From NCBI RefSeq assembly GCF_030345095.1, contig NZ_CP128360.1, forward strand, positions 1,426,001 through 1,490,000: 64,000 nucleotides of DNA. The letters run 5' to 3'. Made by a program: the position numbers and the translations under genes. This DNA comes from Solwaraspora sp. WMMA2056 (lineage in GTDB: Bacteria > Actinomycetota > Actinomycetes > Mycobacteriales > Micromonosporaceae). The notes under the pieces are model-generated. The model ran no database searches, was not told the DNA's origin, and saw only the letters and a program-made list of their open reading frames with translations. This document shows, in pieces, positions 1 through 64,000 of the stretch (its first letter is position 1; each line of letters starts with the position of its first letter).

Positions 1-1
1 G

Positions 2-484
2 TTCCTGATGATGGTGATCATCGGTGTCGGGCTGGGACTGTCGATGCAGTCGCTGGTGCTCGCCGTACAGAACGCGATCCCGCTGCGGGACCTGGGGGCC
101 GGTACCTCGGCGGTGACCTTCTTCCGGTCGTTGGGCGGCTCGTTCGGCGTGGCGATCCTGGGCGCGGTGCTCAACGCCCGGTTGACCGGGGAGCTGGCCG
201 ACCGGATGCCGGGCGCGGTCGCCCAGCTGCCGCCGGAGCAGGCGGCGTCGGTGGCCGCTGCCGGCGGCACCGAGATCTCGATCGACCAGCCGTCGGCGAT
301 CCTGGCGCTGCCCGACCCGGTCCGGGAGGCCATCCAGTACGCCTTCGTCGAGTCGCTGCACACCGTGTTCCTGGTGACCGGGCTGGTCGGGCTGGTCGCG
401 GTGCTGATCACCCTGGTGCTGCCGGACCGGGAGCTGCGCGGCGAGCTGGAGGAGTCGACGACCCCCGCCGACCTGGCCGGCTGA
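2..484 (+). CDS. MFS drug exporter, DHA2 (EmrB/QacA) family, C-terminal part only
   Basis: The first 160 residues visible are the tail of a 14-TM drug:proton antiporter; the start lies outside the window. Hydrophobic segments are seen near the beginning (rich in V, I, G, L), in the stretch containing GGSFGVAILGAVLNARL, and at the end (FLVTGLVGLVAVLITLVLP). A long loop lies before the final helix and a short charged cytoplasmic tail follows it, as in EmrB/QacA-type proteins. The motif TSAVTFFRSLGGSFG is typical of the C-terminal half of this family. It converges on the Nudix gene with one base between stop codons and no visible terminator. Substrate cannot be told from this fragment. Confidence 0.85.
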   Translation, partial: FLMMVIIGVGLGLSMQSLVLAVQNAIPLRDLGAGTSAVTFFRSLGGSFGVAILGAVLNARLTGELADRMPGAVAQLPPEQAASVAAAGGTEISIDQPSAILALPDPVREAIQYAFVESLHTVFLVTGLVGLVAVLITLVLPDRELRGELEESTTPADLAG

Positions 485-485
485 C

Positions 486-980
486 CTACTTGAGGACGAG
501 CTGGCCGGAGTGTTCGAAGGCGGCCAGGTCGGTCAGGGTCTCGCCGACGGTGCCGGCCAGCGGCGTCGGCAGCGCGTCGGGGTCGAAGAAGCCGGCGTCG
601 GTGGTCTCGTCGGTGCTGGTCAACAGCTCGCCGCTGAAACCGTCGACCCGGAAGCAGGTCACGAAGAGCTGGTACGTGTCGCCGAACATGTTGGTGAAGG
701 TGTAGTCGACGCCGGTGTGCATGGCGAACGGGGTCACGCCGGCTGCCCGCAGCCCGGTCTCCTCGAAGACCTCGCGGGCGGCGCAGCCGGCGATCGACTC
801 ACCGAGCTCCATCGCACCGGCCGGCAGCGCCCACAGCCCGTTGTCGGAGCGCTGGATCAGCAGGACCCGGTCGTGGGCGTCGCGGACCACGCAGCGGGCG
901 CCGACGAACATCAACGTACGGTCGCCGGCCAACGCCCGCAGCTGACCGAGGTACGACTCGGTCCAGGAGATACTCGTCAC
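486..980 (-). CDS. Nudix hydrolase
   Basis: A 164-residue protein predicted to hydrolyse a nucleoside diphosphate linked to some other moiety, in the cytoplasm. A full Nudix box is present at residues 55-77: G55-x5-E61-x7-REVFEE-x-GL, with the metal-binding glutamates E73 and E74 in place. The single compact domain of about 150 residues matches the general Nudix/ADP-ribose-pyrophosphatase size, but no specificity motif could be recognised. The ATG start is followed by an open frame to a TGA one base from the stop of the converging exporter gene. It appears monocistronic. Confidence 0.9.
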   Translation of the reverse strand: MTSISWTESYLGQLRALAGDRTLMFVGARCVVRDAHDRVLLIQRSDNGLWALPAGAMELGESIAGCAAREVFEETGLRAAGVTPFAMHTGVDYTFTNMFGDTYQLFVTCFRVDGFSGELLTSTDETTDAGFFDPDALPTPLAGTVGETLTDLAAFEHSGQLVLK

Positions 981-1026
981 CGGTTCACCTTAGGCGGCGC
1001 GGGCCCACCTCTGCCGTCGCGCGGCC

Positions 1027-1079
1027 GAACCTGGCGGACACGTACTGCGGTGGACCGGAACCTGGCGGACACGTACTGC
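1027..1079. repeat. 22-bp direct repeat, two copies 31 bp apart
   Basis: GAACCTGGCGGACACGTACT followed by GC occurs exactly at 1027-1048 and again at 1058-1079. It lies in the intergenic space upstream of the Nudix gene and just before the 34-bp palindrome. Function unknown. Confidence 0.9.
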
Positions 1080-1090
1080 CGTAGACCAGT

Positions 1091-1124
1091 ATTCCTGTGA
1101 GGAATAATTATTCCTCACAGGAAT
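1091..1124. repeat. 34-bp perfect palindrome built of ATTCC/GGAAT units
   Basis: Each arm is ATTCCTGTGAGGAAT and the centre is AATT, so the whole is perfectly self-complementary. Each arm is itself a small inverted repeat (ATTCC-5 nt-GGAAT). A sister element with arms ATTCCTGTGTGGAAT lies at 49450-49483. It is AT-rich in a GC-rich genome. It could be a dispersed palindromic repeat, a protein-binding site or a transcript hairpin. Confidence 0.9.
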
Positions 1125-1150
1125 ATCCGCTGAACGCGTACCTGTCTGCC

Positions 1151-1203
1151 GGACGGTGACCGTCCGTGACGTCACAGCCCCTGACGTCACAGCCCTGACG
1201 TCA
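1151..1203. promoter_or_regulatory. Cluster of dyads: one GGACGGT palindrome and three TGACGTCA boxes
   Basis: GGACGGTGACCGTCC (1151-1165) is a perfect dyad. TGACGTCA follows at 1167-1174, 1182-1189 and 1196-1203, spaced about 14-15 bp apart. They lie downstream of the stop of the ABC permease (minus strand) and far upstream of the Nudix start, so they could be binding sites or a folded 3' transcript end. No regulator can be assigned. Confidence 0.55.
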
Positions 1204-1233
1204 CCGGGCGGTCCGTCGGCCGCGCGGCCCGCT

Positions 1234-1980
1234 TCAGTGGCCGGTACGGGACCGGAACAGCCAGCCGGCGGCGAGCATCGACGCGGCGGCGATCCCCGCG
1301 CACCAGGCCAGCGCCGGCCCCACGCTGTCCCCGACCGGCTGGTCCAGCAGCAGCCCACGCAGGGTTTCGATGACCGGGGTGGCGGGTTGGTGTTCGGCGA
1401 AGCCGTGCAGCCAGCTCGGCATGGTGTCGATCGGGACGAAGGCGCTGCTCGGGTAGGGCAGGAACAGCACGAAGAAGGTGAAGCCGCTGGCTGCCTCGGC
1501 GGACCTGGCGAGCAGCCCGACGGCCGCGGACAGCCAGGAGAGGGCGACGATGAAGGCGAGCAGTACGCCGCCGGCGGCGACCCACTGCACCGGTCCGGCG
1601 CTCGGCCGGAAACCGATCAGGTAGGCCACGGCGAGCACCAGGCCGGCGGAGGCGAGGTTGCGGGCGCTGCTGGCGGTGACGTGGCCGGCGAGGATCGCCG
1701 CGCCGGCCACGTCCATCGACCGGAACCGGTCGATGACCCCTTCGGCCATGTCGCTGGCCACCGCCACGGCGGTCATCGACGCGCCGTACGCGGCGCAGAG
1801 CAGGATCACGCCCGGCACGACGTAGGTGACGTACCGGGTGCCGGTCTGGATCGCGCCGCCGAACAGGTAGACGAACAGCAGCATCAGCATGACCGGCAGC
1901 ATCAGGGCGGTGATCAGCCCGTCGACGTTGCGCAGGCTGATCCGCAGACTGCGCCGGGACATCACGGCGACGTCAGACAT
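1234..1980 (-). CDS. ABC-2 type exporter permease (DrrB-like)
   Basis: A 248-residue membrane subunit of an ABC exporter. It begins MSDVAVMSRRSLR, then has about six hydrophobic helices, starting with a long one around residues 22-42 (ITALMLPVMLMLLFVYLF) and ending with a helix before a basic tail. The central PSSAFVPIDTMPSWLHGF stretch fits the ABC-2 signature seen in daunorubicin (DrrB) and related drug/lipid exporters. The ATG at 1980 is chosen because it overlaps the ATPase stop by 8 bp, a standard translationally coupled arrangement; an upstream extension exists only as read-through of the other frame. Substrate is unknown. Confidence 0.88.
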   Translation of the reverse strand: MSDVAVMSRRSLRISLRNVDGLITALMLPVMLMLLFVYLFGGAIQTGTRYVTYVVPGVILLCAAYGASMTAVAVASDMAEGVIDRFRSMDVAGAAILAGHVTASSARNLASAGLVLAVAYLIGFRPSAGPVQWVAAGGVLLAFIVALSWLSAAVGLLARSAEAASGFTFFVLFLPYPSSAFVPIDTMPSWLHGFAEHQPATPVIETLRGLLLDQPVGDSVGPALAWCAGIAAASMLAAGWLFRSRTGH

Positions 1981-2916
1981 GGGCGGGCTCGCTTCCGGTG
2001 AGGGTGAGGAAGACGTCGTCGAGGCTGGCGGCGTGTACGGCGAAGCGGGCGACGACGTCGCGGCCGGGGTCGAGGTCGTCGAGCAGCGCCCGGACGTGTC
2101 CGGCGCTGCCATCGGTCGGCACGCTGACCAGCAGCCGGTCCGGGTCCACCGGCCCGGCCCGGTCGCCGGCCCGCAGGACGAGTTGCCCGAACGCGGCCCG
2201 GTCGGCGGCGGTCAGGTCGAGCCGCTGGCCGCCGACCCGCCGCTTCAGCTCGTCCGAGGTGCCCTCGGCGACGATCCGGCCGCCGTCCAGGACGCCGATC
2301 CGGTCGGCGAGCTGGTCGGCCTCCTCCAGGTACTGGGTGGTGAGCAGTACGGTGGCGCCGGCGGTGGCGAGTTCGCCGATCACCCGCCACAGGTCGGCGC
2401 GGCTGCGCGGGTCGAGGCCGGTGGTCGGCTCGTCGAGGAATATCACCGACGGTGACCCGACGAGTCCGGCGGCGAGGTCGAGCCGGCGCAGCATCCCGCC
2501 GGAGTAGGTGCCGACCCGGCGGTTGCCGGCGTCGACCAGGTCGAACCGGTCGATGAGTGCGGCGGCCCGGTGGCGGGCGTCGGTGCGGGACAGCCCGGCG
2601 AGGCGGCCCAGCATCCGCAGGTTCTCGACACCGGTCTGCAGGGTGTCGATGGCGGCGTGCTGCCCGGTGAGGCTGATGGTCCGCCGTACCGCCCGACGTT
2701 GCCGGACCACGTCGTGGCCGGCCACCCGGGCCTGGCCGCCGTCCGGGCGCAGCAGGGTGGCCAGGATCCGTACGGTCGTGGTCTTGCCGGCACCGTTCGG
2801 CCCGAGCAGGGCGTAGATGCTGCCGGCGGGTACGGCGAGGTCGACGCCGGTCAGCACCGGCTGTCTGCCGTACGCCTTGGTGAGGGCGGTCGTGCGCACC
2901 GCCATGTCGTCGGCCA
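1973..2916 (-). CDS. ABC exporter ATP-binding subunit (DrrA-like)
   Basis: A 314-residue ATPase that would power the adjacent permease. Walker A (GPNGAGKTT) is at residues 39-47, the ABC signature (YSGGM) at 138-142 and Walker B (VIFLDEP) at 158-164. The C-terminal ~80-residue extension is typical of DrrA-type drug resistance ATPases. The start at 2916 is preceded by GGGAG. It is divergent from a TetR gene with paired dyads between the two starts, so this exporter is probably repressed by that TetR and induced by its cargo or a mimic. Confidence 0.92.
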
Positions 2917-2946
2917 TGTCATGCTCCCGAGGTCCGGAGAGGTTCT

Positions 2947-2980
2947 GCGTATGGCATACGCTAATGCGTGCGTTATACGC
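2947..2980. promoter_or_regulatory. Paired operator dyads between the exporter and TetR genes
   Basis: GCGTATGGCATACGC (2947-2961) is a perfect 7-1-7 dyad. A second, imperfect copy (GCGTGCGTTATACGC) lies at 2966-2980, so the two centres are 19 bp apart. They sit between the divergent starts at 2916 and 3051, as expected for a TetR-family operator that controls both genes. Confidence 0.75.
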
Positions 2981-3050
2981 AGTCAACCGGACGTGTCCTG
3001 TGGACAAAGGTGTGGAAAACCTGTGGGTACCTGTGGAAGGTGGCGGACTG

Positions 3051-3788
3051 ATGACGGACACTCCGACCGGCCTGCCGGCGAGCATCGAGGTCGCCTGGGG
3101 TCTGCGGGACCGTGCGCAGAAGGGGCCCCGACCGGCGTTGACGTTGGCCCGGGTGGTGGCCGCCGGGGTCGCGGTGGCGCGTGCCGAGGGCATCGGCGCG
3201 GTGTCGATGAGCCGGGTCGCCAAGGAGCTCGGCGCGGCCACGATGTCGCTCTACCGCTACGTGTCGGCAAAGCACGAGTTGGTCGACCTGATGGTGGACG
3301 CCGTCTACGGTGATCCGCCGCCGATCGCGCCGGACGAGGACTGGCGGTCCGGCCTGGACCGCTGGGCCTGGGCGGTCGTGGAGATCTACCAGCGGGATCC
3401 GTGGACCGTGCAGGTCCCGGTGAGTGGCCCGCCGATCACGCCGAACGCGGTGGCCTGGGCGGACAACGCGCTCCAGCGGCTCGCCGGCACCGGCCTGGAG
3501 CCGGGAGAGAAACTCGCCGTGGTCCTGCTGGTCGCCAACCTGGTGCGGGGCGAGATGATCCTGGCGTTGCAGCTGGCCGAGGTCTCCCGGGGCCCCGCCG
3601 CCGGCAACATGGTCGACTATGGCGGCCGGTTGTCCCGCCTGATCGACGAGCGTCGGTTCCCGGCGATGAGCGAGGTCGTCGCGAGCGGGGTCTTCGACGG
3701 GCCGGGCGGCGAACACGACGAACTGCGGTTCGCCCTCGACCGCGTCCTGGACGGCATCGAGGTGCTGATCCACTCCCGTACCAGCTGA
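3051..3788 (+). CDS. TetR-family repressor (TetR_C class)
   Basis: A 245-residue regulator. The N-terminal helix-turn-helix lies around residues 48-76, including MSRVAKELGAATMSLYRYV, which is typical of the TetR/AcrR DNA-binding domain. The rest is an all-helical ligand pocket like the TetR_C family. It is transcribed divergently from the DrrAB-like exporter, with paired dyads in between, so it is the likely repressor of that pump. The ATG at 3051 has a GAAGG just upstream. The open frame extends further upstream with a GTG at about 3030, but that start would lie very close to the operators. Confidence 0.88.
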   Translation: MTDTPTGLPASIEVAWGLRDRAQKGPRPALTLARVVAAGVAVARAEGIGAVSMSRVAKELGAATMSLYRYVSAKHELVDLMVDAVYGDPPPIAPDEDWRSGLDRWAWAVVEIYQRDPWTVQVPVSGPPITPNAVAWADNALQRLAGTGLEPGEKLAVVLLVANLVRGEMILALQLAEVSRGPAAGNMVDYGGRLSRLIDERRFPAMSEVVASGVFDGPGGEHDELRFALDRVLDGIEVLIHSRTS

Positions 3789-3801
3789 GGTCTGCTACTC
3801 T

Positions 3802-3831
3802 TTCACGTGTAAGAATGTTCTGACACGTGAA
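3802..3831. promoter_or_regulatory. Operator: 9-bp inverted repeat upstream of the ArsR-type gene
   Basis: TTCACGTGT (3802-3810) and ACACGTGAA (3823-3831) are perfect inverted arms separated by 12 bp. The right arm ends 8 bp before the ATG at 3840 and overlaps the ribosome-binding region (AAGGAG), which suggests autoregulation by the downstream winged-helix repressor. Confidence 0.75.
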
Positions 3832-3839
3832 GGAGAGCG

Positions 3840-4193
3840 ATGACATCGGCAGCGCCCTCCGGCGACGACCTGGTCGAGAAGCTGGCGGCGCTGGCCCACC
3901 CGCTACGGCTGCGGATCATCGGTCGGCTCGCCGCCGGCCGTGACTACGTCAGCCATCTCTCCCGGGAGATCGGCATCAGCCGGCCGCTGCTGCACATGCA
4001 CCTGCAGCGGCTGGAGGCCGCCGGCCTGATCGTCGGCAGCCTCGAGCTCTCCGCCGACGGCAAGGCGATGAAGTACTACGAGGTCGTCGACGTCGACCTG
4101 CGGTTGACGCCGACGACCCTGGCCGCAGCCGCGGCGACCCTCACCGAACCGGACCCGTCCGCACCGGGTCCCGCGCGCAAGGAGAAATCCTGA
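3840..4193 (+). CDS. ArsR-like winged-helix regulator
   Basis: A 117-residue DNA-binding protein. LAALAHPLRLRIIGRLA is the classic opening helix of ArsR/HTH_20 regulators. It is followed by the recognition helix region REIGISRPLLHMHLQRLEAAGL and a beta wing. No metal-binding cysteines are visible, so it is not a metal sensor of the ArsR/SmtB type. It heads a tight three-gene operon: the stop overlaps the next ATG (TGATG), and that gene overlaps the third by four bases. A palindrome sits just before its start, so it probably represses its own operon. Confidence 0.85.
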   Translation: MTSAAPSGDDLVEKLAALAHPLRLRIIGRLAAGRDYVSHLSREIGISRPLLHMHLQRLEAAGLIVGSLELSADGKAMKYYEVVDVDLRLTPTTLAAAAATLTEPDPSAPGPARKEKS

Positions 4194-4486
4194 TGTACGT
4201 CCACGCGGCGCAGGCCGCCGAACCCACCACCTGGCCGGGCACCATTCTCGTCCTCGGGGTGCTCGCCCTCGGGGTCGTGCTGATCATCGCGGTCATGGCC
4301 ACCCTGCACGAGTTCCGCAAGACCCGGGTCCTGGCCGGACAGGAGGAGACGATGCGCCAACTCGTCCAGCGCTACGAGCAGCTCGCCGCGAACTCCCTCG
4401 ACGCCCAGCAGCGGGTGGCCGCCGACCTGGCCGAGCTGCGCTCCCGGACCAACACCATCGAGCAGATCCTGCGGACCGTCGAATGA
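4193..4486 (+). CDS. Small membrane protein with coiled-coil tail
   Basis: 97 residues with no recognised function. One transmembrane helix is predicted at about residues 17-38 (TILVLGVLALGVVLIIAVMA). A charged, Leu/Gln/Glu-rich C-terminal region follows that looks like a coiled coil. It is translationally coupled to the ArsR-like gene on one side and to the MDR reductase on the other. Similar small membrane proteins commonly accompany this regulator type in actinomycetes. It may be a membrane partner or sensor, but that is inference only. Confidence 0.7.
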   Translation: MYVHAAQAAEPTTWPGTILVLGVLALGVVLIIAVMATLHEFRKTRVLAGQEETMRQLVQRYEQLAANSLDAQQRVAADLAELRSRTNTIEQILRTVE

Positions 4487-5499
4487 GCACCGGGAGCAGC
4501 ACCGAGGGCACGGACCAGCTTGCCGCCACGATGCGGGCTCTCACCCAGGACCGCTACGGGTCCGCCGAGGTGCTGTCCGTGCGACAGCTGCCGCGTCCGT
4601 CGATCACCGACTCCGAGCTGCTGGTACGGGTCCGGGCCGCCTCGATCAATGATGCCGACCTGCGGCTGATGACCGGTGAGCCGTACATCGGTCGACTGGC
4701 TCTGGGCCTGACCCGCCCGAAGTCGGCGGTCCGTGGTCGCGACGTCGCCGGGGAGGTGGTCGCGGTCGGCGCGGCGGTGACCGATTTCCGCCCCGGTGAC
4801 GCCGTGTACGCCGAGATCGAGACCGGCAGCTTCGCCGAGTACGCCGCCGTACCCGCCGGTCGGGCCTGGCACCGGCCGGCCCACCTCACGGTCACGCAGG
4901 CGGCGACGGTGCCGTTGGCCGGGGTCACCGCCTGGCAGGGGTTGCACCGGCACGGCCGGCTCCAGCCCGGTCAACGGGTGCTGGTCAACGGTGCCTCCGG
5001 CGGTGTGGGCACGTTCGCCGTACTGTTGGCGACGGCGCTCGGCGCCGAGGTGACAGGCGTCTGCCGGACCCGCAACGTGGAGCTGGTGCGCGGGCTCGGC
5101 GCATCCGACGTGATCGACTACACCCGGCAGGACTTCACCCGCTCCGGCCGGCAGTGGGACCTGATCCTCGACGTGGCCGGCCGGCACCGGTTGGCAGACT
5201 GTCGTCGGGCGTTGACCCCGCGCGGGACATTGATCCTGTGCAGCGGGGCGGGCGGGCGGTGGCTCGGTCCGCTGCCCCGGCTGGCGCGCGCCGTTGCCTG
5301 GTCGCCGTTCGTCGGCCAGCGTCTGGCGGGCTACCTGGCGATGGCGGACCAGCGGTCGCTGCGTGAGGTCACCGAGCTGATCGAGGCCCACCGGATCGTG
5401 CCGCCGGTGGAGCGGACGTTTCCCCTGGCTGACGCCGCCGAGGCGATGCGGGTCTTCGCCACCGAGCATCCCCGCTCGAAGTACGTCATCGAGATGTGA
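4483..5499 (+). CDS. Zinc-independent MDR oxidoreductase (quinone-reductase-like)
   Basis: A 338-residue NAD(P)-dependent medium-chain dehydrogenase/reductase. The N-terminal GroES-like domain is followed by a Rossmann fold with the nucleotide motif NGASGGVGTFA near residues 168-178. The cysteines that bind structural and catalytic zinc in alcohol dehydrogenases are absent, which places it near the NADPH:quinone reductase/zeta-crystallin branch. The ATG overlaps the stop of the small membrane protein gene (ATGA), so it is the last gene of the ArsR operon. A role in reductive detoxification of electrophiles or quinones is plausible but not shown. Confidence 0.87.
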   Translation: MSTGSSTEGTDQLAATMRALTQDRYGSAEVLSVRQLPRPSITDSELLVRVRAASINDADLRLMTGEPYIGRLALGLTRPKSAVRGRDVAGEVVAVGAAVTDFRPGDAVYAEIETGSFAEYAAVPAGRAWHRPAHLTVTQAATVPLAGVTAWQGLHRHGRLQPGQRVLVNGASGGVGTFAVLLATALGAEVTGVCRTRNVELVRGLGASDVIDYTRQDFTRSGRQWDLILDVAGRHRLADCRRALTPRGTLILCSGAGGRWLGPLPRLARAVAWSPFVGQRLAGYLAMADQRSLREVTELIEAHRIVPPVERTFPLADAAEAMRVFATEHPRSKYVIEM

Positions 5500-5600
5500 C
5501 TCGCGGCGCGTCGACGTCGGCAGCCACCGCCGACGATGCGGGAGACTGGTCGACGACGACACCCGGCAGGTGGGTCGTCGGCCGAGCTGGAGGTGGTGGC

Positions 5601-6443
5601 GTGCGGTCACGTCGGATGGTCCCGCTGGCGGTGCTCCCCGCGCTGCTGGTCGCCGGGCTGCTGGTCGCCGGATGCGCGGCGACGTCCGATCCGGCGGCGG
5701 CACCGGCCGTCCGCGACGCGGCCCCGGAGTCGGTGTCGGAGTCCGTGGAGCCCCTGCGGGTCGAGGTGCTGGAGCGGTATCCGCACGACCCGGCGGCCTT
5801 CACCCAGGGGCTGGAGCTGCACGACGGCGACCTCTACGAGGGCACCGGCCAGTACGGCGAGTCCGAGCTGCGGGTCGTCGACCTCGACACCGGTGAGGTA
5901 CGTCGGTCGGTCGACCTGCCGGTGGGTGACTTCGGTGAGGGCATCACGGTGGCAGGCTCGCGGGTCTGGCAGATCACCTGGCGGGAGGGGGTCGCCTACG
6001 AGCGGGATCCGGTGACCCTGGCCGAGCGGCGTCGGGTCGACTACGCCGGTGAGGGGTGGGGTATCTGCCACGACACCGCCGCCGACCGGCTGATCATGAG
6101 CGACGGCACCGACAAGCTGACCTTCCGGGATCCGGCGAGCTTCGCCGAGACCGGGTCGGTGTCGGTGACCCGGGCCGGTACGCCGTTGACGCAGATCAAC
6201 GAGCTGGAGTGCGTCGACGGCGTGGTCTGGGCGAACGTCTGGCAGACCGACGAGATCGTCCGGATCGATCCGGGCTCCGGCGCGGTGACCGGGCAGGTGG
6301 ATGCCGCCGGTCTGCTCAGTGACGCCGAGCGGGCCGGTGCGGACGTGCTCAACGGCATCGCCGCCGTGCCCGACTCCGACGAGTTCCTCATCACCGGCAA
6401 GTACTGGCCGACGCTGCTGCGGGTCCGGTTCGTCGCCGGTTGA
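5601..6443 (+). CDS. Glutaminyl-peptide cyclotransferase, lipoprotein
   Basis: Predicted secreted lipoprotein (280 residues) that cyclises N-terminal glutamine to pyroglutamate. The family is the beta-propeller glutamine cyclotransferase type (PF05096). Evidence: FTQGLELHDGDLYEGTGQYG near the start of the mature protein, and later TQINELECVDGVVWANVWQ and DVLNGIA, which match conserved blocks of plant and bacterial enzymes. A lipobox (LLVAGC, lipidated Cys25) follows a basic N-terminus and hydrophobic core. The GTG at 5601 is preferred over the 5496 start because GGAGGT lies just upstream and it places the signal peptide at the N-terminus. Confidence 0.88.
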   Translation: MRSRRMVPLAVLPALLVAGLLVAGCAATSDPAAAPAVRDAAPESVSESVEPLRVEVLERYPHDPAAFTQGLELHDGDLYEGTGQYGESELRVVDLDTGEVRRSVDLPVGDFGEGITVAGSRVWQITWREGVAYERDPVTLAERRRVDYAGEGWGICHDTAADRLIMSDGTDKLTFRDPASFAETGSVSVTRAGTPLTQINELECVDGVVWANVWQTDEIVRIDPGSGAVTGQVDAAGLLSDAERAGADVLNGIAAVPDSDEFLITGKYWPTLLRVRFVAG

Positions 6444-6473
6444 CGCACCTGGGCTTCTCGGTGGAGCCGCCGG

Positions 6474-7088
6474 TCAGCGTGCTGGTGGCCCGGCGACGGC
6501 GCGCAGCGCGATGTCGACGGACGCCTGCAGTTGCTCGCGGCTGGCACCGGCCGCCGCCTGCACGGCGTGGCCCTCGCTGAGCGCCATCACGAACCGGGCC
6601 AACGCCCGGGCATCCACACCCTCGGGCAGGTCGCCGTCCTCGGCCGCGCGGGACAGCCGCTCCGCGACGGCGGCTTCGGTGGCGGCCCGGCCGGCGGCCA
6701 GCATCTCGGTGATCCGGGTGTTCTCCGGCGAGCAGCTCAGGCCACCCTGGACGGAGAAACAGCCGGCCGGGTGGCTGTCGGCGGTGAGGCCGTCGGCGCT
6801 GGCGCGCAGGAACGCTTCTATCGCGGCGTACGCGGTGGGCTGGTCGAGCGCGGTGCGCACGGTGGCCAGCTGAGCTTCCTGGTAGCGGGCGAGGGTGCGC
6901 TGGAACAGCTGCTCCTTGCTGCCGAACGCGGCGTACAGGCTCGGCCGGTTGATGCCCATCGCGGCGGTGAGGGTGCTCAGCGAGGCGCCTTCGTAGCCGT
7001 ACCGCCAGAACGCCTCCGTGGCCCGGTCGAGGACGGCTTCCTCGTCGAAGGCGCGCGGTCGGCCGGCGGGGTGCGTCCCAGTGCCCAT
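6474..7088 (-). CDS. TetR-family repressor
   Basis: A 204-residue TetR/AcrR regulator. The HTH (residues ~30-55) contains LTAAMGINRPSLYAAFGSK, and the C-terminal helical domain resembles that of repressors controlling SDR genes. It is divergent from an SDR gene. Three copies of the same palindrome (TACCGNTCGGTA type) lie between the two starts, which is strong contextual evidence that it represses itself and the SDR-reductase pair. Confidence 0.9.
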   Translation of the reverse strand: MGTGTHPAGRPRAFDEEAVLDRATEAFWRYGYEGASLSTLTAAMGINRPSLYAAFGSKEQLFQRTLARYQEAQLATVRTALDQPTAYAAIEAFLRASADGLTADSHPAGCFSVQGGLSCSPENTRITEMLAAGRAATEAAVAERLSRAAEDGDLPEGVDARALARFVMALSEGHAVQAAAGASREQLQASVDIALRAVAGPPAR

Positions 7089-7098
7089 GGCCCCACCC

Positions 7099-7177
7099 TA
7101 CCGCTCGGTACAGATCGTGACCGGGCTCACCAACCGATCGGTACAGAATATGCTACGGTTCCTCCCAACCGATCGGT
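7099..7177. promoter_or_regulatory. Three TetR operators
   Basis: TACCGCTCGGTA (7099-7110), ACCGATCGGT (7133-7142) and ACCGATCGGT (7168-7177) are short palindromes of one family. The last two are followed by the same ACA. All lie in the divergent space between the TetR gene and the SDR gene. Confidence 0.85.
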
Positions 7178-7221
7178 ACAAAAGTGGGGGCACCGGCCCC
7201 GCCGCCACTGGGAGGAGACGC

Positions 7222-7908
7222 ATGTCAGTCGCACTGGTCACCGGCGCCAACAAGGGTCTGGGCTTCGAGACCGCCCGGCAGCTTCTCGCGTTGGGCCACA
7301 CCGTCTACATCGGTGCCCGCGACGCCGAGCGGGGCCAGCAGGCCGCCGCGACGCTCGGCGCGCGGTTCGTCCAGCTCGACGTCACCGACGACGCATCGGT
7401 CCGCGAAGCCCTGGCGGTGGTCGCCACGGCCGAGGGCCGCCTCGACATTCTGGTGAACAACGCGGGCGTCCTCGGACTCGACGCCGCCGACGGGCCGGCG
7501 GCCCTGCGGGTGTTCGACACCAACGTGGTCGGAATCTACCGCGTCACCGAGGCGGCGCTGCCGCTGCTGCGCAAGTCTGAGAACGCCACGGTGGTCACGG
7601 TGTCGAGCAGCATGGGTTCCTTCTGGGCGGTGACCAATCCGCAGCGTCCGGAGTTCGGTATCCCGGCGGCGCTGTACGCGGCGTCCAAGGCGGCGGCCAC
7701 CATGCTCACCGTTCAGTACGCCAAGGCCGAGCCGGGCATCAGGTTCAACGCGGTCGAACCCGGCTTCACCGCCACCGACATGACGGCCGCCATGCCCGGC
7801 GGACGGCCGGCGGCGGACAGCGCCCGGGTCATCGTGCACTGGGCCACCCTCGACGCCGACGGTCCCACCGGGACCTTCCACGACGAGTCCGGTCCGTTGA
7901 GCTGGTGA
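7222..7908 (+). CDS. Short-chain dehydrogenase/reductase
   Basis: A 228-residue classical SDR. Cofactor motif TGANKGLG is at residues 7-14, NNAG in the middle, and the catalytic SSS...YAASK triad region follows. It most resembles carbonyl-reductase-like SDRs that use NADPH. The ATG at 7222 has a strong GGAGGAG ribosome-binding site and lies downstream of the last TetR operator. The start upstream at 7018 would run through the TetR gene and operators and is rejected. Its stop overlaps the next gene's GTG (GTGA), forming a two-gene operon. Confidence 0.92.
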   Translation: MSVALVTGANKGLGFETARQLLALGHTVYIGARDAERGQQAAATLGARFVQLDVTDDASVREALAVVATAEGRLDILVNNAGVLGLDAADGPAALRVFDTNVVGIYRVTEAALPLLRKSENATVVTVSSSMGSFWAVTNPQRPEFGIPAALYAASKAAATMLTVQYAKAEPGIRFNAVEPGFTATDMTAAMPGGRPAADSARVIVHWATLDADGPTGTFHDESGPLSW

Positions 7909-8561
7909 CGAGAACGATCGGGATCATCGGTGCCGGGGAGGTCGGCAGCCAGATCGCGCGGGCGGCGGTGTCGGTCGGCTACCGGGTCGTCATCGCCAAC
8001 TCCCGGGGGCCCGCGACGCTGGCGGGCCTCGTCGCCGAACTCGGCCCGATGGCGCGGGCGGCGTCCGCCGCGCAGGCCGCAGCCGCCGGCGACTTCGCCG
8101 TCGTGGCGGTGCCGCTCAAGGTCGTCAACGACATGCCGGTCGAGGAACTCGCGGGCAAGATCGTGCTGGACACCAACAACTACATGGTCTGGCGCGACGG
8201 CAACATTCCGGTCCTCGACTCCGGCGAGAAGACGGTCCACGAACTCCGTCAGGAACAGCTCCCGACGTCCAAGGTCGCCAAGGCGTTCACCCACATCCAG
8301 GCTCCCCGGCTGCTCGCCGCCGGCCGGCCGTCGGGCGCCCCCGACCGGCTGGCGCTGTCGGTGTCGAGCGATTTCCCGGAGGCCGTGGCGCTGGTGACCC
8401 GGCTGTACGACCAGTTCGGGTTCGACACCGTCGACAACAGCCCGCTGGCCGAGTCGTGGCGCAGTGGTCCGGGCCAACCCGCCTGGCTCCGGCACGCGCA
8501 GCAGAACCGGGACGAGTTGATCGTCAACCTGCGGAACGCGCGGCGTGTGATCCCCGGCTGA
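7905..8561 (+). CDS. NADPH/F420-dependent reductase-like Rossmann protein
   Basis: 218 residues starting at GTG 7905, overlapping the SDR stop. The N-terminus (IGIIGAGEVGSQIARAAV) is a dinucleotide-binding motif of the F420-dependent NADP reductase (NpdG) / NADP oxidoreductase coenzyme F420-dependent family. DFAVVAVPLKVV and KIVLDTNNY follow as in that family. Actinomycetes contain many F420-linked or F420-like paralogs of unknown substrate. Co-transcription with the SDR under TetR control suggests the two act on the same metabolite or share a redox cofactor pool. Confidence 0.82.
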   Translation: MTRTIGIIGAGEVGSQIARAAVSVGYRVVIANSRGPATLAGLVAELGPMARAASAAQAAAAGDFAVVAVPLKVVNDMPVEELAGKIVLDTNNYMVWRDGNIPVLDSGEKTVHELRQEQLPTSKVAKAFTHIQAPRLLAAGRPSGAPDRLALSVSSDFPEAVALVTRLYDQFGFDTVDNSPLAESWRSGPGQPAWLRHAQQNRDELIVNLRNARRVIPG

Positions 8562-8577
8562 CCTGCGTACCCGTGGG

Positions 8578-8605
8578 TTGACCTGCGGTTCGACCATGCT
8601 AGCTT
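8578..8605 (+). promoter_or_regulatory. Sigma-70-type promoter giving a leaderless transcript
   Basis: TTGACC (8578-8583), 16-bp spacer, TAGCTT (8600-8605). The expected start of transcription is about 8612, which is the A of the ATG of the substrate-binding protein, and no ribosome-binding site is visible. The mRNA is therefore probably leaderless, common in actinobacteria. Confidence 0.6.
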
Positions 8606-8611
8606 GCCGAC

Positions 8612-9622
8612 ATGAAAACCGTTACCGTTTCCGCTGGGCTGGCGGTGGTGCTGGCGGTCGGCCTGGCCGGCTGCGCCACCGCCAGCCCCACCGACAGCGC
8701 CGGCACCGCCACCACCCCGGCGGCCGACGCCGTCGAGATCACCAACTGCGGCACCACGCTGACCGTCGCCGCACCGCCGCGCCGGGCCCTCGCCATGGAG
8801 CAGAACGCCACCGAGATCCTGCTCAGCCTCGGCCTGGCCGACAGCATGATCGGCACCAGCTACCAGACCGACCCGGTGCTGCCCGAACTCGCCGACGACT
8901 ACGCGGCCGTACCGGTCCTCGCCGACCTCTACCCCAACCGCGAAGCCGTCCTCGACGCCGCGCCCGACTTCGTCTACTCCACCTTCACCTCCGCGTACGG
9001 CCCGGAGGCCGCCGGCCCGCGCGCCGACCTGGCCGCCCTCGACGTGCCCGCCTACCTGTCCCGCTTCGCCTGCGAGGACCCCGCCACCGGCGAGACCACG
9101 GTCGACTTCGACGGCATCTTCGCCGAGATCACCGAGATCGCCACCATCTTCGGCGTCACCGAGCGGGGTGAGGCACTCGTCGCCGACCAGCGCGGCCGGC
9201 TCGACGCCGCCATCGCGGAGGCCACCGCACCGGCCGACACCAGCCTGCTCTGGTACTACTCCGGCACCGCCACCCCGTACGTCGCCGGCTCCGGCGGCCT
9301 GCCCGACGCGATCAGCACCCGACTCGGCGTCACCAACGCCTACGGTGACGCCGAACAGACCTGGCCGGCCGGCAGCTGGGAGGAGATCGCCGCCCGCAAC
9401 CCCGACGTCATCGTCCTGGCCGACCTGACCCGGGGTGGTGACGGCGACAGCGCCCAGGCGAAGATCGACTACCTGCGGAGCAACCCGACCACCGCCGAAC
9501 TCGACGCCGTCAAGGCCGGCCGGTTCATCACCGTCTCCGGATCGTCGATGGACCCGTCCGTACGCAGCGTCACCGCCGTCGAAGCGGTCGCCGCCGGCCT
9601 CGCCCAGCTCACCGACTCCTGA
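8612..9622 (+). CDS. Periplasmic-binding lipoprotein of a FecB/BtuF-type uptake system
   Basis: A 336-residue extracytoplasmic lipoprotein (lipobox GLAGC, Cys21) that binds an iron-siderophore, heme or corrinoid for ABC import. RALAMEQNATEILLSLGLAD and the later WEEIAARNPDVIVLAD are typical of class III binding proteins (peripla_BP_2). It opens a four-gene operon with a methyltransferase, a FecCD permease and a FecE ATPase. No cobalamin riboswitch or DtxR box was recognised upstream, so the ligand is left open. Confidence 0.88.
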   Translation: MKTVTVSAGLAVVLAVGLAGCATASPTDSAGTATTPAADAVEITNCGTTLTVAAPPRRALAMEQNATEILLSLGLADSMIGTSYQTDPVLPELADDYAAVPVLADLYPNREAVLDAAPDFVYSTFTSAYGPEAAGPRADLAALDVPAYLSRFACEDPATGETTVDFDGIFAEITEIATIFGVTERGEALVADQRGRLDAAIAEATAPADTSLLWYYSGTATPYVAGSGGLPDAISTRLGVTNAYGDAEQTWPAGSWEEIAARNPDVIVLADLTRGGDGDSAQAKIDYLRSNPTTAELDAVKAGRFITVSGSSMDPSVRSVTAVEAVAAGLAQLTDS

Positions 9623-9634
9623 GGAAGCAACCCG

Positions 9635-10417
9635 ATGACCGACCTGATGACCGACCAGCTCACCCCGGCCGACGCCCGTCGACTGCTCGACCTGTGGGAC
9701 ACCCAACAGGAGGCGTACGTCGCCCACCGGGAGAACCGATTCCAGGCGATGCGCGACGTGCTGCGCCTGCACCTCGGCGACCGGCCGGCGACCGTACTCG
9801 ACCTGGCCTGCGGACCCGGCGCCCTCACCGACCGGGTGCTCACCGAACTGCCCGCCGCCCGCTGCGTCGCCGTCGACTACGACCCGATGCTGCTGCGCAT
9901 CGCCGCCGCCGCGCTCACCGACCACGGCGACCGCGCCGACGTACGCGACCTCGACCTGGTCGCCGACGACTGGGCCGACCGGCTCGGCGTCGACACCGTC
10001 GACGCGGTGGTCAGCTCCACCGCCCTGCACTGGCTCTCCCCGGCGCAACTGCTCGCCGTCTACACCGCCGCCGCCCGGCTGCTGCGCCCCGGCGGAATCC
10101 TGCTCAACGCCGACCACCTGCGGTTCGGCCCCGAGCAGCCGACCCTGGCGACGCTGGCCCAGCGGCACGACGAGCAGACCCAGCAGGACGGGTTCGCCGC
10201 CGGGGCGCTGCGCTACGACGCCTGGCACACCGAGGCGGCGCAGGTCCCCGCACTCGCCGCGCTGACCGCCGAGCGGCAGCGGCGCTTCGCCGACCGGCCG
10301 CAGCAGCCGGACTCGCCGCTGCAGTTCCACCTCGCCGCGCTGCGTACCGCCGGCTTCACCGAGGTCGGCACCATCTGGCAGTACCTCGACGACTACGTGG
10401 TCTTCGCCCGCCGATGA
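9635..10417 (+). CDS. Class I SAM-dependent methyltransferase inside the uptake operon
   Basis: A 260-residue methyltransferase. Motif I (VLDLACGPGALTDRVL) begins near residue 52; VAVDYDP and the later post-motif region (AVVSSTALHWLSPAQL) follow the UbiE/methyltransf_11/25 pattern. It starts 13 bp after the binding-protein stop, and its own stop overlaps the permease ATG by four bases (ATGA), so it is translationally tied to the transporter. It may modify the imported ligand or a siderophore. This is inferred only from position. Confidence 0.88.
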   Translation: MTDLMTDQLTPADARRLLDLWDTQQEAYVAHRENRFQAMRDVLRLHLGDRPATVLDLACGPGALTDRVLTELPAARCVAVDYDPMLLRIAAAALTDHGDRADVRDLDLVADDWADRLGVDTVDAVVSSTALHWLSPAQLLAVYTAAARLLRPGGILLNADHLRFGPEQPTLATLAQRHDEQTQQDGFAAGALRYDAWHTEAAQVPALAALTAERQRRFADRPQQPDSPLQFHLAALRTAGFTEVGTIWQYLDDYVVFARR

Positions 10418-11478
10418 CCATCGCGCCGCCACGGCCGAGTCCCACCCGGGTGCGGGCGGCACGGGGTGCCCGCACCCGAGGGCCGGTCCTCGCCCTGGCC
10501 CTGGCCGTCCTGGCCCTGAGCATCGCCGCCGCGACCACGATCGGCACCGCCGACCTGACCGTCGCCGACGTGTTCCGCACCCACGCCGTCCACCTCGGAC
10601 TCCCGGTCACCGGGCTGCCGCCGTTGGCCGACAGCATCGTGTGGAACCTGCGTACCCCCAGGGTCCTGCTCGCCGGCCTGGTCGGCGGCGGCCTCGCGGT
10701 CTGCGGCGCGGTCCTGCAGGCGTTGACCCGCAACCCGCTGGCCGACCCGTACCTGCTGGGCATCTCCGCCGGGGCGTCGACCGGCGCGGTGTCGGTGCTG
10801 GTCTTCGGCCTCGGCGTCGGCACCGCCGCGCTCACCGGCGGCGCGTTCGTCGGCGCCGTCGCCGCGTTCGCCGCCGCCCTGGCCATGGCCGGCCGGCGCT
10901 GGACCGAACCGTCCCGGATCCTGCTCGCCGGGGTCGCCGTCGGCCAACTCTTCGCCGCCGTCACCAGCCTGATCGTCGTCTCGGCCGCCTCACCGCAGCA
11001 GACCCGGGGCGTCACCTTCTGGCTGCTCGGTTCGCTGACCATGGCCAGCTGGCCGTCGGTGGCGCTGGCCGCCGCGGTCACCGCCGTCGCGGTCGGAATC
11101 TGCTGGGCCGCCACCCCGGCGCTCGACGCGTTCACCTACGGCACCGACGTCGCCCAGTCCCTCGGCTTCGCCCCGGCGAAGGTCCGGGCGGCCCTGTTCA
11201 CCACCACGGCGCTGCTGGCGGCGGTCCTCGTCGCGGCCAGCGGCGCGATCGGCTTCGTCGGGTTGACCGTGCCGCACGCCGCCCGGTTCCTGGTCGGCTC
11301 CCGGCACCGGATCCTGCTGCCCACCTGCGCGATCATCGGCGCCACCTTCCTGATCTGGGCCGACACCGCCGCCCGTACCGTCTTCGCGCCGCAGGAGGTG
11401 CCCGTCGGGGTGGTCACCGCCCTGCTCGGGGTGCCGGCGTTCGCGCTGCTTATCCGCCGTCGGCAGGCGCGGGCATGA
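10414..11478 (+). CDS. FecCD-family ABC import permease
   Basis: A 354-residue polytopic permease. The BtuC/FecCD hallmark RTPRVLLAGLVGGGLAVCGA is followed by TRNPLADPYLLGISAGAS, and the C-terminal part contains GAIGFVGLTVPHAAR. About ten transmembrane helices are expected. The correct start is ATG 10414; a longer in-frame extension to 9694 only overlaps the methyltransferase. Its stop overlaps the ATPase ATG. Confidence 0.93.
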   Translation: MTIAPPRPSPTRVRAARGARTRGPVLALALAVLALSIAAATTIGTADLTVADVFRTHAVHLGLPVTGLPPLADSIVWNLRTPRVLLAGLVGGGLAVCGAVLQALTRNPLADPYLLGISAGASTGAVSVLVFGLGVGTAALTGGAFVGAVAAFAAALAMAGRRWTEPSRILLAGVAVGQLFAAVTSLIVVSAASPQQTRGVTFWLLGSLTMASWPSVALAAAVTAVAVGICWAATPALDAFTYGTDVAQSLGFAPAKVRAALFTTTALLAAVLVAASGAIGFVGLTVPHAARFLVGSRHRILLPTCAIIGATFLIWADTAARTVFAPQEVPVGVVTALLGVPAFALLIRRRQARA

Positions 11479-12245
11479 GACTGCGCGCCGAGAAGATCAG
11501 CTGGGCGGTACGCGGTACGCCGCTGCTCGCCGACGTCACCCTCGACGCCGCACCCGGCACCCTCGTCGGGCTACTCGGCCCCAACGGCTCCGGCAAGTCC
11601 AGCCTGCTGCGGGTGCTCGCCGGGCTGCAGCGGCCGGACACCGGGCGGGTGCTGCTCGACGGCGTCGACGCGACGACCGTCCCACGCCGGGCGCTGGCCC
11701 GTACGTTGGCACTGGTCAGCCAGCACACGGCGGCCGACGTGGACATGTCGGTACGTGACGTACTGCTGCTGGCCCGGATCCCGCACCGGCCGCTGCTCGC
11801 CGCGACCACGGCGGCGGAGGTCGCCGCCGCCGAGCAGGCCCTGGCCGACGCCGGACTGCCCGGCTTCGCCGACCGCCGCTGGTCGTCGCTGTCCGGCGGG
11901 GAACGTCAGCGGGTCGACATCACCCGGGCCCTGCTGCAGCAACCTCGGCTGCTGCTGCTCGACGAACCCACCAACCACCTGGACATCCGCCACCAGCTGG
12001 AGCTGCTGCACCGGCTGGCGGCCGGACCGACGACCGTGATAGCGGCCCTGCACGACATCAACCTGGCGGCCCGGTTCTGCGATCAGATCGTGCTGCTGCA
12101 CGCTGGCCGGGTGGTGGCCGCCGGCCCACCGGATCAGGTGCTGACGCCGGCCCGGATCGGCGCGGTGTACGACGTACACGCCCAGGTCGACGACGACCCG
12201 GACGGCCGCCCGTACGTCCACCTGCGACACATCATCCAGGGGTGA
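11475..12245 (+). CDS. FecE-type ABC import ATPase
   Basis: A 256-residue ATPase that energises the neighbouring permease. Walker A (GPNGSGKSS) is at residues 35-43, the signature LSGGERQRV is in the middle, and LLLLDEPTNHLDI is Walker B with the D-loop. These are characteristic of FepC/FecE/BtuD iron-complex importers. ATG 11475 overlaps the permease stop (ATGA). It is the last gene of the operon. Confidence 0.94.
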   Translation: MRLRAEKISWAVRGTPLLADVTLDAAPGTLVGLLGPNGSGKSSLLRVLAGLQRPDTGRVLLDGVDATTVPRRALARTLALVSQHTAADVDMSVRDVLLLARIPHRPLLAATTAAEVAAAEQALADAGLPGFADRRWSSLSGGERQRVDITRALLQQPRLLLLDEPTNHLDIRHQLELLHRLAAGPTTVIAALHDINLAARFCDQIVLLHAGRVVAAGPPDQVLTPARIGAVYDVHAQVDDDPDGRPYVHLRHIIQG

Positions 12246-12387
12246 TGCCGCCGCCCCGGCCGGCCGGGGCGGTCCCGCTACGATGCCGCGAGGTCGGCCC
12301 GCGCCGCTGGGCCGTGCTGTCCGCTGGGCCGTGCTTGCGGTGTGACCGTTGTTGCCGGCGTCGCCGTCGATTCTGAAGGAGCCACCT

Positions 12388-12903
12388 GTGCCCACCCGTC
12401 CGCTGATCGTCCGCACCGACGACCTGGAGTTCGAGCCGTGCGTGGTGCGCACCGACTTCTCCGACGAGGCGGCCTGGCAGCAGGTGCTGCGCCGGTGCAA
12501 CGACAACCCGGACTTCCCCACCGGCATCAACCCGGCGGCCATCGTCGACGACCCTGCCTTCGACGGCGCCACGATCGAGGAGATCCGGGCGGCGGTCGCG
12601 GCCGACGAGGGCCTGCCGGTCTTCTTTGTCGCCGACGCCGTGACCATGCGTGGTGAGCAGCCGCTGCTCGCCGTCCAGGTCGACGACGATGACGACGAGC
12701 TCGATGATGACGATGACGACGAGCTCGACGACGACGAGGATTATGACGACGACGCAGTGGAGTCGTCCGCAGGTCAGCCGTTCCGCCTGCTTCCGGAGCA
12801 GGTCCTCAGCGTGCACGGCAACCTGGCACTGGCCAACATGGACTTCGACGAGTTCGGCCCCGGCGCTGCCGACCCGACCACGTACATCCACCGTGGATTC
12901 TAG
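12388..12903 (+). CDS. Acidic DUF6924-like protein of unknown function
   Basis: 171 residues from GTG 12388, which has AAGGAG six bases upstream; the TTG at 12349 has no such site. The first ~80 residues (LIVRTDDLEFEPCVVRTDFSDEAAW) resemble the DUF6924 domain of actinobacterial hypothetical proteins. Inserted between this and the last conserved block is a run of about 27 residues that is almost all Asp/Glu (residues ~100-126). The poly-acidic insert suggests a cation- or protein-binding loop. No membrane or signal sequence is visible. The gene stands alone. Confidence 0.7.
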   Translation: MPTRPLIVRTDDLEFEPCVVRTDFSDEAAWQQVLRRCNDNPDFPTGINPAAIVDDPAFDGATIEEIRAAVAADEGLPVFFVADAVTMRGEQPLLAVQVDDDDDELDDDDDDELDDDEDYDDDAVESSAGQPFRLLPEQVLSVHGNLALANMDFDEFGPGAADPTTYIHRGF

Positions 12904-12946
12904 TGACCCAGTGTTGCGCTGACCTGCAACGTCGTTCACATGTTCA

Positions 12947-12975
12947 TTGACAGTCAAGTATCCGCCCCGTAGCGT
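12947..12975 (+). promoter_or_regulatory. Promoter of the FG-GAP gene
   Basis: TTGACA (12947-12952), 17-bp spacer, TAGCGT (12970-12975). The same arrangement, with the same downstream GGTCT-n-GCACGGGGGAGGACCGA leader, precedes the paralogous gene at 30471, which supports it. Confidence 0.7.
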
Positions 12976-13018
12976 CACAGTCCACTCAGCTTCAAGGTCT
13001 CGCACGGGGGAGGACCGA

Positions 13019-16000
13019 ATGGCAGTGGGTCGATGGCGCGCGTCCAGGCACGCACCACGGCGGACCGCGGTCATCACCGCGGTGGCGGTGCTGCTGGCCG
13101 TGACCGCCACAGTCTCCGTCGAGGATCCGGGGCGGTTCGACGCGCTGGCCGCCGCCGACCACACCGAGGAAGGCCGGGCCCTGCTGGCCGCCCGCGACAG
13201 CGGTGAACCGGTCCGCGTCGACGGCCAGACCACCGAGACCACCGAGGTCTGGGCCTGACCGGACGGACAACTGGAGGCCCGGATCTCCGCCGACGTTGTC
13301 CGGGTCCGCCGGGACGACGGCTGGGTGCCCGTCGACCTGCGCCTGCGGCGGGCCACCGACGGCACGGTCACCCCCGCCGCGCACCCGAACGACCTGCGGA
13401 TCTCCGGTGCCCGCCCGGCCGGCACCCACGTACTGGCCGCCGTCGGCCACGGTGCCGCCCGGGTCGCGATGAGCTGGACCGGCGTCCTGCCGGAGCCGCA
13501 GCTGGATGGGGCCGTCGCCACCTACCGGGACGTGCTGCCGGACGTCGACCTGGTGGTGCGGGCCACCCGGATCGGCTTCGAACAACTGCTCGTGGTCGCC
13601 GACCGGGCAGCGGCCGACCGGGTCCGCGACGTCAGCCTCGCCCTCACCGGACCGGGCATCGCCGGGCACACCCACGACGAACTCGGCGGCGTCACCCTCA
13701 CCGGTGCCGACGGCGTGACCCTGGCCACCGTACCGGCCCCGGCGATGTGGGACGCCCAGACGACCCCGGCCGGTACGCCGGCCCGTACCGCCCCGATCGA
13801 CACCACCGTCACCGCCCGCCCCGACGGCGTCGACCTGCGGTTGCGGCCCGACACCGACTGGCTGGACGCACCCGACACCGTCTACCCGGTGACTCTCGAC
13901 CCGACGGTCAACCCGCTGTCGACCACCTTCGACGGGTACGTGCAGGAGGGCGTCACCACCGACCGGAGCGGCACCACCGACCTGCAGATCGGGCTGCTCG
14001 CCACCAGCCCGCCGACGATCACCCGGTCGTTCGTCACGTGGAACGCGGCGGTGCTCGCCGGGAAGCAGATCAACTCGGCGACCGTCTACTTCTGGAACTG
14101 GTGGTCGCACTCCTGCACGCCGAAGGCCTGGGAGGTCTGGTCCACCGGTGCGGCCAGCACCGCGACCCGCTGGACGAACCAGCCGCAGTGGCTGCACCAC
14201 GAGGCGACCTCCACGATGACCAAGGGCTACAACGCCAGCTGCGACGACGGCTGGTTGACGATCAGCGGCACCGCGTTCTTCCAACGGGCGGCGACCGCGG
14301 GGGCGAGCCAGGCCCACATGGGCATCCGGGCCACCGACGAAACCGACGTCGCCACCTTCAAGCAGTTCCGCTCCCGGGAGCACACGACCTCCGCCCATGT
14401 GCCGTACGCGTCGGTCACCTACAACGCGTGGCCGACGGTGACTGCCCGGTCGACGGTGCCGGTTACCGCCTGCGTCACCGGTTCGGGCCGACCGCTGGTC
14501 GACACGCTCACCCCGCAGCTGCGGGCCAGCGTCGCCGACGGCGACGGTACGGCGATGTCGGTCGAGTTCGAATGGTGGATGGTCGGTGCCTCGGCCCGTC
14601 TCGGCGGCCAGACCGTCGCCAACGTCGCCTCCGGCGCGACGGCGAGCGTCACCGTACCCGCCGGGGCGTTCCTCGACGGCGGCCGATACCAGTGGCGGGT
14701 GCGCGCCAACGACGGAGTCGCCGGTAGCGCCGTCTGGTCCAGCTTCTGCGAGATGACCGTCTACGTGACCGCGCCACCGGTCGACGGCTGCGTCGGCGGG
14801 GCCGCCAACGACTACAACGGTGACGGCGTGTCGGACGTTGCGATCGCCGACCCGGAAGCGACCGTCGCCGGGCAGGCCAAGGCCGGCCAGGTGCACGTGC
14901 GATACGCCGGCACCGGCACCGTCGACACCTTGCACGAGAACAATGCCCAGGTGGCCGGTGCAGCCGAGGCCGGCGACCAGTTCGGTACGGCGTTGGCCAG
15001 CTACGACGTCAACCATGACGGCTGCACCGACCTGGCGGTCGGGGTGCCGTACGAGGATCTGGACGGCAAGGCCGACGTGGGAGTCGTCTACGTACTGCTC
15101 GGTTCGCCGACCGGGCTCGCGACCGGGCCGGCGTCGCTGGTCTACCACCAGAGCCAGGCGGCGTTCCCGGAGACCGCCGAGGCCGGCGACTGGTTCGGCT
15201 TCTCCCTCGCGGCCGGGCACACCGCCGCCGGTGCGGCGTACCTGCTGATCGGCGCACCCGGCGAGGACGTCGGCACCGCCGTGGACACCGGCGTCGTGCA
15301 CTACCTGCGCGGCACCGCGAACATCCTGCTCAGCCAGGGCGGCGGCGGCATCGTCGGGGACCTGGAGAACGACGACATGACCGGGTACGCCGTCGCCGCC
15401 TCACCACACCATCTGGCGGTCGGCGCCCCGGGCGAGGCGATCGGCACCGAGGTGTTCGCCGGCGGCGTCAACGTCTTCAGCCACCAGTTCACCTCGGGCC
15501 GGCCGACGCTGGTCGCCGTACTCGACCAGAACCGGGCCAACGTCTGGGGCACCTCGACCGCCAACGACACCTTCGGCAAGTCACTGTCGATGGTGGAGTA
15601 CCGGGCGGTCGGGGCTCCGGCCGGCGGCACCGACTCGTTCCTTGCCGTCGGCGTGCCCGGCAAGGAGTACGGCGCGGCCGGCATCGCCGACACCGGCGTC
15701 GTCCAACGGTTCCACATCACCGACAGCGGGTTCACCGAGCTGCCGGTGCTGGCCCAGCACATCGTCGGCATCCCCAGCGGCGACGAGGAGGGCGACTACT
15801 TCGGCGAACGGGTCCACCTGGTCAACCTCGCCCCCGGATCGGCCGCGACCGCGCAGAACCTGCTGCTCGCCGTCGGTGCCCCCGGCGAGGACACCGGCCC
15901 GGCCGCCGACGCCGGCGTGGTGCGGGTGTTCGGCGCGGCGGCGGACCCGGTCAGCGGCTACGCCACGGTCGAGCGTGGTGCCACCGCCCTGCCCGGTACG

Positions 16001-16204
16001 CCGGTCGCCCAGGAACTCATCGGGGTGTCGATCTCCGGCAGCCCGACGCACCTGCACGTGGCCAGCCCGTACTCCGACCGGGCGGTCTACGCGATCGAGT
16101 GGTCGACGCTGGCCGCCGGGTCGGCGACCCCGCAGCACGTGTGGCGGGCCGGCGAGGGCGGTTTCCCGGCCGCAGCGGTCGCCTTCGGCGCGGCGGCGAA
16201 CTGA
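13019..16204 (+). pseudogene. Secreted DNRLRE / FG-GAP beta-propeller protein, interrupted by an in-frame TGA
   Basis: A ~1061-codon gene for a secreted surface protein, split by TGA at 13256-13258 (codon 80). Before it lies a signal peptide with a basic start and hydrophobic core (AVLLAVTATVSV). After it, in the same frame, lie a DNRLRE-type region, an Ig/Fn3-like block and at least six FG-GAP/integrin-alpha propeller blades, for example YNGDGVSDVAIADPEA, DQFGTALASYDVNHDGCTDL and DYFGERVHLVNL, plus many GAPGE(A/D) loops. Paralog alignment puts the stop where the neighbour reads FANPDGTL, so it sits inside a conserved block. GTG 13325 could restart translation, but without a signal peptide. 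The promoter and GGGGGAGG ribosome site are shared with the gene at 30471. Its stop overlaps ATG 16204. Confidence 0.8.
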
Positions 16205-16248
16205 TGGTCGGCAACGGACGAAACGGCAGCACGGGGGAGGGCAGTGAC

Positions 16249-19200
16249 GTGATCGGTGGCAGACGGACGATGCGTCGGCGGCGCGGGCTCGGGTTCGGCC
16301 TCGGGCTGGCCGGGTTGCTGGCCGGGTACGCGGTCGTGACCGGACCGGCGGTGGCCGCCCCGGACCAGGCGCGGCAGCAGACCGAGCCGGCCCCGGCGAC
16401 CGACGCTGCGGCAGCGGAGACAGCCGAATCGGTGCACGTGGCGGCGACGGACGGCACGGAACCGGTGCGGCAGACCGAGGCCGAGGCGGTCGCCCACGCG
16501 GTCGACACCGGCGAGCGTGTCGAGATCGGCGCATTTCAGGGCGAGTCGAGCCAGACGTTTGCCAACCCGGACGGCACGCTCACCTCGGTGCAGCACGCCC
16601 AACCGTTCCGGGTGGTCCGGGACGGGCGTTGGGTGCCGACCGACCCGAACCTGGTCGCCGCCGCCGACGGCAGCATCGTCCCCCGGGCCGCCGCGCTCGG
16701 CATCCGGCTCTCCGGCGGCGACGTCGCCAGCGGCGACGAGACCCCGCTGGTACGGGTGGACCGCGCCGGCCGCAGCCTGGCCCTCGACTGGCCGGGCCCG
16801 CTACCGGCGCCGACCGTCGACGGCGACCAGGTCACCTACCCGGAGGTGCTGCCCGGCGTCGACCTGGTGGTCGACGTCGGCGTGACCGGGTTCTCACACG
16901 TCCTGGTGGTCAAGACTCCCGAGGCGGCCCAGCAGTCGGAGCTGGCTGAGCTGCAGTTCGACCTGGCCACGACCGGGTTGACCGTGCAGGACAGTGCCGA
17001 CGGTGGGCTCGCCGCCGTCGACACGACGTCCGGTGCGCCGGTGCTGGAGGCCGCCGCCCCGGTGATGTGGGACTCGGGCGAGCCGGGCGCGGCACCGCAG
17101 GGCCGGGCCGCCACCGACGCCACGGCACCCGACGCGGCCGCCGTCGTCAGCGACCCGGCCGAGGCCGCGCCACCCGGCGCCAGCCTCGCCCCGGTGGACT
17201 GGCGGATCGACGGTGACCAGCTGACTCTGGTGCCGGACCAGGCGATGCTCACCGACCCGGCGACCCGCTGGCCGGTCTACATCGACCCGATCTGGCAGGA
17301 CACCCGCAACAGTGCCTGGGCGATGGTCGCCAGCGGATACCCCAACCAGGAGTACTGGAAGTTCTCCGGCACCGAGGGCGTCGGCGACTGCCCGGTGAGC
17401 TCCGGGCAGTGCAACGACGTCGGGGTCAAGCGGATCTACTACGCGTTGCCGACGCCGTACTCGGGGCGGACCATCCTGAGCGCCGAGTTCCGGGTCACGA
17501 TGACCCACACGTACAACTCGACTGCCAAGAACGTCTCGCTGTACCGTGCCGGCTCGGGGATCAGCTCCGGCACGAACTGGAACAACAAGCCGGCGCTGAG
17601 CGTGCTGCAGCAGACGAAGGCACCGACCGCGAAGCAGAGCTCCTGCACGTCGACCAACCAGAACGTCGGTTTCACCGCCACGGCGGCGGTGCGGGAAGCC
17701 GTGACGAGGGGCTGGTCGACGACCACGTTCGGACTCGCCGCCACCAACGAGAGCGACCAGACGGCGTTCAAGCGGTTCTGCGGAAACGCGATCCTGTCGG
17801 TGCACTACAACCGGACGCCGACCCAGCCGAAGCGGGCGGACCTGACCATGTCGCCGGGTGGGGTCTGCGTCACCGGCACCAACCGCCCGTACGTCGACAC
17901 CCCGCCGACGCTGTTCATGGTGCTGCGCGACCCGGACCACAGCTCGGCGCACACCGAGCAGGTCCGTGGCGAGATCCTCTACTACTGGTACGACGCGGCC
18001 GGCACCCGGGTGAACCGCTACTTCACCACCGGGTGGAAGGCCAGCGGATCCCGCTTCCAGTACACCCTGCCGTCGAACATCCCGCAGAACACCCCGATCA
18101 CCTGGGAGGTGCGCACCGGCGACTCGCACGCCTGGAGCAAGTGGAGCTGGGAGGCGGACGCGCACGCGAACTGCCAGTTCGTCTACGACTCCACCGCGCC
18201 GGCCGCGCCGGACATCGACTCGCCGGAGTACCTGCCGCTCGACGCCGGTGAGCACACCAGCGCCTGCGTCGAGGACGATCAGCACCGGGGCGGGGTCGGC
18301 ATCTACGGCACCTTCACCTTCGACTCGGCCTCCACCGACACCGTCCGCTACCTGTACGGGTTCAACACCAACCCGTTGCCGGACAATGTCCTGGTGCCGA
18401 GCACCCCCGGCGGGCCGGTGTCGCTGCGCTGGATGCCGGTCGACGACGGCCCGAACCTCGTGACGGTGCAGGCGGTCGACCAGTCCGGCCTGCGGTCGGC
18501 GATTGCCTCGTGCCTGTTCTTCCTCCCGACCCGGCTGGCCGTCGGCGAGTGGGGGCTCGGCGAGACGGTCGGTGCCGCGACTGCCGAGGACGCCCGGGGC
18601 AACCACCCGGCGACCGCCGGAGCCGGGGTGACGTTCGGGGTGTCCGGGCCGGGCTGCGGCGACTCAGGCCCCCAGTGCCAGTTCGACCGGGCCATCCGGT
18701 TCACCGGTGACGCCGCCGACAGCTACCTGGCGACTACCAGTTCGGCGCTGGTCGACACGTCGACCGGGTTCGGAGCCAGCGCCTGGGTGCGGCTCACCGA
18801 CGACACCGCCGACCGGGTCGCGATCAGTCAGGACGGCAGTGGCGAGCCCGGTTTCACCCTCGGCTTCGATGCTGGCACAAGTGGGAATTCGCGATCCCGT
18901 CGACGGACGTGCTGTCGCTGGGCGGCTGGTCGGTGACCAGCACCGCCCCGGCGATCCGCAACGAGTGGACGCACCTGGCGGCGGCGTACGATCCGCACCT
19001 GAAGACGATGACTCTGTACGTCAACGGGGACGTCCAACCGACGGCGCAGCGCCGGTCGGCCTGGAAGTCCCGGGGCGCGGTGCAGATCGGTCGGGCGTAC
19101 GCCCGCAGCGGACACACCGCAGGCTGGGCCGGTGAACTGGCCGACATCGCCGTCTTCGACCGGGTGCTCGTACCCCGCGAGGTGAGCGTGCTGTCCACCC

Positions 19201-19913
19201 TGCGGCCGATCCGCCTCGGCTACTGGCCGCTGGACGACGTCTCCGACGACCGCAGCCCCGCCTACGACGAGGACGGCCAGGAGCTGCTGCTGGAAGGCGA
19301 TGCACACCTCTACGCACCGGATGTCGACGCGGATCCGTTCGCCGAGCCGCCACTGGTCGGCGGCGGACATCTGGTGCTCGACGGGGTCGACGACCGGGCC
19401 CGCACCGACGCGCCGGTGGCGGTGACCGACGGCAGCTTCACCGTCGCCGCCCGGGTCCGACTGCCCAGCCCGACCTGCGGCGACCGGGACCAGGCAGTGC
19501 TCTCCCAGGCCGGCGTCGCGGCGAGCGGATTCGTGATCCGCTGCGGCAGCACCAACCGCTGGGAGCTGGTGCTGTCGCACAGCGATAACAACGACCCACA
19601 GACCACCCTGGTCTTCGATGGTGAACAGTTGCCGAGCGCCGACCAGTCCGGCCAGCACCTGGCGGTGGTCTACGACGCGTTCCGCAACGAGGTGCGGCTG
19701 TACGTCAACGGCATCGTCACCGCGACCGGGACCACGACGTACACCGCAGGTTGGCGGGCGAACGGGCCGCTGCAGGTGGGCCGAGCCCTGCACAACGGCA
19801 CCTTCGGGCAGTACCTCGGCGGTGTCGTCGACGAGGTACGCGTCTACACCGGAGTCGCCGACGATACGACCATCCAACGGATGGCTGGCCGTAGTCCCGA
19901 TCCGTACGTGTGA
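16249..19913 (+). pseudogene. Secreted DNRLRE / double-LamG protein with a -1 frameshift
   Basis: A large secreted protein of about 1220 residues. GTG 16249 is preferred because it follows the same GCACGGGGGAGG leader as its paralogs; ATG 16204 (one-base overlap with the FG-GAP gene) is the alternative. An N-terminal signal segment is followed by an Ala/Glu-rich stretch, a DNRLRE region (TFANPDGTLTSVQHA... to HYNRTPTQPK), an Ig-like block and two concanavalin/LamG domains. Near 18877 the frame shifts by -1: GFDAG reads on in the wrong frame to a stop at 18936, while KWEFAIPSTDVLSLGG resumes in the next frame at 18879. The second half ends with GTFGQYLGGVVDEVRVY. It lies directly upstream of the RHS gene. 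Confidence 0.82.
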
Positions 19914-19960
19914 TGCGCCGATTTCCCGCCTGCTTCGCCTTCTTCCCCCCTGGAGTGGTG

Positions 19961-22900
19961 ATGAGTTCCCGGATTCTGGTTGCGACCCCGGCCCGCCGTC
20001 GACGGCTGACCGCCGGTGTCACCTGGGCAACGGCGGTCGTCGTCGCCGCCGGCCTGCTCCAGGGGGTGGACAGCCCGGCCCGGGCCGAGCCGTCCTCCGG
20101 GGCACCGCCCGTCCAGCAGCAGGACGAGCCGGCCCCGGACCGCCCGGCGGCTCCGGTGCCGCCCCGCGAGCCGAACCCGGTGGTGCAGGAGGCGCTGCGT
20201 ACCGCACCGGAGGTTGCCTGGCCGGCGGCCGGGACGGTGGAGGTACCGGTGACGCCGGTGGCCAGCCCGGCATGTGCCGCGGGCCGGGCGGCCGGCACCG
20301 CACCGCCGAACAAGGTGCGGGTGCAGACCCTCGACCGCGCGGTGTCGACGAAAGCGAAGGTCGACGGACCGGTCACCCGGATCGGACGGGCCGCCGGCGA
20401 GACCGGTGCCGGCACCGTCCGGTTGGCGTTGAGCTACGCCGGGATCGCCGACGCGTACGGCGGAGACTTCGGTGCCCGGTTGCGGCTGGTCCGGTTGCCC
20501 GAGTGCGCCTTGACCACGCCGGACGCGCCGACGTGCGCGCCGGAGCCGGTGCCGGCGGTCAACAACGCGGAAGCGGACACCCTCACCGCCACGATCGATG
20601 TCGGTGCCGGCACGGCGTTGTTCGCGATGGTCGCCTCGGAGGCTTCCGCGCAGGGCAGTTTCGGCGCGACCGAGTTCGCGCCGTCGTCGAAGTGGAACGT
20701 GTCGCCGTCGTCGGGTGCGTTCAACTGGTCGTACCCGATGCGGGTGCCGCCGGTGCCGGGCGGGCTGGCCCCGTCGGTGGTGCTCGGCTACAACTCGCAG
20801 GCCACCGACGGGCGGACCGCAACCACCAACAACCAGGGCTCCTGGCTGGGCGAGGGCTTCAGCTACGAGCCCGGGTACGTGGAACGCCGCTACAACACCT
20901 GCCTCGACGACGGCCGCGACGGCATGGGCGACCTGTGCTGGGCGTTCGACAACGCCGTCCTGATGCTCAACGGCCGGTCCAGCACCCTGGTGCGTACCGG
21001 AGACACCTGGCGGTTCGCCAACGACGACGGGTCGAAGATCGAACGGTCCGACGGCCCGGTCGACGGTGCCGTCAACGGTGACAACGATGGTGAGTTCTGG
21101 AAGGTCACCACGATCGACGGCACCGAGCACTACTTCGGGCTCAACCGGCTGTACGGCTGGGCGTCCGGCAACGCGGAGACCAACTCGGTGTGGACGGTGC
21201 CGGTCTTCGGCGACGACGTCAACGAACCGTGTTACAACGCCACCCTGGCGAACGCCTGGTGCCACCAGGCGTGGCGATGGAACCTCGACTACGTCAAGGA
21301 CCGGCACGGCAACGTCACCTCGTACTTCTACGAGCGGGAGACGAACCACTACGCCCTGCGGGCGCAGACCAGCGTCAACGGCACCGCGTACCACCGGGTG
21401 GCTGGCTCAAGCGGATCGACTACGGCCAGCGGCACAACGCCGTCTACTCCAGCCCGGCGGCGGCCCGGGTGGCCTTCACCGACGCCGAACGGTGCATCCC
21501 GGATGGCAGCATCACCTGCGCACCGGGCCAGCTCAACAACACCACCGCGAACGCCTGGCCGGACGTGCCGTGGGACCGCAACTGCGCCGCAGGCACCAAC
21601 TGCACGGTCAGCCAGTCGTCGCCCAGCTTCTGGACCCGTAAGCGGGTCAGCCAGATCACCACCGAGATCCGTACCGCCAGTGGTTGGACGCCGGTCGACT
21701 CGTGGAACCTGACCCACCTGTTCACCAACAACTCCGACGGCAGCCGCTCACTGTGGCTGCACAAGATCGACCACCAGGGCCGGTACGGTGGCGGCACGCC
21801 GTTGACCGTGCCATCGGTCGAGCTTGGCGCACTGCAACTGGCCAACCGGATCGACATCCCCAACGACAACATCGCCCCGCTGATCCGGCCCCGACTCATC
21901 ACCGTCTACACCGACTCCGGCGGTCAGGTCGACGTCACGTACGAAACCCCGGACTGCTCGGCGAACTCGTTGCCGACCGCCGGCAACAGCACCCGCCGCT
22001 GCTATCCGGTTAAGTGGTCGCCCGGCGGCGAGGCGAACCCGATCACCGACTGGTTCCACAAATATGTCGTCAAGTCGGTGAGCGAATCCGACCGGACGAA
22101 CGTCGAGCCCGGCACCGCCCTGGCTCCGGACATGGTGACCAGCTACGAGTACCTGGGTGACGCGGCCTGGCGGCACTCCGATCCGGACGGCATCGGTGAC
22201 ACCAAGTTCCTCACCTGGAACCAGTGGCGCGGCTACGAGAAGGTCCGGGTCCGCCGCGGCAACGGTGTCACCTTCACCACCCGCACCGAGCACACCTACC
22301 TGCGCGGCATGCACGGCGACAAGCACCCGGCCGGTGGCACCCGCACGGTCACCCGTACCGATTCGGTCGGCACCTCCTACACCGACCACGACGAACTCGC
22401 CGGCTTCGAGATCGAGACCGCCGTCTACGACGGCTCCCAGGTCAGCAGCAAGTCGGTGACCAGCCCGTGGCGGTACGAGACCGCCAGTCACACCCGGCCG
22501 GGCGGCACCGACCGGGCGTTCTTCGTCAAACCGCAGGTCAGCCGAGGCTTCACGGCCCTGGCCGCCGGCGGTTGGCGGGAAACCAAATCGGTCACCACCT
22601 ACGACCCGGCGTCGGGCAGCTACACCGACCCGGTCGGCCGGGTCACCCAGGTCGAGGATCTCGGCGACGTCAGCACGCCCGCCGACGACCGGTGCACCCG
22701 GACCACCTACGCCGACAACCACAACCTGCGGCTGCGGACCCTGGTCGCCCGGGAGGAGACCGGCTCGGTCGCCTGCTCGGTCGCCAACCCGAACCGAGCC
22801 ACCCAACTGCTGACCGACAACCGGACCTCGTACGACGGCCAGGTGTACGGGGCAACGCCGACCAAGGGCAACGCCACCCGGATCGAGAAGCTCGGCAGCC

Positions 22901-24275
22901 ACACCGGCTCCGCCGCCAGCTATGTCACCGTCGGCGAAGGCACCTTCGACGATTACGGTCGGCCGCTGACGGCCCAGGACGGCTCCGGCGCGGTCACCAA
23001 CATCGCCTACACCGAGACCAACGGGTTGACCACCCGCAAGATGGAGACCGGGCCGCAGATCCGGGTCGGCACCGCCGACACCCGGTTCATCGCGACCACC
23101 GACTACCACCCAGCGTGGGGGCAGCCGGTCACCCAGATCGACTGGAACGGCAAGCGCACCGACGTCGAGTACGACAAGCTCGGTCGTGCCGTCCGGGTCT
23201 GGCTGCCACACCGTCCAAGAACGACTTACCCGAATAGCCCACGCATTCAATACACCTACCGGAACCAGGACAACGCGCCGGTCTCGGTGAAGACCGAGCG
23301 GCGTGACAACGCCGGAAACTGGGTGACTCCCGAGTACACCATCTACGACGGATTCCTTCGCCCCCGACAGATCCAGGTCCCTGGACCGGACGGTGGACGG
23401 CTCGTCTCGGAGACCTTCTACACCGCCACCGGCAAGGTGGCGAAGTTCAACGACAAGTTCCACGCCGCCGGTGCCCCGTCAGCAACACTGTTGAAGACGG
23501 TCAACGGCGACGTCGACCTGCAGACGGTGTACGAGTACGACGACCTCGACCGAGTCGAGCACACCATCACTCAGGTCGCCGGCCAGGAGAAGTGGCGGAC
23601 CGTCACCACGTACGGCGGGGACCGGGTGCATGTCGACCCGCCGACGGGCGGTACCCCGACCACCACCATCACCGACGCCCGTGGGCAGGTCGTCGAGCTA
23701 CAGCAGTACCACGGTGCCGGGCCGAGTGGCAGCTCAGACCGCACCACTTACACCTACACCCCGGCCGGCCAGCAGGCCAGCGTTACCGACCCGGCCGGCA
23801 ACGTGTGGACCTACGAGTACGACCAGCGGGGCCGCAAGATCGAAGCGGTCGACCCGGACAGCGGGACCAGCACCTTCACCTACAACGACTACGACCAGCT
23901 GACCTCGACCACGGACGGCCGTGGTGTCACACTGAGCCACACCTACGATGTGCTCGGCCGCAAGACCGGCACCTACCAGGGCTCGGTCGAGACTGGCACC
24001 AAGCTGGCCGAATGGGCATACGACTCCGTCGCGAAGGGACAGCTCTACGTCGCCACCCGCATCGTCGCTGGCGGACACAAGTACCACACAATCTACCTCA
24101 GCCGAGACGATTTCTACCGCGTAAAGCAGGTAAACTACTCTATTCCAGCTGCCGACACGCATTCCGACCTGGGTGGCACGGTTTCCTTTACCACTGAATA
24201 CAATCCTGATGGCACCGTCGCAACTACGGGATTCCCAGAAAAAGGTGGACTTCCCGGCGAAAGTATCACCTACGA
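19961..24275 (+). pseudogene. RHS/YD-repeat polymorphic toxin, N-terminal and shell portion (frameshifted)
   Basis: First part of a giant secreted RHS protein; restored length about 2280 residues. Start ATG 19961 (GGAG upstream) opens a signal segment (VTWATAVVVAAGLLQG) and a Pro/Ala-rich linker. An SpvB-like block follows (SGAFNWSYPMRVPPVPGGLAP), then YD repeats such as YEYDDLDRVEHT and YEYDQRGRKIEAVDPDSG. At 21395-21398 one G appears missing: frame 2 ends in YHR, and GGWLKRIDYGQRHN continues in frame 1. The 3' end is cut by an IS5-family element after ITYE at 24275. The RHS shell is known in other systems to encapsulate a C-terminal toxin. It follows the LamG gene and is probably part of the same transcription unit. 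Confidence 0.85.
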
Positions 24276-25156
24276 GGCTTATTCAGCAGGGCCTCGATAG
24301 CCCACAGTGGACCCCCTGATAAATGAGACGGCCCGCCCTCCCATAGGATGGAGTTACCACACAACAACCAAAGAAAAGCGGACCGCCGAACATGTATCAT
24401 ACCACCGGCTTCACGACCGATCAGATCCGCGACCTCTGCGTGCTGGTCCGCGCCGAATGCCGGAACCTGGGCATGGAACCGTGGCCACCGATCCTCGGCC
24501 TCTACCGCGCCCTCGTGGTCACGTTGACCTACATGCGGCGCAACCGCGTCCAAGCGGAGATCGCCGAGGCGCACGGCGTCTCCCAGTCGACGATCTCACG
24601 GGCGGTCACCGCCATCACCCCGGTCCTCGACCGCGTGCTGGCGGGGTTCGTGCCGACCGCCGACGAGCTCGACCCGACCGTCCAGTACATCGTCGGCGGC
24701 ACCCTGTTCCCCTGCTGGTCATGGCGCACGGACCGCTGTCTGTACTCCGGCAAGCACAAGACCACGGGCATGAGCGTCCAGGTCGCCTGCACCCTCGACG
24801 GCGCGCTCGTCTGGGTCTCCGATCCCGTCACCGGCAACCACCACGACTCGTACGCGATCAACGACACCGGTGTTCTCGTCAGCCTGAATCCTGCAGGCTG
24901 GATCGGCGACAAGGGATACGTCGGCAACGGCATGATCACCCCGTACAAGAAGCCCAAGGGCGGCGAGCTCACAGAGTGGCAGAAGGAATACAACAGGCAG
25001 GTCAACAAGATCCGCTGGGTCGTCGAACAGGTCATCGCGAATCTGAAGACCTGGAGAATCCTGCACACCGACTACCGCAGACCGCTCGCGACCTTCACAG
25101 AAACGATCTCCTGTGCCATCGGGCTGCACTTCTACAGGATCGCCTGTGAATAGACC
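24276..25156. mobile_element. IS5-family insertion sequence within the RHS gene
   Basis: About 881 bp. Imperfect terminal inverted repeats: GGCTTATTCAGCAGG (24276-24290) against the reverse complement of the right end (GGTCTATTCACAGG..., right end at 25156). A single transposase gene fills it, its stop lying inside the right repeat. No convincing target duplication was found (a TA on each side at 24281 and 25151 is possible). Exact ends are therefore approximate. Confidence 0.75.
24392..25153 (+). CDS. IS5-family transposase (DDE_Tnp_4 / HARBI1-like), probably inactive
   Basis: A 253-residue transposase. An N-terminal HTH (AEIAEAHGVSQSTISRAVTAI) is followed by the DDE domain with SGKHKTTGMSVQVACTLDG, SDPVTGNHHDSYAI and GDKGYVG. 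RWVVEQVIANLKTWRIL carries the last acidic residue. In the block YIVGGTLFPCWSW the first catalytic Asp usual for this family (DGT) is Gly102 here; GAC to GGC would explain it. If so, the enzyme cannot catalyse its own transposition. ATG 24392 is the first start and no frameshift is needed. Confidence 0.85.
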   Translation: MYHTTGFTTDQIRDLCVLVRAECRNLGMEPWPPILGLYRALVVTLTYMRRNRVQAEIAEAHGVSQSTISRAVTAITPVLDRVLAGFVPTADELDPTVQYIVGGTLFPCWSWRTDRCLYSGKHKTTGMSVQVACTLDGALVWVSDPVTGNHHDSYAINDTGVLVSLNPAGWIGDKGYVGNGMITPYKKPKGGELTEWQKEYNRQVNKIRWVVEQVIANLKTWRILHTDYRRPLATFTETISCAIGLHFYRIACE

Positions 25157-27552
25157 TCTACAACTACGACAATCTGCAGAGACTTACGCAGGTCGTCGGA
25201 TACCAGGCGTATCTGGGCGGTGCCGATTACGCTCCGACCGGTGAGCTGCTGCGCGCGCGGGTCAGCGCTGGTAGCCGCCTGGTCTGGGGCGCTTACGAGT
25301 ACGAGAAGGGCACTAAACGGCTTACCCGCTCGACTCTGAGCCGACAGGCGTTCCCGGGCGACAACCCAGCAACGCCGACCAGCGACATCGACCAGCACTA
25401 CGAGTACGACGCTGCCGGTAACGTGCTGTCGATCGCCGATCGGCCGGGCTCCGGTGTGCGGGACATCCAGTGTTTCCAGTACGACTACCTGCGGCGGATG
25501 ACGCGGGCGTGGAGCACGGCGACGACCGCGAGTGATCCGTGTGCGGGTGGTCCGGGCACCAGTGGGGTGGGCGGTCCGGCGCCGTACCACCATTCGTACG
25601 AGTACGACCTGGCCGGTAACCGGTTGAGCGAGACGATCCACGCCGCTGGCGGGGCGGACGAGGTGGAGCGGACGTATTCGTATCCGCAGCCGGGTCAGGC
25701 GCAGCCGCACACGTTGTCGCAGGTGGTCGAGGAGACCTCGGCCGGTGACCGGTTGTACTCGTACGAGTACGACGCGGCGGGCAATACGACGAAGCGGGTC
25801 CGGGTCGGTGAGGAGCAGGACCTGGTCTGGAACGCCGAGGGCCGGCTGGAGTCGGTGACCGAGGACGGGAAGACCACCAGTTTCGTGTACGACGCCGATG
25901 GCGGTCGGTTGGTCCGGAAGGATCCGGATTCGATCACGGTGTATCTGCCGAACATGGAGTTGAAGCTGAACCGCTCCAATTCGGTGGTCGATGGAACGCG
26001 GTACTACCCGGTCGGTGGTCAGCTGACCGTGGTGCGGACGGTCGCTGGTGTGCAGGTGCAGGCGGCGGATCATCACGGGTCCGGGCAGGCTGCGGTGGAC
26101 GGGGCGACGGGGCAGATCAGGCATCGTCGGATGGCGCCGTTCGGCACTGCGCGGGGTATCCAGCCGGGGACCGGTCAGTGGTTGGGTGAGAAGGGCTTCG
26201 TTGGTGGTACGGAGGATGTGTCGACGGGGTTGACGCATCTGGGTGCGCGGGAGTATGACCCGCAGACTGGTCGGTTCATTTCGGTGGATCCGATTATTGA
26301 TGTGGGTGATCCACAGCAGATGCACGGGTACGCGTATGGGAACAATTCGCCGGTGTCGTTTACGGATCCGGATGGTTTGCGGCCGTTGGCGACGGGTGGT
26401 GGTGCGGAGGAGGACGCGTACTGGCAGTCGCGTGGTGAGCAGTTGGTGTACTCGATGTCGTCGAACCGGTGGACGGTGGTGCCGCGGCCGTCGCGGCCGC
26501 CGGTGCCGCCGGAGGTGGTGCAGGCGCGTCGGGATGTGGAGGAGGCGAAGCAGGTCGTTGTCGCGGTGGCGAAGGAGCTCGGCCAGATTTTGATGGACGA
26601 GTTGGGGATCACCGATGCGGTGGATTGTTTCATCAACGGTGACCTGGGTGCTTGTGCGATGACGGCGTTGAACGTGGTGTTGACGGCGGTGGGTGGTGCG
26701 GCGGGGAAGTTGTTGGCGCGGTATGGGTTGAAGCCGTGGAAGTTGAAGGAGCTCGGGGACCGGTTGTGGAACCTGGGCGGGAAGCTCAAGGACGCGGTCG
26801 GTACGTTTTTCTCCAGCCGGAGGAAGCTGGACGGTGCTGAGGCGGCGGCGCCTGGTTGCAACAGTTTCGTGCCGGGCACGTTGGTGTTGCTGGCTGATGG
26901 TTCGTCGAAGCCGATCGAGGATCTCGAGGTCGGGGATCTGGTGGTGGCGTCTGATCCGGAGTCTGGTGAGACGGCGGCGAAGGCGGTGGTCGCCACGATC
27001 GTCGGGCACGGGGTCAAGGATCTTGTCGAGATCACGGTCGACACCGACGGTGACCGGGGGGACGCCGAGGGGGTGCTGGTCGCGACCGACGGTCATCCGT
27101 TCTGGGTGCCGGAGGTGGGCGAGTGGCTCGACGCCGCCGAGTTGGCGGCCGGGCAGTGGCTGCGAACCTCCGCCGGTACGTGGGTCCAGGTCACCGCCGT
27201 ACGTCAGTGGTCCGAGACCCGTACGGTCCACAACCTCACCATCGACGACATCCACACCTATCATGTACTCACCGGTGAGACTCCGGTCCTCGTCCACAAT
27301 ACAAGTGTCGGGGCCTGCCCAGTGAATGGGCTGCCTCACGGTGCAATGGGTGAGGCCGCGAGTTACCGTAGGATGTTGGCGGATGGATTCACGAACATTG
27401 AGAGCCAAGTTCGGTTCTTGAATGGGAACGGCGATGTCTTTATCGCCGACTTCGTTGGCAAAGACAAGAGTGGGGCATGGGTTGCTGTGGAGGCCAAGAC
27501 GGGTCGAGGCGCTACAATTAGTCCGGCACAGCAGACCGGCTACAGCGGTTGA
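25153..27552 (+). pseudogene. RHS toxin, core and Hint domain with the start of the toxin domain
   Basis: Continuation of the RHS gene after the IS5 element, in the same frame. It has YD repeats (YEYDAAGNVLSIAD, YEYDLAGNRLSETI), then the RHS-core block (GLTHLGAREYDPQTGRFISVD and YGNNSPVSFTDPDGL) near 26230-26385. A Hint (intein-like) domain begins with Cys in GCNSFVPGTLV (~26856), has the TDGHPFW motif and ends VLVHNT (~27300); such domains cleave off the toxin. After it GAMGEAASYRRMLADGF, DVFIADFVG and AVEAKTG show the E...D...ExK pattern of a PD-(D/E)XK nuclease. The frame ends abruptly at 27552 inside an IS630 element. Between ~26,240 and 26,850 codon use is less G/C-biased (many TTG, GGT, GTT). 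Confidence 0.85.
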
Positions 27553-28752
27553 ATAGCCGGGGTCTGTTGGGCGGTTCGGGTCTGGTTGATCACAGGCGGC
27601 GTGTCGGCGTGACCATCGATGACGGCCGGTCTATGCCGGAGGTATGAGGTACGCCGATAGTGGTGGTCTGTCCGCCGGCGGGCGGGCCAAGCGGGAAGAG
27701 ATACGGATGCAGGCGGCGCGGATGTTCGCCGCCGGTGTCCCCGCGACCGAGGTCGCAGCCCGGCTGCGGGTATCGACGAAATCGGCCTACCAGTGGCGGC
27801 GCCGCTGGCAGACCGGCGGGATGACCGCCCTCGCCTCGACCGGACCCGGCGGAACCACCTGCCGGCTCGCACCCGACCAGCTCCTGCGACTACGCGCCGA
27901 GCTCGACCTCGGACCAGCCGAACACGGCTGGAGCGAGGACCAACGCTGGACCCTCGCCCGGGTCGCCACGCTCATCGGCCGGCTGTTCCACACCTCCTAC
28001 ACCCTGCGCGGGGTGTCCTACCTGCTGCACCGCATCGGCTACACCCCGCAGGTCCCGAAGCACCGGGCAGTCCAACGCGACGCCGACGCCATCGCCGCCT
28101 GGCGGGCCACGACCTGGGCCAAGGTACGAGGCTAGCGGCGGCGACCGGGGCGTGGATCGTCTTCGAGGACGAGGCCGGACAGACCCTGCGACCACCCCGG
28201 GCCACCACCTGGGCCCGCAGAGGACACACACCCGTCGTGCGGGTCAACGCCAAGGGCTCAGGCCGGGTCTCCATCGCCGGCCTGGTCTGCCTCAAACCCG
28301 GCCGGCGCGGCCACGTCTTCTACCGGCTCCGTGTGCACCGCAACCGCACCGGTGAACGCCGCAGCCTCTCCGAGGACGACTACGCCGCCCTGATCACCGC
28401 CGCGCACCACCAACTCCACGCCCCGATCATCCTGATCTGGGACGGGGTCAACACCCACACCAGCACCACGATGCGTCGCCTGACCGCCGCCCGTCACCGG
28501 TGGCTGACCGTGGTCCAGCTACCCGCGTACGCCCCGGACCTCAACCCCGTCGAGAGTCTGTGGTCGACAGTGAAAGCCGGCCTGGGCAACCTCGCCGTCG
28601 ACGGCGTGGACCACCTCGCCGCGGTCATCCGCAACCGGCTCAAACGCATCCAGTACCGGCCAGAGCTGATACCCGGCTTCCTCGCCCAGACCGGACTCAC
28701 ACTCGAACCGGAACCACCATGACAACTACAGACCCCAGCTATTCAACCGCTG
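27543..28752. mobile_element. IS630-family insertion sequence in the toxin domain
   Basis: 1210 bp. The ends match as inverted repeats: CAGCGGTTGAATAGC at the left (27543-27557) and its complement at the right (28738-28752), and matching continues through GGGGTCTGT with a mismatch. TA at 27541-27542 and again at 28753-28754 is the expected IS630/Tc1 target duplication. Removing the element plus one TA restores the host reading frame. Confidence 0.92.
27644..28722 (+). CDS. IS630 transposase, two overlapping frames
   Basis: Frame A (27644-28135) holds the HTH part: VPATEVAARLRVSTKSAYQW and SYTLRGVSYLLHRIGYTPQ. Frame B (open from 27793 to 28722) holds the catalytic part: WIVFEDEAGQTLRPP, LIWDGVNTHTS and PAYAPDLNPVESLWSTVK, the DDE residues of IS630 enzymes. 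A -1 shift around 28110-28140 joins TWAKVRG to LAAATGAW. Many IS630 relatives produce their transposase by programmed -1 frameshifting, so this is probably natural, though no strong slippery heptamer was identified. Confidence 0.85.
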
Positions 28753-28754
28753 TA

Positions 28755-28884
28755 TCCTGAGCTGGAGTCGACTGGTGCGGTTGTAGATACGACTAAATTG
28801 TCGGCGCACGGCATACCCAAGGGGGCAAGGGTGACAATGGGTGTCCAGTTTGATATCTGGAAGTGTCCTGCATGCGGATCCTAG
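28755..28884 (+). pseudogene. Stranded 3' tail of the REase-type RHS toxin
   Basis: With the IS630 element and one TA removed, the frame reads GYPELESTGAVVDTTKLSAH... and ends CPACGS-stop at 28882-28884. This completes the toxin domain after QQTG at ~27540. It lacks any start of its own and is too short to be found as an independent gene. Confidence 0.8.
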
Positions 28885-29504
28885 TGGAAGCGTTTAAGCG
28901 TGGCGTCGGCCAAATGCTCGCTCAATCGGGCTGGGTCGAGGCATCTTTCGGCGACGAAGAGTATATTGTTTTTGAGATGCGGAAGTGCGGTGGTCTGAGC
29001 TTCCTGGTAGGGTTCGATCTTTCAGTTAGAGAATATGGCCTTTCCTTAAATCCTTCTGTTGGAATCCGCCATGACCAAATTTCACCCCTAATCGGTGAGC
29101 TCTACGGACTTTCTGACGGCGGCTGGCTCGTTGGCGCAACCCTGGCCGACCTATTCGATGCAGAAGGGCGCGAAGGAGGCCTGCTTCCGCGCTGGGTTGT
29201 GCTTCCCGGCGACAGAATCGACATGGTTGTCGACTTGGTCAAGTCGGATCTGGATGCGCATGCGGTTCCTTACCTGGAGGCATACGAAGATATTCGCGAT
29301 GTCGCTCGTGAGATTCGGACAAAGAAGGCGAGCACACATTTTGACTTAGGTCGCTTGGCCGTCATAGATGCCGAGTGTGGTGATCTGAGATCGGCGTCGG
29401 AGGATGTTCGAAAACTCGAAAGTCTTATTCGCAAGGAGCCGCCTTTCGTTGTTGAGCAAATTGAAACCTTCATAAATAATTTTAGAATGCGGTATGGGTG
29501 CTAA
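28872..29504 (+). CDS. Predicted immunity protein of the RHS toxin
   Basis: A 210-residue protein (start ATG 28872, or GTG 28863) overlapping the restored toxin stop by 13 nt, the usual toxin-immunity spacing. No family was recognised. It begins MRILVEAFKRGVGQML, is mixed alpha/beta without membrane segments, and has a charged helical C-terminal half (VREIRTKKAS and SASEDVRKLESLIRK regions). Base composition is clearly more AT-rich than in the metabolic genes, as is usual for toxin/immunity cassettes acquired by transfer. Assignment rests on position only. The IS insertion left this gene open while destroying the toxin. Confidence 0.6.
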   Translation: MRILVEAFKRGVGQMLAQSGWVEASFGDEEYIVFEMRKCGGLSFLVGFDLSVREYGLSLNPSVGIRHDQISPLIGELYGLSDGGWLVGATLADLFDAEGREGGLLPRWVVLPGDRIDMVVDLVKSDLDAHAVPYLEAYEDIRDVAREIRTKKASTHFDLGRLAVIDAECGDLRSASEDVRKLESLIRKEPPFVVEQIETFINNFRMRYGC

Positions 29505-29769
29505 TTTGTCCAAGTGGTATTCATTTGAAGTTGGTGATCCGGAACTTGGGTCTATTGGTGCCGAGGAGGCCCTGGCTTTGGATTCCAGATCGCAGACTTG
29601 ATTGAAGCTAGCGCTATGACGTCGAGATCGTAGCCGTCCTGGTGGAGTGCGACGGCACAACTCATTCGTAGAATTGCATTATTCCTTGTGGTCGGTTGGT
29701 CCGGAAGGATTCAGATTCGATCACGGTGGAGCAATGGGATGATGAACTCCGAGAGCTCTTGGATTAAGA
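29505..29769. other. Intergenic scrap with a remnant of a second RHS tail
   Basis: No gene spans this interval. At 29691-29728 there is a 38-base match (36/38 by eye) to the YD-repeat region of the RHS gene at 25904-25941. It is followed by a short open tail (VEQWDDELRELLD-stop, ending ~29766) that could be the end of a lost toxin. It looks like the leftover of a displaced orphan toxin cassette. Confidence 0.65.
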
Positions 29770-30265
29770 ATGACTGAACGTGTCGACTCGGGGGAGAAGA
29801 GGTTTCGGGTCGCATTTGACCTCCCACCTGAGGATGGCTCATGGGCTCCGTTCAAGACCGAGCGGCTGTGGGCTGCAAAAACCCAGGTCAAGCTCCATCT
29901 TCGGGTCCAGAACACTCCCTTCTACATTCGGGGTATCTCGTATGGGGACATCATTCTCGTGCGTCCAGACGGCGAGCGTCGGGAGATCGTTTTCGATAAG
30001 CTGGTCGAGGAATCTGGTAACTCGACAGTGCGCTTGCTGTTCAAAGGAAGCGGAGGGAAAGCTGCAGGCTGAACGATTGCTGACTGAGTTTGAATGTCCA
30101 TGGGAGATCGGTGCTAAAGACTACGTCGCCGTAGACATCGCTCCGACGATCGACTATTCGATTCTTAGGCCAAGACTGATCCGGCTGAAGGATGAGGGCT
30201 TGATTGGTGTCCAAGAAAGCTCCATCTCAACACTTCATCAGGCACAGCTCCCCGCGTTCCCTTAG
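29770..30265 (+). pseudogene. DUF4265-type protein, frameshifted
   Basis: The first frame (29770-30072) has EKRFRVAFDLPPEDGSWAPF, ERLWAAK and QNTPFYIRGISYGDIILV, which match the DUF4265 pattern. It then runs into a stop, while the expected continuation (KLQAERLLTEFECPWEIG, YVAVDIAPTIDYS and the end at 30265) is in the +1 frame from about 30050. An extra base in a G/A-rich run is the likely cause. Full length would be about 165 residues. DUF4265 has no known biochemical function; its place behind an RHS-toxin cassette suggests, as inference, a spare immunity gene. Confidence 0.6.
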
Positions 30266-30398
30266 TTGGCGGAAGGTCGTGAGGAAATACCATTCAGTTC
30301 ATGGCGTTTGGGCTGTCAGCGTAGGTGTGCTTGGTCGGGTAGGCTGTCATGCCGCTGTAGGTGAAGATGTCGGTCGAAGTAGCCGTAGCAGTTATCTA

Positions 30399-30427
30399 TT
30401 GACAGTGATGCGATCGTTTCGTAGGGT
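30399..30427 (+). promoter_or_regulatory. Promoter of the chimeric LamG paralog
   Basis: TTGACA (30399-30404), 17-bp spacer, TAGGGT (30422-30427). It is followed by ATCCACTCGACTTCGAGGT and the leader GCACGGGGGAGGACCGA before ATG 30471, homologous to the region upstream of the gene at 13019. Confidence 0.7.
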
Positions 30428-30470
30428 AGCGATCCACTCGACTTCGAGGTCTGGCACGGGGGAGGACCGA

Positions 30471-32338
30471 ATGACAGTAGACCCTTGCGCGCCCGCGCGC
30501 GGGCTGCAGCAGCTGGCGGTGCTGATCGCGATGGTGCTCGGCGTCCACGCCGTCGCCGCAGCTCCGGCGGTGGCCGGCCCGACCGGGCACGACACTGCGA
30601 CGTCGAGCAACGTCGCCGCGCCGATCGCGCCGGACATCGACTCGCCGGAGTACCTGCCGCTCGACGCCGACGAGCACACCAGCGCCTGCGCCCAGGACTT
30701 CGAGCATCGCGGGGCGATCGGCGTCTACGGCACCTTCACCTTCCACTCGCCGTCCCCTCAGGTCGTCAAGTACCTGTACGGCTTCGGTACCACCCCGTTG
30801 CCGGACAACGTCCTGGTGCCGGCGAGCGTTGGCGCGCCAGTGTCGGTGCGCTGGATGCCGGACGGTGACGGGCCGAACCTCGTCACCGTGCAGGCGGTCG
30901 ACGCCGACGGGTGGCGTTCGCCGATCGCATCCTGCCTGTTCTCCGTACCGACCCGGCTCGCCGCCGGCGAGTGGCCGCTCGACGACCCGGCCGGTGCCAC
31001 GTCGGCGGCGGCCGCGCGCGGCACCCACCCGGCGGCTGCCGGCAGCGGCGTCACGTTCGGCGTACCCGGGTCGGAGTGCGCCGACCTGGGCGCGCAGTGC
31101 CAGCTCGGCCGGGCGGCCCGGCTCACCGGCGACGCGGCCACCAGCTATCTGGCGACCAGCAGTTCCGGCCTGATCGACACGTCGACCGGGTTCGGTGCCA
31201 GCGTCTGGGTGCGGCTGACCGCGACTCGGTCGACCGGGTCGCGGTCAGTCAGGACGGCTCCGATGCTCCCGGCTTCACCCTCGGCTTCGACGCCGACAGC
31301 GGCCGCTGGGCGTTCGAGATCGCCGCATCGGACTCGCCCGCACCGTCGGTGTGGTCGGTGACCAGCACCGCGCCGGTCGTACTCGGCGAGTGGACCCACC
31401 TGGCTGCCGCGTACGACCCGGAGCTGACGACGATGACGTTGTACGTCCACGGTGACGAACAGCCGGTGGCGCTGCGTCAGTCGGTGTGGGCGTCGCAGGG
31501 CGCGGTGCAGATCGGTCGCGCTGTCACCGGCAGCGGCTACACAGCAGGCTGGGCCGGGGACCTCGCCGACGTCGCGGTCTTCGATCGCGTACTGGTCTCC
31601 CACGAGGTGCGGGAGCTGTCGGCCCGGCCGCCGACCTCGCTCGGCTACTGGCCGTTGGACGAGGCCACCGACGGCAACAGCCCGGAATACGGCGTCGGTG
31701 TGGACCTGCGGTTGCACGGCGACTCGCACCTGTACGCCCCGGACCTGGACGAGGACCCGTTCGCTGAGTCTCCGCTGGTCGGCGACGGGCATCTGGTGCT
31801 CGACGGAGTCGACGACTGGGCCGAGACCGACGGGCCGATCGCGGTGACCGATCGCAGCTTCACCATCGGTGTACGGGTGCGGCTGACCGTACCGGGCTGC
31901 GGTGCCACCGACCAGGCGGTGCTGTCCCAGGCCGGCGTCACCGCCAGCGGCTTCGTCATCCGCTGCAGCGCCGCGTCGAACCGGTGGGAGCTGGTCCTGC
32001 CACATCAGGACACCATCGACCCGGCGACGACAGTCGTGCACGACGACTGGACGTACCCGGCAGCGGATTCCGTCGGGCAGCACCTGGCGGTGGTCTACGA
32101 CTCGGTGCGCCACGAGGTGCGGCTCTACGTCGACGGTCAGCTCTCCGCGACGGGCACTGCTGCGTACACGGCCGGTTGGCGGGCGGACGGCGGCCTGCAG
32201 GTGGGCCGGGCGTTGCACAACGGGAGCTTCGGCCAGTACCTCACGGGCGTCGTCGACGAGGTCCGGGTGTATGCGGGGGCCGCCGACGAGATGATGATCG
32301 CCGAGATGGCAGGGATGGCGGGTGGCCCGATCGGGTGA
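30471..32338 (+). pseudogene. Secreted LamG paralog, chimeric and frameshifted
   Basis: A shortened relative of the 16249 gene. The signal peptide (LAVLIAMVLGVHAVAAAPAVA) and upstream leader resemble those of the FG-GAP gene, while the body is homologous to the 3' half of the 16249 gene from APDIDSPEYLPLDA onward. It has no DNRLRE region and two LamG domains, ending GSFGQYLTGVVDEVRVY. At 31221-31223 one base appears missing: VRLT runs out of frame to a stop at 31361, while DSVDRVAVSQDGS continues in the next frame. Restored length is about 622 residues. It follows the immunity/DUF4265 region and may be a copy spawned by recombination between the two upstream genes. Confidence 0.8.
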
Positions 32339-32345
32339 CCGTTCG

Positions 32346-32391
32346 CTGAGCGCGGCCTGCGTACCCGGGACAGGGCGCGGGCCGCGCTCAG
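32346..32391. terminator. Hairpin terminator and repeats after the LamG paralog
   Basis: CTGAGCGCGGCC (32346-32357) and GGCCGCGCTCAG (32380-32391) are perfect 12-bp arms. Two more GCGCTCAG-type copies follow to ~32455, giving several alternative stems between the + strand LamG paralog and the - strand MarR gene. Confidence 0.65.
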
Positions 32392-32440
32392 TGCACGGGG
32401 CGGTCCGCGCTCAGTGCTCAGTGCACAGCGCGGGCCGCGC

Positions 32441-32926
32441 TCAGCGCAGGCAGGAGTCGTCGGGGTCGATGGTGGTGGTGATGCGTCGGCCGATGTCGCG
32501 CAACTGCCGGGACTGGGCCTTGGTGATCGGGTCGAAGACGAGGCGGCGTACCTCGGCGACGTGTCCGGGCGCGGTGGCGACCAGCTTGTCCCACCCGGCG
32601 TCGGTGAGCGTCGCGAGGGTGTAGCGGCCGTCGGTCGGGTCCGGTGCGCGGCTGACCCAGCCGCGTTTCTCCAGCCGGGTGACGACCTGTGACAGCCGGG
32701 ACAGCGATCCGTCGGCGATCATGGCGAGCCGGCTCATCCGCATGGTGCGCTCGGGTGTCTCGGACAGCGCGGCCATCACCTGGTACTCGAAGTGGCTGAT
32801 CCCGGCGTCGCGCTGCAGTTGCCGGTCGAGGGCGCCCGGCAGCCTGGCCAGTACGCCGACGAGGGCGAACCAGGTCTCCAGTTCCTCCTTGTCGAGCCAG
32901 TGCGGCTGCTCGGTCGGGGTGGCCAT
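32441..32926 (-). CDS. MarR-family repressor
   Basis: A 161-residue winged-helix dimeric regulator. The region ISHFEYQVMAALSETPERTM followed by SLSRLSQVVTRLEKRGWVSR and the DGRYTLATLTDAG wing is typical of MarR. ATG 32926 is preferred to TTG 32953 because the latter lies inside the operator. It is divergent from a DoxX/OYE pair with a 17-bp inverted repeat between them, so it most likely represses both itself and the oxidoreductase genes and is released by an aromatic or electrophilic compound. Confidence 0.9.
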   Translation of the reverse strand: MATPTEQPHWLDKEELETWFALVGVLARLPGALDRQLQRDAGISHFEYQVMAALSETPERTMRMSRLAMIADGSLSRLSQVVTRLEKRGWVSRAPDPTDGRYTLATLTDAGWDKLVATAPGHVAEVRRLVFDPITKAQSRQLRDIGRRITTTIDPDDSCLR

Positions 32927-32940
32927 GTCGTCGAGTCTAG

Positions 32941-33023
32941 CTTCAAGCGTCAAGTGATCACGAGAGCTGCGTCACTTGACGCTTGAAGTCATTGCGGGCT
33001 AGCCTCGCTTCAAGCTTAAAGTG
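32941..33023. promoter_or_regulatory. MarR operator region with three sites and a promoter
   Basis: CTTCAAGCGTCAAGTGA (32941-32957) and its exact inverse (32972-32988) flank a 14-bp gap. A degenerate third copy, CTTCAAGCTTAAAGTG, is at 33008-33023. The right arm contains TTGACG (32976-32981), with TAGCCT 18 bp further on at 33000-33005, a plausible promoter for the DoxX gene. Confidence 0.8.
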
Positions 33024-33043
33024 TGACGACATCGGAGACAGAT

Positions 33044-33418
33044 ATGAACATCGTTCTGTGGGTGCTCGCCGGCCTGCTCGCCGCAGCGTTCCTCGGCGCC
33101 GGGCTGATGAAGGTCAGCCAGCCGAGGGAGAAACTCGTCGAGAAGGGCATGGGCTTCGCCGCCGACTTCCCCCTGGGCCTGGTACGGACCATCGGCGCAC
33201 TGGAGATCCTCGCCGCGATCGGCCTGATCCTGCCGGCGGTCACCGGCATCGCCCCGATCTTCGTCCCGCTGGCCGCTCTCGGCCTGGTCGCGATGATGAT
33301 CGGCGCCGCGATCGTGCACATCCAGCGCAAGGAGTATCCGGCGATCGTGCCCAACCTGGTCCTCCTGGCCATGGCCGCCGTCGTCGCCTGGGGCCGCTTC
33401 GGCCCGTACGCCTTCTGA
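33044..33418 (+). CDS. DoxX-family membrane protein
   Basis: A 124-residue protein with four predicted transmembrane helices: LWVLAGLLAAAFLGAGLM at the N-terminus, then the ALEILAAIGLILPAVTG, LAALGLVAMMIGAAIV and VLLAMAAVVAWG regions. FLGAGLMKVSQP is a family hallmark. DoxX proteins are often paired with quinone-related redox enzymes. ATG 33044 is preceded by GGAGA. It is 28 bp upstream of an old-yellow-enzyme gene and faces a MarR gene, which suggests a stress-inducible redox operon. Confidence 0.88.
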   Translation: MNIVLWVLAGLLAAAFLGAGLMKVSQPREKLVEKGMGFAADFPLGLVRTIGALEILAAIGLILPAVTGIAPIFVPLAALGLVAMMIGAAIVHIQRKEYPAIVPNLVLLAMAAVVAWGRFGPYAF

Positions 33419-33446
33419 CCCGCCACCTACCTGGGGAGACCTGACC

Positions 33447-34517
33447 ATGCCTGACCTGTTCGAGCCGGTGAACATCGGCAAGTGGACGCTGCCCAACCGG
33501 ATCGTCATGGCACCGATGACCCGCACCCGGGCCACACCGGACGGGCTGCCGAACGAGCACGCCGCCACCTACTACCAGCAGCGGGCCACCGCCGGGCTGA
33601 TCATCACCGAGGGGGTGCAGCCCAGCGCCGTCGGGCAGGGCTACCCGAACACCCCCGGCCTGCACACGCCCGAGCAGGTCGACGGTTGGCGGAAGGTCGC
33701 CGACGCCGTACACGCCGCCGGTGGGCTGATCGTCGCCCAGTTGATGCACGCCGGCCGGATCGCCCACCCGGACAACAAGCACGGGCAGGAGACGGTAGCG
33801 CCGAGCGCCGTCGCCGCCGAGGGCACCATGACCACGGCGAGCGGCAAACAGCCGTACCCGATGCCTCGGGCCCTGACCACCGACGAGCTGCCACAGGTGG
33901 TCGACGAGTTCCGCCGGGCGGCGCGGGCGGCCGTCGACGCCGGCCTCGACGGGGTCGAGCTGCACGGCGCCAACGGCTACCTGCTGCACCAGTTTCTCGC
34001 CCCGACGACCAACCAGCGCACCGACGGCTACGGCGGTTCGCCGGCCGCGCGGGCCCGGTTCGTCGTCGAGGCGGTGACCGCCGCCGCCCAGGAGATCGGC
34101 CCGGAGCGGGTCGGCCTGCGGATCTCCCCGGCCAACGGGGCCAACGGCCTGGTCGAGGACGACCCGGCCGAGACCGCCGCCACCTACCGGGCGCTGGTCG
34201 ACGCGCTCGCCCCGCTCGGCCTGGCGTTCCTGCACCTGTCGATCGACTCGGCCGACCCGCTGCTGGCGGACCTGTCGGCCCGTTTCGGCGGCCCGGTCGT
34301 CGTCAACACCGGGTTCGCGTCGGTCACCGACCGGGACACCGCGCAGACCCTGGTACGCAGCGGAAAAGCGGCGGCGGTCGCGGTCGGTCGACCGTTCATC
34401 GCCAACCCTGACCTGGTACGCCGGTGGCGCGAGTCGGCTCCGCTCAACGAGGTCGACCAGTCGACGGTGTACGGCGGCGGCGCAGCCGGCTACACCGACT
34501 ACCCGACGCTGGACTGA
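33447..34517 (+). CDS. Old yellow enzyme family alkene reductase
   Basis: A 356-residue FMN-dependent NAD(P)H reductase of activated alkenes (NemA/OYE family). LFEPVNIGKWTLPNRIVMAPMTR opens the TIM barrel; the HGANGYLLHQFLAPTTNQRTD block holds the substrate-binding His/Asn and the RTDGYGG loop. VAVGRPFIANPDL near the end binds the FMN phosphate. It is likely to reduce toxic enones, nitro-compounds or quinones. It follows the DoxX gene in the MarR-controlled operon and is closed by a strong hairpin. Confidence 0.94.
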   Translation: MPDLFEPVNIGKWTLPNRIVMAPMTRTRATPDGLPNEHAATYYQQRATAGLIITEGVQPSAVGQGYPNTPGLHTPEQVDGWRKVADAVHAAGGLIVAQLMHAGRIAHPDNKHGQETVAPSAVAAEGTMTTASGKQPYPMPRALTTDELPQVVDEFRRAARAAVDAGLDGVELHGANGYLLHQFLAPTTNQRTDGYGGSPAARARFVVEAVTAAAQEIGPERVGLRISPANGANGLVEDDPAETAATYRALVDALAPLGLAFLHLSIDSADPLLADLSARFGGPVVVNTGFASVTDRDTAQTLVRSGKAAAVAVGRPFIANPDLVRRWRESAPLNEVDQSTVYGGGAAGYTDYPTLD

Positions 34518-34524
34518 CATAGCC

Positions 34525-34589
34525 GCGCGCCTGACGGCGGCTCGGCGGAGGCTCGACGCGGCCCGCCGCCGGCCCGCCGTCAGGCGCGC
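34525..34589 (+). terminator. Terminator after the OYE gene
   Basis: GCGCGCCTGACGGCGG (34525-34540) and its exact inverse (34574-34589): 16-bp perfect arms around a ~33-nt loop, 7 bp after the OYE stop. No U-tract, as usual in high-GC actinomycetes. It also separates the convergent CBM2 gene. Confidence 0.8.
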
Positions 34590-34611
34590 ATGCCGGCGCG
34601 CATTCCTGGTC

Positions 34612-35745
34612 TCAGACCGCCGGGACGACGGTGACCTGGGCGCTTCCGGACAGGCAGGAGGTGTCGGGGGTCGCGGTGATCCGGGCCGTTGCTCCTTCGC
34701 TGCCGGCGGCGGCGGTGACGGTGACCTGGCGTTCCCGGGTGCCGGCCGGCAGCACCAGTGGCGACACGGTGATCCGGGGGTCACCGGTGACGGTCAGGGT
34801 CAACCCGGCGGTGTCGGTGCAGGCGGCCAGCGTGAAGATCATGGTCGTCGTACCGCCGGCCGGCACCTGCACCTGTGACGGGCAGGCGACCACCATCAGC
34901 GCCGGCGGCAGGGCGGCCGGGGTGAAGCCGACCTTCGGCGAGTCGGCGGTCGCCGCCGGAGCGACGGTGACGACCCGGGCGAAGGCGGTGTGCCGGGGGA
35001 CGGTCGTCGAGCCGCCGCGCAGCGCCGGGTGGTCCGGTGGGACGTCGACGCTGTACGGGGCGGCGCTGTCGCTGCCGACCAGAATGTCGTTGATGTAGAA
35101 CTCGACCCGCGCGATGGTCCCCACGTTGGTGGTGGCGTCGGCGGTCATCCGGATCGCGCAGACCCCGGTGTAGTAGCTGCCGTCCCGCGGGCTGGTCAGG
35201 GTCACCTCGGGTGCCGGGTCCGGCCCGGTGCCGTCACACGGGTCGCCGTTGATGGTGCATCCCGGGTCCTGCGGCCGGCCGCCGGTCCAGGCGCCGACGT
35301 ACCCGATCTCGACCGACCGGCCGGCGGCGATGACGTTGTTCCACGTCGTCGGGGTGGCGGTGAGGGTCCTGCCCTCCAGTGTCCAGTTGGCGTTCCAGCC
35401 CTGCTGGACCGTTTCGCCGGCCGGCAGGGTCAGCACCAGCTTCCAGCCGGTGACCGCCGTGGCGCAGTTGTTGGTGATGGTGATGTCGCGAAAGACACCG
35501 CCACTGTCCGGGCCGTTGTTCCAGTAGCTGCTCTCGATTGTCACCGTCAGGCATCCGGCGCTGGTGGTGGCGTCGCCGGTCGTGCCGGTCGCGTGCGCCG
35601 GGACGCTGGCGGTCGCCGTACCGCTGGCGGCCAGGACCACGGCGGCGGCGACGCCGGCCGCGGCCCGCCACCACGAGGTCTGTCGGGAGCTGTGGGGCAC
35701 TTCATCGGTACGGGAGTGCGTCGGTGGGGTGGACGACAACGACAT
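34612..35745 (-). CDS. Secreted CBM2 cellulose-binding protein without a catalytic domain
   Basis: 377 residues. ATG 35745 follows AAGGAG and gives a long Tat/Sec-like leader (QTSWWRAAAGVAAAVVLAASG). A CBM2-like domain comes next: CLTVTIESSYWNNGP, the conserved TGWKLVLTLPAGETV block and NANWTLEGRTLTATPTTWN with surface aromatics. A bacterial Ig-like domain follows (VTLTSPRDGSYYTGV) and a beta-rich C-terminal module ends at 34612. No glycosidase or protease motif is seen. It may tether cells or other proteins to cellulose. Confidence 0.78.
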   Translation of the reverse strand: MSLSSTPPTHSRTDEVPHSSRQTSWWRAAAGVAAAVVLAASGTATASVPAHATGTTGDATTSAGCLTVTIESSYWNNGPDSGGVFRDITITNNCATAVTGWKLVLTLPAGETVQQGWNANWTLEGRTLTATPTTWNNVIAAGRSVEIGYVGAWTGGRPQDPGCTINGDPCDGTGPDPAPEVTLTSPRDGSYYTGVCAIRMTADATTNVGTIARVEFYINDILVGSDSAAPYSVDVPPDHPALRGGSTTVPRHTAFARVVTVAPAATADSPKVGFTPAALPPALMVVACPSQVQVPAGGTTTMIFTLAACTDTAGLTLTVTGDPRITVSPLVLPAGTRERQVTVTAAAGSEGATARITATPDTSCLSGSAQVTVVPAV

Positions 35746-35916
35746 GGGGCTGGTCTCCTTCGATCCCAGGTACCCGTGCCGACCCGGCGGGCCGGCAGGA
35801 CGGACGGTCCCACAGCTGTCCGCCGGCCCAGGCCACTGTAGGCACTCCCATCGTGGCATCAGTAACTGTCGATACACAATGGGTGCGCCGTCAGCGCGCC
35901 CTGCGCCCACGGCACG

Positions 35917-35991
35917 CCAAGATCGCGACGATCTTGCGCTTATCGTTGACCGAATCCGACAAATCCTCGCGATGAATGCAAGATCGTCGAG
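35917..35991. repeat. REP-like dispersed palindromic element, copy 1
   Basis: CGACGATCTTGCGCTTATCG opens a ~75-bp element with an imperfect inverse (…TGCAAGATCGTCG) at the other end. Its central ~50 bp match the reverse complement of 52755-52834 almost exactly. It lies upstream of the CBM2 gene with no gene of its own. Confidence 0.8.
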
Positions 35992-36092
35992 GCGGAGTGC
36001 GTCAGCCTGGACCCGCGACGTATCCAGGTCAGCGCTGCCCGACTGCATGTGGTGCCAGGATCACTGGGCGTGCAGAAGTGGGGCGGTTGGGC

Positions 36093-36198
36093 GGCTGGAA
36101 GCGCGGCAGGTTTCTCAATGGATGTCGCGGCATGGTGATCGGATGCGCGTGGGCTGACGAGCCTTCGGCGTGTCTAGTCGATGAGGCGCAGTGGATCA
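36093..36198. repeat. Direct repeat of ~107 bp, copy 1
   Basis: Partner of 38084-38190; about 84% identical by hand alignment. The last ~55 bp (from GGATGCGCGTGGGCTGACGA to GGCGCAGTGGATCA) are the most conserved. It ends just beyond the stop of the minus-strand gene at 36209. The two copies bracket four small genes. Confidence 0.75.
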
Positions 36199-36208
36199 CC
36201 GGGTTCGA

Positions 36209-36688
36209 TCAGGCTTGGCTACCGTAGGCATCTTCGACCCTCAGCTGGGCGTCGAGGCCGTACTCCTCGGTGGACGCGATGGCCTTCGCGAGGACTGCTT
36301 CCAGCTCGTCTGTGCCGATCCTTGCCTGGTCGAGGAGGTGCTGGACGATCGCCACCGCCGATGCTGCCGCCACCTCCTGCGGGATCTCCTCCCGACGCTT
36401 CGCGTCCAGCACCGACATGATCATCCCTTCGGTCGCCCGAGTGTCGATCGACGTGTCCGAGGGGAGGTTGAGGCGAAGCTCCGCGACGAAGCGGATGACC
36501 TCGCCCCGGCTGGCGCCCTCCGGGAACAGTCGTCTCACGGCGTGAATGAACAGGGAGGTGATGAGGGCTGCCGCGCCGAGCTGGTCCTCAGGTGAAACAT
36601 CCTCCTGGGCGGTCGGCACGTCTGCGTCATCATCGAGGGTGAGTAGCGCCCGCACGAGGGCAACCGCCCCTGGGCTAATCCTCTTCAC
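36209..36688 (-). CDS. Helical protein, paralog of the next gene (cluster gene D)
   Basis: 159 residues from GTG 36688, overlapping the end of gene C by 14 bp. It is predicted to be all-helical and acidic. The block ALITSLFIHAVRRLF-n-RGEVIRFVAELR aligns with LGAAFFLAARERL-n-RGEVIHLVADIR of gene C, so the two are paralogs. No known domain, signal or membrane segment was recognised. Last gene of the four-gene operon that ends at the direct repeat. Confidence 0.65.
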   Translation of the reverse strand: MKRISPGAVALVRALLTLDDDADVPTAQEDVSPEDQLGAAALITSLFIHAVRRLFPEGASRGEVIRFVAELRLNLPSDTSIDTRATEGMIMSVLDAKRREEIPQEVAAASAVAIVQHLLDQARIGTDELEAVLAKAIASTEEYGLDAQLRVEDAYGSQA

Positions 36689-37118
36689 TCCACTCCTCCG
36701 CGAGTTGACCAACCTCTGCGAGGAAGCGGTCCAACTTGTCGGCCGGTGCGTCCGAAAGCAGGTGCCACAGCACGACGAGCTCGGTTTCAAGTAGTGCGCC
36801 CTGCTCGGCGTCCTCGACGTCGTCGGTTTCGCCGGTGAGTGCCGAGACCAGCAACTTTTCGGCCAGTTCCGGATCGAGATTAAGCGTCGTATCCGCGAAC
36901 TTGCTGCGAATATCGGCGACCAGGTGAATAACCTCGCCTCTGGTGGTCCGGTCCCCGAGTCGTTCGCGCGCGGCGAGGAAAAACGCTGCTCCGAGCACCA
37001 GGCCAAGCTCCTGCCACCCTGCTTCGTCAAGCTGCTGGCAGCGTTCCTGGTATATGGCCGGGTTGCCGTGGGTCAGTTCCCGAAGCAGTTCCAGGTGTGG
37101 TGTCCGATCAGTCGTCAA
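36675..37118 (-). CDS. Helical protein, paralog of gene D (cluster gene C)
   Basis: 147 residues from TTG 37118, which has GGAGG seven bases upstream; ATG 37145 is the alternative and would overlap gene B by 38 bp. It is helical and rich in Glu, Leu and Ala, with RGEVIHLVADIRSKF as the best conserved stretch shared with gene D. The C-terminus (DKLDRFLAEVGQLAEEW) looks amphipathic. No function known. Its overlap with genes B and D indicates a single transcript. Confidence 0.65.
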   Translation of the reverse strand: MTTDRTPHLELLRELTHGNPAIYQERCQQLDEAGWQELGLVLGAAFFLAARERLGDRTTRGEVIHLVADIRSKFADTTLNLDPELAEKLLVSALTGETDDVEDAEQGALLETELVVLWHLLSDAPADKLDRFLAEVGQLAEEWSEED

Positions 37119-37721
37119 GCTTCCGCCTCCGGGTCTTTCGGTCATCTAGTTTCTTGAGGATCAGGGCGACTGTTGCCGCGATGACGATTGCGGCGGACTC
37201 GGCAGAGTCGGCGTAACCAGGGGTTTGGTTCGAAGGTCCTGGTGTCGGCGGATGTTGCACCGTAGACGTGCTGCCCTTTGGTCCAAGCTGGGCAATTGCA
37301 TCCGCGACTTTCCCGGTCACGTCGCCGGCGGTCTCGGCATTCTCGACACTCTTCTTGGCGACCCGTCGGTGCCAGCCCTTCGGGCGTCCGGTGCTGGCGA
37401 CGATCTCTTCGCCGCTGGTAGGCTGGTGTCGGGGTTGGCCTGGAGGGTGGGCATCGAGCCGGGGATGAGGCAATTGCCGCACCGCGAGAACGCCTCCGCT
37501 GACTTGGCGAGCAAGTTGCCGAGCCTGCCGGCCTTGGCTGCTGCGGTCTCCGCCTCGGTGATGGCGTCGCGAATCTCGTTGTGGTTGGAACCGGTCCCGG
37601 CGGTCGTGAGGTGCTGGTGAGCCTGGTCCAGGTCAGCCTGGGCGCGGGCGGCTCCGACTGCGGCCTGATCGAGTCGTTCGACGGCGGTGCGGAGCTGAGC
37701 GACCACGTCAGCCAGGGTCAT
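37108..37721 (-). pseudogene. DUF6244-like helical protein with C-terminal hydrophobic segment, frameshifted (gene B)
   Basis: ATG 37721 overlaps the stop of gene A (ATGA). The first ~100 residues (MTLADVVAQLRTAVERLD, later RDAITEAETAAAKAGRLGN) are a helical hairpin resembling the DUF6244/WXG-like proteins of Micromonosporaceae. Near 37415-37420 one base seems to be missing: DTSLP continues in the other frame as SGEEIVASTGRPKGWHRR, then a Ser/Pro-rich linker and one hydrophobic stretch (SAAIVIAATVALILKKLDD) before a basic tail. Restored length is about 204 residues. It may be a membrane-anchored or secreted partner. Confidence 0.6.
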
Positions 37722-37977
37722 CCGAGAGCCCTCCGGTAGGCCTGGGCGTGCTCCACGCAGCTGTCGATCCGCCGGCAAATCATCTCGACCTCATCAATGG
37801 CAGCCGTCAAGTGGTGCTCGCCCTCCTTGACGTAGTCGCACTGACTGCCGCGAACGGTGCGAAGGGCCAGGCCACCTGCTTCCGTCGCGACGTCGCTGAG
37901 CTGCACGATGAGCCGCTTGCCTCCTCGGCGGCCTCGATGGCCTGCCCGATGCGCACCTTGACATCCTCGACTGTCAT
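37718..37977 (-). pseudogene. WXG-like small helical protein, frameshifted (gene A)
   Basis: First gene of the cluster. MTVEDVKVRIGQAIEAAEEA reads in one frame and GKRLIVQLSDVATEAGGLAL in the next; a G missing near 37920 explains it. The restored protein would be about 86 residues of two helices, ending DSCVEHAQAYRRALG. The size and helical pattern are like WXG/ESX-related proteins, but no WXG motif is visible. ATG 37977 is the start. Confidence 0.6.
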
Positions 37978-38083
37978 GAAGCCGCCCGTCCAGAGAGGGG
38001 TAGCGCGGCAGCCTTCTGGTGACATGAAGGCTACCGGTAGTGGCCAACTGCGGGAGGCCCCTCGCGGCACAGTGGAGTCAGGT

Positions 38084-38190
38084 GGGTGGAAGCGTGGCAA
38101 GCCTCTCGACGGACATCAGGGTGTGGTGATTCGGATGCGCGTGGGCTGACGAGCCGTCGGCGCGTCGAGTCGATGAGGCGCAGTGGATCA
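38084..38190. repeat. Direct repeat of ~107 bp, copy 2
   Basis: See copy 1 at 36093-36198. Here too the repeat lies just downstream of a minus-strand gene (GntR, stop at 38229). It could be a shared 3' end, a recombination footprint or an att-like site. Confidence 0.75.
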
Positions 38191-38228
38191 TCAATTGAGC
38201 AACCCTCGCCGGTGAGCGGGAGAGGGGC

Positions 38229-38468
38229 CTACGGCTTGCGCATCCACGTCGCCGGATCGGTGACGTAGACACCTTTGCCCTGGTGGCGGTCGATGACCTC
38301 GAGTGCTTCGAGGCGCACGAACACCAGGCGGATCGTTGACGGGCTCACGTCGTACTGCTTGCAGAGCTGGGCGATCGACGGCAGTTTGTCGCCGGCCTTG
38401 AGTGTGCCGTTCTTGACGTCGGCAACGATGGCGTTCGAAATCTTGAAGTAGTCGGGCAAAACAGGCAT
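38229..38468 (-). CDS. Mini GntR-type winged-helix regulator
   Basis: A 79-residue protein consisting of little more than a GntR DNA-binding domain: DYFKISNAIVADVKNGTLKAGDKLPSI followed by YDVSPSTIRLVFVRLEALEV and the wing RHQGKGVYVTDP. It lacks the effector domain, as in many short GntR proteins of mobile elements and actinomycete accessory DNA. ATG 38468 with GGGAG upstream is chosen over 38507. The dyad at 38506-38575 may be its operator. Confidence 0.85.
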   Translation of the reverse strand: MPVLPDYFKISNAIVADVKNGTLKAGDKLPSIAQLCKQYDVSPSTIRLVFVRLEALEVIDRHQGKGVYVTDPATWMRKP

Positions 38469-38470
38469 GG

Positions 38471-38604
38471 CGCTCCCTCGCGTGGCGCCTCCATTCGACC
38501 ACGTCACTTATGTGTGGAGCAAGGTTTAGGTAGCCTCCACGCAGAGGTTGACATCGACGACATCCGCACATAAGTTCATCGCTACGAACGCTCCCTCGCG
38601 TGGC
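38471..38604. promoter_or_regulatory. Duplicated 16-mer and dyad upstream of the mini-GntR gene
   Basis: CGCTCCCTCGCGTGGC occurs at 38471-38486 and 38589-38604. Between them ACTTATGTGTGGA (38506-38518) and TCCGCACATAAGT (38563-38575) form an inverted pair (12/13). No gene is convincing between 38469 and 38876; competing frames there are GC-rich shadows. Confidence 0.6.
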
Positions 38605-39025
38605 AACGACGGAGTGCTCGTGCCCTGGTCGGGGCGGGGTGGTGGCGCGCGGCCTGCCCGCCCCGACCGCCCTACCCGAGCGAACCCCCGCGAAACCCGC
38701 AACCCGCGACACCCGTACCCAGGAAACACACCAAAAGCCGCTCCGGGGTCGTACCCGCCGAATGAGGCTGCGACCGGCCGGAGCTGGGGCGACCCGTCGG
38801 CTACGAGCACTCCCGCTTACGCCTTCCCTGCCGGCGGGTCGCCCCATCCAACTCCTGATGAAGGGGAACCCCCGCGATGCGCAACCTTCTCCACCGGATC
38901 TTCAGTCGGCCCCGCCGCCTCCACCACGTCATCGAGCCGCCGCCGGGGCGGCCCCGCAACGGTGAGGTCCCCCCGGTTTCACGGAGCTTCTGATCGTGGT
39001 CTGATGGCCATGGGAGGAGGCATTC

Positions 39026-39337
39026 GTGCCAGCACCGAAGAAGTACCCCGATGAGCTGCGTGCTCGTGCTGTCCGGTTGTATCGGGAGTCGGATCCGAAG
39101 CCGGTGATCCGTCGGCTGGCTGACCAGCTCGGCGTGCATCACGAGGCGCTGCGCAACTGGATCCGTCAGGACGAGGCCGACCAGGGTCAGCGCGGTGATC
39201 GGCCGACGACGGACATGGTTGAGGAGAACCGGCGGTTGCGGCGGGAGAACACCGAGTTGCGCAGGGCGAACGAGATCTTGAAGGCCGCGTCGGTGTATTT
39301 CGCCCAGGAGCTCGACCCGACCCGGCGTCGGTCATGA
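39026..39337 (+). CDS. IS3-family transposase OrfA
   Basis: 103 residues from GTG 39026 (GGGAGGAGG upstream). HTH_Tnp_1 (ELRARAVRLYRESDPKPVI, ADQLGVHHEALRNWIRQ) is followed by a leucine-zipper-like helix (LRRENTELRRANEILKAA). Its TGA overlaps the orfB ATG (ATGA). In many IS3 members a -1 frameshift fuses A and B; here an independent start for B is also visible. Confidence 0.92.
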   Translation: MPAPKKYPDELRARAVRLYRESDPKPVIRRLADQLGVHHEALRNWIRQDEADQGQRGDRPTTDMVEENRRLRRENTELRRANEILKAASVYFAQELDPTRRRS

Positions 39338-40260
39338 GGTTCGTTGACGAACATCGTGGCCGTTACGCGGTCGCGCTCCTGCTACGGGTCCTGAACATCA
39401 CCGCGTCGACGTACTACGGCTGGCGCGACAAGACGGTCCGGCCGTGTGATCGGGCTGAGGTCGACCGGGCGTTGTTGTCCAACATCCACGAGATCTGGGT
39501 CGCGTCGGGGCACACCTATGGCGCGGACCGGGTGCATCGGCGGTTGGCGCGGGACGGTGTCCGGGTCGGCCGTAAGCGGGTGGAGCGGCTGATGGCCGGC
39601 CAGGGTTGGCAGGGGGCGTTCCTGCGACGTGGCTGGCGGGGCGGGTCCACGAAGCAGGACCCGCGGCACACTCCGGCACCGGACCTGGTCAACCGGGACT
39701 TCACCGCGTCGGCGCCGAACCGGTTGTGGGTTGCCGACGCGACCCGGATCCCGTGCGGTCAGGGTGTGTTCTGGCTGGCGGCGGTCCGGGACGCGTTCTC
39801 GAACCGGATCGTGGGGTGGAAGACCTCCGATCGGTGCGACACCGACCTGATCCTCGGCGCGTTGGAGTACGGGATCTGGTCGCGGGATGTGCGGGATCAG
39901 GAGTTGATCCACCACAGCGACAAGGGGTCGAACTATACGTCGTTCCGGTTCGGGCAACGGTTGGCGGACAACGGGATTCTGCCGTCGATGGGTTCCACTG
40001 GGGATAGTTATGACAACGCTCTGATGGAGAACTTCTTCTCGACGTTGAAGACCGAGTTGGTGTACCGGACGTCGTGGCGGACCCGCGACGAGGCCGAGAA
40101 CGCGATCTTCACCTACATCGACGGGTGGTACAACCCTCGTCGGATCCAGCGTGACCTCGGCTACCTCAGCCCGGACGAGTACGAGACCGCCTGGGCGTCG
40201 ACACGAATCGATCAGCCAGACTCGAACGGAACCATCCCGGCGCCGACCGGCGTCAGGTAA
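39334..40260 (+). CDS. IS3-family transposase OrfB (rve integrase)
   Basis: 308 residues. The HTH_21 region (YAVALLLRVLNITASTYYGW) is followed by the rve catalytic core with D in VADATRIPCGQGVFWL, D in LIHHSDKGSNYTS and E in NALMENFFSTLK, so the DDE triad is intact and the enzyme could be active. Ends with the GWYNPRRIQRDLGYLSP block. It lies within the split DivIVA-like gene. Confidence 0.94.
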   Translation: MRFVDEHRGRYAVALLLRVLNITASTYYGWRDKTVRPCDRAEVDRALLSNIHEIWVASGHTYGADRVHRRLARDGVRVGRKRVERLMAGQGWQGAFLRRGWRGGSTKQDPRHTPAPDLVNRDFTASAPNRLWVADATRIPCGQGVFWLAAVRDAFSNRIVGWKTSDRCDTDLILGALEYGIWSRDVRDQELIHHSDKGSNYTSFRFGQRLADNGILPSMGSTGDSYDNALMENFFSTLKTELVYRTSWRTRDEAENAIFTYIDGWYNPRRIQRDLGYLSPDEYETAWASTRIDQPDSNGTIPAPTGVR

Positions 40261-40528
40261 CCACCGCTCCACGAAAGCGGGGGGACCTCAACGGCGGGGT
40301 GTTCCGCCGCCCGCCGCTGCGGCCCCGGATCTACCCCAGCCAGGTCCGCGACCGCCGGTTCCGCGAGGTCCGCCGTGGTCTCGACCCGGACGAGGTGTAC
40401 GCCTTCCTGCACTACGTCGCCGAGGACCTGACCGCCCTGCGGGACGATCTGCGGCGCACCGACGACGAGAACCTGCGGATCAAGTGTGCGCTGCGCGAGT
40501 GGCAGTCGGCTCAGACCCGGATGTACGC

Positions 40529-42139
40529 ATGAGCGGCGGGCCGCGTACCCACCTGGTGTTGACCGTCGCGAACCTGGACACCGGCGCGGTGGCCTCGGCC
40601 AGTGTCGCCGCCGGCACCCACGCCGACTTCGGCGGTGGCTGGCGGGTGCCGCTGACGCCGGTACGCGACGAACTCGCCGCACAGGTCAAAGTGGACTGCT
40701 CGACGCTGCGCGAGCTGCGCCACCCGGCGTGGACGATCCTGCTCGGGCGGACCGTGGCGGCTGCCCCGGCCGGCGCCGACGGCCGGCTCGGCCGGCTCTG
40801 CGCCCTCGCCGACCTGCTCTGCCTGGACCTGGTCGTCGAGGCCCGGCGGGGTGTGTACGCGGCCGGCCTGAACTGGGACCTCCGGTTCGAGGTGCCCGGC
40901 GCGGCCGTCCCACGTGACCAGCGTGGGTACGCCGACAGCCTGCCCGCCGCGCTGGAGCGCACCAGCGTGCCCGACGCGCTGGCGGGGCTCGCCGAGCGGT
41001 CGTTGACCGCGCCGGCGTACTTCCTGCGGCCGCAGCAGGCCCGGTCGACGCTGCCGCCCGAGGAGATCGACGCCGACCAGCTGGAACGCCGGATCGTCCG
41101 GGACTGCGGCGACGGGCCGCCGACGCCCGGGGCGCAGGCCATCTGGCGGGACGGCCGTTGGCGGCACACGTCGCTGCGGCGGATCCTCGGCCCCCGGCCG
41201 GCGATCCCGGAGCGTGCGCCGCTGCTGTGCCGGGCTCAGCAGCCGCCAGCGCCGACGTGGTGGGGTGAGCCGATCCCAGGGGTGCCGTGCCTGGACTGTC
41301 ACGCCACCGGTTGGCGGCACCCGGTGCTGACCTGCCGGCGCTGCGGCGGCCACGGCCGGCGGTACGCCGGTGCCGTCGTCACCGTCACGAATCTGCGGGA
41401 CCGGGCGACGCACGTCGAGTGGCGGGCGTCGACCAACGACCCCGATCCCGCTTCCGCAGACAGTGCGGACCGGTGGCGGGACCATCGGTTGCCGGAGCGG
41501 TTCCGGCTGGGCCGGTGGGCGGGCGTGTTCGGGGTACGGCCGGTGGACCTGCTGGATCTGACCCACGAGCGGGTGCTGTCGCTGTGGCTGCGTGACGGCA
41601 TCGCGGCGCGCGACGGCAGCTCCGGCAGTTTCGGTCACCCGGTCCGGCGGTACGTGGCCGAGGCCGCCGCCGGCCGGCCCAGTGCCCGGCTGCTGGTGCA
41701 GGCCGCCGACTGGGCCGAGTTGCCGGCGTTCGACGCCGTCGCCGCGCTGGTCGTCGGGCTCGGTCTGGCGCTGCGGGTCACCGCCTGTGAACTGCCCCGC
41801 GACGTCGACCAGCCGATGATGTCGTACGGCCTGTTCTGGTCGGTCGACGCGGTGCCGGCGGCGGTCCCGGTCGACGAGTCGGCCCCGCTGGACCGGCCGT
41901 TGGGCGCGAGTGTGCAGCAGGCGGTCGGTGACTGCCTGTACCGCCTGGAGCTGCGTGCCGCCGAGTCGGTGCCGATCGATCCGGCGCAGCCGGTGCCGGT
42001 GCCGCAGCAGTTGGTGCCGCCGTTCGTGCCCGATCTCGTCGGTCGGCTCACCGCGCTGGCCGCCGATGCGGTCGGCCGGGTGGTGGCGGCCCATCTCGAC
42101 CACGCCGGCTGCCGCTACTGGGCCACCGCCGCCAGCTGA
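40529..42139 (+). CDS. Unknown large protein with a zinc-ribbon-like centre
   Basis: 536 residues from ATG 40529, which overlaps the DivIVA-like stop (ATGA). I do not recognise a family. The N-terminal half looks mixed beta/alpha (LVLTVANLDTGAVASASVAAG), then a CxxC...CxxC block near residues 254-275 (CLDCHATGWRHPVLTCRRCG), like a DnaJ-type zinc knuckle. The C-terminal part is Leu/Ala-rich and helical. No signal peptide or membrane helix. Tight coupling to the DivIVA-like gene suggests a joint role, and the IS3 insertion upstream may be polar on it. Confidence 0.65.
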   Translation: MSGGPRTHLVLTVANLDTGAVASASVAAGTHADFGGGWRVPLTPVRDELAAQVKVDCSTLRELRHPAWTILLGRTVAAAPAGADGRLGRLCALADLLCLDLVVEARRGVYAAGLNWDLRFEVPGAAVPRDQRGYADSLPAALERTSVPDALAGLAERSLTAPAYFLRPQQARSTLPPEEIDADQLERRIVRDCGDGPPTPGAQAIWRDGRWRHTSLRRILGPRPAIPERAPLLCRAQQPPAPTWWGEPIPGVPCLDCHATGWRHPVLTCRRCGGHGRRYAGAVVTVTNLRDRATHVEWRASTNDPDPASADSADRWRDHRLPERFRLGRWAGVFGVRPVDLLDLTHERVLSLWLRDGIAARDGSSGSFGHPVRRYVAEAAAGRPSARLLVQAADWAELPAFDAVAALVVGLGLALRVTACELPRDVDQPMMSYGLFWSVDAVPAAVPVDESAPLDRPLGASVQQAVGDCLYRLELRAAESVPIDPAQPVPVPQQLVPPFVPDLVGRLTALAADAVGRVVAAHLDHAGCRYWATAAS

Positions 42140-42162
42140 CCGGCGACCCGCTGGATGTCGGC

Positions 42163-42209
42163 GATCTAGAAGGATTGTGGCTGGTATTCCGGCGAAATCC
42201 TGCTAGATC
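42163..42209. promoter_or_regulatory. Inverted repeat in the 370-bp gap before the conservon
   Basis: GATCTAGAAGGATT (42163-42176) and AATCCTGCTAGATC (42196-42209): 14-bp arms with one mismatch, 19-nt loop. It could be a terminator for the upstream gene or an operator. The rest of the gap to 42510 shows no gene. Confidence 0.5.
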
Positions 42210-42509
42210 ACCAGTCCGACAGCGAGAACGGCGACTCCGGGAGCCGAACGACGGCGGTGTTTCTGTCACTCTCAGTTAGACAGTGGTGTACGCCACAATT
42301 TGCTGGCGCAACTATCATCCGGGAGCGCTCCCATGGTCCCTGGTGGACCGGTTTAGCCAGGTCGCGCCGAGGGTGAGCGACCCCCTACCCATCGACACCG
42401 AAGGGGTGGTGTTGACTACGAGCTCAGCGGTATCGTGCCACGCGCATCGGCGTTGGCCAGCTGTGGACGTGCGCTGCTCCACTCAGGCCGCCATTCGATT
42501 GGATACAAG

Positions 42510-45248
42510 TTGGCACGCACACAGGCCGACGGCCAGCAGCCGAAGAAATCCCGACGCGGCAACGACCGTCAGCAGTCGATCAAGCGTAGGGTCATCCGGC
42601 TGGTCCTCATCCCCGGCGTGGCCGCCCTGGCGCTCTGGCTGGCCGCCTCCGGCTACCTGGTCTTCCAGGGCTTCTACAACCGACAGGTCGCCGTCGGCGT
42701 CCGTGAGGTGTCGATCCCGGCCGTTCCGGCGCTCGCCTCCATCCAGGAGGAACGCCGCCTCGGCATCGCCTACCTGGCCCAGTCCGACAACGACCTGCAG
42801 GAACTGCTCGACCAGCGGCGGCAGACCGACGAGCAGCTGACCGCGCTGCGTACCGTCGCCGAAGGCTCCCTCGCCGCCGCCCCCGACTCGATCATCACCC
42901 AGTGGAACACCCTCACCGGGTACCTGGATCAGCTGCCGAGCATCCGGACCACGATCGACTCCCGGTCGGCCAGCGGCCAGGAGGCGTACGAGTTCTACAA
43001 CGGCCTGCTCGACGCCGCGACCGAGATGTTCGACATCCAGGCCCGGATCGTGCCCGACGTGACCGCCGCCCAGGGTGGTATCGCCGCCACCGAGGCGTTC
43101 CTCTCCAGTGACCTGATGTCGCGGGCCGGCTCCCTCGGTGACGAGGCGTTCAGCTCCCGGTCCTTCACCGAGCAGGAACATCTCGCCTTCGTCCAGCTGG
43201 TCGGGGCGTACCGGGCCACCCTGGCCGCCGTCTCCCCGCACCTGCACCCCGACGCCCAGCAGCGCTACGAGGAGATCGTCGCCAGCGACGCCTGGCAGCG
43301 GCTGCAGATCGCCGAGGACAAGCTGATCGCCGCCGGTGCCTGGGGCAACTCGGTCCCCGGTGGGCTCGGCATCGACCGTGCGCAGTGGGCCCAGCTCACC
43401 GCGCAGGTCTCCGCCGACCTGGTCGACCTGACCATCGTGCAGGCCGACTCGGTCTCCGCGCAGACCCTGCGTACCGGTAACAACCAGCTGCTGCTGGCGC
43501 TGCTCGGCAGCCTCCTCGCCCTGGCCGTCGCGGTCGCCGCGACCGTCTGGGCGGTCCGGCAGTCGCAGGTCCTGGTCGACCAGGCACTGTCACTGCGCCT
43601 GGCGCAGCTCGGCCAGGACGCCTCCGCGATGGTCGACGAGCGGCTGCCGGCGGTCATGGACCGGCTGCGCCGCCGCGAACAGGTCGACCTCTCCGCCGAA
43701 CTCGCCACCAAGGACTACGGCGCCGACGAGATCGGCCAGGTGGCCCAGGTCATCAACCGGTCGCTGCAGGCGGCGGCGGCCGCCGCCGTCAACGAGGCGC
43801 AGACCCGTACGTCGAGTATCACCATGCTGATGGGTGTCGCCCGGCGCCCGCAGCGGCCACTGCAGCGCGGCCTGCGGGTCATCGAGGACCTGCAAGGTCG
43901 AATCGGTGACGAGAAGCTGCTCGGCGAGCTGTTCGACATCAACCACCAGCTCACTCAGACCCGGCGCTTCCTGGAGAACCTGGTCATCCTCGCCGGTGGG
44001 CAGATCGGCCGTCGGTTCAAGAACCCCGTCCCGGTCCGCCGGGTGCTGCTGGCCGCCTTCGCCGAGTCGCAGCACTACCAGCGGATCACCCTGCGCAAGG
44101 CCGCCGACCTGGCGGTGCACGGGCACGCCGTCGCCGGCACCATCCACCTGCTCGCCGAGCTGCTGGACAACGCGCTGGCCTTCTCGCCGCCGGAGACGAT
44201 GGTCTGGGTCACCTGCAACGAGGTCAAGCACGGCCTCGCGGTGGAGATCGAGGACGCCGGCATGGGGATGCGCGGCGAGGCGCTGGACCGGGCCAACGAC
44301 CTGCTCGCCACCGCGCCGACCCCGGACGTGATGGCGTTGCGCGACGGCGCCCAGGTCGGTCTGCACGTCGTCGCCGAGCTGGCCAAGCGCGACGGCATCC
44401 AGGTCAGCCTGCGGACCTCGGCGTACGGCGGCCTGCTGGCGATCGTGCTGCTGCCGGAGCGGCTGCTCGCCGGCCGTACCGACGACCGGACCGGCCGGGA
44501 CCTGGAGCAGGAACGGCTCGTCCCGGCCATGGCCGGGGCGGTGGCCCGACCGAACGCGCTGCGGCACCACCCCCGAGCCGCCGCCAACGCCGCAACCGCG
44601 ACCGCGACCGCGACGGCACCTGCGCAGGCGTCGGCGACCGCGACGGCGCCGGCACACCCGCAGGCACCCTCGGCCACACCGGTTCCGACGACCGTCGGGA
44701 CGACCGGGGCAGCGGCCACGAACGCCGTCGCGACCGCGGCGGCGCCCGGCAGCACCGTCGGGCCGGCCCCGGTGATCCCCGGACCGGCGTCGACGGCCGG
44801 TTCCGCCCCGGTGGGCGGCGGCACGGTGTACGAACGACGGAGCACAGGCGACGTGGCAGGACATCCGTACCGTACCGGCGACCCGGCCGACTACCGCCGC
44901 AACGGGGCCGCCCAGGTGGAGTGGCGGCTCGACCCGGAGCCGGCCGAGCCGGACCCGGCGGCCGGCGGCGGCACGACGGCCACCGGTACGCCGCCGTCCG
45001 CCCCGCCGGCCCGGCCGCCGCTGCCGCACCGCCAGCCGCAGCAGCACATCGCGCCGGAGCTGCGCGACGAGATCGCGGCGGACGGCGACCCTGGTACGGA
45101 CGCCACGCCGATGCGCTCCCCGGAGGAGGCCAGGAACCGATTCAGCCGGTACCAGCGGGCCTGGAGCGCAGGTCAGGCGGCAGCCAGCGACGACGTGGCG
45201 GCCAACGACGCCCCGGCAACTAATGATGATCAAGGCAGGAACGCGTGA
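42510..45248 (+). CDS. Conservon sensor histidine kinase (CvnA-type, NIT domain)
   Basis: About 912 residues. A cytoplasmic basic tail is followed by a first transmembrane helix (LVLIPGVAALALWLAASGYLV), a large extracellular nitrate/sulfonate-sensing-like (NIT) region, a second helix (LLALLGSLLALAVAVAATVWAV) and a HAMP-like segment. The kinase core has an atypical H-box region (LMGVARRPQRPL) and an ATPase domain with LLAELLDNALAFSPPETMV (N box) and EDAGMGM (G1). A long Ala/Pro/Thr-rich tail follows. It is the first gene of the conservon and overlaps the roadblock gene by four bases. TTG 42510 gives the MARTQADGQQ start; GTG 42435 is the alternative. Confidence 0.88.
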   Translation: MARTQADGQQPKKSRRGNDRQQSIKRRVIRLVLIPGVAALALWLAASGYLVFQGFYNRQVAVGVREVSIPAVPALASIQEERRLGIAYLAQSDNDLQELLDQRRQTDEQLTALRTVAEGSLAAAPDSIITQWNTLTGYLDQLPSIRTTIDSRSASGQEAYEFYNGLLDAATEMFDIQARIVPDVTAAQGGIAATEAFLSSDLMSRAGSLGDEAFSSRSFTEQEHLAFVQLVGAYRATLAAVSPHLHPDAQQRYEEIVASDAWQRLQIAEDKLIAAGAWGNSVPGGLGIDRAQWAQLTAQVSADLVDLTIVQADSVSAQTLRTGNNQLLLALLGSLLALAVAVAATVWAVRQSQVLVDQALSLRLAQLGQDASAMVDERLPAVMDRLRRREQVDLSAELATKDYGADEIGQVAQVINRSLQAAAAAAVNEAQTRTSSITMLMGVARRPQRPLQRGLRVIEDLQGRIGDEKLLGELFDINHQLTQTRRFLENLVILAGGQIGRRFKNPVPVRRVLLAAFAESQHYQRITLRKAADLAVHGHAVAGTIHLLAELLDNALAFSPPETMVWVTCNEVKHGLAVEIEDAGMGMRGEALDRANDLLATAPTPDVMALRDGAQVGLHVVAELAKRDGIQVSLRTSAYGGLLAIVLLPERLLAGRTDDRTGRDLEQERLVPAMAGAVARPNALRHHPRAAANAATATATATAPAQASATATAPAHPQAPSATPVPTTVGTTGAAATNAVATAAAPGSTVGPAPVIPGPASTAGSAPVGGGTVYERRSTGDVAGHPYRTGDPADYRRNGAAQVEWRLDPEPAEPDPAAGGGTTATGTPPSAPPARPPLPHRQPQQHIAPELRDEIAADGDPGTDATPMRSPEEARNRFSRYQRAWSAGQAAASDDVAANDAPATNDDQGRNA

Positions 45249-45676
45249 CCAACTCTCACCCGCAGAACGACCTGACCTGGATGTTGGACGACCTCGTCGA
45301 GGTCCCCGACGTCCTGTACGCGGTGGTCCTGTCCACCGACGGTCTGATCATCCAGAAGTCCACATCGCTGCCGCAGGACCAGGCCGAACTGCTCGCCGCC
45401 GGGGCGTCGTCGCTGCACAGCGTCGCCGCCGGGGTCAGCCGCCGGTTCGACAGCGGCCCGGTGCACCAGGTCATCGTCGAGTACCGGGGACAGAGCCTGT
45501 TCATCGCCGCCGCCGGGCACAACGCCCGGCTCGCCGTACTCTGCGAGCAGAGCGTCGACATGGGCACCGTCGCGTACGAGATGAGCCGGCTGGTCACCCG
45601 CATCGGTGAGTACCTGAGCACCGATCCGCGGACCGCGGTGACGCAGATCAACGGCAATGCCGGGCCGGGCCGATGA
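45245..45676 (+). CDS. Roadblock/LC7 protein of the conservon (CvnB-type)
   Basis: 143 residues from GTG 45245. LTWMLDDLVEVPDVLYAVVLSTDG opens the roadblock/LC7 fold typical of MglB-like and CvnB proteins. In conservons this protein interacts with the GTPase and the kinase to form a membrane-associated complex like a eukaryotic G-protein module. Overlaps the kinase stop and is overlapped by the DUF742 ATG (four bases). Confidence 0.95.
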   Translation: MTNSHPQNDLTWMLDDLVEVPDVLYAVVLSTDGLIIQKSTSLPQDQAELLAAGASSLHSVAAGVSRRFDSGPVHQVIVEYRGQSLFIAAAGHNARLAVLCEQSVDMGTVAYEMSRLVTRIGEYLSTDPRTAVTQINGNAGPGR

Positions 45677-46038
45677 CACACGAAGTGTGGGACGGCGACG
45701 ACGACTCGGAGGCGGGCCGACTGGTCCCGCTCTACATCCTGGTCAACGGGCGGACCAGCCCACGCAACACCAACCTCGACCTGGCCACCCAGGTGGTGGC
45801 GCTGCCCGCCGACCTGTCCCGGCTGGAACCGGAGTACCGGGAGATCGTCGAGCGCTGCTCGACCTGGATGTCGATCGCCGAGATCGGCGCCTACCTGCAC
45901 CACCCGCTCACCATCACCAAGGTGATGGTCGACGTGCTCCTCGAGCAGGGCTACCTGGACATCGGTACGCCGGCCCAGCAGAAGATCGCCGACCGTGACC
46001 TGCTGGCGACCGTGCTCGCGGGCCTTCAGCGACTGTAG
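45673..46038 (+). CDS. DUF742 protein of the conservon (CvnC-type)
   Basis: 121 residues. It has the DUF742 pattern: RLVPLYILVNGRTSPRN at the start, LEPEYREIVERCSTWMSIAEIGAYL and the helical LTITKVMVDVLLEQGYLDI block of a winged-helix-like fold. In conservons it is always between the roadblock protein and the GTPase; its biochemical role is unknown. Coupled by ATGA to the roadblock gene. Confidence 0.95.
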   Translation: MTHEVWDGDDDSEAGRLVPLYILVNGRTSPRNTNLDLATQVVALPADLSRLEPEYREIVERCSTWMSIAEIGAYLHHPLTITKVMVDVLLEQGYLDIGTPAQQKIADRDLLATVLAGLQRL

Positions 46039-46057
46039 ACGAGAAGGACTGATCACC

Positions 46058-46612
46058 GTGGATCGCAAATCGGTCAAGGTCGTGGTCGCTGGCGGATTCG
46101 GCACGGGCAAGACCACCATGGTCGGCTCGGTCAGCGAAATTCCGCCGCTGACCACCGAGGAGGTGCTGACCGAGGCCAGCATCGGCGTCGACGACGTCAC
46201 CGGCATCGAGGACAAGACCAGCACCACCGTCGCCCTCGACTTCGGCCGGATCACCATCGCCGAGGACGTCGTGCTCTACCTGTTCGGCACCCCCGGGCAG
46301 GACCGCTTCTGGTTCATCTGGGACGAGTTGGCCCAGGGTGCGATCGGCGCGGTGGTGCTGGTCGACACCCGCCGGCTGGACAGCAGCTTCGCCGCCATCG
46401 ACTACTTCGAGCGACGCGGCATCCCGTTCGTGGCTGCGGTCAACCAGTTCTTCGGTGAGTGCCTCTACACCGAGGACGAGATCCGGGGCGCGTTGGAGCT
46501 GGATCCGGCCGTACCGCTGCTGTGGACCGACGCCCGGGACCGGGCCTCCTGCAAGGAGACCCTGATCGAGCTGGTCAAGCACGCGATGCGCCGGCTACCG
46601 GTGGCCAGCTGA
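46058..46612 (+). CDS. Conservon small GTPase (CvnD-type)
   Basis: A 184-residue Ras-like ATP/GTP-binding protein. P-loop GGFGTGKTT is at residues 12-20, the switch-II-like LFGTPGQDRFWFIWD follows, and AAVNQF is the NKxD-like guanine-binding region with the lysine replaced. GTG 46058 has GAGAAGG upstream. Ends the conservon; an RNA hairpin follows. Confidence 0.92.
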   Translation: MDRKSVKVVVAGGFGTGKTTMVGSVSEIPPLTTEEVLTEASIGVDDVTGIEDKTSTTVALDFGRITIAEDVVLYLFGTPGQDRFWFIWDELAQGAIGAVVLVDTRRLDSSFAAIDYFERRGIPFVAAVNQFFGECLYTEDEIRGALELDPAVPLLWTDARDRASCKETLIELVKHAMRRLPVAS

Positions 46613-46625
46613 GCCTGCACCGCCC

Positions 46626-46658
46626 AAGGTCCGGCTACGCCGGGGCCAGCCGGACCTT
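46626..46658 (+). terminator. Terminator after the conservon
   Basis: AAGGTCCGGCT (46626-46636) and its exact inverse (46648-46658) with an 11-nt loop. A second GGCCAGCCGGACCTT copy at ~46677-46693 overlaps the end of the convergent lyase gene. Confidence 0.75.
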
Positions 46659-46669
46659 TCATGCCCCGG

Positions 46670-48061
46670 CTACGCCGGGGCCAGCCGGACCTTGAAGTGG
46701 CGCAGCAGCGGCGGGGCGGAGACGATCCGGTAGCCGCCGACCCGCTGCGGGTCCTTGGCGATGTCGGCCAGCACCTCGGCGACGTACTCCAGATGGGCGT
46801 CGGTGTAGACCCGGCGCGGGATCGCCAGCCGGACCAGCTCGAACGGTGCCGGCGTGACCAGCTGGTGGTTGTCGTCGAGCCCGCCGAGGTACAGCGAGCC
46901 CAGCTCGGCGCAGCGGATCCCGCCGTCGAGGAAGAGCTGGCAGCCCAGCGCGTGGCCGGGGAACTGGTGCGGCGACAGGTGTGGCAGCAGCCGGCCCGCG
47001 TTCAGGTAGAGGGCGTGGATGCCGGCGGGGGCGACCGTGGCCACCCCGGCGTCGGCGAGCAGCCGGGCCAGCCGGGCGGTCGAGGCCGCACGGGAGCGCA
47101 GGTACGCCGGTTCGAGCACCTCCCGGACGCCCTGGGCGAGCCGTTCCAGGTCGTGGCCGGCGAGTCCGCCGTACGTGGAGAAGCCCTCGGTGGCGATCAG
47201 GTTGGCCTCGCAGGCGGTGTACCGGGCCTCGTCGCGCAGCCCGATGACACCGCCGATCGCCGACAGGCCGTCCTTCTTCAGGCTGATGACGCAGCCGTCG
47301 GCCAGGTCGAAGGCGGCGCGGGCGATCTCGCGCGGAGTCTTGTCGCGGTACGCGTCCTCCCGTTGCGACACCAGCCATGCGTTCTCGGCGAACCGGGCCG
47401 CGTCCAGGAAGAACGGCACGTCGAAGCGGCGGCACAGGTCGCGTACGGCGGTCAGGTTCGCCATCGACACCGGCTGTGCGCCGAGCCCGTTGTTGGTGAT
47501 CGTCATCAGCACCACGCCGACCCGGTGCCCGTCCGGGCCGGCCAGGGTCCGTTCCAGCGCGTCGAGGTCGATGTCGCCCTTGAACGGTGCGTCGTCGTCC
47601 AGGTCGGTGGCGGCGGCGCAGGGCAGGTTGACCGCCTGCGCGCCGGCCAGCACCACGTTGGCGTGGGTGGTGTCGAAATGGGTGTTGCTGATGCTGATCT
47701 GGCCGGGTTTCAGCAGGTCACCGAAGAGGATCCGTTCACCGGCCCGGCCCTGGTGCACCGGCAGCACGTGCGGGTAGCCGGTCAGGTCGCGGATCTCGTC
47801 GCGGAACCGGAACCAGGAGCGGGCCCCGGCGTACGATTCGTCGCCGAGCGCCGCCGCGGCCTCCTGCAGGGTCGAGGTGGCCCCGGTGCCGGAGTCGGAG
47901 AGCAGGTCGATGGTGATCTGGTCGGCCCGCAGGTTGAACGGGTTGTAGCCGGCCTCGGCCAGCGCGGCGCGCCGTTCGTCGGCGGTCAGGAACGGGATCG
48001 GCTCCACCACTTTGATCCGGTACGGCGGCAGGGTGGTGCGTCGGTCGGCTGGCTGCATCAC
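46670..48061 (-). CDS. tnaA: Tryptophanase / beta-eliminating lyase
   Basis: A 463-residue PLP enzyme of the tryptophanase/tyrosine phenol-lyase family, which splits L-Trp to indole (or Tyr to phenol), pyruvate and ammonia. IDLLSDSGTGATS, DESYAGARSWFRF and FFLDAARFAENA are family blocks, and SLKKDGLSAIGG carries the PLP-binding lysine. The partner gene upstream encodes an indole prenyltransferase, which makes tryptophanase more likely than phenol-lyase. Start GTG 48061 (or ATG 48058) overlaps the prenyltransferase stop. Confidence 0.9.
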   Translation of the reverse strand: MMQPADRRTTLPPYRIKVVEPIPFLTADERRAALAEAGYNPFNLRADQITIDLLSDSGTGATSTLQEAAAALGDESYAGARSWFRFRDEIRDLTGYPHVLPVHQGRAGERILFGDLLKPGQISISNTHFDTTHANVVLAGAQAVNLPCAAATDLDDDAPFKGDIDLDALERTLAGPDGHRVGVVLMTITNNGLGAQPVSMANLTAVRDLCRRFDVPFFLDAARFAENAWLVSQREDAYRDKTPREIARAAFDLADGCVISLKKDGLSAIGGVIGLRDEARYTACEANLIATEGFSTYGGLAGHDLERLAQGVREVLEPAYLRSRAASTARLARLLADAGVATVAPAGIHALYLNAGRLLPHLSPHQFPGHALGCQLFLDGGIRCAELGSLYLGGLDDNHQLVTPAPFELVRLAIPRRVYTDAHLEYVAEVLADIAKDPQRVGGYRIVSAPPLLRHFKVRLAPA

Positions 48062-49167
48062 ATGCTCCCGGCGTTCATCGGCGTACGGTCTCGCCCGGGT
48101 CGCGGTGCGGCGACCTGGTGGGCTTCGGCGGACAGGTAGACGGTGATGCCGGGGCGGGGGCGGCCGACCCGCAGTGACACGTGCGCGATCAGGCCGACGC
48201 CGTCGGCCAACGGCCGGTCGGTGACCGCCTCGATGGCCGGGTCGAGCCGGCTGGCGTCGAGGCCGTACCGGTCGAGCAGTTCGCGGACCCGGTCGCGGGC
48301 CTGGACGTCGTCGTCGACGTAGTCGCGGATCGGCACGTACAGGCTGTAGCCGACCGGCTGGGTGGCGCCGGTGGTGAAGGTGTAGCTGCTGACCAGCGGA
48401 CGCCGTTCGTACGGGCCGGGGCCGCCGGCCGCCGTGGTGCAGAAGTCGGCGACCTGGTCGGGGTCGATGTCGTCGACCACGCTCGCGGCGCGGACGGCGT
48501 CGTCGACGGTCGCGTCGTACTGGCTGACGTAGAGCTTGACCCGGGACTGGTCGCCGTCGTGCAGGTCCAGCGCGAAGAACGTCAGCTGGTCGCGTCGGCC
48601 CAGCTCACCGGGGCGCAGGCCGCCGTCGACCATCATCGGGTACGCGGCGTCGAGCCCCAGCTTTCGTAGCGCTTCGACGACCAGCGTGGCGCTGTGCTCC
48701 TCGCCGCGTACCGCCGGGTTGAAGTAGACCTTGAGTTCGGGTCGGCGGCCGCTGCGGAAGACCAGCGAGTACCACAGTGCGAAGGCACCGCGCGGTCGGT
48801 CGGTGTCGAAGACCTCGCGGACCGCGTCGAACCGGCTGGTGGCCAGGTCGAACCGGTCGACCTGGCGGTCCAGGAAGCGGTACGCGGCCTGGGCGTGCGC
48901 GGCGAGGTCCCCGGTGGCGGCCTGGGCCTCGGCGAGGATCCGCAGGGTCGGCGGCTCGGCCTCGTTGAACGCGACGGAGTACTCGACCGGGGTGTGGTCG
49001 TCGGCGACGTCGGACGGCCAGGCCGGTGGCTGGTCGACGGGCCGGGTCGCGGCCGGGCCGAGCAGGTCGGCGACGAGTTGCCGAGGGACGGCCGGGTCGG
49101 CGTCGACGACCGCGCAGAGCCGGGTCAACTGTCCGGCCAGTCGGTCCAACAGGGAGGTTCCGTGCAT
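48058..49167 (-). CDS. Aromatic (tryptophan/indole) prenyltransferase, DMATS-type
   Basis: 369 residues. It is an ABBA-fold DMATS-like enzyme that transfers dimethylallyl groups to an indole ring. Blocks include TPVEYSVAFNEAEPPTLRILAEA (the conserved glutamate that activates indole), LKVYFNPAVRGEE, VKLYVSQYD and TQPVGYSLYVPIRDYV, with Lys/Tyr residues that bind the diphosphate. Actinomycete relatives include 6-DMATS (IptA) and SCO7467. Paired with a tryptophanase, as in clusters that make prenylated indoles. No oxygenase partner is present in the window. Start ATG 49167. Confidence 0.9.
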   Translation of the reverse strand: MHGTSLLDRLAGQLTRLCAVVDADPAVPRQLVADLLGPAATRPVDQPPAWPSDVADDHTPVEYSVAFNEAEPPTLRILAEAQAATGDLAAHAQAAYRFLDRQVDRFDLATSRFDAVREVFDTDRPRGAFALWYSLVFRSGRRPELKVYFNPAVRGEEHSATLVVEALRKLGLDAAYPMMVDGGLRPGELGRRDQLTFFALDLHDGDQSRVKLYVSQYDATVDDAVRAASVVDDIDPDQVADFCTTAAGGPGPYERRPLVSSYTFTTGATQPVGYSLYVPIRDYVDDDVQARDRVRELLDRYGLDASRLDPAIEAVTDRPLADGVGLIAHVSLRVGRPRPGITVYLSAEAHQVAAPRPGRDRTPMNAGSM

Positions 49168-49449
49168 GTGTCGCCTTCCGCCGCGCCTCGCAACATCCTG
49201 GCCCCTTGGTGATCACCCGACTTCACATAGTGATCTCCGACCGAGGTAGTTGTCGAGTGAGACAAATTTCACTGATCCTGAGTGGATTGTCAGGATGAGT
49301 GAAATGCCAGCTTGGCGTGGTGGACGAATCCGTCCTATGCAGGAGTAGTGGACCTGTGGCGACTGTGCCGAATAGTGGGATTGACCAAGTTTGATCAGCT
49401 GTGGTGCAACGCCGCTGGTCGGCGGGGTCACGCGGTGCGACCAGCAGTT

Positions 49450-49483
49450 ATTCCTGTGTGGAATAAATATTCCACACAGGAAT
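49450..49483. repeat. 34-bp palindromic element, sister of 1091-1124
   Basis: Arms ATTCCTGTGTGGAAT and ATTCCACACAGGAAT around AAAT. Only the arm centres and the loop differ from the first copy; the flank AACG-n-GNACCTG is also similar. It lies in the gap between the prenyltransferase and Ku genes. The rest of 49168-49593 holds no gene. Confidence 0.9.
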
Positions 49484-49509
49484 GCACGTCAACGGGAACC
49501 TGCGTCGGA

Positions 49510-49565
49510 CTGCCGCCTGCCGCCTGCCGCCTGCCGCCTGCCGCCTGCCGGCTGCCGCCTGCCGG
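49510..49565. repeat. 7-bp tandem repeat CTGCCGC/CTGCCGG
   Basis: About seven to eight copies of a heptamer, with CTGCCGG variants near the end, just downstream of the palindrome and before the Ku stop. Likely slippage-prone. Confidence 0.8.
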
Positions 49566-49593
49566 CCGATCAGGCTGCTGGCCGCCCGGCCGA

Positions 49594-50682
49594 TCAGGCG
49601 GACTTACGGTCGGTGGCCTTCCTCGCCGTCGAGCTGCGGGAGCTGGCCTTCTTGGCGGCAGCCTTCTTGGTGGCGGTCTTCGTGCCGCCGGTCTGCTTGG
49701 CGGCAGCCTTCTTCGCCGGCTCGTTCTTGCTGGCCGGCTCGGCCTGCTTCGCTCGCTGAGTCTTCTTCGCCGGTTCGGCCTGCTTGGCGGGATCGGCCTT
49801 CTTCGCGGCGGTCCGGCGCGCCGCCGGGGCCTTGCCGCCCGCCTTCCTCGCCGAGGTGATCGGGGTCGGCTCGGCCGGGGCCCGGTCACTGTCGGCGGCC
49901 TCGCCACGGGCCACCCGGGCCCGCTCCACCGAGGCCCGCAACGCCGCCATCAGGTCCACCGCAGCCGGCGGAGCCTCCGCCTCCTCCTCCGGGGCGACGA
50001 TCTCCCGGCCCTCCACCTTGGCGTCGATGACCTCCTGCAACGCGGCCCGGTAGTCGTCGGTGTACTCGTCCGGGGCGAACTCACCGGCCATCGAGTCGAT
50101 CAACGACGCCGCCATCGCCAGCTCCGGCGGCCGGACCTGCACGTCGTCGTCGAGGAAACCGAACGACGCCTGGCGGATCTCGTCCGGCCAGAGCATCGTG
50201 TTGAGCACCAGCACGTTGTCGCGTACCCGCAGAGTGGCCAGCTGCTCCCGCTGCCGCAGCGCCACCTTCACGATCGCCACCCGGTCGGAGTCGGCCAGGG
50301 CGTCGCGCAGCAGCACGTACGGCTTGGTCGCCGTACCCTCCGGCTCCAGGTAGTAGGCCTTGTTGTAGAGGATCGGGTCGACCTGGTCGGCCGGCACGAA
50401 CTCCAGTACGTCGATCGCCCGCGACGTGCTCAGCGGCAGATCCGAGAAATCCTCGTCGGTCAGGATCACCATCTCGCCACCGCCGAGGTCGTAGCCCTTG
50501 GCGATGTCGTCGTAGCTGACCTCCTCGCCGTCGACCGAGCAGACCCGCTTGTACCGGATCCGACCGCCGTCGGTGCGGTGCACCTGGTGGAACCGGATGT
50601 CCTTCTCCTCCGTGGCGGAGTACAGGCGTACCCCGATCGACACGAGGCCGAACGACACCGCGCCTTTCCAGATCGCGCGCAT
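49594..50682 (-). CDS. ku: NHEJ DNA-end-binding protein Ku
   Basis: 362 residues. MRAIWKGAVSFGLVSIGVRLYSATE and RTDGGRIRYKRVCSVDGEEV are Ku hallmarks, with YYLEPEGTATKPYVLLRDAL in the beta-barrel. The Ku core ends near residue 255; the remaining ~105 residues are a Lys/Ala-rich tail (AAKKASS, AKKADPAKQAEPAKK) known to strengthen DNA binding in actinobacterial Ku. Ku homodimers encircle broken ends and recruit LigD. It is divergent from the ligase gene. Confidence 0.97.
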   Translation of the reverse strand: MRAIWKGAVSFGLVSIGVRLYSATEEKDIRFHQVHRTDGGRIRYKRVCSVDGEEVSYDDIAKGYDLGGGEMVILTDEDFSDLPLSTSRAIDVLEFVPADQVDPILYNKAYYLEPEGTATKPYVLLRDALADSDRVAIVKVALRQREQLATLRVRDNVLVLNTMLWPDEIRQASFGFLDDDVQVRPPELAMAASLIDSMAGEFAPDEYTDDYRAALQEVIDAKVEGREIVAPEEEAEAPPAAVDLMAALRASVERARVARGEAADSDRAPAEPTPITSARKAGGKAPAARRTAAKKADPAKQAEPAKKTQRAKQAEPASKNEPAKKAAAKQTGGTKTATKKAAAKKASSRSSTARKATDRKSA

Positions 50683-50831
50683 GGTGAGTCCCCTTCGCCA
50701 CCACCGGCGGCCGCCGCCCTGTCCTGCCCTTCCCCAAGGTCAAGATCGTCCAGGTCAGCCCGGTGTTGATCCAGGATCGCATCCGACAGAACTCAGCGCG
50801 ACCACTTCGTTGCTGGTTTTACAGTGGCAGG

Positions 50832-51803
50832 ATGCCGGGTGGACCGCTGCGGCCGATGCTCGCGACGACCGGGGAGCTGCCCACAGGCCCCGGCTGGCGG
50901 TACGAGTTCAAGTGGGACGGCGTCCGCGCGCTGGCCGACATCTCCGGCGGCGCGCAGCGTCTGTACGCCCGCTCCGGCGCCGAGATCACGGTGGCCTACC
51001 CGGAACTGTCCGGCCTGCCCCGCGCCCTGGACGACGCCCTGCTCGACGGCGAGATGGTGCTGCTCGACGCCGCCGGCCGGCCGTCGTTCACCGCGCTCGC
51101 CGAGCGGATGCACGTACGGGACCCGGCGCGGGCCGCCCGGTTGGCCGCCGGGGCCCCGGCCACGTACATGATCTTCGACCTGCTGCGGCTGCGCGGCGCC
51201 GACCTGACCGGCTGGCCGTACCACGACCGGCGGCACGCGCTGGAAGCCCTCGGCCTGGCCGGGCCGGCGTGGGCGGTGCCGCCCGGCTTCGCCGACGGGC
51301 CGGCCACCCGGGCCGCCGCCGCTGAACACGGCCTGGAGGGGGTGGTCGCCAAACGGCACGACGCGATCTACCGTCCAGGGGTGCGCAGCCCCGACTGGGT
51401 CAAGGTCAAAATCGAGCTGACCAGGGATTTCGTCGTCGGCGGCTGGCGGCCGGGGGTACGCCGCGTCGGCGGGCTGCTGGTCGGCGTACCGGGGCGGGAT
51501 CCGGCCGGTGCGGCGACCGGTGCCCTGCGGTTCACCGGCCGCGTCGGTGGCGGCATCGGGGCGGCGGCCGAGCGCGCCCTGCTGGCCGCGCTCGAACCGC
51601 TGCGTACCGACGGGTCGCCGTTCGACACGCCGCTGCCGCGCGAGGACGCCAGGGGCGCGATCTGGGTCCGCCCCGAGGTCGTGATCGAAGTACGGTACGG
51701 CCAGCAGACCCCGGACGGGCGGCTGCGCTTCCCCCGCTTCCTGCGGATCCGCCCGGACGTGCCGGCCACCGACGTCGACGCCGAGGCCGCCGATGGCGGC
51801 TGA
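50832..51803 (+). CDS. ATP-dependent DNA ligase, LigD/LigC-like
   Basis: A 323-residue ligase. The adenylylated lysine is K27 in EFKWDGVRAL. LLDGEMVLL (motif III), MIFDLLRLRG, GLEGVVAKR (motif IV) and WVKVKIE (motif V) follow in order. The C-terminal OB fold is present. It lacks the nuclease and polymerase parts, which here lie in the next gene, so the LigD activities are split. Works with Ku in non-homologous end joining. ATG 50832; the upstream extension to 50763 has poor codon use. Confidence 0.93.
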   Translation: MPGGPLRPMLATTGELPTGPGWRYEFKWDGVRALADISGGAQRLYARSGAEITVAYPELSGLPRALDDALLDGEMVLLDAAGRPSFTALAERMHVRDPARAARLAAGAPATYMIFDLLRLRGADLTGWPYHDRRHALEALGLAGPAWAVPPGFADGPATRAAAAEHGLEGVVAKRHDAIYRPGVRSPDWVKVKIELTRDFVVGGWRPGVRRVGGLLVGVPGRDPAGAATGALRFTGRVGGGIGAAAERALLAALEPLRTDGSPFDTPLPREDARGAIWVRPEVVIEVRYGQQTPDGRLRFPRFLRIRPDVPATDVDAEAADGG

Positions 51804-51814
51804 CTTGAGGCGGG

Positions 51815-52759
51815 GTGCCGCCGATGCCGGCTGACCGGGGAGCGGGCGCGGCCGGGCGGATCCGCGTGGAGGTGGCCGGCCGGGCGCTGGAGCTGTCGAA
51901 CCTCGACAAGGTGCTCTACCCGGCGGCCGGGTTCACCAAGGGCGAGGTGATCGACTACTACACCCGGGTCTCCGGCGTACTGCTGCCGCACCTGGCCGAC
52001 CGGGCGCTCACCCGGATCCGCTACCCGAACGGGGTCGACGGGCAGTACTTCTTCGAGAAGAACGCCCCAGCGAGCACCCCCGACTGGGTGCGTACCGCCC
52101 GGTTGCCGACCCCTGGGTCCTCGCGCGGCCGCGACGAGATCGACTTCGTCGTCGCCGACGACCTGCCCACCCTGGTGTGGCTGGCCAATCTGGCCGCGTT
52201 GGAGCTGCACACCCCGCAGTGGCGGGTCGGCGCCGACCCTGATCTGCTGGTCGTGGACCTCGATCCGGGGGCACCGGCCGGGATAGCGGAGTGCTGCGTG
52301 GTCGCGGTGGCGATCAGGGACCGGTTCGCCGACGACGGGATCGCCTGCTGGCCGAAGACCTCCGGCCGCAAGGGCATGCAGCTGTGTGCGCCGGTTTCTG
52401 CCACCCAGTCGGCCGAGGTGATCTCGGGGTACGTCAAGCAGGTCGCCGAGGAACTGGAGTCTTCTTCGCCGGCGAAGGTCACCTCCAGGATGGCGAAGCG
52501 GCTGCGCCCGGGAAGGGTCTTCATCGACTGGAGTCAGAACAACGCGGCGAAGACGACGGTGGCGCCGTACTCGCTGCGGGCCGGCCCGGTCCCGGCCGCC
52601 TCGACCCCGCTGACCTGGCCGGAGGTGGAGGCCGCAGCGGCGGGGGACCTACTAGGGGCCGTCCGCCAGTTCACCGCCGCCGAGGTGCTGGACCGGATCG
52701 ACGAGTACGGCGACCTGCTGGCCGACCTGCTCACCCCCGGCCCACCCGTCCCCTCATGA
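51815..52759 (+). CDS. NHEJ polymerase/primase (LigD polymerase domain)
   Basis: 314 residues. GRALELSNLDKVLYPAAGFTKGEVIDYY is the start of the LigD polymerase (PrimPol, AEP) domain, DLLVVDLDPGAP contains the catalytic Asp pair, and FPKTSGRKGMQL-like WPKTSGRKGMQL binds the nucleotide. It fills in or extends ends at Ku-bound breaks, often adding ribonucleotides. The GTG at 51815 is followed 9 bp later by ATG 51824; GAGG lies just before the GTG. It forms an operon with the ligase. Confidence 0.95.
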   Translation: MPPMPADRGAGAAGRIRVEVAGRALELSNLDKVLYPAAGFTKGEVIDYYTRVSGVLLPHLADRALTRIRYPNGVDGQYFFEKNAPASTPDWVRTARLPTPGSSRGRDEIDFVVADDLPTLVWLANLAALELHTPQWRVGADPDLLVVDLDPGAPAGIAECCVVAVAIRDRFADDGIACWPKTSGRKGMQLCAPVSATQSAEVISGYVKQVAEELESSSPAKVTSRMAKRLRPGRVFIDWSQNNAAKTTVAPYSLRAGPVPAASTPLTWPEVEAAAAGDLLGAVRQFTAAEVLDRIDEYGDLLADLLTPGPPVPS

Positions 52760-52834
52760 TCCCGACGATCTTGCGGTTATCGCGAGGATTTGTCGGATTC
52801 GGTCAACGATAAGCGCAAGATCGTCGCGATCATG
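52755..52834. repeat. REP-like palindromic element, copy 2, and bidirectional terminator
   Basis: CATGATCCCGACGATCTTGC... (from 52755) pairs with ...AAGATCGTCGCGATCATG (to 52834), with a ~24-nt loop. It lies between the convergent polymerase and helicase genes and can act as a terminator in both directions. Its sequence matches the inverse of 35917-35991. Confidence 0.85.
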
Positions 52835-52838
52835 GGGG

Positions 52839-54509
52839 TCAGGGGAGGGCGGGGCCGAGGACGTCGTCGGCGTCGACGATCGTGTACGCGTAGCCCTGCT
52901 CGGCGAGGAACCGTTGCCGGTGTGCGGCGTACTCGGTGTCGACGGTGTCCCGGGAGACCACGGTGTAGAAGTGCGCCTGCCGGCCGTCGGCCTTCGGGCG
53001 CAGCACCCGGCCAAGGCGCTGTGCCTCCTCCTGGCGGGAGCCGAACGTGCCGGAGACCTGGATCGCCACCGCCGCCTCCGGCAGGTCGATGGAAAAGTTG
53101 CCGACCTTGGAAATGATCAACGTCGGGATCTCGCCGTGGCGGAACGCGTCGAACAGCCGTTCCCGCTCCTTGTTCGTGGTGGCGCCCTGCACGATGGGGG
53201 CGTCGAGGTACTCGCCGAGCTGATGCAACTGGTCGATGTAGGCCCCGATGACCAGCACCTGGTCGCCCTGGTGCCGGTCCACCAGCGCCTTGACCACCGG
53301 CAGCTTGGTGCGTGCCGTCGCCGCCGACCGGTACCGCTCCTCGGTCTCGGTGACCGCGTACGCCATCCGTTCCGCGTCGGTCAGGGTGACCCGGACCTCG
53401 ACGCACGCGGCCGGGGCGATCCAGCCCTGCGCCTCGATGTCCTTCCATGGCGCGTCGTACCGCTTCGGGCCGATCAGCGAGAAGACGTCACCTTCCCGGC
53501 CGTCCTCGCGGACCAGGGTGGCGGTCAGCCCGAGCCGCCGGCGGGCCTGCAGGTCGGCGGTGAACCGGAAGATCGGCGCCGGCAGCAGGTGCACCTCGTC
53601 GTAGACGACCAGGCCCCAGTCGCGGGCGTTGAACAGGTCCAGGTGGGTGAAGGCGCCCTTACGCCGCGACGTCAGCACCTGGTACGTGGCGATGGTGACC
53701 GGGCGGATCTCCTTGCGTTCACCGGAGTACTCGCCGATCTCCTCCTCGGTCAGCGAGGTCCGGGCGATCAGTTCCCGCTTCCACTGCCGGCCGGCGACCG
53801 TGTTGGTGACCAGGATCAGCGTGGTCGCCTTGGCCTGCGCCATCGCCGCCGCGCCGACCAGGGTCTTGCCGGCACCGCAGGGCAGCACCACCACCCCGGA
53901 GCCGCCGGCCCAGAACTGCTCCACCGCCTCCCGCTGGTACGAGCGCAGCGTCCAGCCGGGCTGCCCGTCACCGCCGGCGGTGGCCAGTTCGATCGGGTGC
54001 GCCTCGCCGTCGACGTAGCCGGCCAGGTCCTCGGCCGGCCACCCCAGCTTGAGCAGGCCCTGCTTGAGGCGTCCCCGCTCGGACGGGTGCACCGCGACGG
54101 TGTCGTCGTCGATCTTCGCGCCGAACATGCCGGCGAGTTTCTTGCTCTTGACCACCTCGGTCAGCACCGCGCGGTCGGTGGCCCGCAGCACCAGCCCGTG
54201 CGCCGGGTCGTTGGTCAGCTGCAGCCGGCCGTACCGGTCCATGGTCTCGGCGACGTCGACCAGCAGCGCGTTCGGTACGGGGTACCGGGAGAACTTCAGC
54301 AGCGCGTCGACGACGCTCTCGGCGTCGTGCCCGGCGGCACGGGCGTTCCACAGCCCGAGCGGGGTGAGCCGGTAGGTGTGCACGTGTTCCGGGGAGCGTT
54401 CCAGCTCGGCGAAGGGTGCGATGGCCATCCGGCAGGCGGTGGCGTCCGGGTGGTCGATCTCCAGCAGCAGGGTCTTGTCCGACTGGACGATGAGCGGGCC
54501 GTTGTGCAC
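52839..54509 (-). CDS. DNA repair helicase XPB-like
   Basis: 556 residues. An N-terminal domain (LIVQSDKTLLLEIDHPDA) is followed by helicase motifs: LPCGAGKTLVG (I), VYDEVHLLPAP (II, DEVH), LTATLVREDGREGD (III) and SRQEEAQRLGRVLRPK (VI), with the RED motif of XPB. It unwinds or translocates on DNA in repair, perhaps with a Bax1-like nuclease not seen here. GTG 54509 has AAGGGGGA upstream. Confidence 0.95.
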   Translation of the reverse strand: MHNGPLIVQSDKTLLLEIDHPDATACRMAIAPFAELERSPEHVHTYRLTPLGLWNARAAGHDAESVVDALLKFSRYPVPNALLVDVAETMDRYGRLQLTNDPAHGLVLRATDRAVLTEVVKSKKLAGMFGAKIDDDTVAVHPSERGRLKQGLLKLGWPAEDLAGYVDGEAHPIELATAGGDGQPGWTLRSYQREAVEQFWAGGSGVVVLPCGAGKTLVGAAAMAQAKATTLILVTNTVAGRQWKRELIARTSLTEEEIGEYSGERKEIRPVTIATYQVLTSRRKGAFTHLDLFNARDWGLVVYDEVHLLPAPIFRFTADLQARRRLGLTATLVREDGREGDVFSLIGPKRYDAPWKDIEAQGWIAPAACVEVRVTLTDAERMAYAVTETEERYRSAATARTKLPVVKALVDRHQGDQVLVIGAYIDQLHQLGEYLDAPIVQGATTNKERERLFDAFRHGEIPTLIISKVGNFSIDLPEAAVAIQVSGTFGSRQEEAQRLGRVLRPKADGRQAHFYTVVSRDTVDTEYAAHRQRFLAEQGYAYTIVDADDVLGPALP

Positions 54510-54839
54510 GTCATTCCCCCTTGTGGCCGACCTGCCAGTCTGGCACACCGGCCGGCCCCGCGCCCCGGCTGCGGTGATCGACGCCACTGTCGGGGTCCCG
54601 ATTGAAGAGAATCGCTCGGATTACGCAACCGACCTGGCCGGTGTGGCGTCTGTAACCACGACGGCCGTCCCGGTCGGGTGCGTCCGTCACGGTGATCGGT
54701 GGGTGTCGCGGGACGCGTTCGATCCGCACAGCGACCCACTCCGGGCGGCAGCGCCGGCCGGAGAGTGCGGCGCGGCGGGCGGAGCAACGGGGGCGAGCGG
54801 TCCGTGGGCGGCGCCCGACCGGCACCGTACGGCCGCCGT

Positions 54840-54867
54840 CCGCTGACCGACCCTCCCCGGTCAGCGG
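54840..54867 (-). terminator. Terminator at the end of the GH32-like gene
   Basis: CCGCTGACCG (54840-54849) and its exact inverse (54858-54867), with an 8-nt loop, spanning the minus-strand stop at 54861. The gap 54510-54839 upstream of the helicase holds no supported gene. Confidence 0.65.
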
Positions 54868-55877
54868 GCGGCGGTCTCCGCGTGCGCGACGGCGGCCTGT
54901 GCCGGGGCGGTGGGTGTCCGGGGGGTGGCCGAGGCGTCCGGTCCGGTCGGGACCAGGCCGACACCGGGTACGTAGCGGACCGGGAGCGGGTCGGTGATCT
55001 CCCCGATGAACCGGCCGTCCTCGTGGTCGCGGAAGCCGATCAGTTGCCAACCGCCAGCGTCGTCGGGCAGCAGGCGTGGCGCGTAGAGGCTCGGATGGGC
55101 GTACGGCATCGCGGCGGCGACGTCCCACGGGCCGGTGGTGGAGGTCCCCGGTGCCACCCAGACCAGGGGCGCGTCCGGACCACCCCGGTCGGCGGTGACC
55201 GAGTTGGTGCAGAACAGCATCAGCGGCTGGCCGTCCATCACCACCACCTGCGGCACCTCGAGGTGGCCGAAGCCCGCCGGGGTGGACACCGGTGGCTGGA
55301 CCTGCCAGGTGAGCAGGTCGTCGGAGGTGGCGTGGCCGGTGACACCACGCGAGTCGGCCGCGCCGTCGCGGGCGCGGGCGGTGATCAGCATGTGCCAGCC
55401 GTTGCCGGCCGGGTCCGGGTAGACCCACGGGTCCCGCCAGGCATGTTCGTACCAGGCGTCGGGGTCGAGGGTCTCGTACCAGGTGGGGTCGGCTTCGACG
55501 AGCGGTCCGTCGCCGTGGCGGTGCCAGCTGACCAGGTCGTCGCAGACTGCCAGGCCGATCCGCTGGACCAGGCCCTGTTCGGCCCGGCTGACGCCGGTGT
55601 AGAACAGGTACCACCGGCCGTCGGGGCCGCGTACCGTGCTGCCGGTCCAGGTGGCCAGGTCGTCCCAGGCGGGGGTGTCGGCGGCGACCAGCGCGTCGGC
55701 GACCAGTCGCCAGTCGCGCAGGTCGGTGGAGACCGCGTGGCCGATGGTGGCGCGGTGGTGGCGGCGGTGCGGGTCGAGCAACGCCCGGGAGGCAGGCAGG
55801 AAGAACGCGTGCCACAGGCCGTCGTCGTCCCGTGCGTACCAGCTGTCCCACACCCAGTGGTCCGATAGCCGAAGCAT
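54861..55877 (-). CDS. GH32-like fructosidase (beta-fructosidase/levanase superfamily)
   Basis: A 338-residue cytoplasmic enzyme (no signal peptide). The five-bladed GH32/GH43-type propeller is shown by WVWDSWYARDDDG near the N-terminus (nucleophile Asp region), AWRDPWVYPDPAG (the RDP motif) and HLEVPQVVVMDG (the EC-like acid/base Glu). It probably hydrolyses sucrose or short fructans imported by the now truncated transporter. A LacI-type operator lies just upstream of the start at 55892-55907. Confidence 0.82.
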   Translation of the reverse strand: MLRLSDHWVWDSWYARDDDGLWHAFFLPASRALLDPHRRHHRATIGHAVSTDLRDWRLVADALVAADTPAWDDLATWTGSTVRGPDGRWYLFYTGVSRAEQGLVQRIGLAVCDDLVSWHRHGDGPLVEADPTWYETLDPDAWYEHAWRDPWVYPDPAGNGWHMLITARARDGAADSRGVTGHATSDDLLTWQVQPPVSTPAGFGHLEVPQVVVMDGQPLMLFCTNSVTADRGGPDAPLVWVAPGTSTTGPWDVAAAMPYAHPSLYAPRLLPDDAGGWQLIGFRDHEDGRFIGEITDPLPVRYVPGVGLVPTGPDASATPRTPTAPAQAAVAHAETAAR

Positions 55878-55891
55878 GCGTTGGAACCTAC

Positions 55892-55907
55892 GGTAAATCG
55901 GTTTAGC
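55892..55907 (-). promoter_or_regulatory. LacI operator upstream of the GH32-like gene
   Basis: GGTAAATCGGTTTAGC is a variant of the perfect 16-bp site GCTAAATCAGTTTAGC at 57278 and 59227 (three differences). It lies 15 bp before the GH32-like start. Confidence 0.8.
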
Positions 55908-55964
55908 GCCAAGCGCGGGGACCGGTCCGGATCGGTCCCTACGCGGCCCGGGGGCGGCTTGAGG

Positions 55965-57023
55965 TCAGTGCGGCCGGGGGGCGGCGATCGACTTGCGGCG
56001 GCGCAGCGGCATCGGCACCACGTACGGGGCGCCGGGTGCGCCGTCGAGCAGGATCTCCACTGCCCGGCGGCCCATCTGCTCGTGCGGCAGGGCCGCGGTG
56101 AACAGTCCTGGGCGCAGCCAGGTGGCGATCGGGTCGTCGTCGAACGAGACGATCGAGATGTCCGCCGGGACGGTCAGGCCCGCGTCGGCGACCGCCTGGT
56201 ACGCACCGAAGGCGAGCCGGTCGTTCATGCAGATCACGGCGGTGGGGCGGTCGGGTCGGTCGAGGATGCCGCGCATCGTGGTGTAGCCGTGTTCGGGCAG
56301 CCACTCCCGGCAGGACGGCTCGGCGTACAGCTTCGCCCCGGCGGCGGACAGCGCGTGCCGGATGCCGCGCAACCGGGCCTCGGCGGCGAGGGAGACCTCC
56401 GGGTCGCGTTCCTTGAGCCGGTTGCGCCCGATCAGCGCGATCCGGTCCCGGTGGCCCTGCTTGAGCAGGGCCTCGGTGACGGCGCGGCCGGCCTGTTCGT
56501 CGTCGGGGAGCACGCAGGGCAGGTCCTCGGCGCTGGTGGCGTTGAGCAGCACCACCGGTCCGCCCAGGATCGCCGGCGGTACGGTCAGCCGGCGGGTCGC
56601 CATCGCGGCGTAGATCACCCCGTCGACCTGACGGTCCAGCATGGCCTCGATCGCGTACCGATCGAAGGCCGCGTCGCCCTGGGTCTCGGTGATCAGCAGG
56701 ACATGGTCGCGCTCCCGGGCGGCGTCCAGTGCGCCCCGGATCAGCCCGCCGGCAAATCGGGTCGTAGCCACAATGTCGGACACGAAGGCAATGGTGGCAG
56801 TTTTTCTGGTCCTGAGGCTTCGGGCGGCGACGTTGGGGCGGTAGCCTAGTTCCTCGGCGGCGGCGAAGACGCGCTGATGTGCCTCCACCGACAGGCGCGT
56901 CCCCTCCCGGCCGTTCAGCACCATCGACGCGGCGGTCTTGGACAGCCCGGCGCGTTGGGCGACATCTGCCAGTGTCGCCCGATTTCGCGGTGTTGATCCG
57001 TTAGATGAGGTTTCTTTGTCCAC
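55965..57023 (-). CDS. LacI-family repressor
   Basis: 352 residues from GTG 57023 (GGAGG seven bases upstream; ATG 57050 is possible). The HTH (ATLADVAQRAGLSKTAASMV) and hinge (LGYRPNVAARSLRTRKTATI) are followed by the periplasmic-binding-like sugar domain (AVICMNDRLAFGAYQAV, ISIVSFDDDPIATWL). The genes around it carry three operators of one type, so it is the likely local regulator of a fructoside or similar sugar regulon. The stop is 58 bp from the operator of the GH32-like gene. Confidence 0.93.
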   Translation of the reverse strand: MDKETSSNGSTPRNRATLADVAQRAGLSKTAASMVLNGREGTRLSVEAHQRVFAAAEELGYRPNVAARSLRTRKTATIAFVSDIVATTRFAGGLIRGALDAARERDHVLLITETQGDAAFDRYAIEAMLDRQVDGVIYAAMATRRLTVPPAILGGPVVLLNATSAEDLPCVLPDDEQAGRAVTEALLKQGHRDRIALIGRNRLKERDPEVSLAAEARLRGIRHALSAAGAKLYAEPSCREWLPEHGYTTMRGILDRPDRPTAVICMNDRLAFGAYQAVADAGLTVPADISIVSFDDDPIATWLRPGLFTAALPHEQMGRRAVEILLDGAPGAPYVVPMPLRRRKSIAAPRPH

Positions 57024-57245
57024 AGCGTTGCCTCCGCCGGTCAGGCCCATGCTCAATGATGCGATGGTGGGCCGGCCGGGTCACCGGCGGGTCACCGCCG
57101 TGGTGGCGCCGGATCGCTGGTAGCGACCGGTTCGCCGGGGTGGCGTCGGCCGATCGGGTGGCCGACCGACGACCGACGGGGTGGGTGTGCCGGGGCGGCC
57201 GGTCCAGTGTGAACGAGCCGTTTCCGGACCGCTGCCAACTAGTCC

Positions 57246-57293
57246 TTGACAGCAGCGAGCAATCGGAAGCATGCTCTGCTAAATCAGTTTAGC
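57246..57293 (+). promoter_or_regulatory. Promoter with LacI operator for the truncated sugar operon
   Basis: TTGACA (57246-57251), 18-bp spacer, CATGCT (57270-57275), then the perfect palindrome GCTAAATCAGTTTAGC (57278-57293) at the expected start of transcription. The same layout recurs at 59193. Confidence 0.85.
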
Positions 57294-57338
57294 TAGGGAG
57301 TTCCCGACGACCTCGGCCGTCGGCCGGTGAACCCGAAA

Positions 57339-57374
57339 CACCAGTTGCGCCGCGTGGGATCGGCGCAACTGGTG
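57339..57374 (+). promoter_or_regulatory. Strong 5'-UTR hairpin
   Basis: CACCAGTTGCGCCG (57339-57352) and its exact inverse (57361-57374) with an 8-nt loop, in the leader between the LacI operator and the ATG at 57395. It could act as an mRNA stabiliser or attenuator. Confidence 0.7.
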
Positions 57375-57394
57375 AGAACTCAAGGAGTCCCGAT

Positions 57395-57866
57395 ATGCGT
57401 AGTTTCGCGCGCGGAAGCTCCACGCCGGTCGCCCGGCCGTGGTGCTGGCGCCGCTGATGGCGGCGGCCCTCGCAGTCAGCTCATACCGTTCGGCGTGTTC
57501 TGGATGCGGACGCACTTCATCAACGTGCCACCGGAGCTGTCCGAGGCGGCCCGGGTCGACGGCAGCACCACCTGGCAGCTGTTCTGGCGGATCCATCTGC
57601 CGCTGGCCCGCCCGGCGATCGCCTCGCTGACGATCCTGCTGTTCCTGTGGACCTGGAACCAGTTCCTGCTGGCCATCGTGCTCGTCGACGACGGCACCAA
57701 GCGGACCATGGCCGGGGCGCTCGGCGCCTTCCAGGGCCAGTGGGGCACCGACCAGGTCCTGCACTGCGCCGGATCGCTGCTGATCCTGACGCCGACCCTG
57801 ATCGTCTTCCTCATCTTCCAGCGCCAGTTCATCAAGGCCCTGCTGCAAGGGTCGGTCAAGGGATGA
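57395..57866 (+). pseudogene. Fusion of a lost binding-protein leader with a truncated MalG-type permease
   Basis: The start (ATG 57395, AAGGAG upstream) reads MRSFAR and then, after a shift, a hydrophobic leader (PAVVLAPLMAAALAVSS) that looks like a binding-protein signal peptide. From about 57480 the sequence is the last ~125 residues of an ABC sugar permease: IPFGVFWMRTHFINVPPEL, the EAA loop EAARVDGSTTWQLFWRIHLP and ILLFLWTWNQFLLAIVL. The expected binding protein, first permease and most of the second are missing, so a deletion joined the two. No complete transporter remains in the window. Confidence 0.85.
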
Positions 57867-59020
57867 GCGTGCCGACAACCACTGCCGTGCACGGGGACGT
57901 GGCCGACGGCTACGGCCCAGTCGCCGACGTGTTCCGGGACAACTTCGCCACCCGCGGCGAGGTGGGTGCCGGCCTGGTCGTGCACGTCGACGGCCAGGTC
58001 GTCGTCGACCTGTACGGCGGACTGGCCGATTCGCGTACCGGACGGGCCTGGACCCGGGAGACACCGGCGGTCGTCTTCTCCTGCACGAAGGGGATCCTGG
58101 CGGTCTGCGCCTACCTGCTGGTGCAGTCCGGTCAGCTCGACCTGTCGGCGCCGGTCACCCGTTACTGGCCGGAGTTCGGCGCCAACGGCAAGGCGGACAT
58201 CCCGGTCCGGTGGCTATTCACCCACCAGGCCGGGCTGCCCGCGCTGGACCGGGACCTGACCCGGGCCGAGGTCATCGCCGAACGGCCGGTGATCGAGGCG
58301 ATCGAGCAGCAGCGATCGCTGTGGCAGCCGGGGACGGCGTACACGTACCACGCCCTGACGTACGGCTGGCTGGTCGGTGAGCTGATCCGGCGGGTCACCG
58401 GGCTGCCGGCGGGGGAGTACTTCCGCCGTACCCTCGCCGGGCCGTTGGGGCTGCGGACCTGGATCGGCCTGCCGGCGGCCGAGCGCGACGCGGTCGCCTG
58501 GACCCTGGCCCCGCCGGGCGGCCCGATGCCCTTCCCCGACGAGGTCAGTGAACGGTCGCTGACCATGGGCGGCGCGTTCGACTTCCCGGCCGACGCCGAC
58601 GGGCTGGTGAGCTTCAACGACCCGGCGATCCAGGCCGCCGGGATCCCCGGCGCCGGCGGGGTGAGCTCGGCCGCCGGGCTGTCCCGGCTGTACGCCGCGT
58701 GTGTCTCCGACGTCGCCGGCGGGCCGCTGCTGAGCACCGCGTCGGTCGACGACGCCGTCGTGGTCCGGGTCCAGGGCCAGCAGCGGTACGGCGGACCGGA
58801 CGCCGGCCAGCGGTGGGGGACCGGGTTCCTGCTGCGCTCGCCCCGGGTCCGCCCGATGCTCAGTGACCGCAGCTTCGGTCACGACGGGGCCGGTGGTCAC
58901 CTGGCGTTCGCCGACGACCGGTTCCGGGTCGGTTTCGGGTACGTGCTCAACCAGATGGGCGGTGTGGTCGACGACCGGGCGAACCGGCTCACCGAGGCGC
59001 TGCGCGGCTGCCTGGACTGA
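57863..59020 (+). CDS. Serine hydrolase of the beta-lactamase/EstB family
   Basis: A 385-residue predicted cytoplasmic hydrolase. The SxxK motif is SCTK (in AVVFSCTKGILAVCA), and the second catalytic Tyr motif lies in TYHALTYGW; a late HDGAGGHLAF segment occupies the KTG-like position. Such proteins are esterases or D-aminopeptidases more often than true beta-lactamases. ATG 57863 overlaps the permease-remnant stop by four bases, so it belongs to the LacI-controlled operon. Confidence 0.88.
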   Translation: MSVPTTTAVHGDVADGYGPVADVFRDNFATRGEVGAGLVVHVDGQVVVDLYGGLADSRTGRAWTRETPAVVFSCTKGILAVCAYLLVQSGQLDLSAPVTRYWPEFGANGKADIPVRWLFTHQAGLPALDRDLTRAEVIAERPVIEAIEQQRSLWQPGTAYTYHALTYGWLVGELIRRVTGLPAGEYFRRTLAGPLGLRTWIGLPAAERDAVAWTLAPPGGPMPFPDEVSERSLTMGGAFDFPADADGLVSFNDPAIQAAGIPGAGGVSSAAGLSRLYAACVSDVAGGPLLSTASVDDAVVVRVQGQQRYGGPDAGQRWGTGFLLRSPRVRPMLSDRSFGHDGAGGHLAFADDRFRVGFGYVLNQMGGVVDDRANRLTEALRGCLD

Positions 59021-59192
59021 CCGCCGCACCGGGCTTGACCACCTGCGGCACGCCGGGCGGGACGTTTCCGTGGCAACGGATCTGTCCCGCCCGGCGTTTC
59101 GTCGTGGCAGGCGGCGTTCAGCTGGGGGTATCGGGGGTATCAGCCGTCCCGCCAGCATCTTTCGTATTTCCAGCCGATTTCCAGCCGGCGTC

Positions 59193-59242
59193 TTGACAGC
59201 GGCTGATCACGGCGAGCATGCTCCGAGCTAAATCAGTTTAGC
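59193..59242 (+). promoter_or_regulatory. Second LacI-controlled promoter
   Basis: TTGACA (59193-59198), 18-bp spacer, CATGCT (59217-59222), operator GCTAAATCAGTTTAGC (59227-59242). It drives the esterase gene at 59353. A nine-C run lies at 59278-59286 in the leader. Confidence 0.85.
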
Positions 59243-59352
59243 ATCGATCTACGACCAGTCGGGGAGTCATCTGGCCACCCCCCCCCGCACCTGGTAGCGA
59301 CCCGGTGGTGACCTGGCTGGCACACGCGCTCTGCGCGAAAAGGAAGGACGCA

Positions 59353-60657
59353 GTGACCCTCCGCAGGAAGATGGTCGCGCTGCTGGCCACGGCCGCAGTG
59401 CTGACCAGCGCCGGAGCGGCATACGCTCAAGGTGGCAACAGCACGAACGTCGTCACCGGGATCCAGAGCATCACCCCGATCACCGAGGTCTACACGTACG
59501 GCCAGCGGGTCTCCGCCGTCGCCGTCGAGTACAGCGCCAACGTCGACCCCGCCTCGATCGACCCGACGTCGTTCACCGTCTCCGACACGGTGTACAACTT
59601 CCGGTTCAACCCGATCGACGAGCTGTCGAAGATGGCCGACCGGACCATCACCAACGTCTACACCAACAGCCGGGCGCACACCCGGCACAACAAGCAGTCC
59701 GTCCACGGCCGGTACGTCATCATCGAGCTCGACCCGGCCGACGTCGGTGGGTGGACCGTGATCGTCTCCAAGTGCCCGACGTTCCTGTGCACCGTCAAGG
59801 TCAACCCGGACCTGCCGACCACGCTGGTCCAGCGCAAGCCGGTCCGGGCCCTGGGCAACGGCGGGCCGGTGCTCGCCCCCGGCACCCCGAACCGCGTCCG
59901 CGCGATGACCAACGAGCCGGTGAACCTGCTCGTCGACGAGTTCTCCTCCGACGCCTTCCTCAGCGGCGGCATGGTGCTGCCGTACCACTACCACCTGCCG
60001 GCCAACTACGACCCGGCCAAGAAGTACCCACTGATGGTCGTCCTGCCCGGTCACGGCATGGGCTGGGACGGGGTCAACACCGGCGTACAGATCGCGGCGG
60101 ACATCCCAGCGGTGGCCTGGCTGCAGCGCAGCTGGACCGGAAGCGACGAGGACGTCATCGTGCTGGCCCCGCAGAACCAGCGGGTCGGTGCCGCCGCCGA
60201 GGCCGACCTGCTGGTCAAGTTGATCGACCAGTTCATCGCCAACCACAGCGTCGACACCAGCCGGGTCTACGCGACCACCGTCTCCTACGGTTCGCAGTTG
60301 GCCTGGGAGGCGTTCGCCAAGCGGCCGGACCTGTGGGCGGCCGGCCTGATCACCGGCGGCTTCCAGGTCAACGCCACTCAGGCCGCGGCGATCGCCGAGG
60401 CCGAGATCCCGATCTACCTCACCCACGGGGTCAACGACCACCTGCTCAACATCTCGCTGGCCCGCAACTCCCGGGCGGCGCTGACCGCCGCGTACACCGA
60501 GGACGGCAAGACCGAGCAGGAGATCGCCGACTTGTTGCGCTACGTCGAGTACGGCAACGAGGAGTTCTCGCTGCCGGACTACCACGCCGCCTACGGTCCG
60601 ACGTACGAGGATCGCAGCATCCTGAAGTGGGTGCTCAGCCAGCGCAAGGACGGCTGA
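59353..60657 (+). CDS. Secreted esterase, EstA-type with Ig-like N-domain
   Basis: 434 residues from GTG 59353 (AAGGA upstream). A signal peptide (MVALLATAAVLTSAGAAYA) is followed by an EstA-type Ig-like domain (TSFTVSDTVYNFRFNPIDEL) and an alpha/beta-hydrolase domain with PLMVVLPGHGMGWDG and the nucleophile segment TTVSYGSQLAWEAF; HGVNDHLL holds the C-terminal Asp/His region. It may deacylate acylated plant polysaccharides or esters. It has its own LacI-type operator, so it is part of the sugar regulon. Confidence 0.85.
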   Translation: MTLRRKMVALLATAAVLTSAGAAYAQGGNSTNVVTGIQSITPITEVYTYGQRVSAVAVEYSANVDPASIDPTSFTVSDTVYNFRFNPIDELSKMADRTITNVYTNSRAHTRHNKQSVHGRYVIIELDPADVGGWTVIVSKCPTFLCTVKVNPDLPTTLVQRKPVRALGNGGPVLAPGTPNRVRAMTNEPVNLLVDEFSSDAFLSGGMVLPYHYHLPANYDPAKKYPLMVVLPGHGMGWDGVNTGVQIAADIPAVAWLQRSWTGSDEDVIVLAPQNQRVGAAAEADLLVKLIDQFIANHSVDTSRVYATTVSYGSQLAWEAFAKRPDLWAAGLITGGFQVNATQAAAIAEAEIPIYLTHGVNDHLLNISLARNSRAALTAAYTEDGKTEQEIADLLRYVEYGNEEFSLPDYHAAYGPTYEDRSILKWVLSQRKDG

Positions 60658-60746
60658 CCAGCCGGCCCTGTCGGCAGTCGTGTTGCCGGACCAGCCTGCT
60701 CGGACACCGTGCGGCGCGGCTGACCGGGCGGGAGCCGTGCGGCCGT

Positions 60747-60768
60747 TACCTACCTACCTACCTAACGC
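60747..60768. repeat. TACC tandem repeat
   Basis: Four to five TACC units. It lies in the 818-bp gap 60658-61475, which holds no supported gene; the three overlapping ~110-codon frames there show no conserved motif. Confidence 0.6.
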
Positions 60769-60824
60769 ACCAGCGCGACCCGTCTGTCACCGTAGCCGGT
60801 GGCGGGCGGGTCGCTGCTTGCCGT

Positions 60825-60844
60825 CGAAACGGTTCGGCGTTTCG
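60825..60844. promoter_or_regulatory. CGAAACG/CGTTTCG dyad
   Basis: CGAAACG (60825-60831) and CGTTTCG (60838-60844), just before an AT-rich TATTAT (60846-60851). Possibly a LacI-type operator with a -10 box, for a short transcript towards the xylanases. Confidence 0.45.
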
Positions 60845-61274
60845 CTATTATAGTCAAGAACTCGGCGGCTGAAGCGTGGGTGGCGTCCTGCGTAGGAAAG
60901 ACCCCTAAGTGGGATCTGTATTTGATCGGCCGCTCTTGACAACGTTTGGCGATTGTCGCTGCTCGATCTCTTGTGAATGTTGGCAATCACAACTATGCTC
61001 ATGCTCGAGAGCGCAGGGCACGCTACGTGACTTCCGTGAAGGCCGACGCGGCCCGGCGGAGTCGGCACGGGCAGCGTTTGGACGCCGCCTGTCCGGGCCG
61101 CAGTGCCAGGCGCTTCATGCCGTCGATCCGGGCCCGACGGCGACCATCCGTTCCACCGGCCGCTCAGACCATCGATCCGTCACCGATGGCGACCTGGCGT
61201 GCCCGATCCCGCACCCCCTCCTGGTCCCGCGAGAAGGCGTACAGCAGTGCAACGCTCAGGTCTTCGACTCCTGA

Positions 61275-62843
<1,569 letters not shown>

Positions 62844-62874
62844 GCCCGAGGTCGGATCGGATGAGGAGTAACAG

Positions 62875-64000
62875 ATGGGAAGACTGAAGACCAACGCCGC
62901 CATCGTGTCGACCGGTGCCGTCCTGCTGGCCTCGGCGGCCGTCGCTGCGGCGGTGCCGGCCTCAGCGGCGGCCGGCTGCTCGGTGAACTACACGGTGTCG
63001 TCGTCGTGGCCGGGTGGGTTCGGCGCCAGCGTCACCATCACCAACCTCGGTGACGCGGTGACGAGCTGGACGCTGAACTGGAGCTTCGGTGCCGGGCAGA
63101 CCGTCACCCAGGCGTGGAACACCACATTGACCCAGAGCGGGGCAGCCGTCACCGCGAGGAACGTCAGCTACAACGGTACCATTGCGACAAACGGGACGAC
63201 GTCGTTCGGCTTCAACGGCTCGTGGAACGGCAGCAACCCCGTACCGACCGCCTTCACGATGAACGGCGTGGCCTGCACCGGCAGCACCACGCCCACGACG
63301 GCGCCGCCGACCACCGCGCCGCCGACCACCGCGCCGCCGACGACCGCACCGCCCACAACGCGGCCGCCGACCGGCCCTGCGGACATCACGGTGAACACCG
63401 GCACCAGGTACCAGACAATCGACGGGTTCGGTGCCGCCACCTGGATCTGGGGCAGCAGCACCTGGTCGACAGCCGAGACCCAGACCCTGGTCGGGCTGGG
63501 CCCCAACCAACTGGGGTTGTCGATCGTCCGGACAGGCATCTCGCCGGAGTCCAGCGAATGGTCGAACCAGGTCAACGCGCTGCGAACGGCGAAGTCCGCC
63601 GGCTCCGGCGTGAAGATCCTGGCGTCACCGTGGACGGCGCCGGCGGCGTGGAAGACCAACAACAGTCGGATCAACGGCGGCAAGCTGCGGACCGACTACT
63701 ACGACGACTACGCCAACCATCTGAACAGCTATGTCCAGTACATGCGCAACCAGGGGGTGACCGTCGACGTCACCTCGGTGCAGAACGAGCCGGACTGGCA
63801 CCCCAGCTACGACTCGATGGACTGGAACGGGACCGAGCTGCGAAACTTCGTCCGCGACCACGGGTGGCGGGTGCAGAACACCGAGCTGATGGTTGCCGAG
63901 GCGGTCAACATGAACTACAGCTACACCGATCCGACCCTCAACGACGCAGGCGCGCGCAACAACATCGGCTACATTGGTGGCCATCTGTACGGCCTAGAGT
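62875..64000 (+). CDS. Secreted CBM2-GH30 glucuronoxylanase, 3' end beyond the window
   Basis: About 375 residues visible from ATG 62875 (GAGGAG upstream). A signal peptide ending in a run of Ala is followed by CBM2 (CSVNYTVSSSWPGGFGASVT, SWTLNWSFGAGQTV). A TAPPT-repeat linker follows, then the GH30 (subfamily 8-like) barrel: QTIDGFGAATWIWGSS, ILASPWTAPAAWK and the acid/base Glu in SVQNEPDWHPSYDSM. The nucleophile Glu would be downstream of 64000. It likely cuts glucuronoxylan at MeGlcA branches, complementing the GH10 xylanase in one operon. Confidence 0.93.
   Translation, partial: MGRLKTNAAIVSTGAVLLASAAVAAAVPASAAAGCSVNYTVSSSWPGGFGASVTITNLGDAVTSWTLNWSFGAGQTVTQAWNTTLTQSGAAVTARNVSYNGTIATNGTTSFGFNGSWNGSNPVPTAFTMNGVACTGSTTPTTAPPTTAPPTTAPPTTAPPTTRPPTGPADITVNTGTRYQTIDGFGAATWIWGSSTWSTAETQTLVGLGPNQLGLSIVRTGISPESSEWSNQVNALRTAKSAGSGVKILASPWTAPAAWKTNNSRINGGKLRTDYYDDYANHLNSYVQYMRNQGVTVDVTSVQNEPDWHPSYDSMDWNGTELRNFVRDHGWRVQNTELMVAEAVNMNYSYTDPTLNDAGARNNIGYIGGHLYGLE
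63289..63366 (+). repeat. PPTTA-coding linker repeats
   Basis: In-frame repeats of about 15 bp coding a Pro/Thr linker between CBM2 and the GH30 domain; a typical O-glycosylated hinge, prone to length change. Confidence 0.8.

Follow-up and report, generated by a model that had tools for sequence, protein, structure and literature searches.

A lineage-specific deletion in a putative LacI-controlled sugar importer operon of Solwaraspora sp. WMMA2056 and replacement changes in the neighbouring genes

In the genome of Solwaraspora sp. WMMA2056, a lineage-specific deletion of 2,636 bp very probably left only a pseudogene stub of a sugar ABC importer operon; the importer was probably lost by this event, and its presumed partner genes and its regulator appear to have begun to decay. 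The window analyzed here is a stretch of 64,000 nucleotides from a genome of 7,010,427 bp that is assembled in one contig with 99% completeness. An earlier reading of the window from its letters only (the sequence-only reading) had proposed a deletion that fused a binding-protein leader to the tail of a sugar permease. Through the comparison with relatives carrying the full operon of a binding protein (SBP) and two permeases, which is the check that this reading had proposed, the deletion was supported and could now be sized and placed. The most informative of the new results is the excess of replacement changes in the genes nearby. No literature on this operon was found among the titles and abstract openings searched.

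Deletion in the importer operon

The features of the locus are as follows.

54861 to 55877, minus strand: GH32-like hydrolase (Pfam GH32N, 4.2e-13)
55965 to 57056, minus strand: divergent LacI-family regulator, open frame (Pfam LacI and Peripla_BP_3; ungapped against G002)
57395 to 57866, plus strand: SBP/MalG stub, between the LacI and serine hydrolase genes
57395 to 57480, plus strand: what is left of the SBP gene, its leader only (from the alignment with intact SBP genes in four relatives)
57406 to 57413, plus strand: (CG)4 run, (CG)3 in G002; 2 bp gained, which changes the reading frame of the leader
57480 to 57481, no strand: deletion junction, with microhomology absent relative to G002
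57483 to 57866, plus strand: 3′ remnant of a MalG-type permease, 127 codons and stop; the codon 57480 to 57482 spans the junction
57863 to 59020, plus strand: PF00144 serine hydrolase, open frame (Pfam, 2.9e-64; ungapped against G002)
59353 to 60657: esterase with an EstA_Ig_like domain (profile family search)
61335 to 62843: GH10 xylanase gene

In the alignment with the nearest relative, G002, the 2,636 bp are absent between 57480 and 57481 of the window and correspond to positions 7224 to 9859 of the reverse complement of L097. On the left of the junction (to 57480) the identity to G002 is 94.8%, and on the right of it (from 57481) 93.9%. In G002 and three further congeners (G004, G001 and G006) the gap region is filled by the SBP, MalF and MalG genes. 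A DNA search of the single-contig genome (7.0 Mb), in which the lost stretch was queried together with its flanking sequences, did not find this stretch elsewhere; both flanks were found abutting at 1483480|1483481, accompanied by weak paralogue matches. From these comparisons it is well supported that a deletion in the window lineage took away malF completely, together with most of the SBP gene and the front half of malG.

A Ku-like gene and two LigD-type genes, as we name them from reading the sequence, lie at 49594 to 52759 of the window, about 5 to 8 kb upstream of the junction. Their proximity and a junction without microhomology are no more than compatible with non-homologous end joining (NHEJ) as the cause of the deletion.

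Reading frames of the remnant

The leader does adjoin the 3′ part of MalG at 57480|57481, as the sequence-only reading had it, but it does not run into the permease as a protein since the frames differ. It is cut just 5′ of the AC in a lipobox-like AVSAC. The ATG frame from 57395 encodes MRSFARGSSTPVARPWCWRR, 20 residues that are followed by a stop at 57455 to 57457, the hydrophobic leader segment VVLAPLMAAALAVSS sits in a second frame, and the permease is in the third. In G002 the leader reads MRSFARKLHAGRPAVVLAPLMAAALAVSAC. The 2-bp gain in the CG run is seen relative to all four relatives. Even without it the junction would be out of frame, because 2,636 is not divisible by three and the start frames of SBP and MalG differ in G002. 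An SBP-permease fusion protein was therefore ruled out, and the fusion fragment that was thought to be still expressed is not encoded.

The permease tail comprises 128 of 274 residues, nearly half of the protein and not its last third as first estimated. It matches Pfam BPD_transp_1 (1.6e-15) over profile positions 65 to 174 of 184 only, and the full-length membrane domain is absent, the first 146 of the 274 MalG residues being gone. The tail is 98% identical to the G002 permease and has few changes, namely 2:3 (replacement:silent) in the window and 0:3 in the sister; an M-to-I and an L-to-H change are found at positions conserved in 79/80 and 80/80 homologues. It contains EAARVDGSTTWQLFWRIHLPLARP, which was judged by eye to be the EAA motif loop, the part of such permeases that contacts the ATPase. 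The partner MalF and the binding protein are deleted at the operon and were not found elsewhere in the genome. On sequence grounds, leader and tail are read as a pseudogene remnant, and at the corresponding position the relatives have the gene intact.

Promoter and operator

Upstream of the stub, the following regulatory elements could be recognized.

57246 to 57275, plus strand: promoter-like elements of the former SBP operon (TTGACA, 18-bp gap, CATGCT)
57279 to 57292, plus strand: putative LacI-type palindromic operator CTAAATCAGTTTAG, identical in 5/5 aligned sequences
55894 to 55905: operator-like TAAATCGGTTTA, upstream of the GH32-like hydrolase gene
59229 to 59240, plus strand: the operator core a second time, upstream of the esterase gene

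TTGACA (57246 to 57251) and CATGCT (57270 to 57275), which we read as putative −35 and −10 elements, are identical in the alignment of the window with G002, G004, G001 and G006. The earlier statement that promoter and operator are intact is thus borne out by conservation among five aligned sequences. The exact 14-base operator has two matches in each of five of the seven genomes, all ten at this locus, and none in G003 and G005; in the own genome, the exact-match search gave no match outside the locus. In G001, the reversed control pattern was matched once as well. With up to two mismatches, the core pattern is matched five times in the window compared to 0.21 expected. Two of these matches represent a single site seen on either strand, and another is a distant site with two mismatches, so that three good sites are left at 55894, 57280 and 59229. 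The serine hydrolase gene may still be reached by transcripts that start at this conserved promoter region.

Distribution in relatives and probable loss of transport

Intact SBP, MalF and MalG genes were confirmed by alignment in all four congeners that have the permease tail. The other two of the six congeners, G003 and G005, are without the permease tail at E 1e-40; the serine hydrolase is missing in G003 and represented by a 44% relative in G005. In a search of named genomes, the best relatives of the locus were found in Micromonospora species. Among the best 80 of 302 named loci, MalF and MalG are present in 80/80, SBP in 79/80, LacI in 79/80, the GH32-like gene in 50/80 and the serine hydrolase in 38/80, in 36 of these 38 loci directly after MalG. 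The one locus without SBP, L048, begins inside MalF at a contig end. At a cut-off of E 1e-50, the tail was found in 90 of 300 family genomes. Its open frame has 189 aa in the window and at least 275 aa in all the others, frames being counted from stop to stop, which makes this a loose test. A shared deletion in other species was found neither among the 80 named loci nor, by this loose open-frame test, among the 90 matching genomes.

For the lost SBP, no close replacement was found, as no binding-protein paralogue in this genome exceeds 29% identity (a 92% match is the leader remnant itself). A backup transporter was rejected because no orthologue was found and the identity of the permease paralogues does not go beyond 44%. 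An unrelated importer could take up the sugar. Of the two outcomes considered before, import by another route or none at all, the lack of a close paralogue, the restriction of the operator to the locus and the partner relaxation described below lean, short of a demonstration, towards none at all.

Concerning the sugar, the lost SBP matches solved binding proteins for chitin-oligosaccharide, manno-oligosaccharide and maltose among others (E 7e-14 to 9e-6), the GH32-like hydrolase has weak matches to levansucrase and beta-fructosidase, and GH10 and GH30 genes are found close by. The GH32-like protein has 338 aa and is matched weakly by the GH32, GH43 and GH68 models alike; its gene is near the importer in the 50 of 80 loci mentioned above (best 80 of 302).

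Replacement changes in the neighbouring genes

Replacement and silent changes were compared between the window and G002, a change being assigned to a branch when all available outgroups agreed; counts were obtained only for genes represented in G002 and two outgroups. The partner set, chosen by the analyst, consists of the GH32-like gene, the LacI gene, the serine hydrolase gene, which the automatic gene picker had missed and which was added by hand, and the permease tail. The controls are an automatic, uncurated choice based on codon-position GC; one of 21 in the distant set was skipped.

In the window, the replacement:silent counts are 12:5 for the GH32-like gene, 6:9 for LacI and 8:7 for the serine hydrolase, compared to 2:5, 3:11 and 1:7 in G002. 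Including the tail, this sums up to 28:24 in the window and 6:26 in the sister (Fisher p = 0.0015). The nine local control genes gave 22:49 in the window and 28:54 in G002, and twenty further controls around two other sugar-transporter loci gave 77:168 and 93:206, resulting in 99:217 versus 121:260 for all 29 controls (p = 0.93). Compared with all controls, the partners deviate with p = 0.0025 on the window branch and p = 0.16 on the G002 branch. When any four of the 33 genes were drawn, 496 of 40,920 draws (1.2%) were equally extreme; for draws from the controls alone, these were 71 of 23,751. The partner genes have nearly equal numbers of silent changes on the two branches (24 and 26), and therefore neither a faster mutation rate nor imported DNA is needed.

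Under neutrality, about 2.3 to 2.7 replacements per silent change are expected, and the partners show 1.17 in the window and 0.23 in the sister. As 28:24 falls clearly short of the neutral ratio, constraint has not vanished in the partner genes, which remain open frames. A window ratio between the neutral and the sister value is as expected if the relaxation is recent or partial. The GH32-like hydrolase and the serine hydrolase presumably handle the imported sugar; once uptake was gone, both enzymes and the regulator would come under weaker selection and start decaying.

The esterase, which is outside the partner set, has 11:9 in the window and 12:11 in the sister, and its inclusion weakens the partner comparison to p = 0.02. 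Adding both the esterase and the GH10 gene gives p = 0.005. The GH10 gene and a minus-strand open frame within the GH30 gene are in neither the partner nor the control set; the latter, which is probably not a gene, has 15:9 in the window and 1:6 in the sister.

For the GH10 gene itself, 18:30 changes were counted in the window and 0:13 in G002 (p = 0.007), both kinds of change being raised. Since GH10 is no presumed partner and is also in excess, the relaxation signal is not specific to the importer partners. The GH10 excess may reflect relaxation over the whole saccharolytic locus, another history of this gene such as recombination, or an alignment effect. A relaxed constraint on the partner genes, as read from these few and not partner-specific changes, is suggestive but not conclusive.

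These counts also bear on two other explanations of the locus. The stub might be kept for a purpose, with promoter, leader and tail maintaining the expression of a serine hydrolase that is coupled through the ATGA overlap of the permease stop and its own start. The conserved promoter-like elements and operator, the open serine hydrolase frame and the presence of this overlap in both the window and G002 would agree with that. We consider it unlikely, since the serine hydrolase itself has the raised ratio given above, including changes at two sites that are conserved in 36/36 homologues, the in-frame starts of the tail have no ribosome-binding motif nearby, and the AAGGAG at 57382 to 57387 serves the ATG at 57395 in another frame than the tail.

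Less likely still is an adaptation of the partner genes to a new role after the importer loss. Raised replacement changes at a level number of silent changes would fit positive selection, but fully conserved positions were hit in the GH32-like protein (two sites, 46/46), in LacI (one site, 44/44) and in the serine hydrolase (the two sites just mentioned), and the ratio stays below the neutral range. Because of these two observations positive selection is not required.

A second broken gene and the integrity of the assembly

Downstream of the esterase, the family search found GH10 and GH30 genes with CBM2, and ahead of them a second remnant.

61210 to 61430, plus strand: what remains of a secreted GH43-CBM2 gene, namely leader and tail, with about 1.8 kb gone between about 61300 and about 61318

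It lies 3.8 kb downstream of the importer stub. In all four relatives, the space between the esterase and GH10 genes is taken by a long open frame that shares the C-terminal sequence of the remnant, and the G002 copy matches GH43 (2.2e-38), CBM2 and GH43_C2. The tail of the remnant carries further small indels, and the remnant has an identity of about 81 to 85% compared to 94% alongside. Being more diverged, this loss is probably the older one. That the left ends of both lesions lie in or near a signal-peptide stretch is treated as a coincidence.

The deletion could be artefactual, the organism having the full operon and the assembly being collapsed or misjoined. The result does depend on a single assembly, and the 2-bp difference in the CG run is also a common type of sequencing error. 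Nevertheless, such an artefact is very unlikely: the junction is sharp and lies within the single, nearly complete contig, its ends share no sequence in G002, so that there is nothing to drive a collapse, and seven neighbours (two LigD-type genes, helicase, GH32-like, LacI, serine hydrolase and esterase) can be aligned with G002 in a single frame and almost from end to end. The comparison for the Ku gene spans 103 of 362 residues, where the G002 stretch ends. Furthermore, the partner genes have a replacement excess on the window lineage and a second gene nearby is broken with several small indels, and these two observations favour a genuine loss over an assembly collapse.

The stub might also be a regulatory leftover, whose promoter and operator sustain the expression of the enzymes under LacI control or bind away the repressor while a polymer is degraded outside, its product not imported, and the C-terminal permease piece survives as a short membrane peptide; we consider this very improbable.

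Comparison with known systems

The preferred reading, a deletion that hit a LacI-controlled sugar ABC importer operon, makes this a case of ordinary pathway decay, that is, reductive evolution of a catabolic locus caught early. It looks like a clean step-by-step loss, in which the transporter went in one event and the enzymes and the regulator appear relaxed with their frames still open. An annotation would label these neighbours as functional, and the case thus cautions against reading sugar use from such genes.

The importer belongs to a class that we take to be CUT1-type (MalFG-like). The four congeners share with CUT1-type importer operons of actinobacteria a lipobox-like SBP, MalF, MalG and a divergent LacI gene; since the serine hydrolase overlaps the MalG stop, no ATPase gene lies between them. 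Of this arrangement, only the SBP leader and the second half of MalG are left in the window. With bacterial pseudogenes formed by internal deletion, the stub has in common the sharp deletion, the loss of frame, the remnant ends, the substitutions at conserved sites and the conserved regulatory region. There is no difference in kind, and the replacement-change excess in the neighbours is a useful addition.
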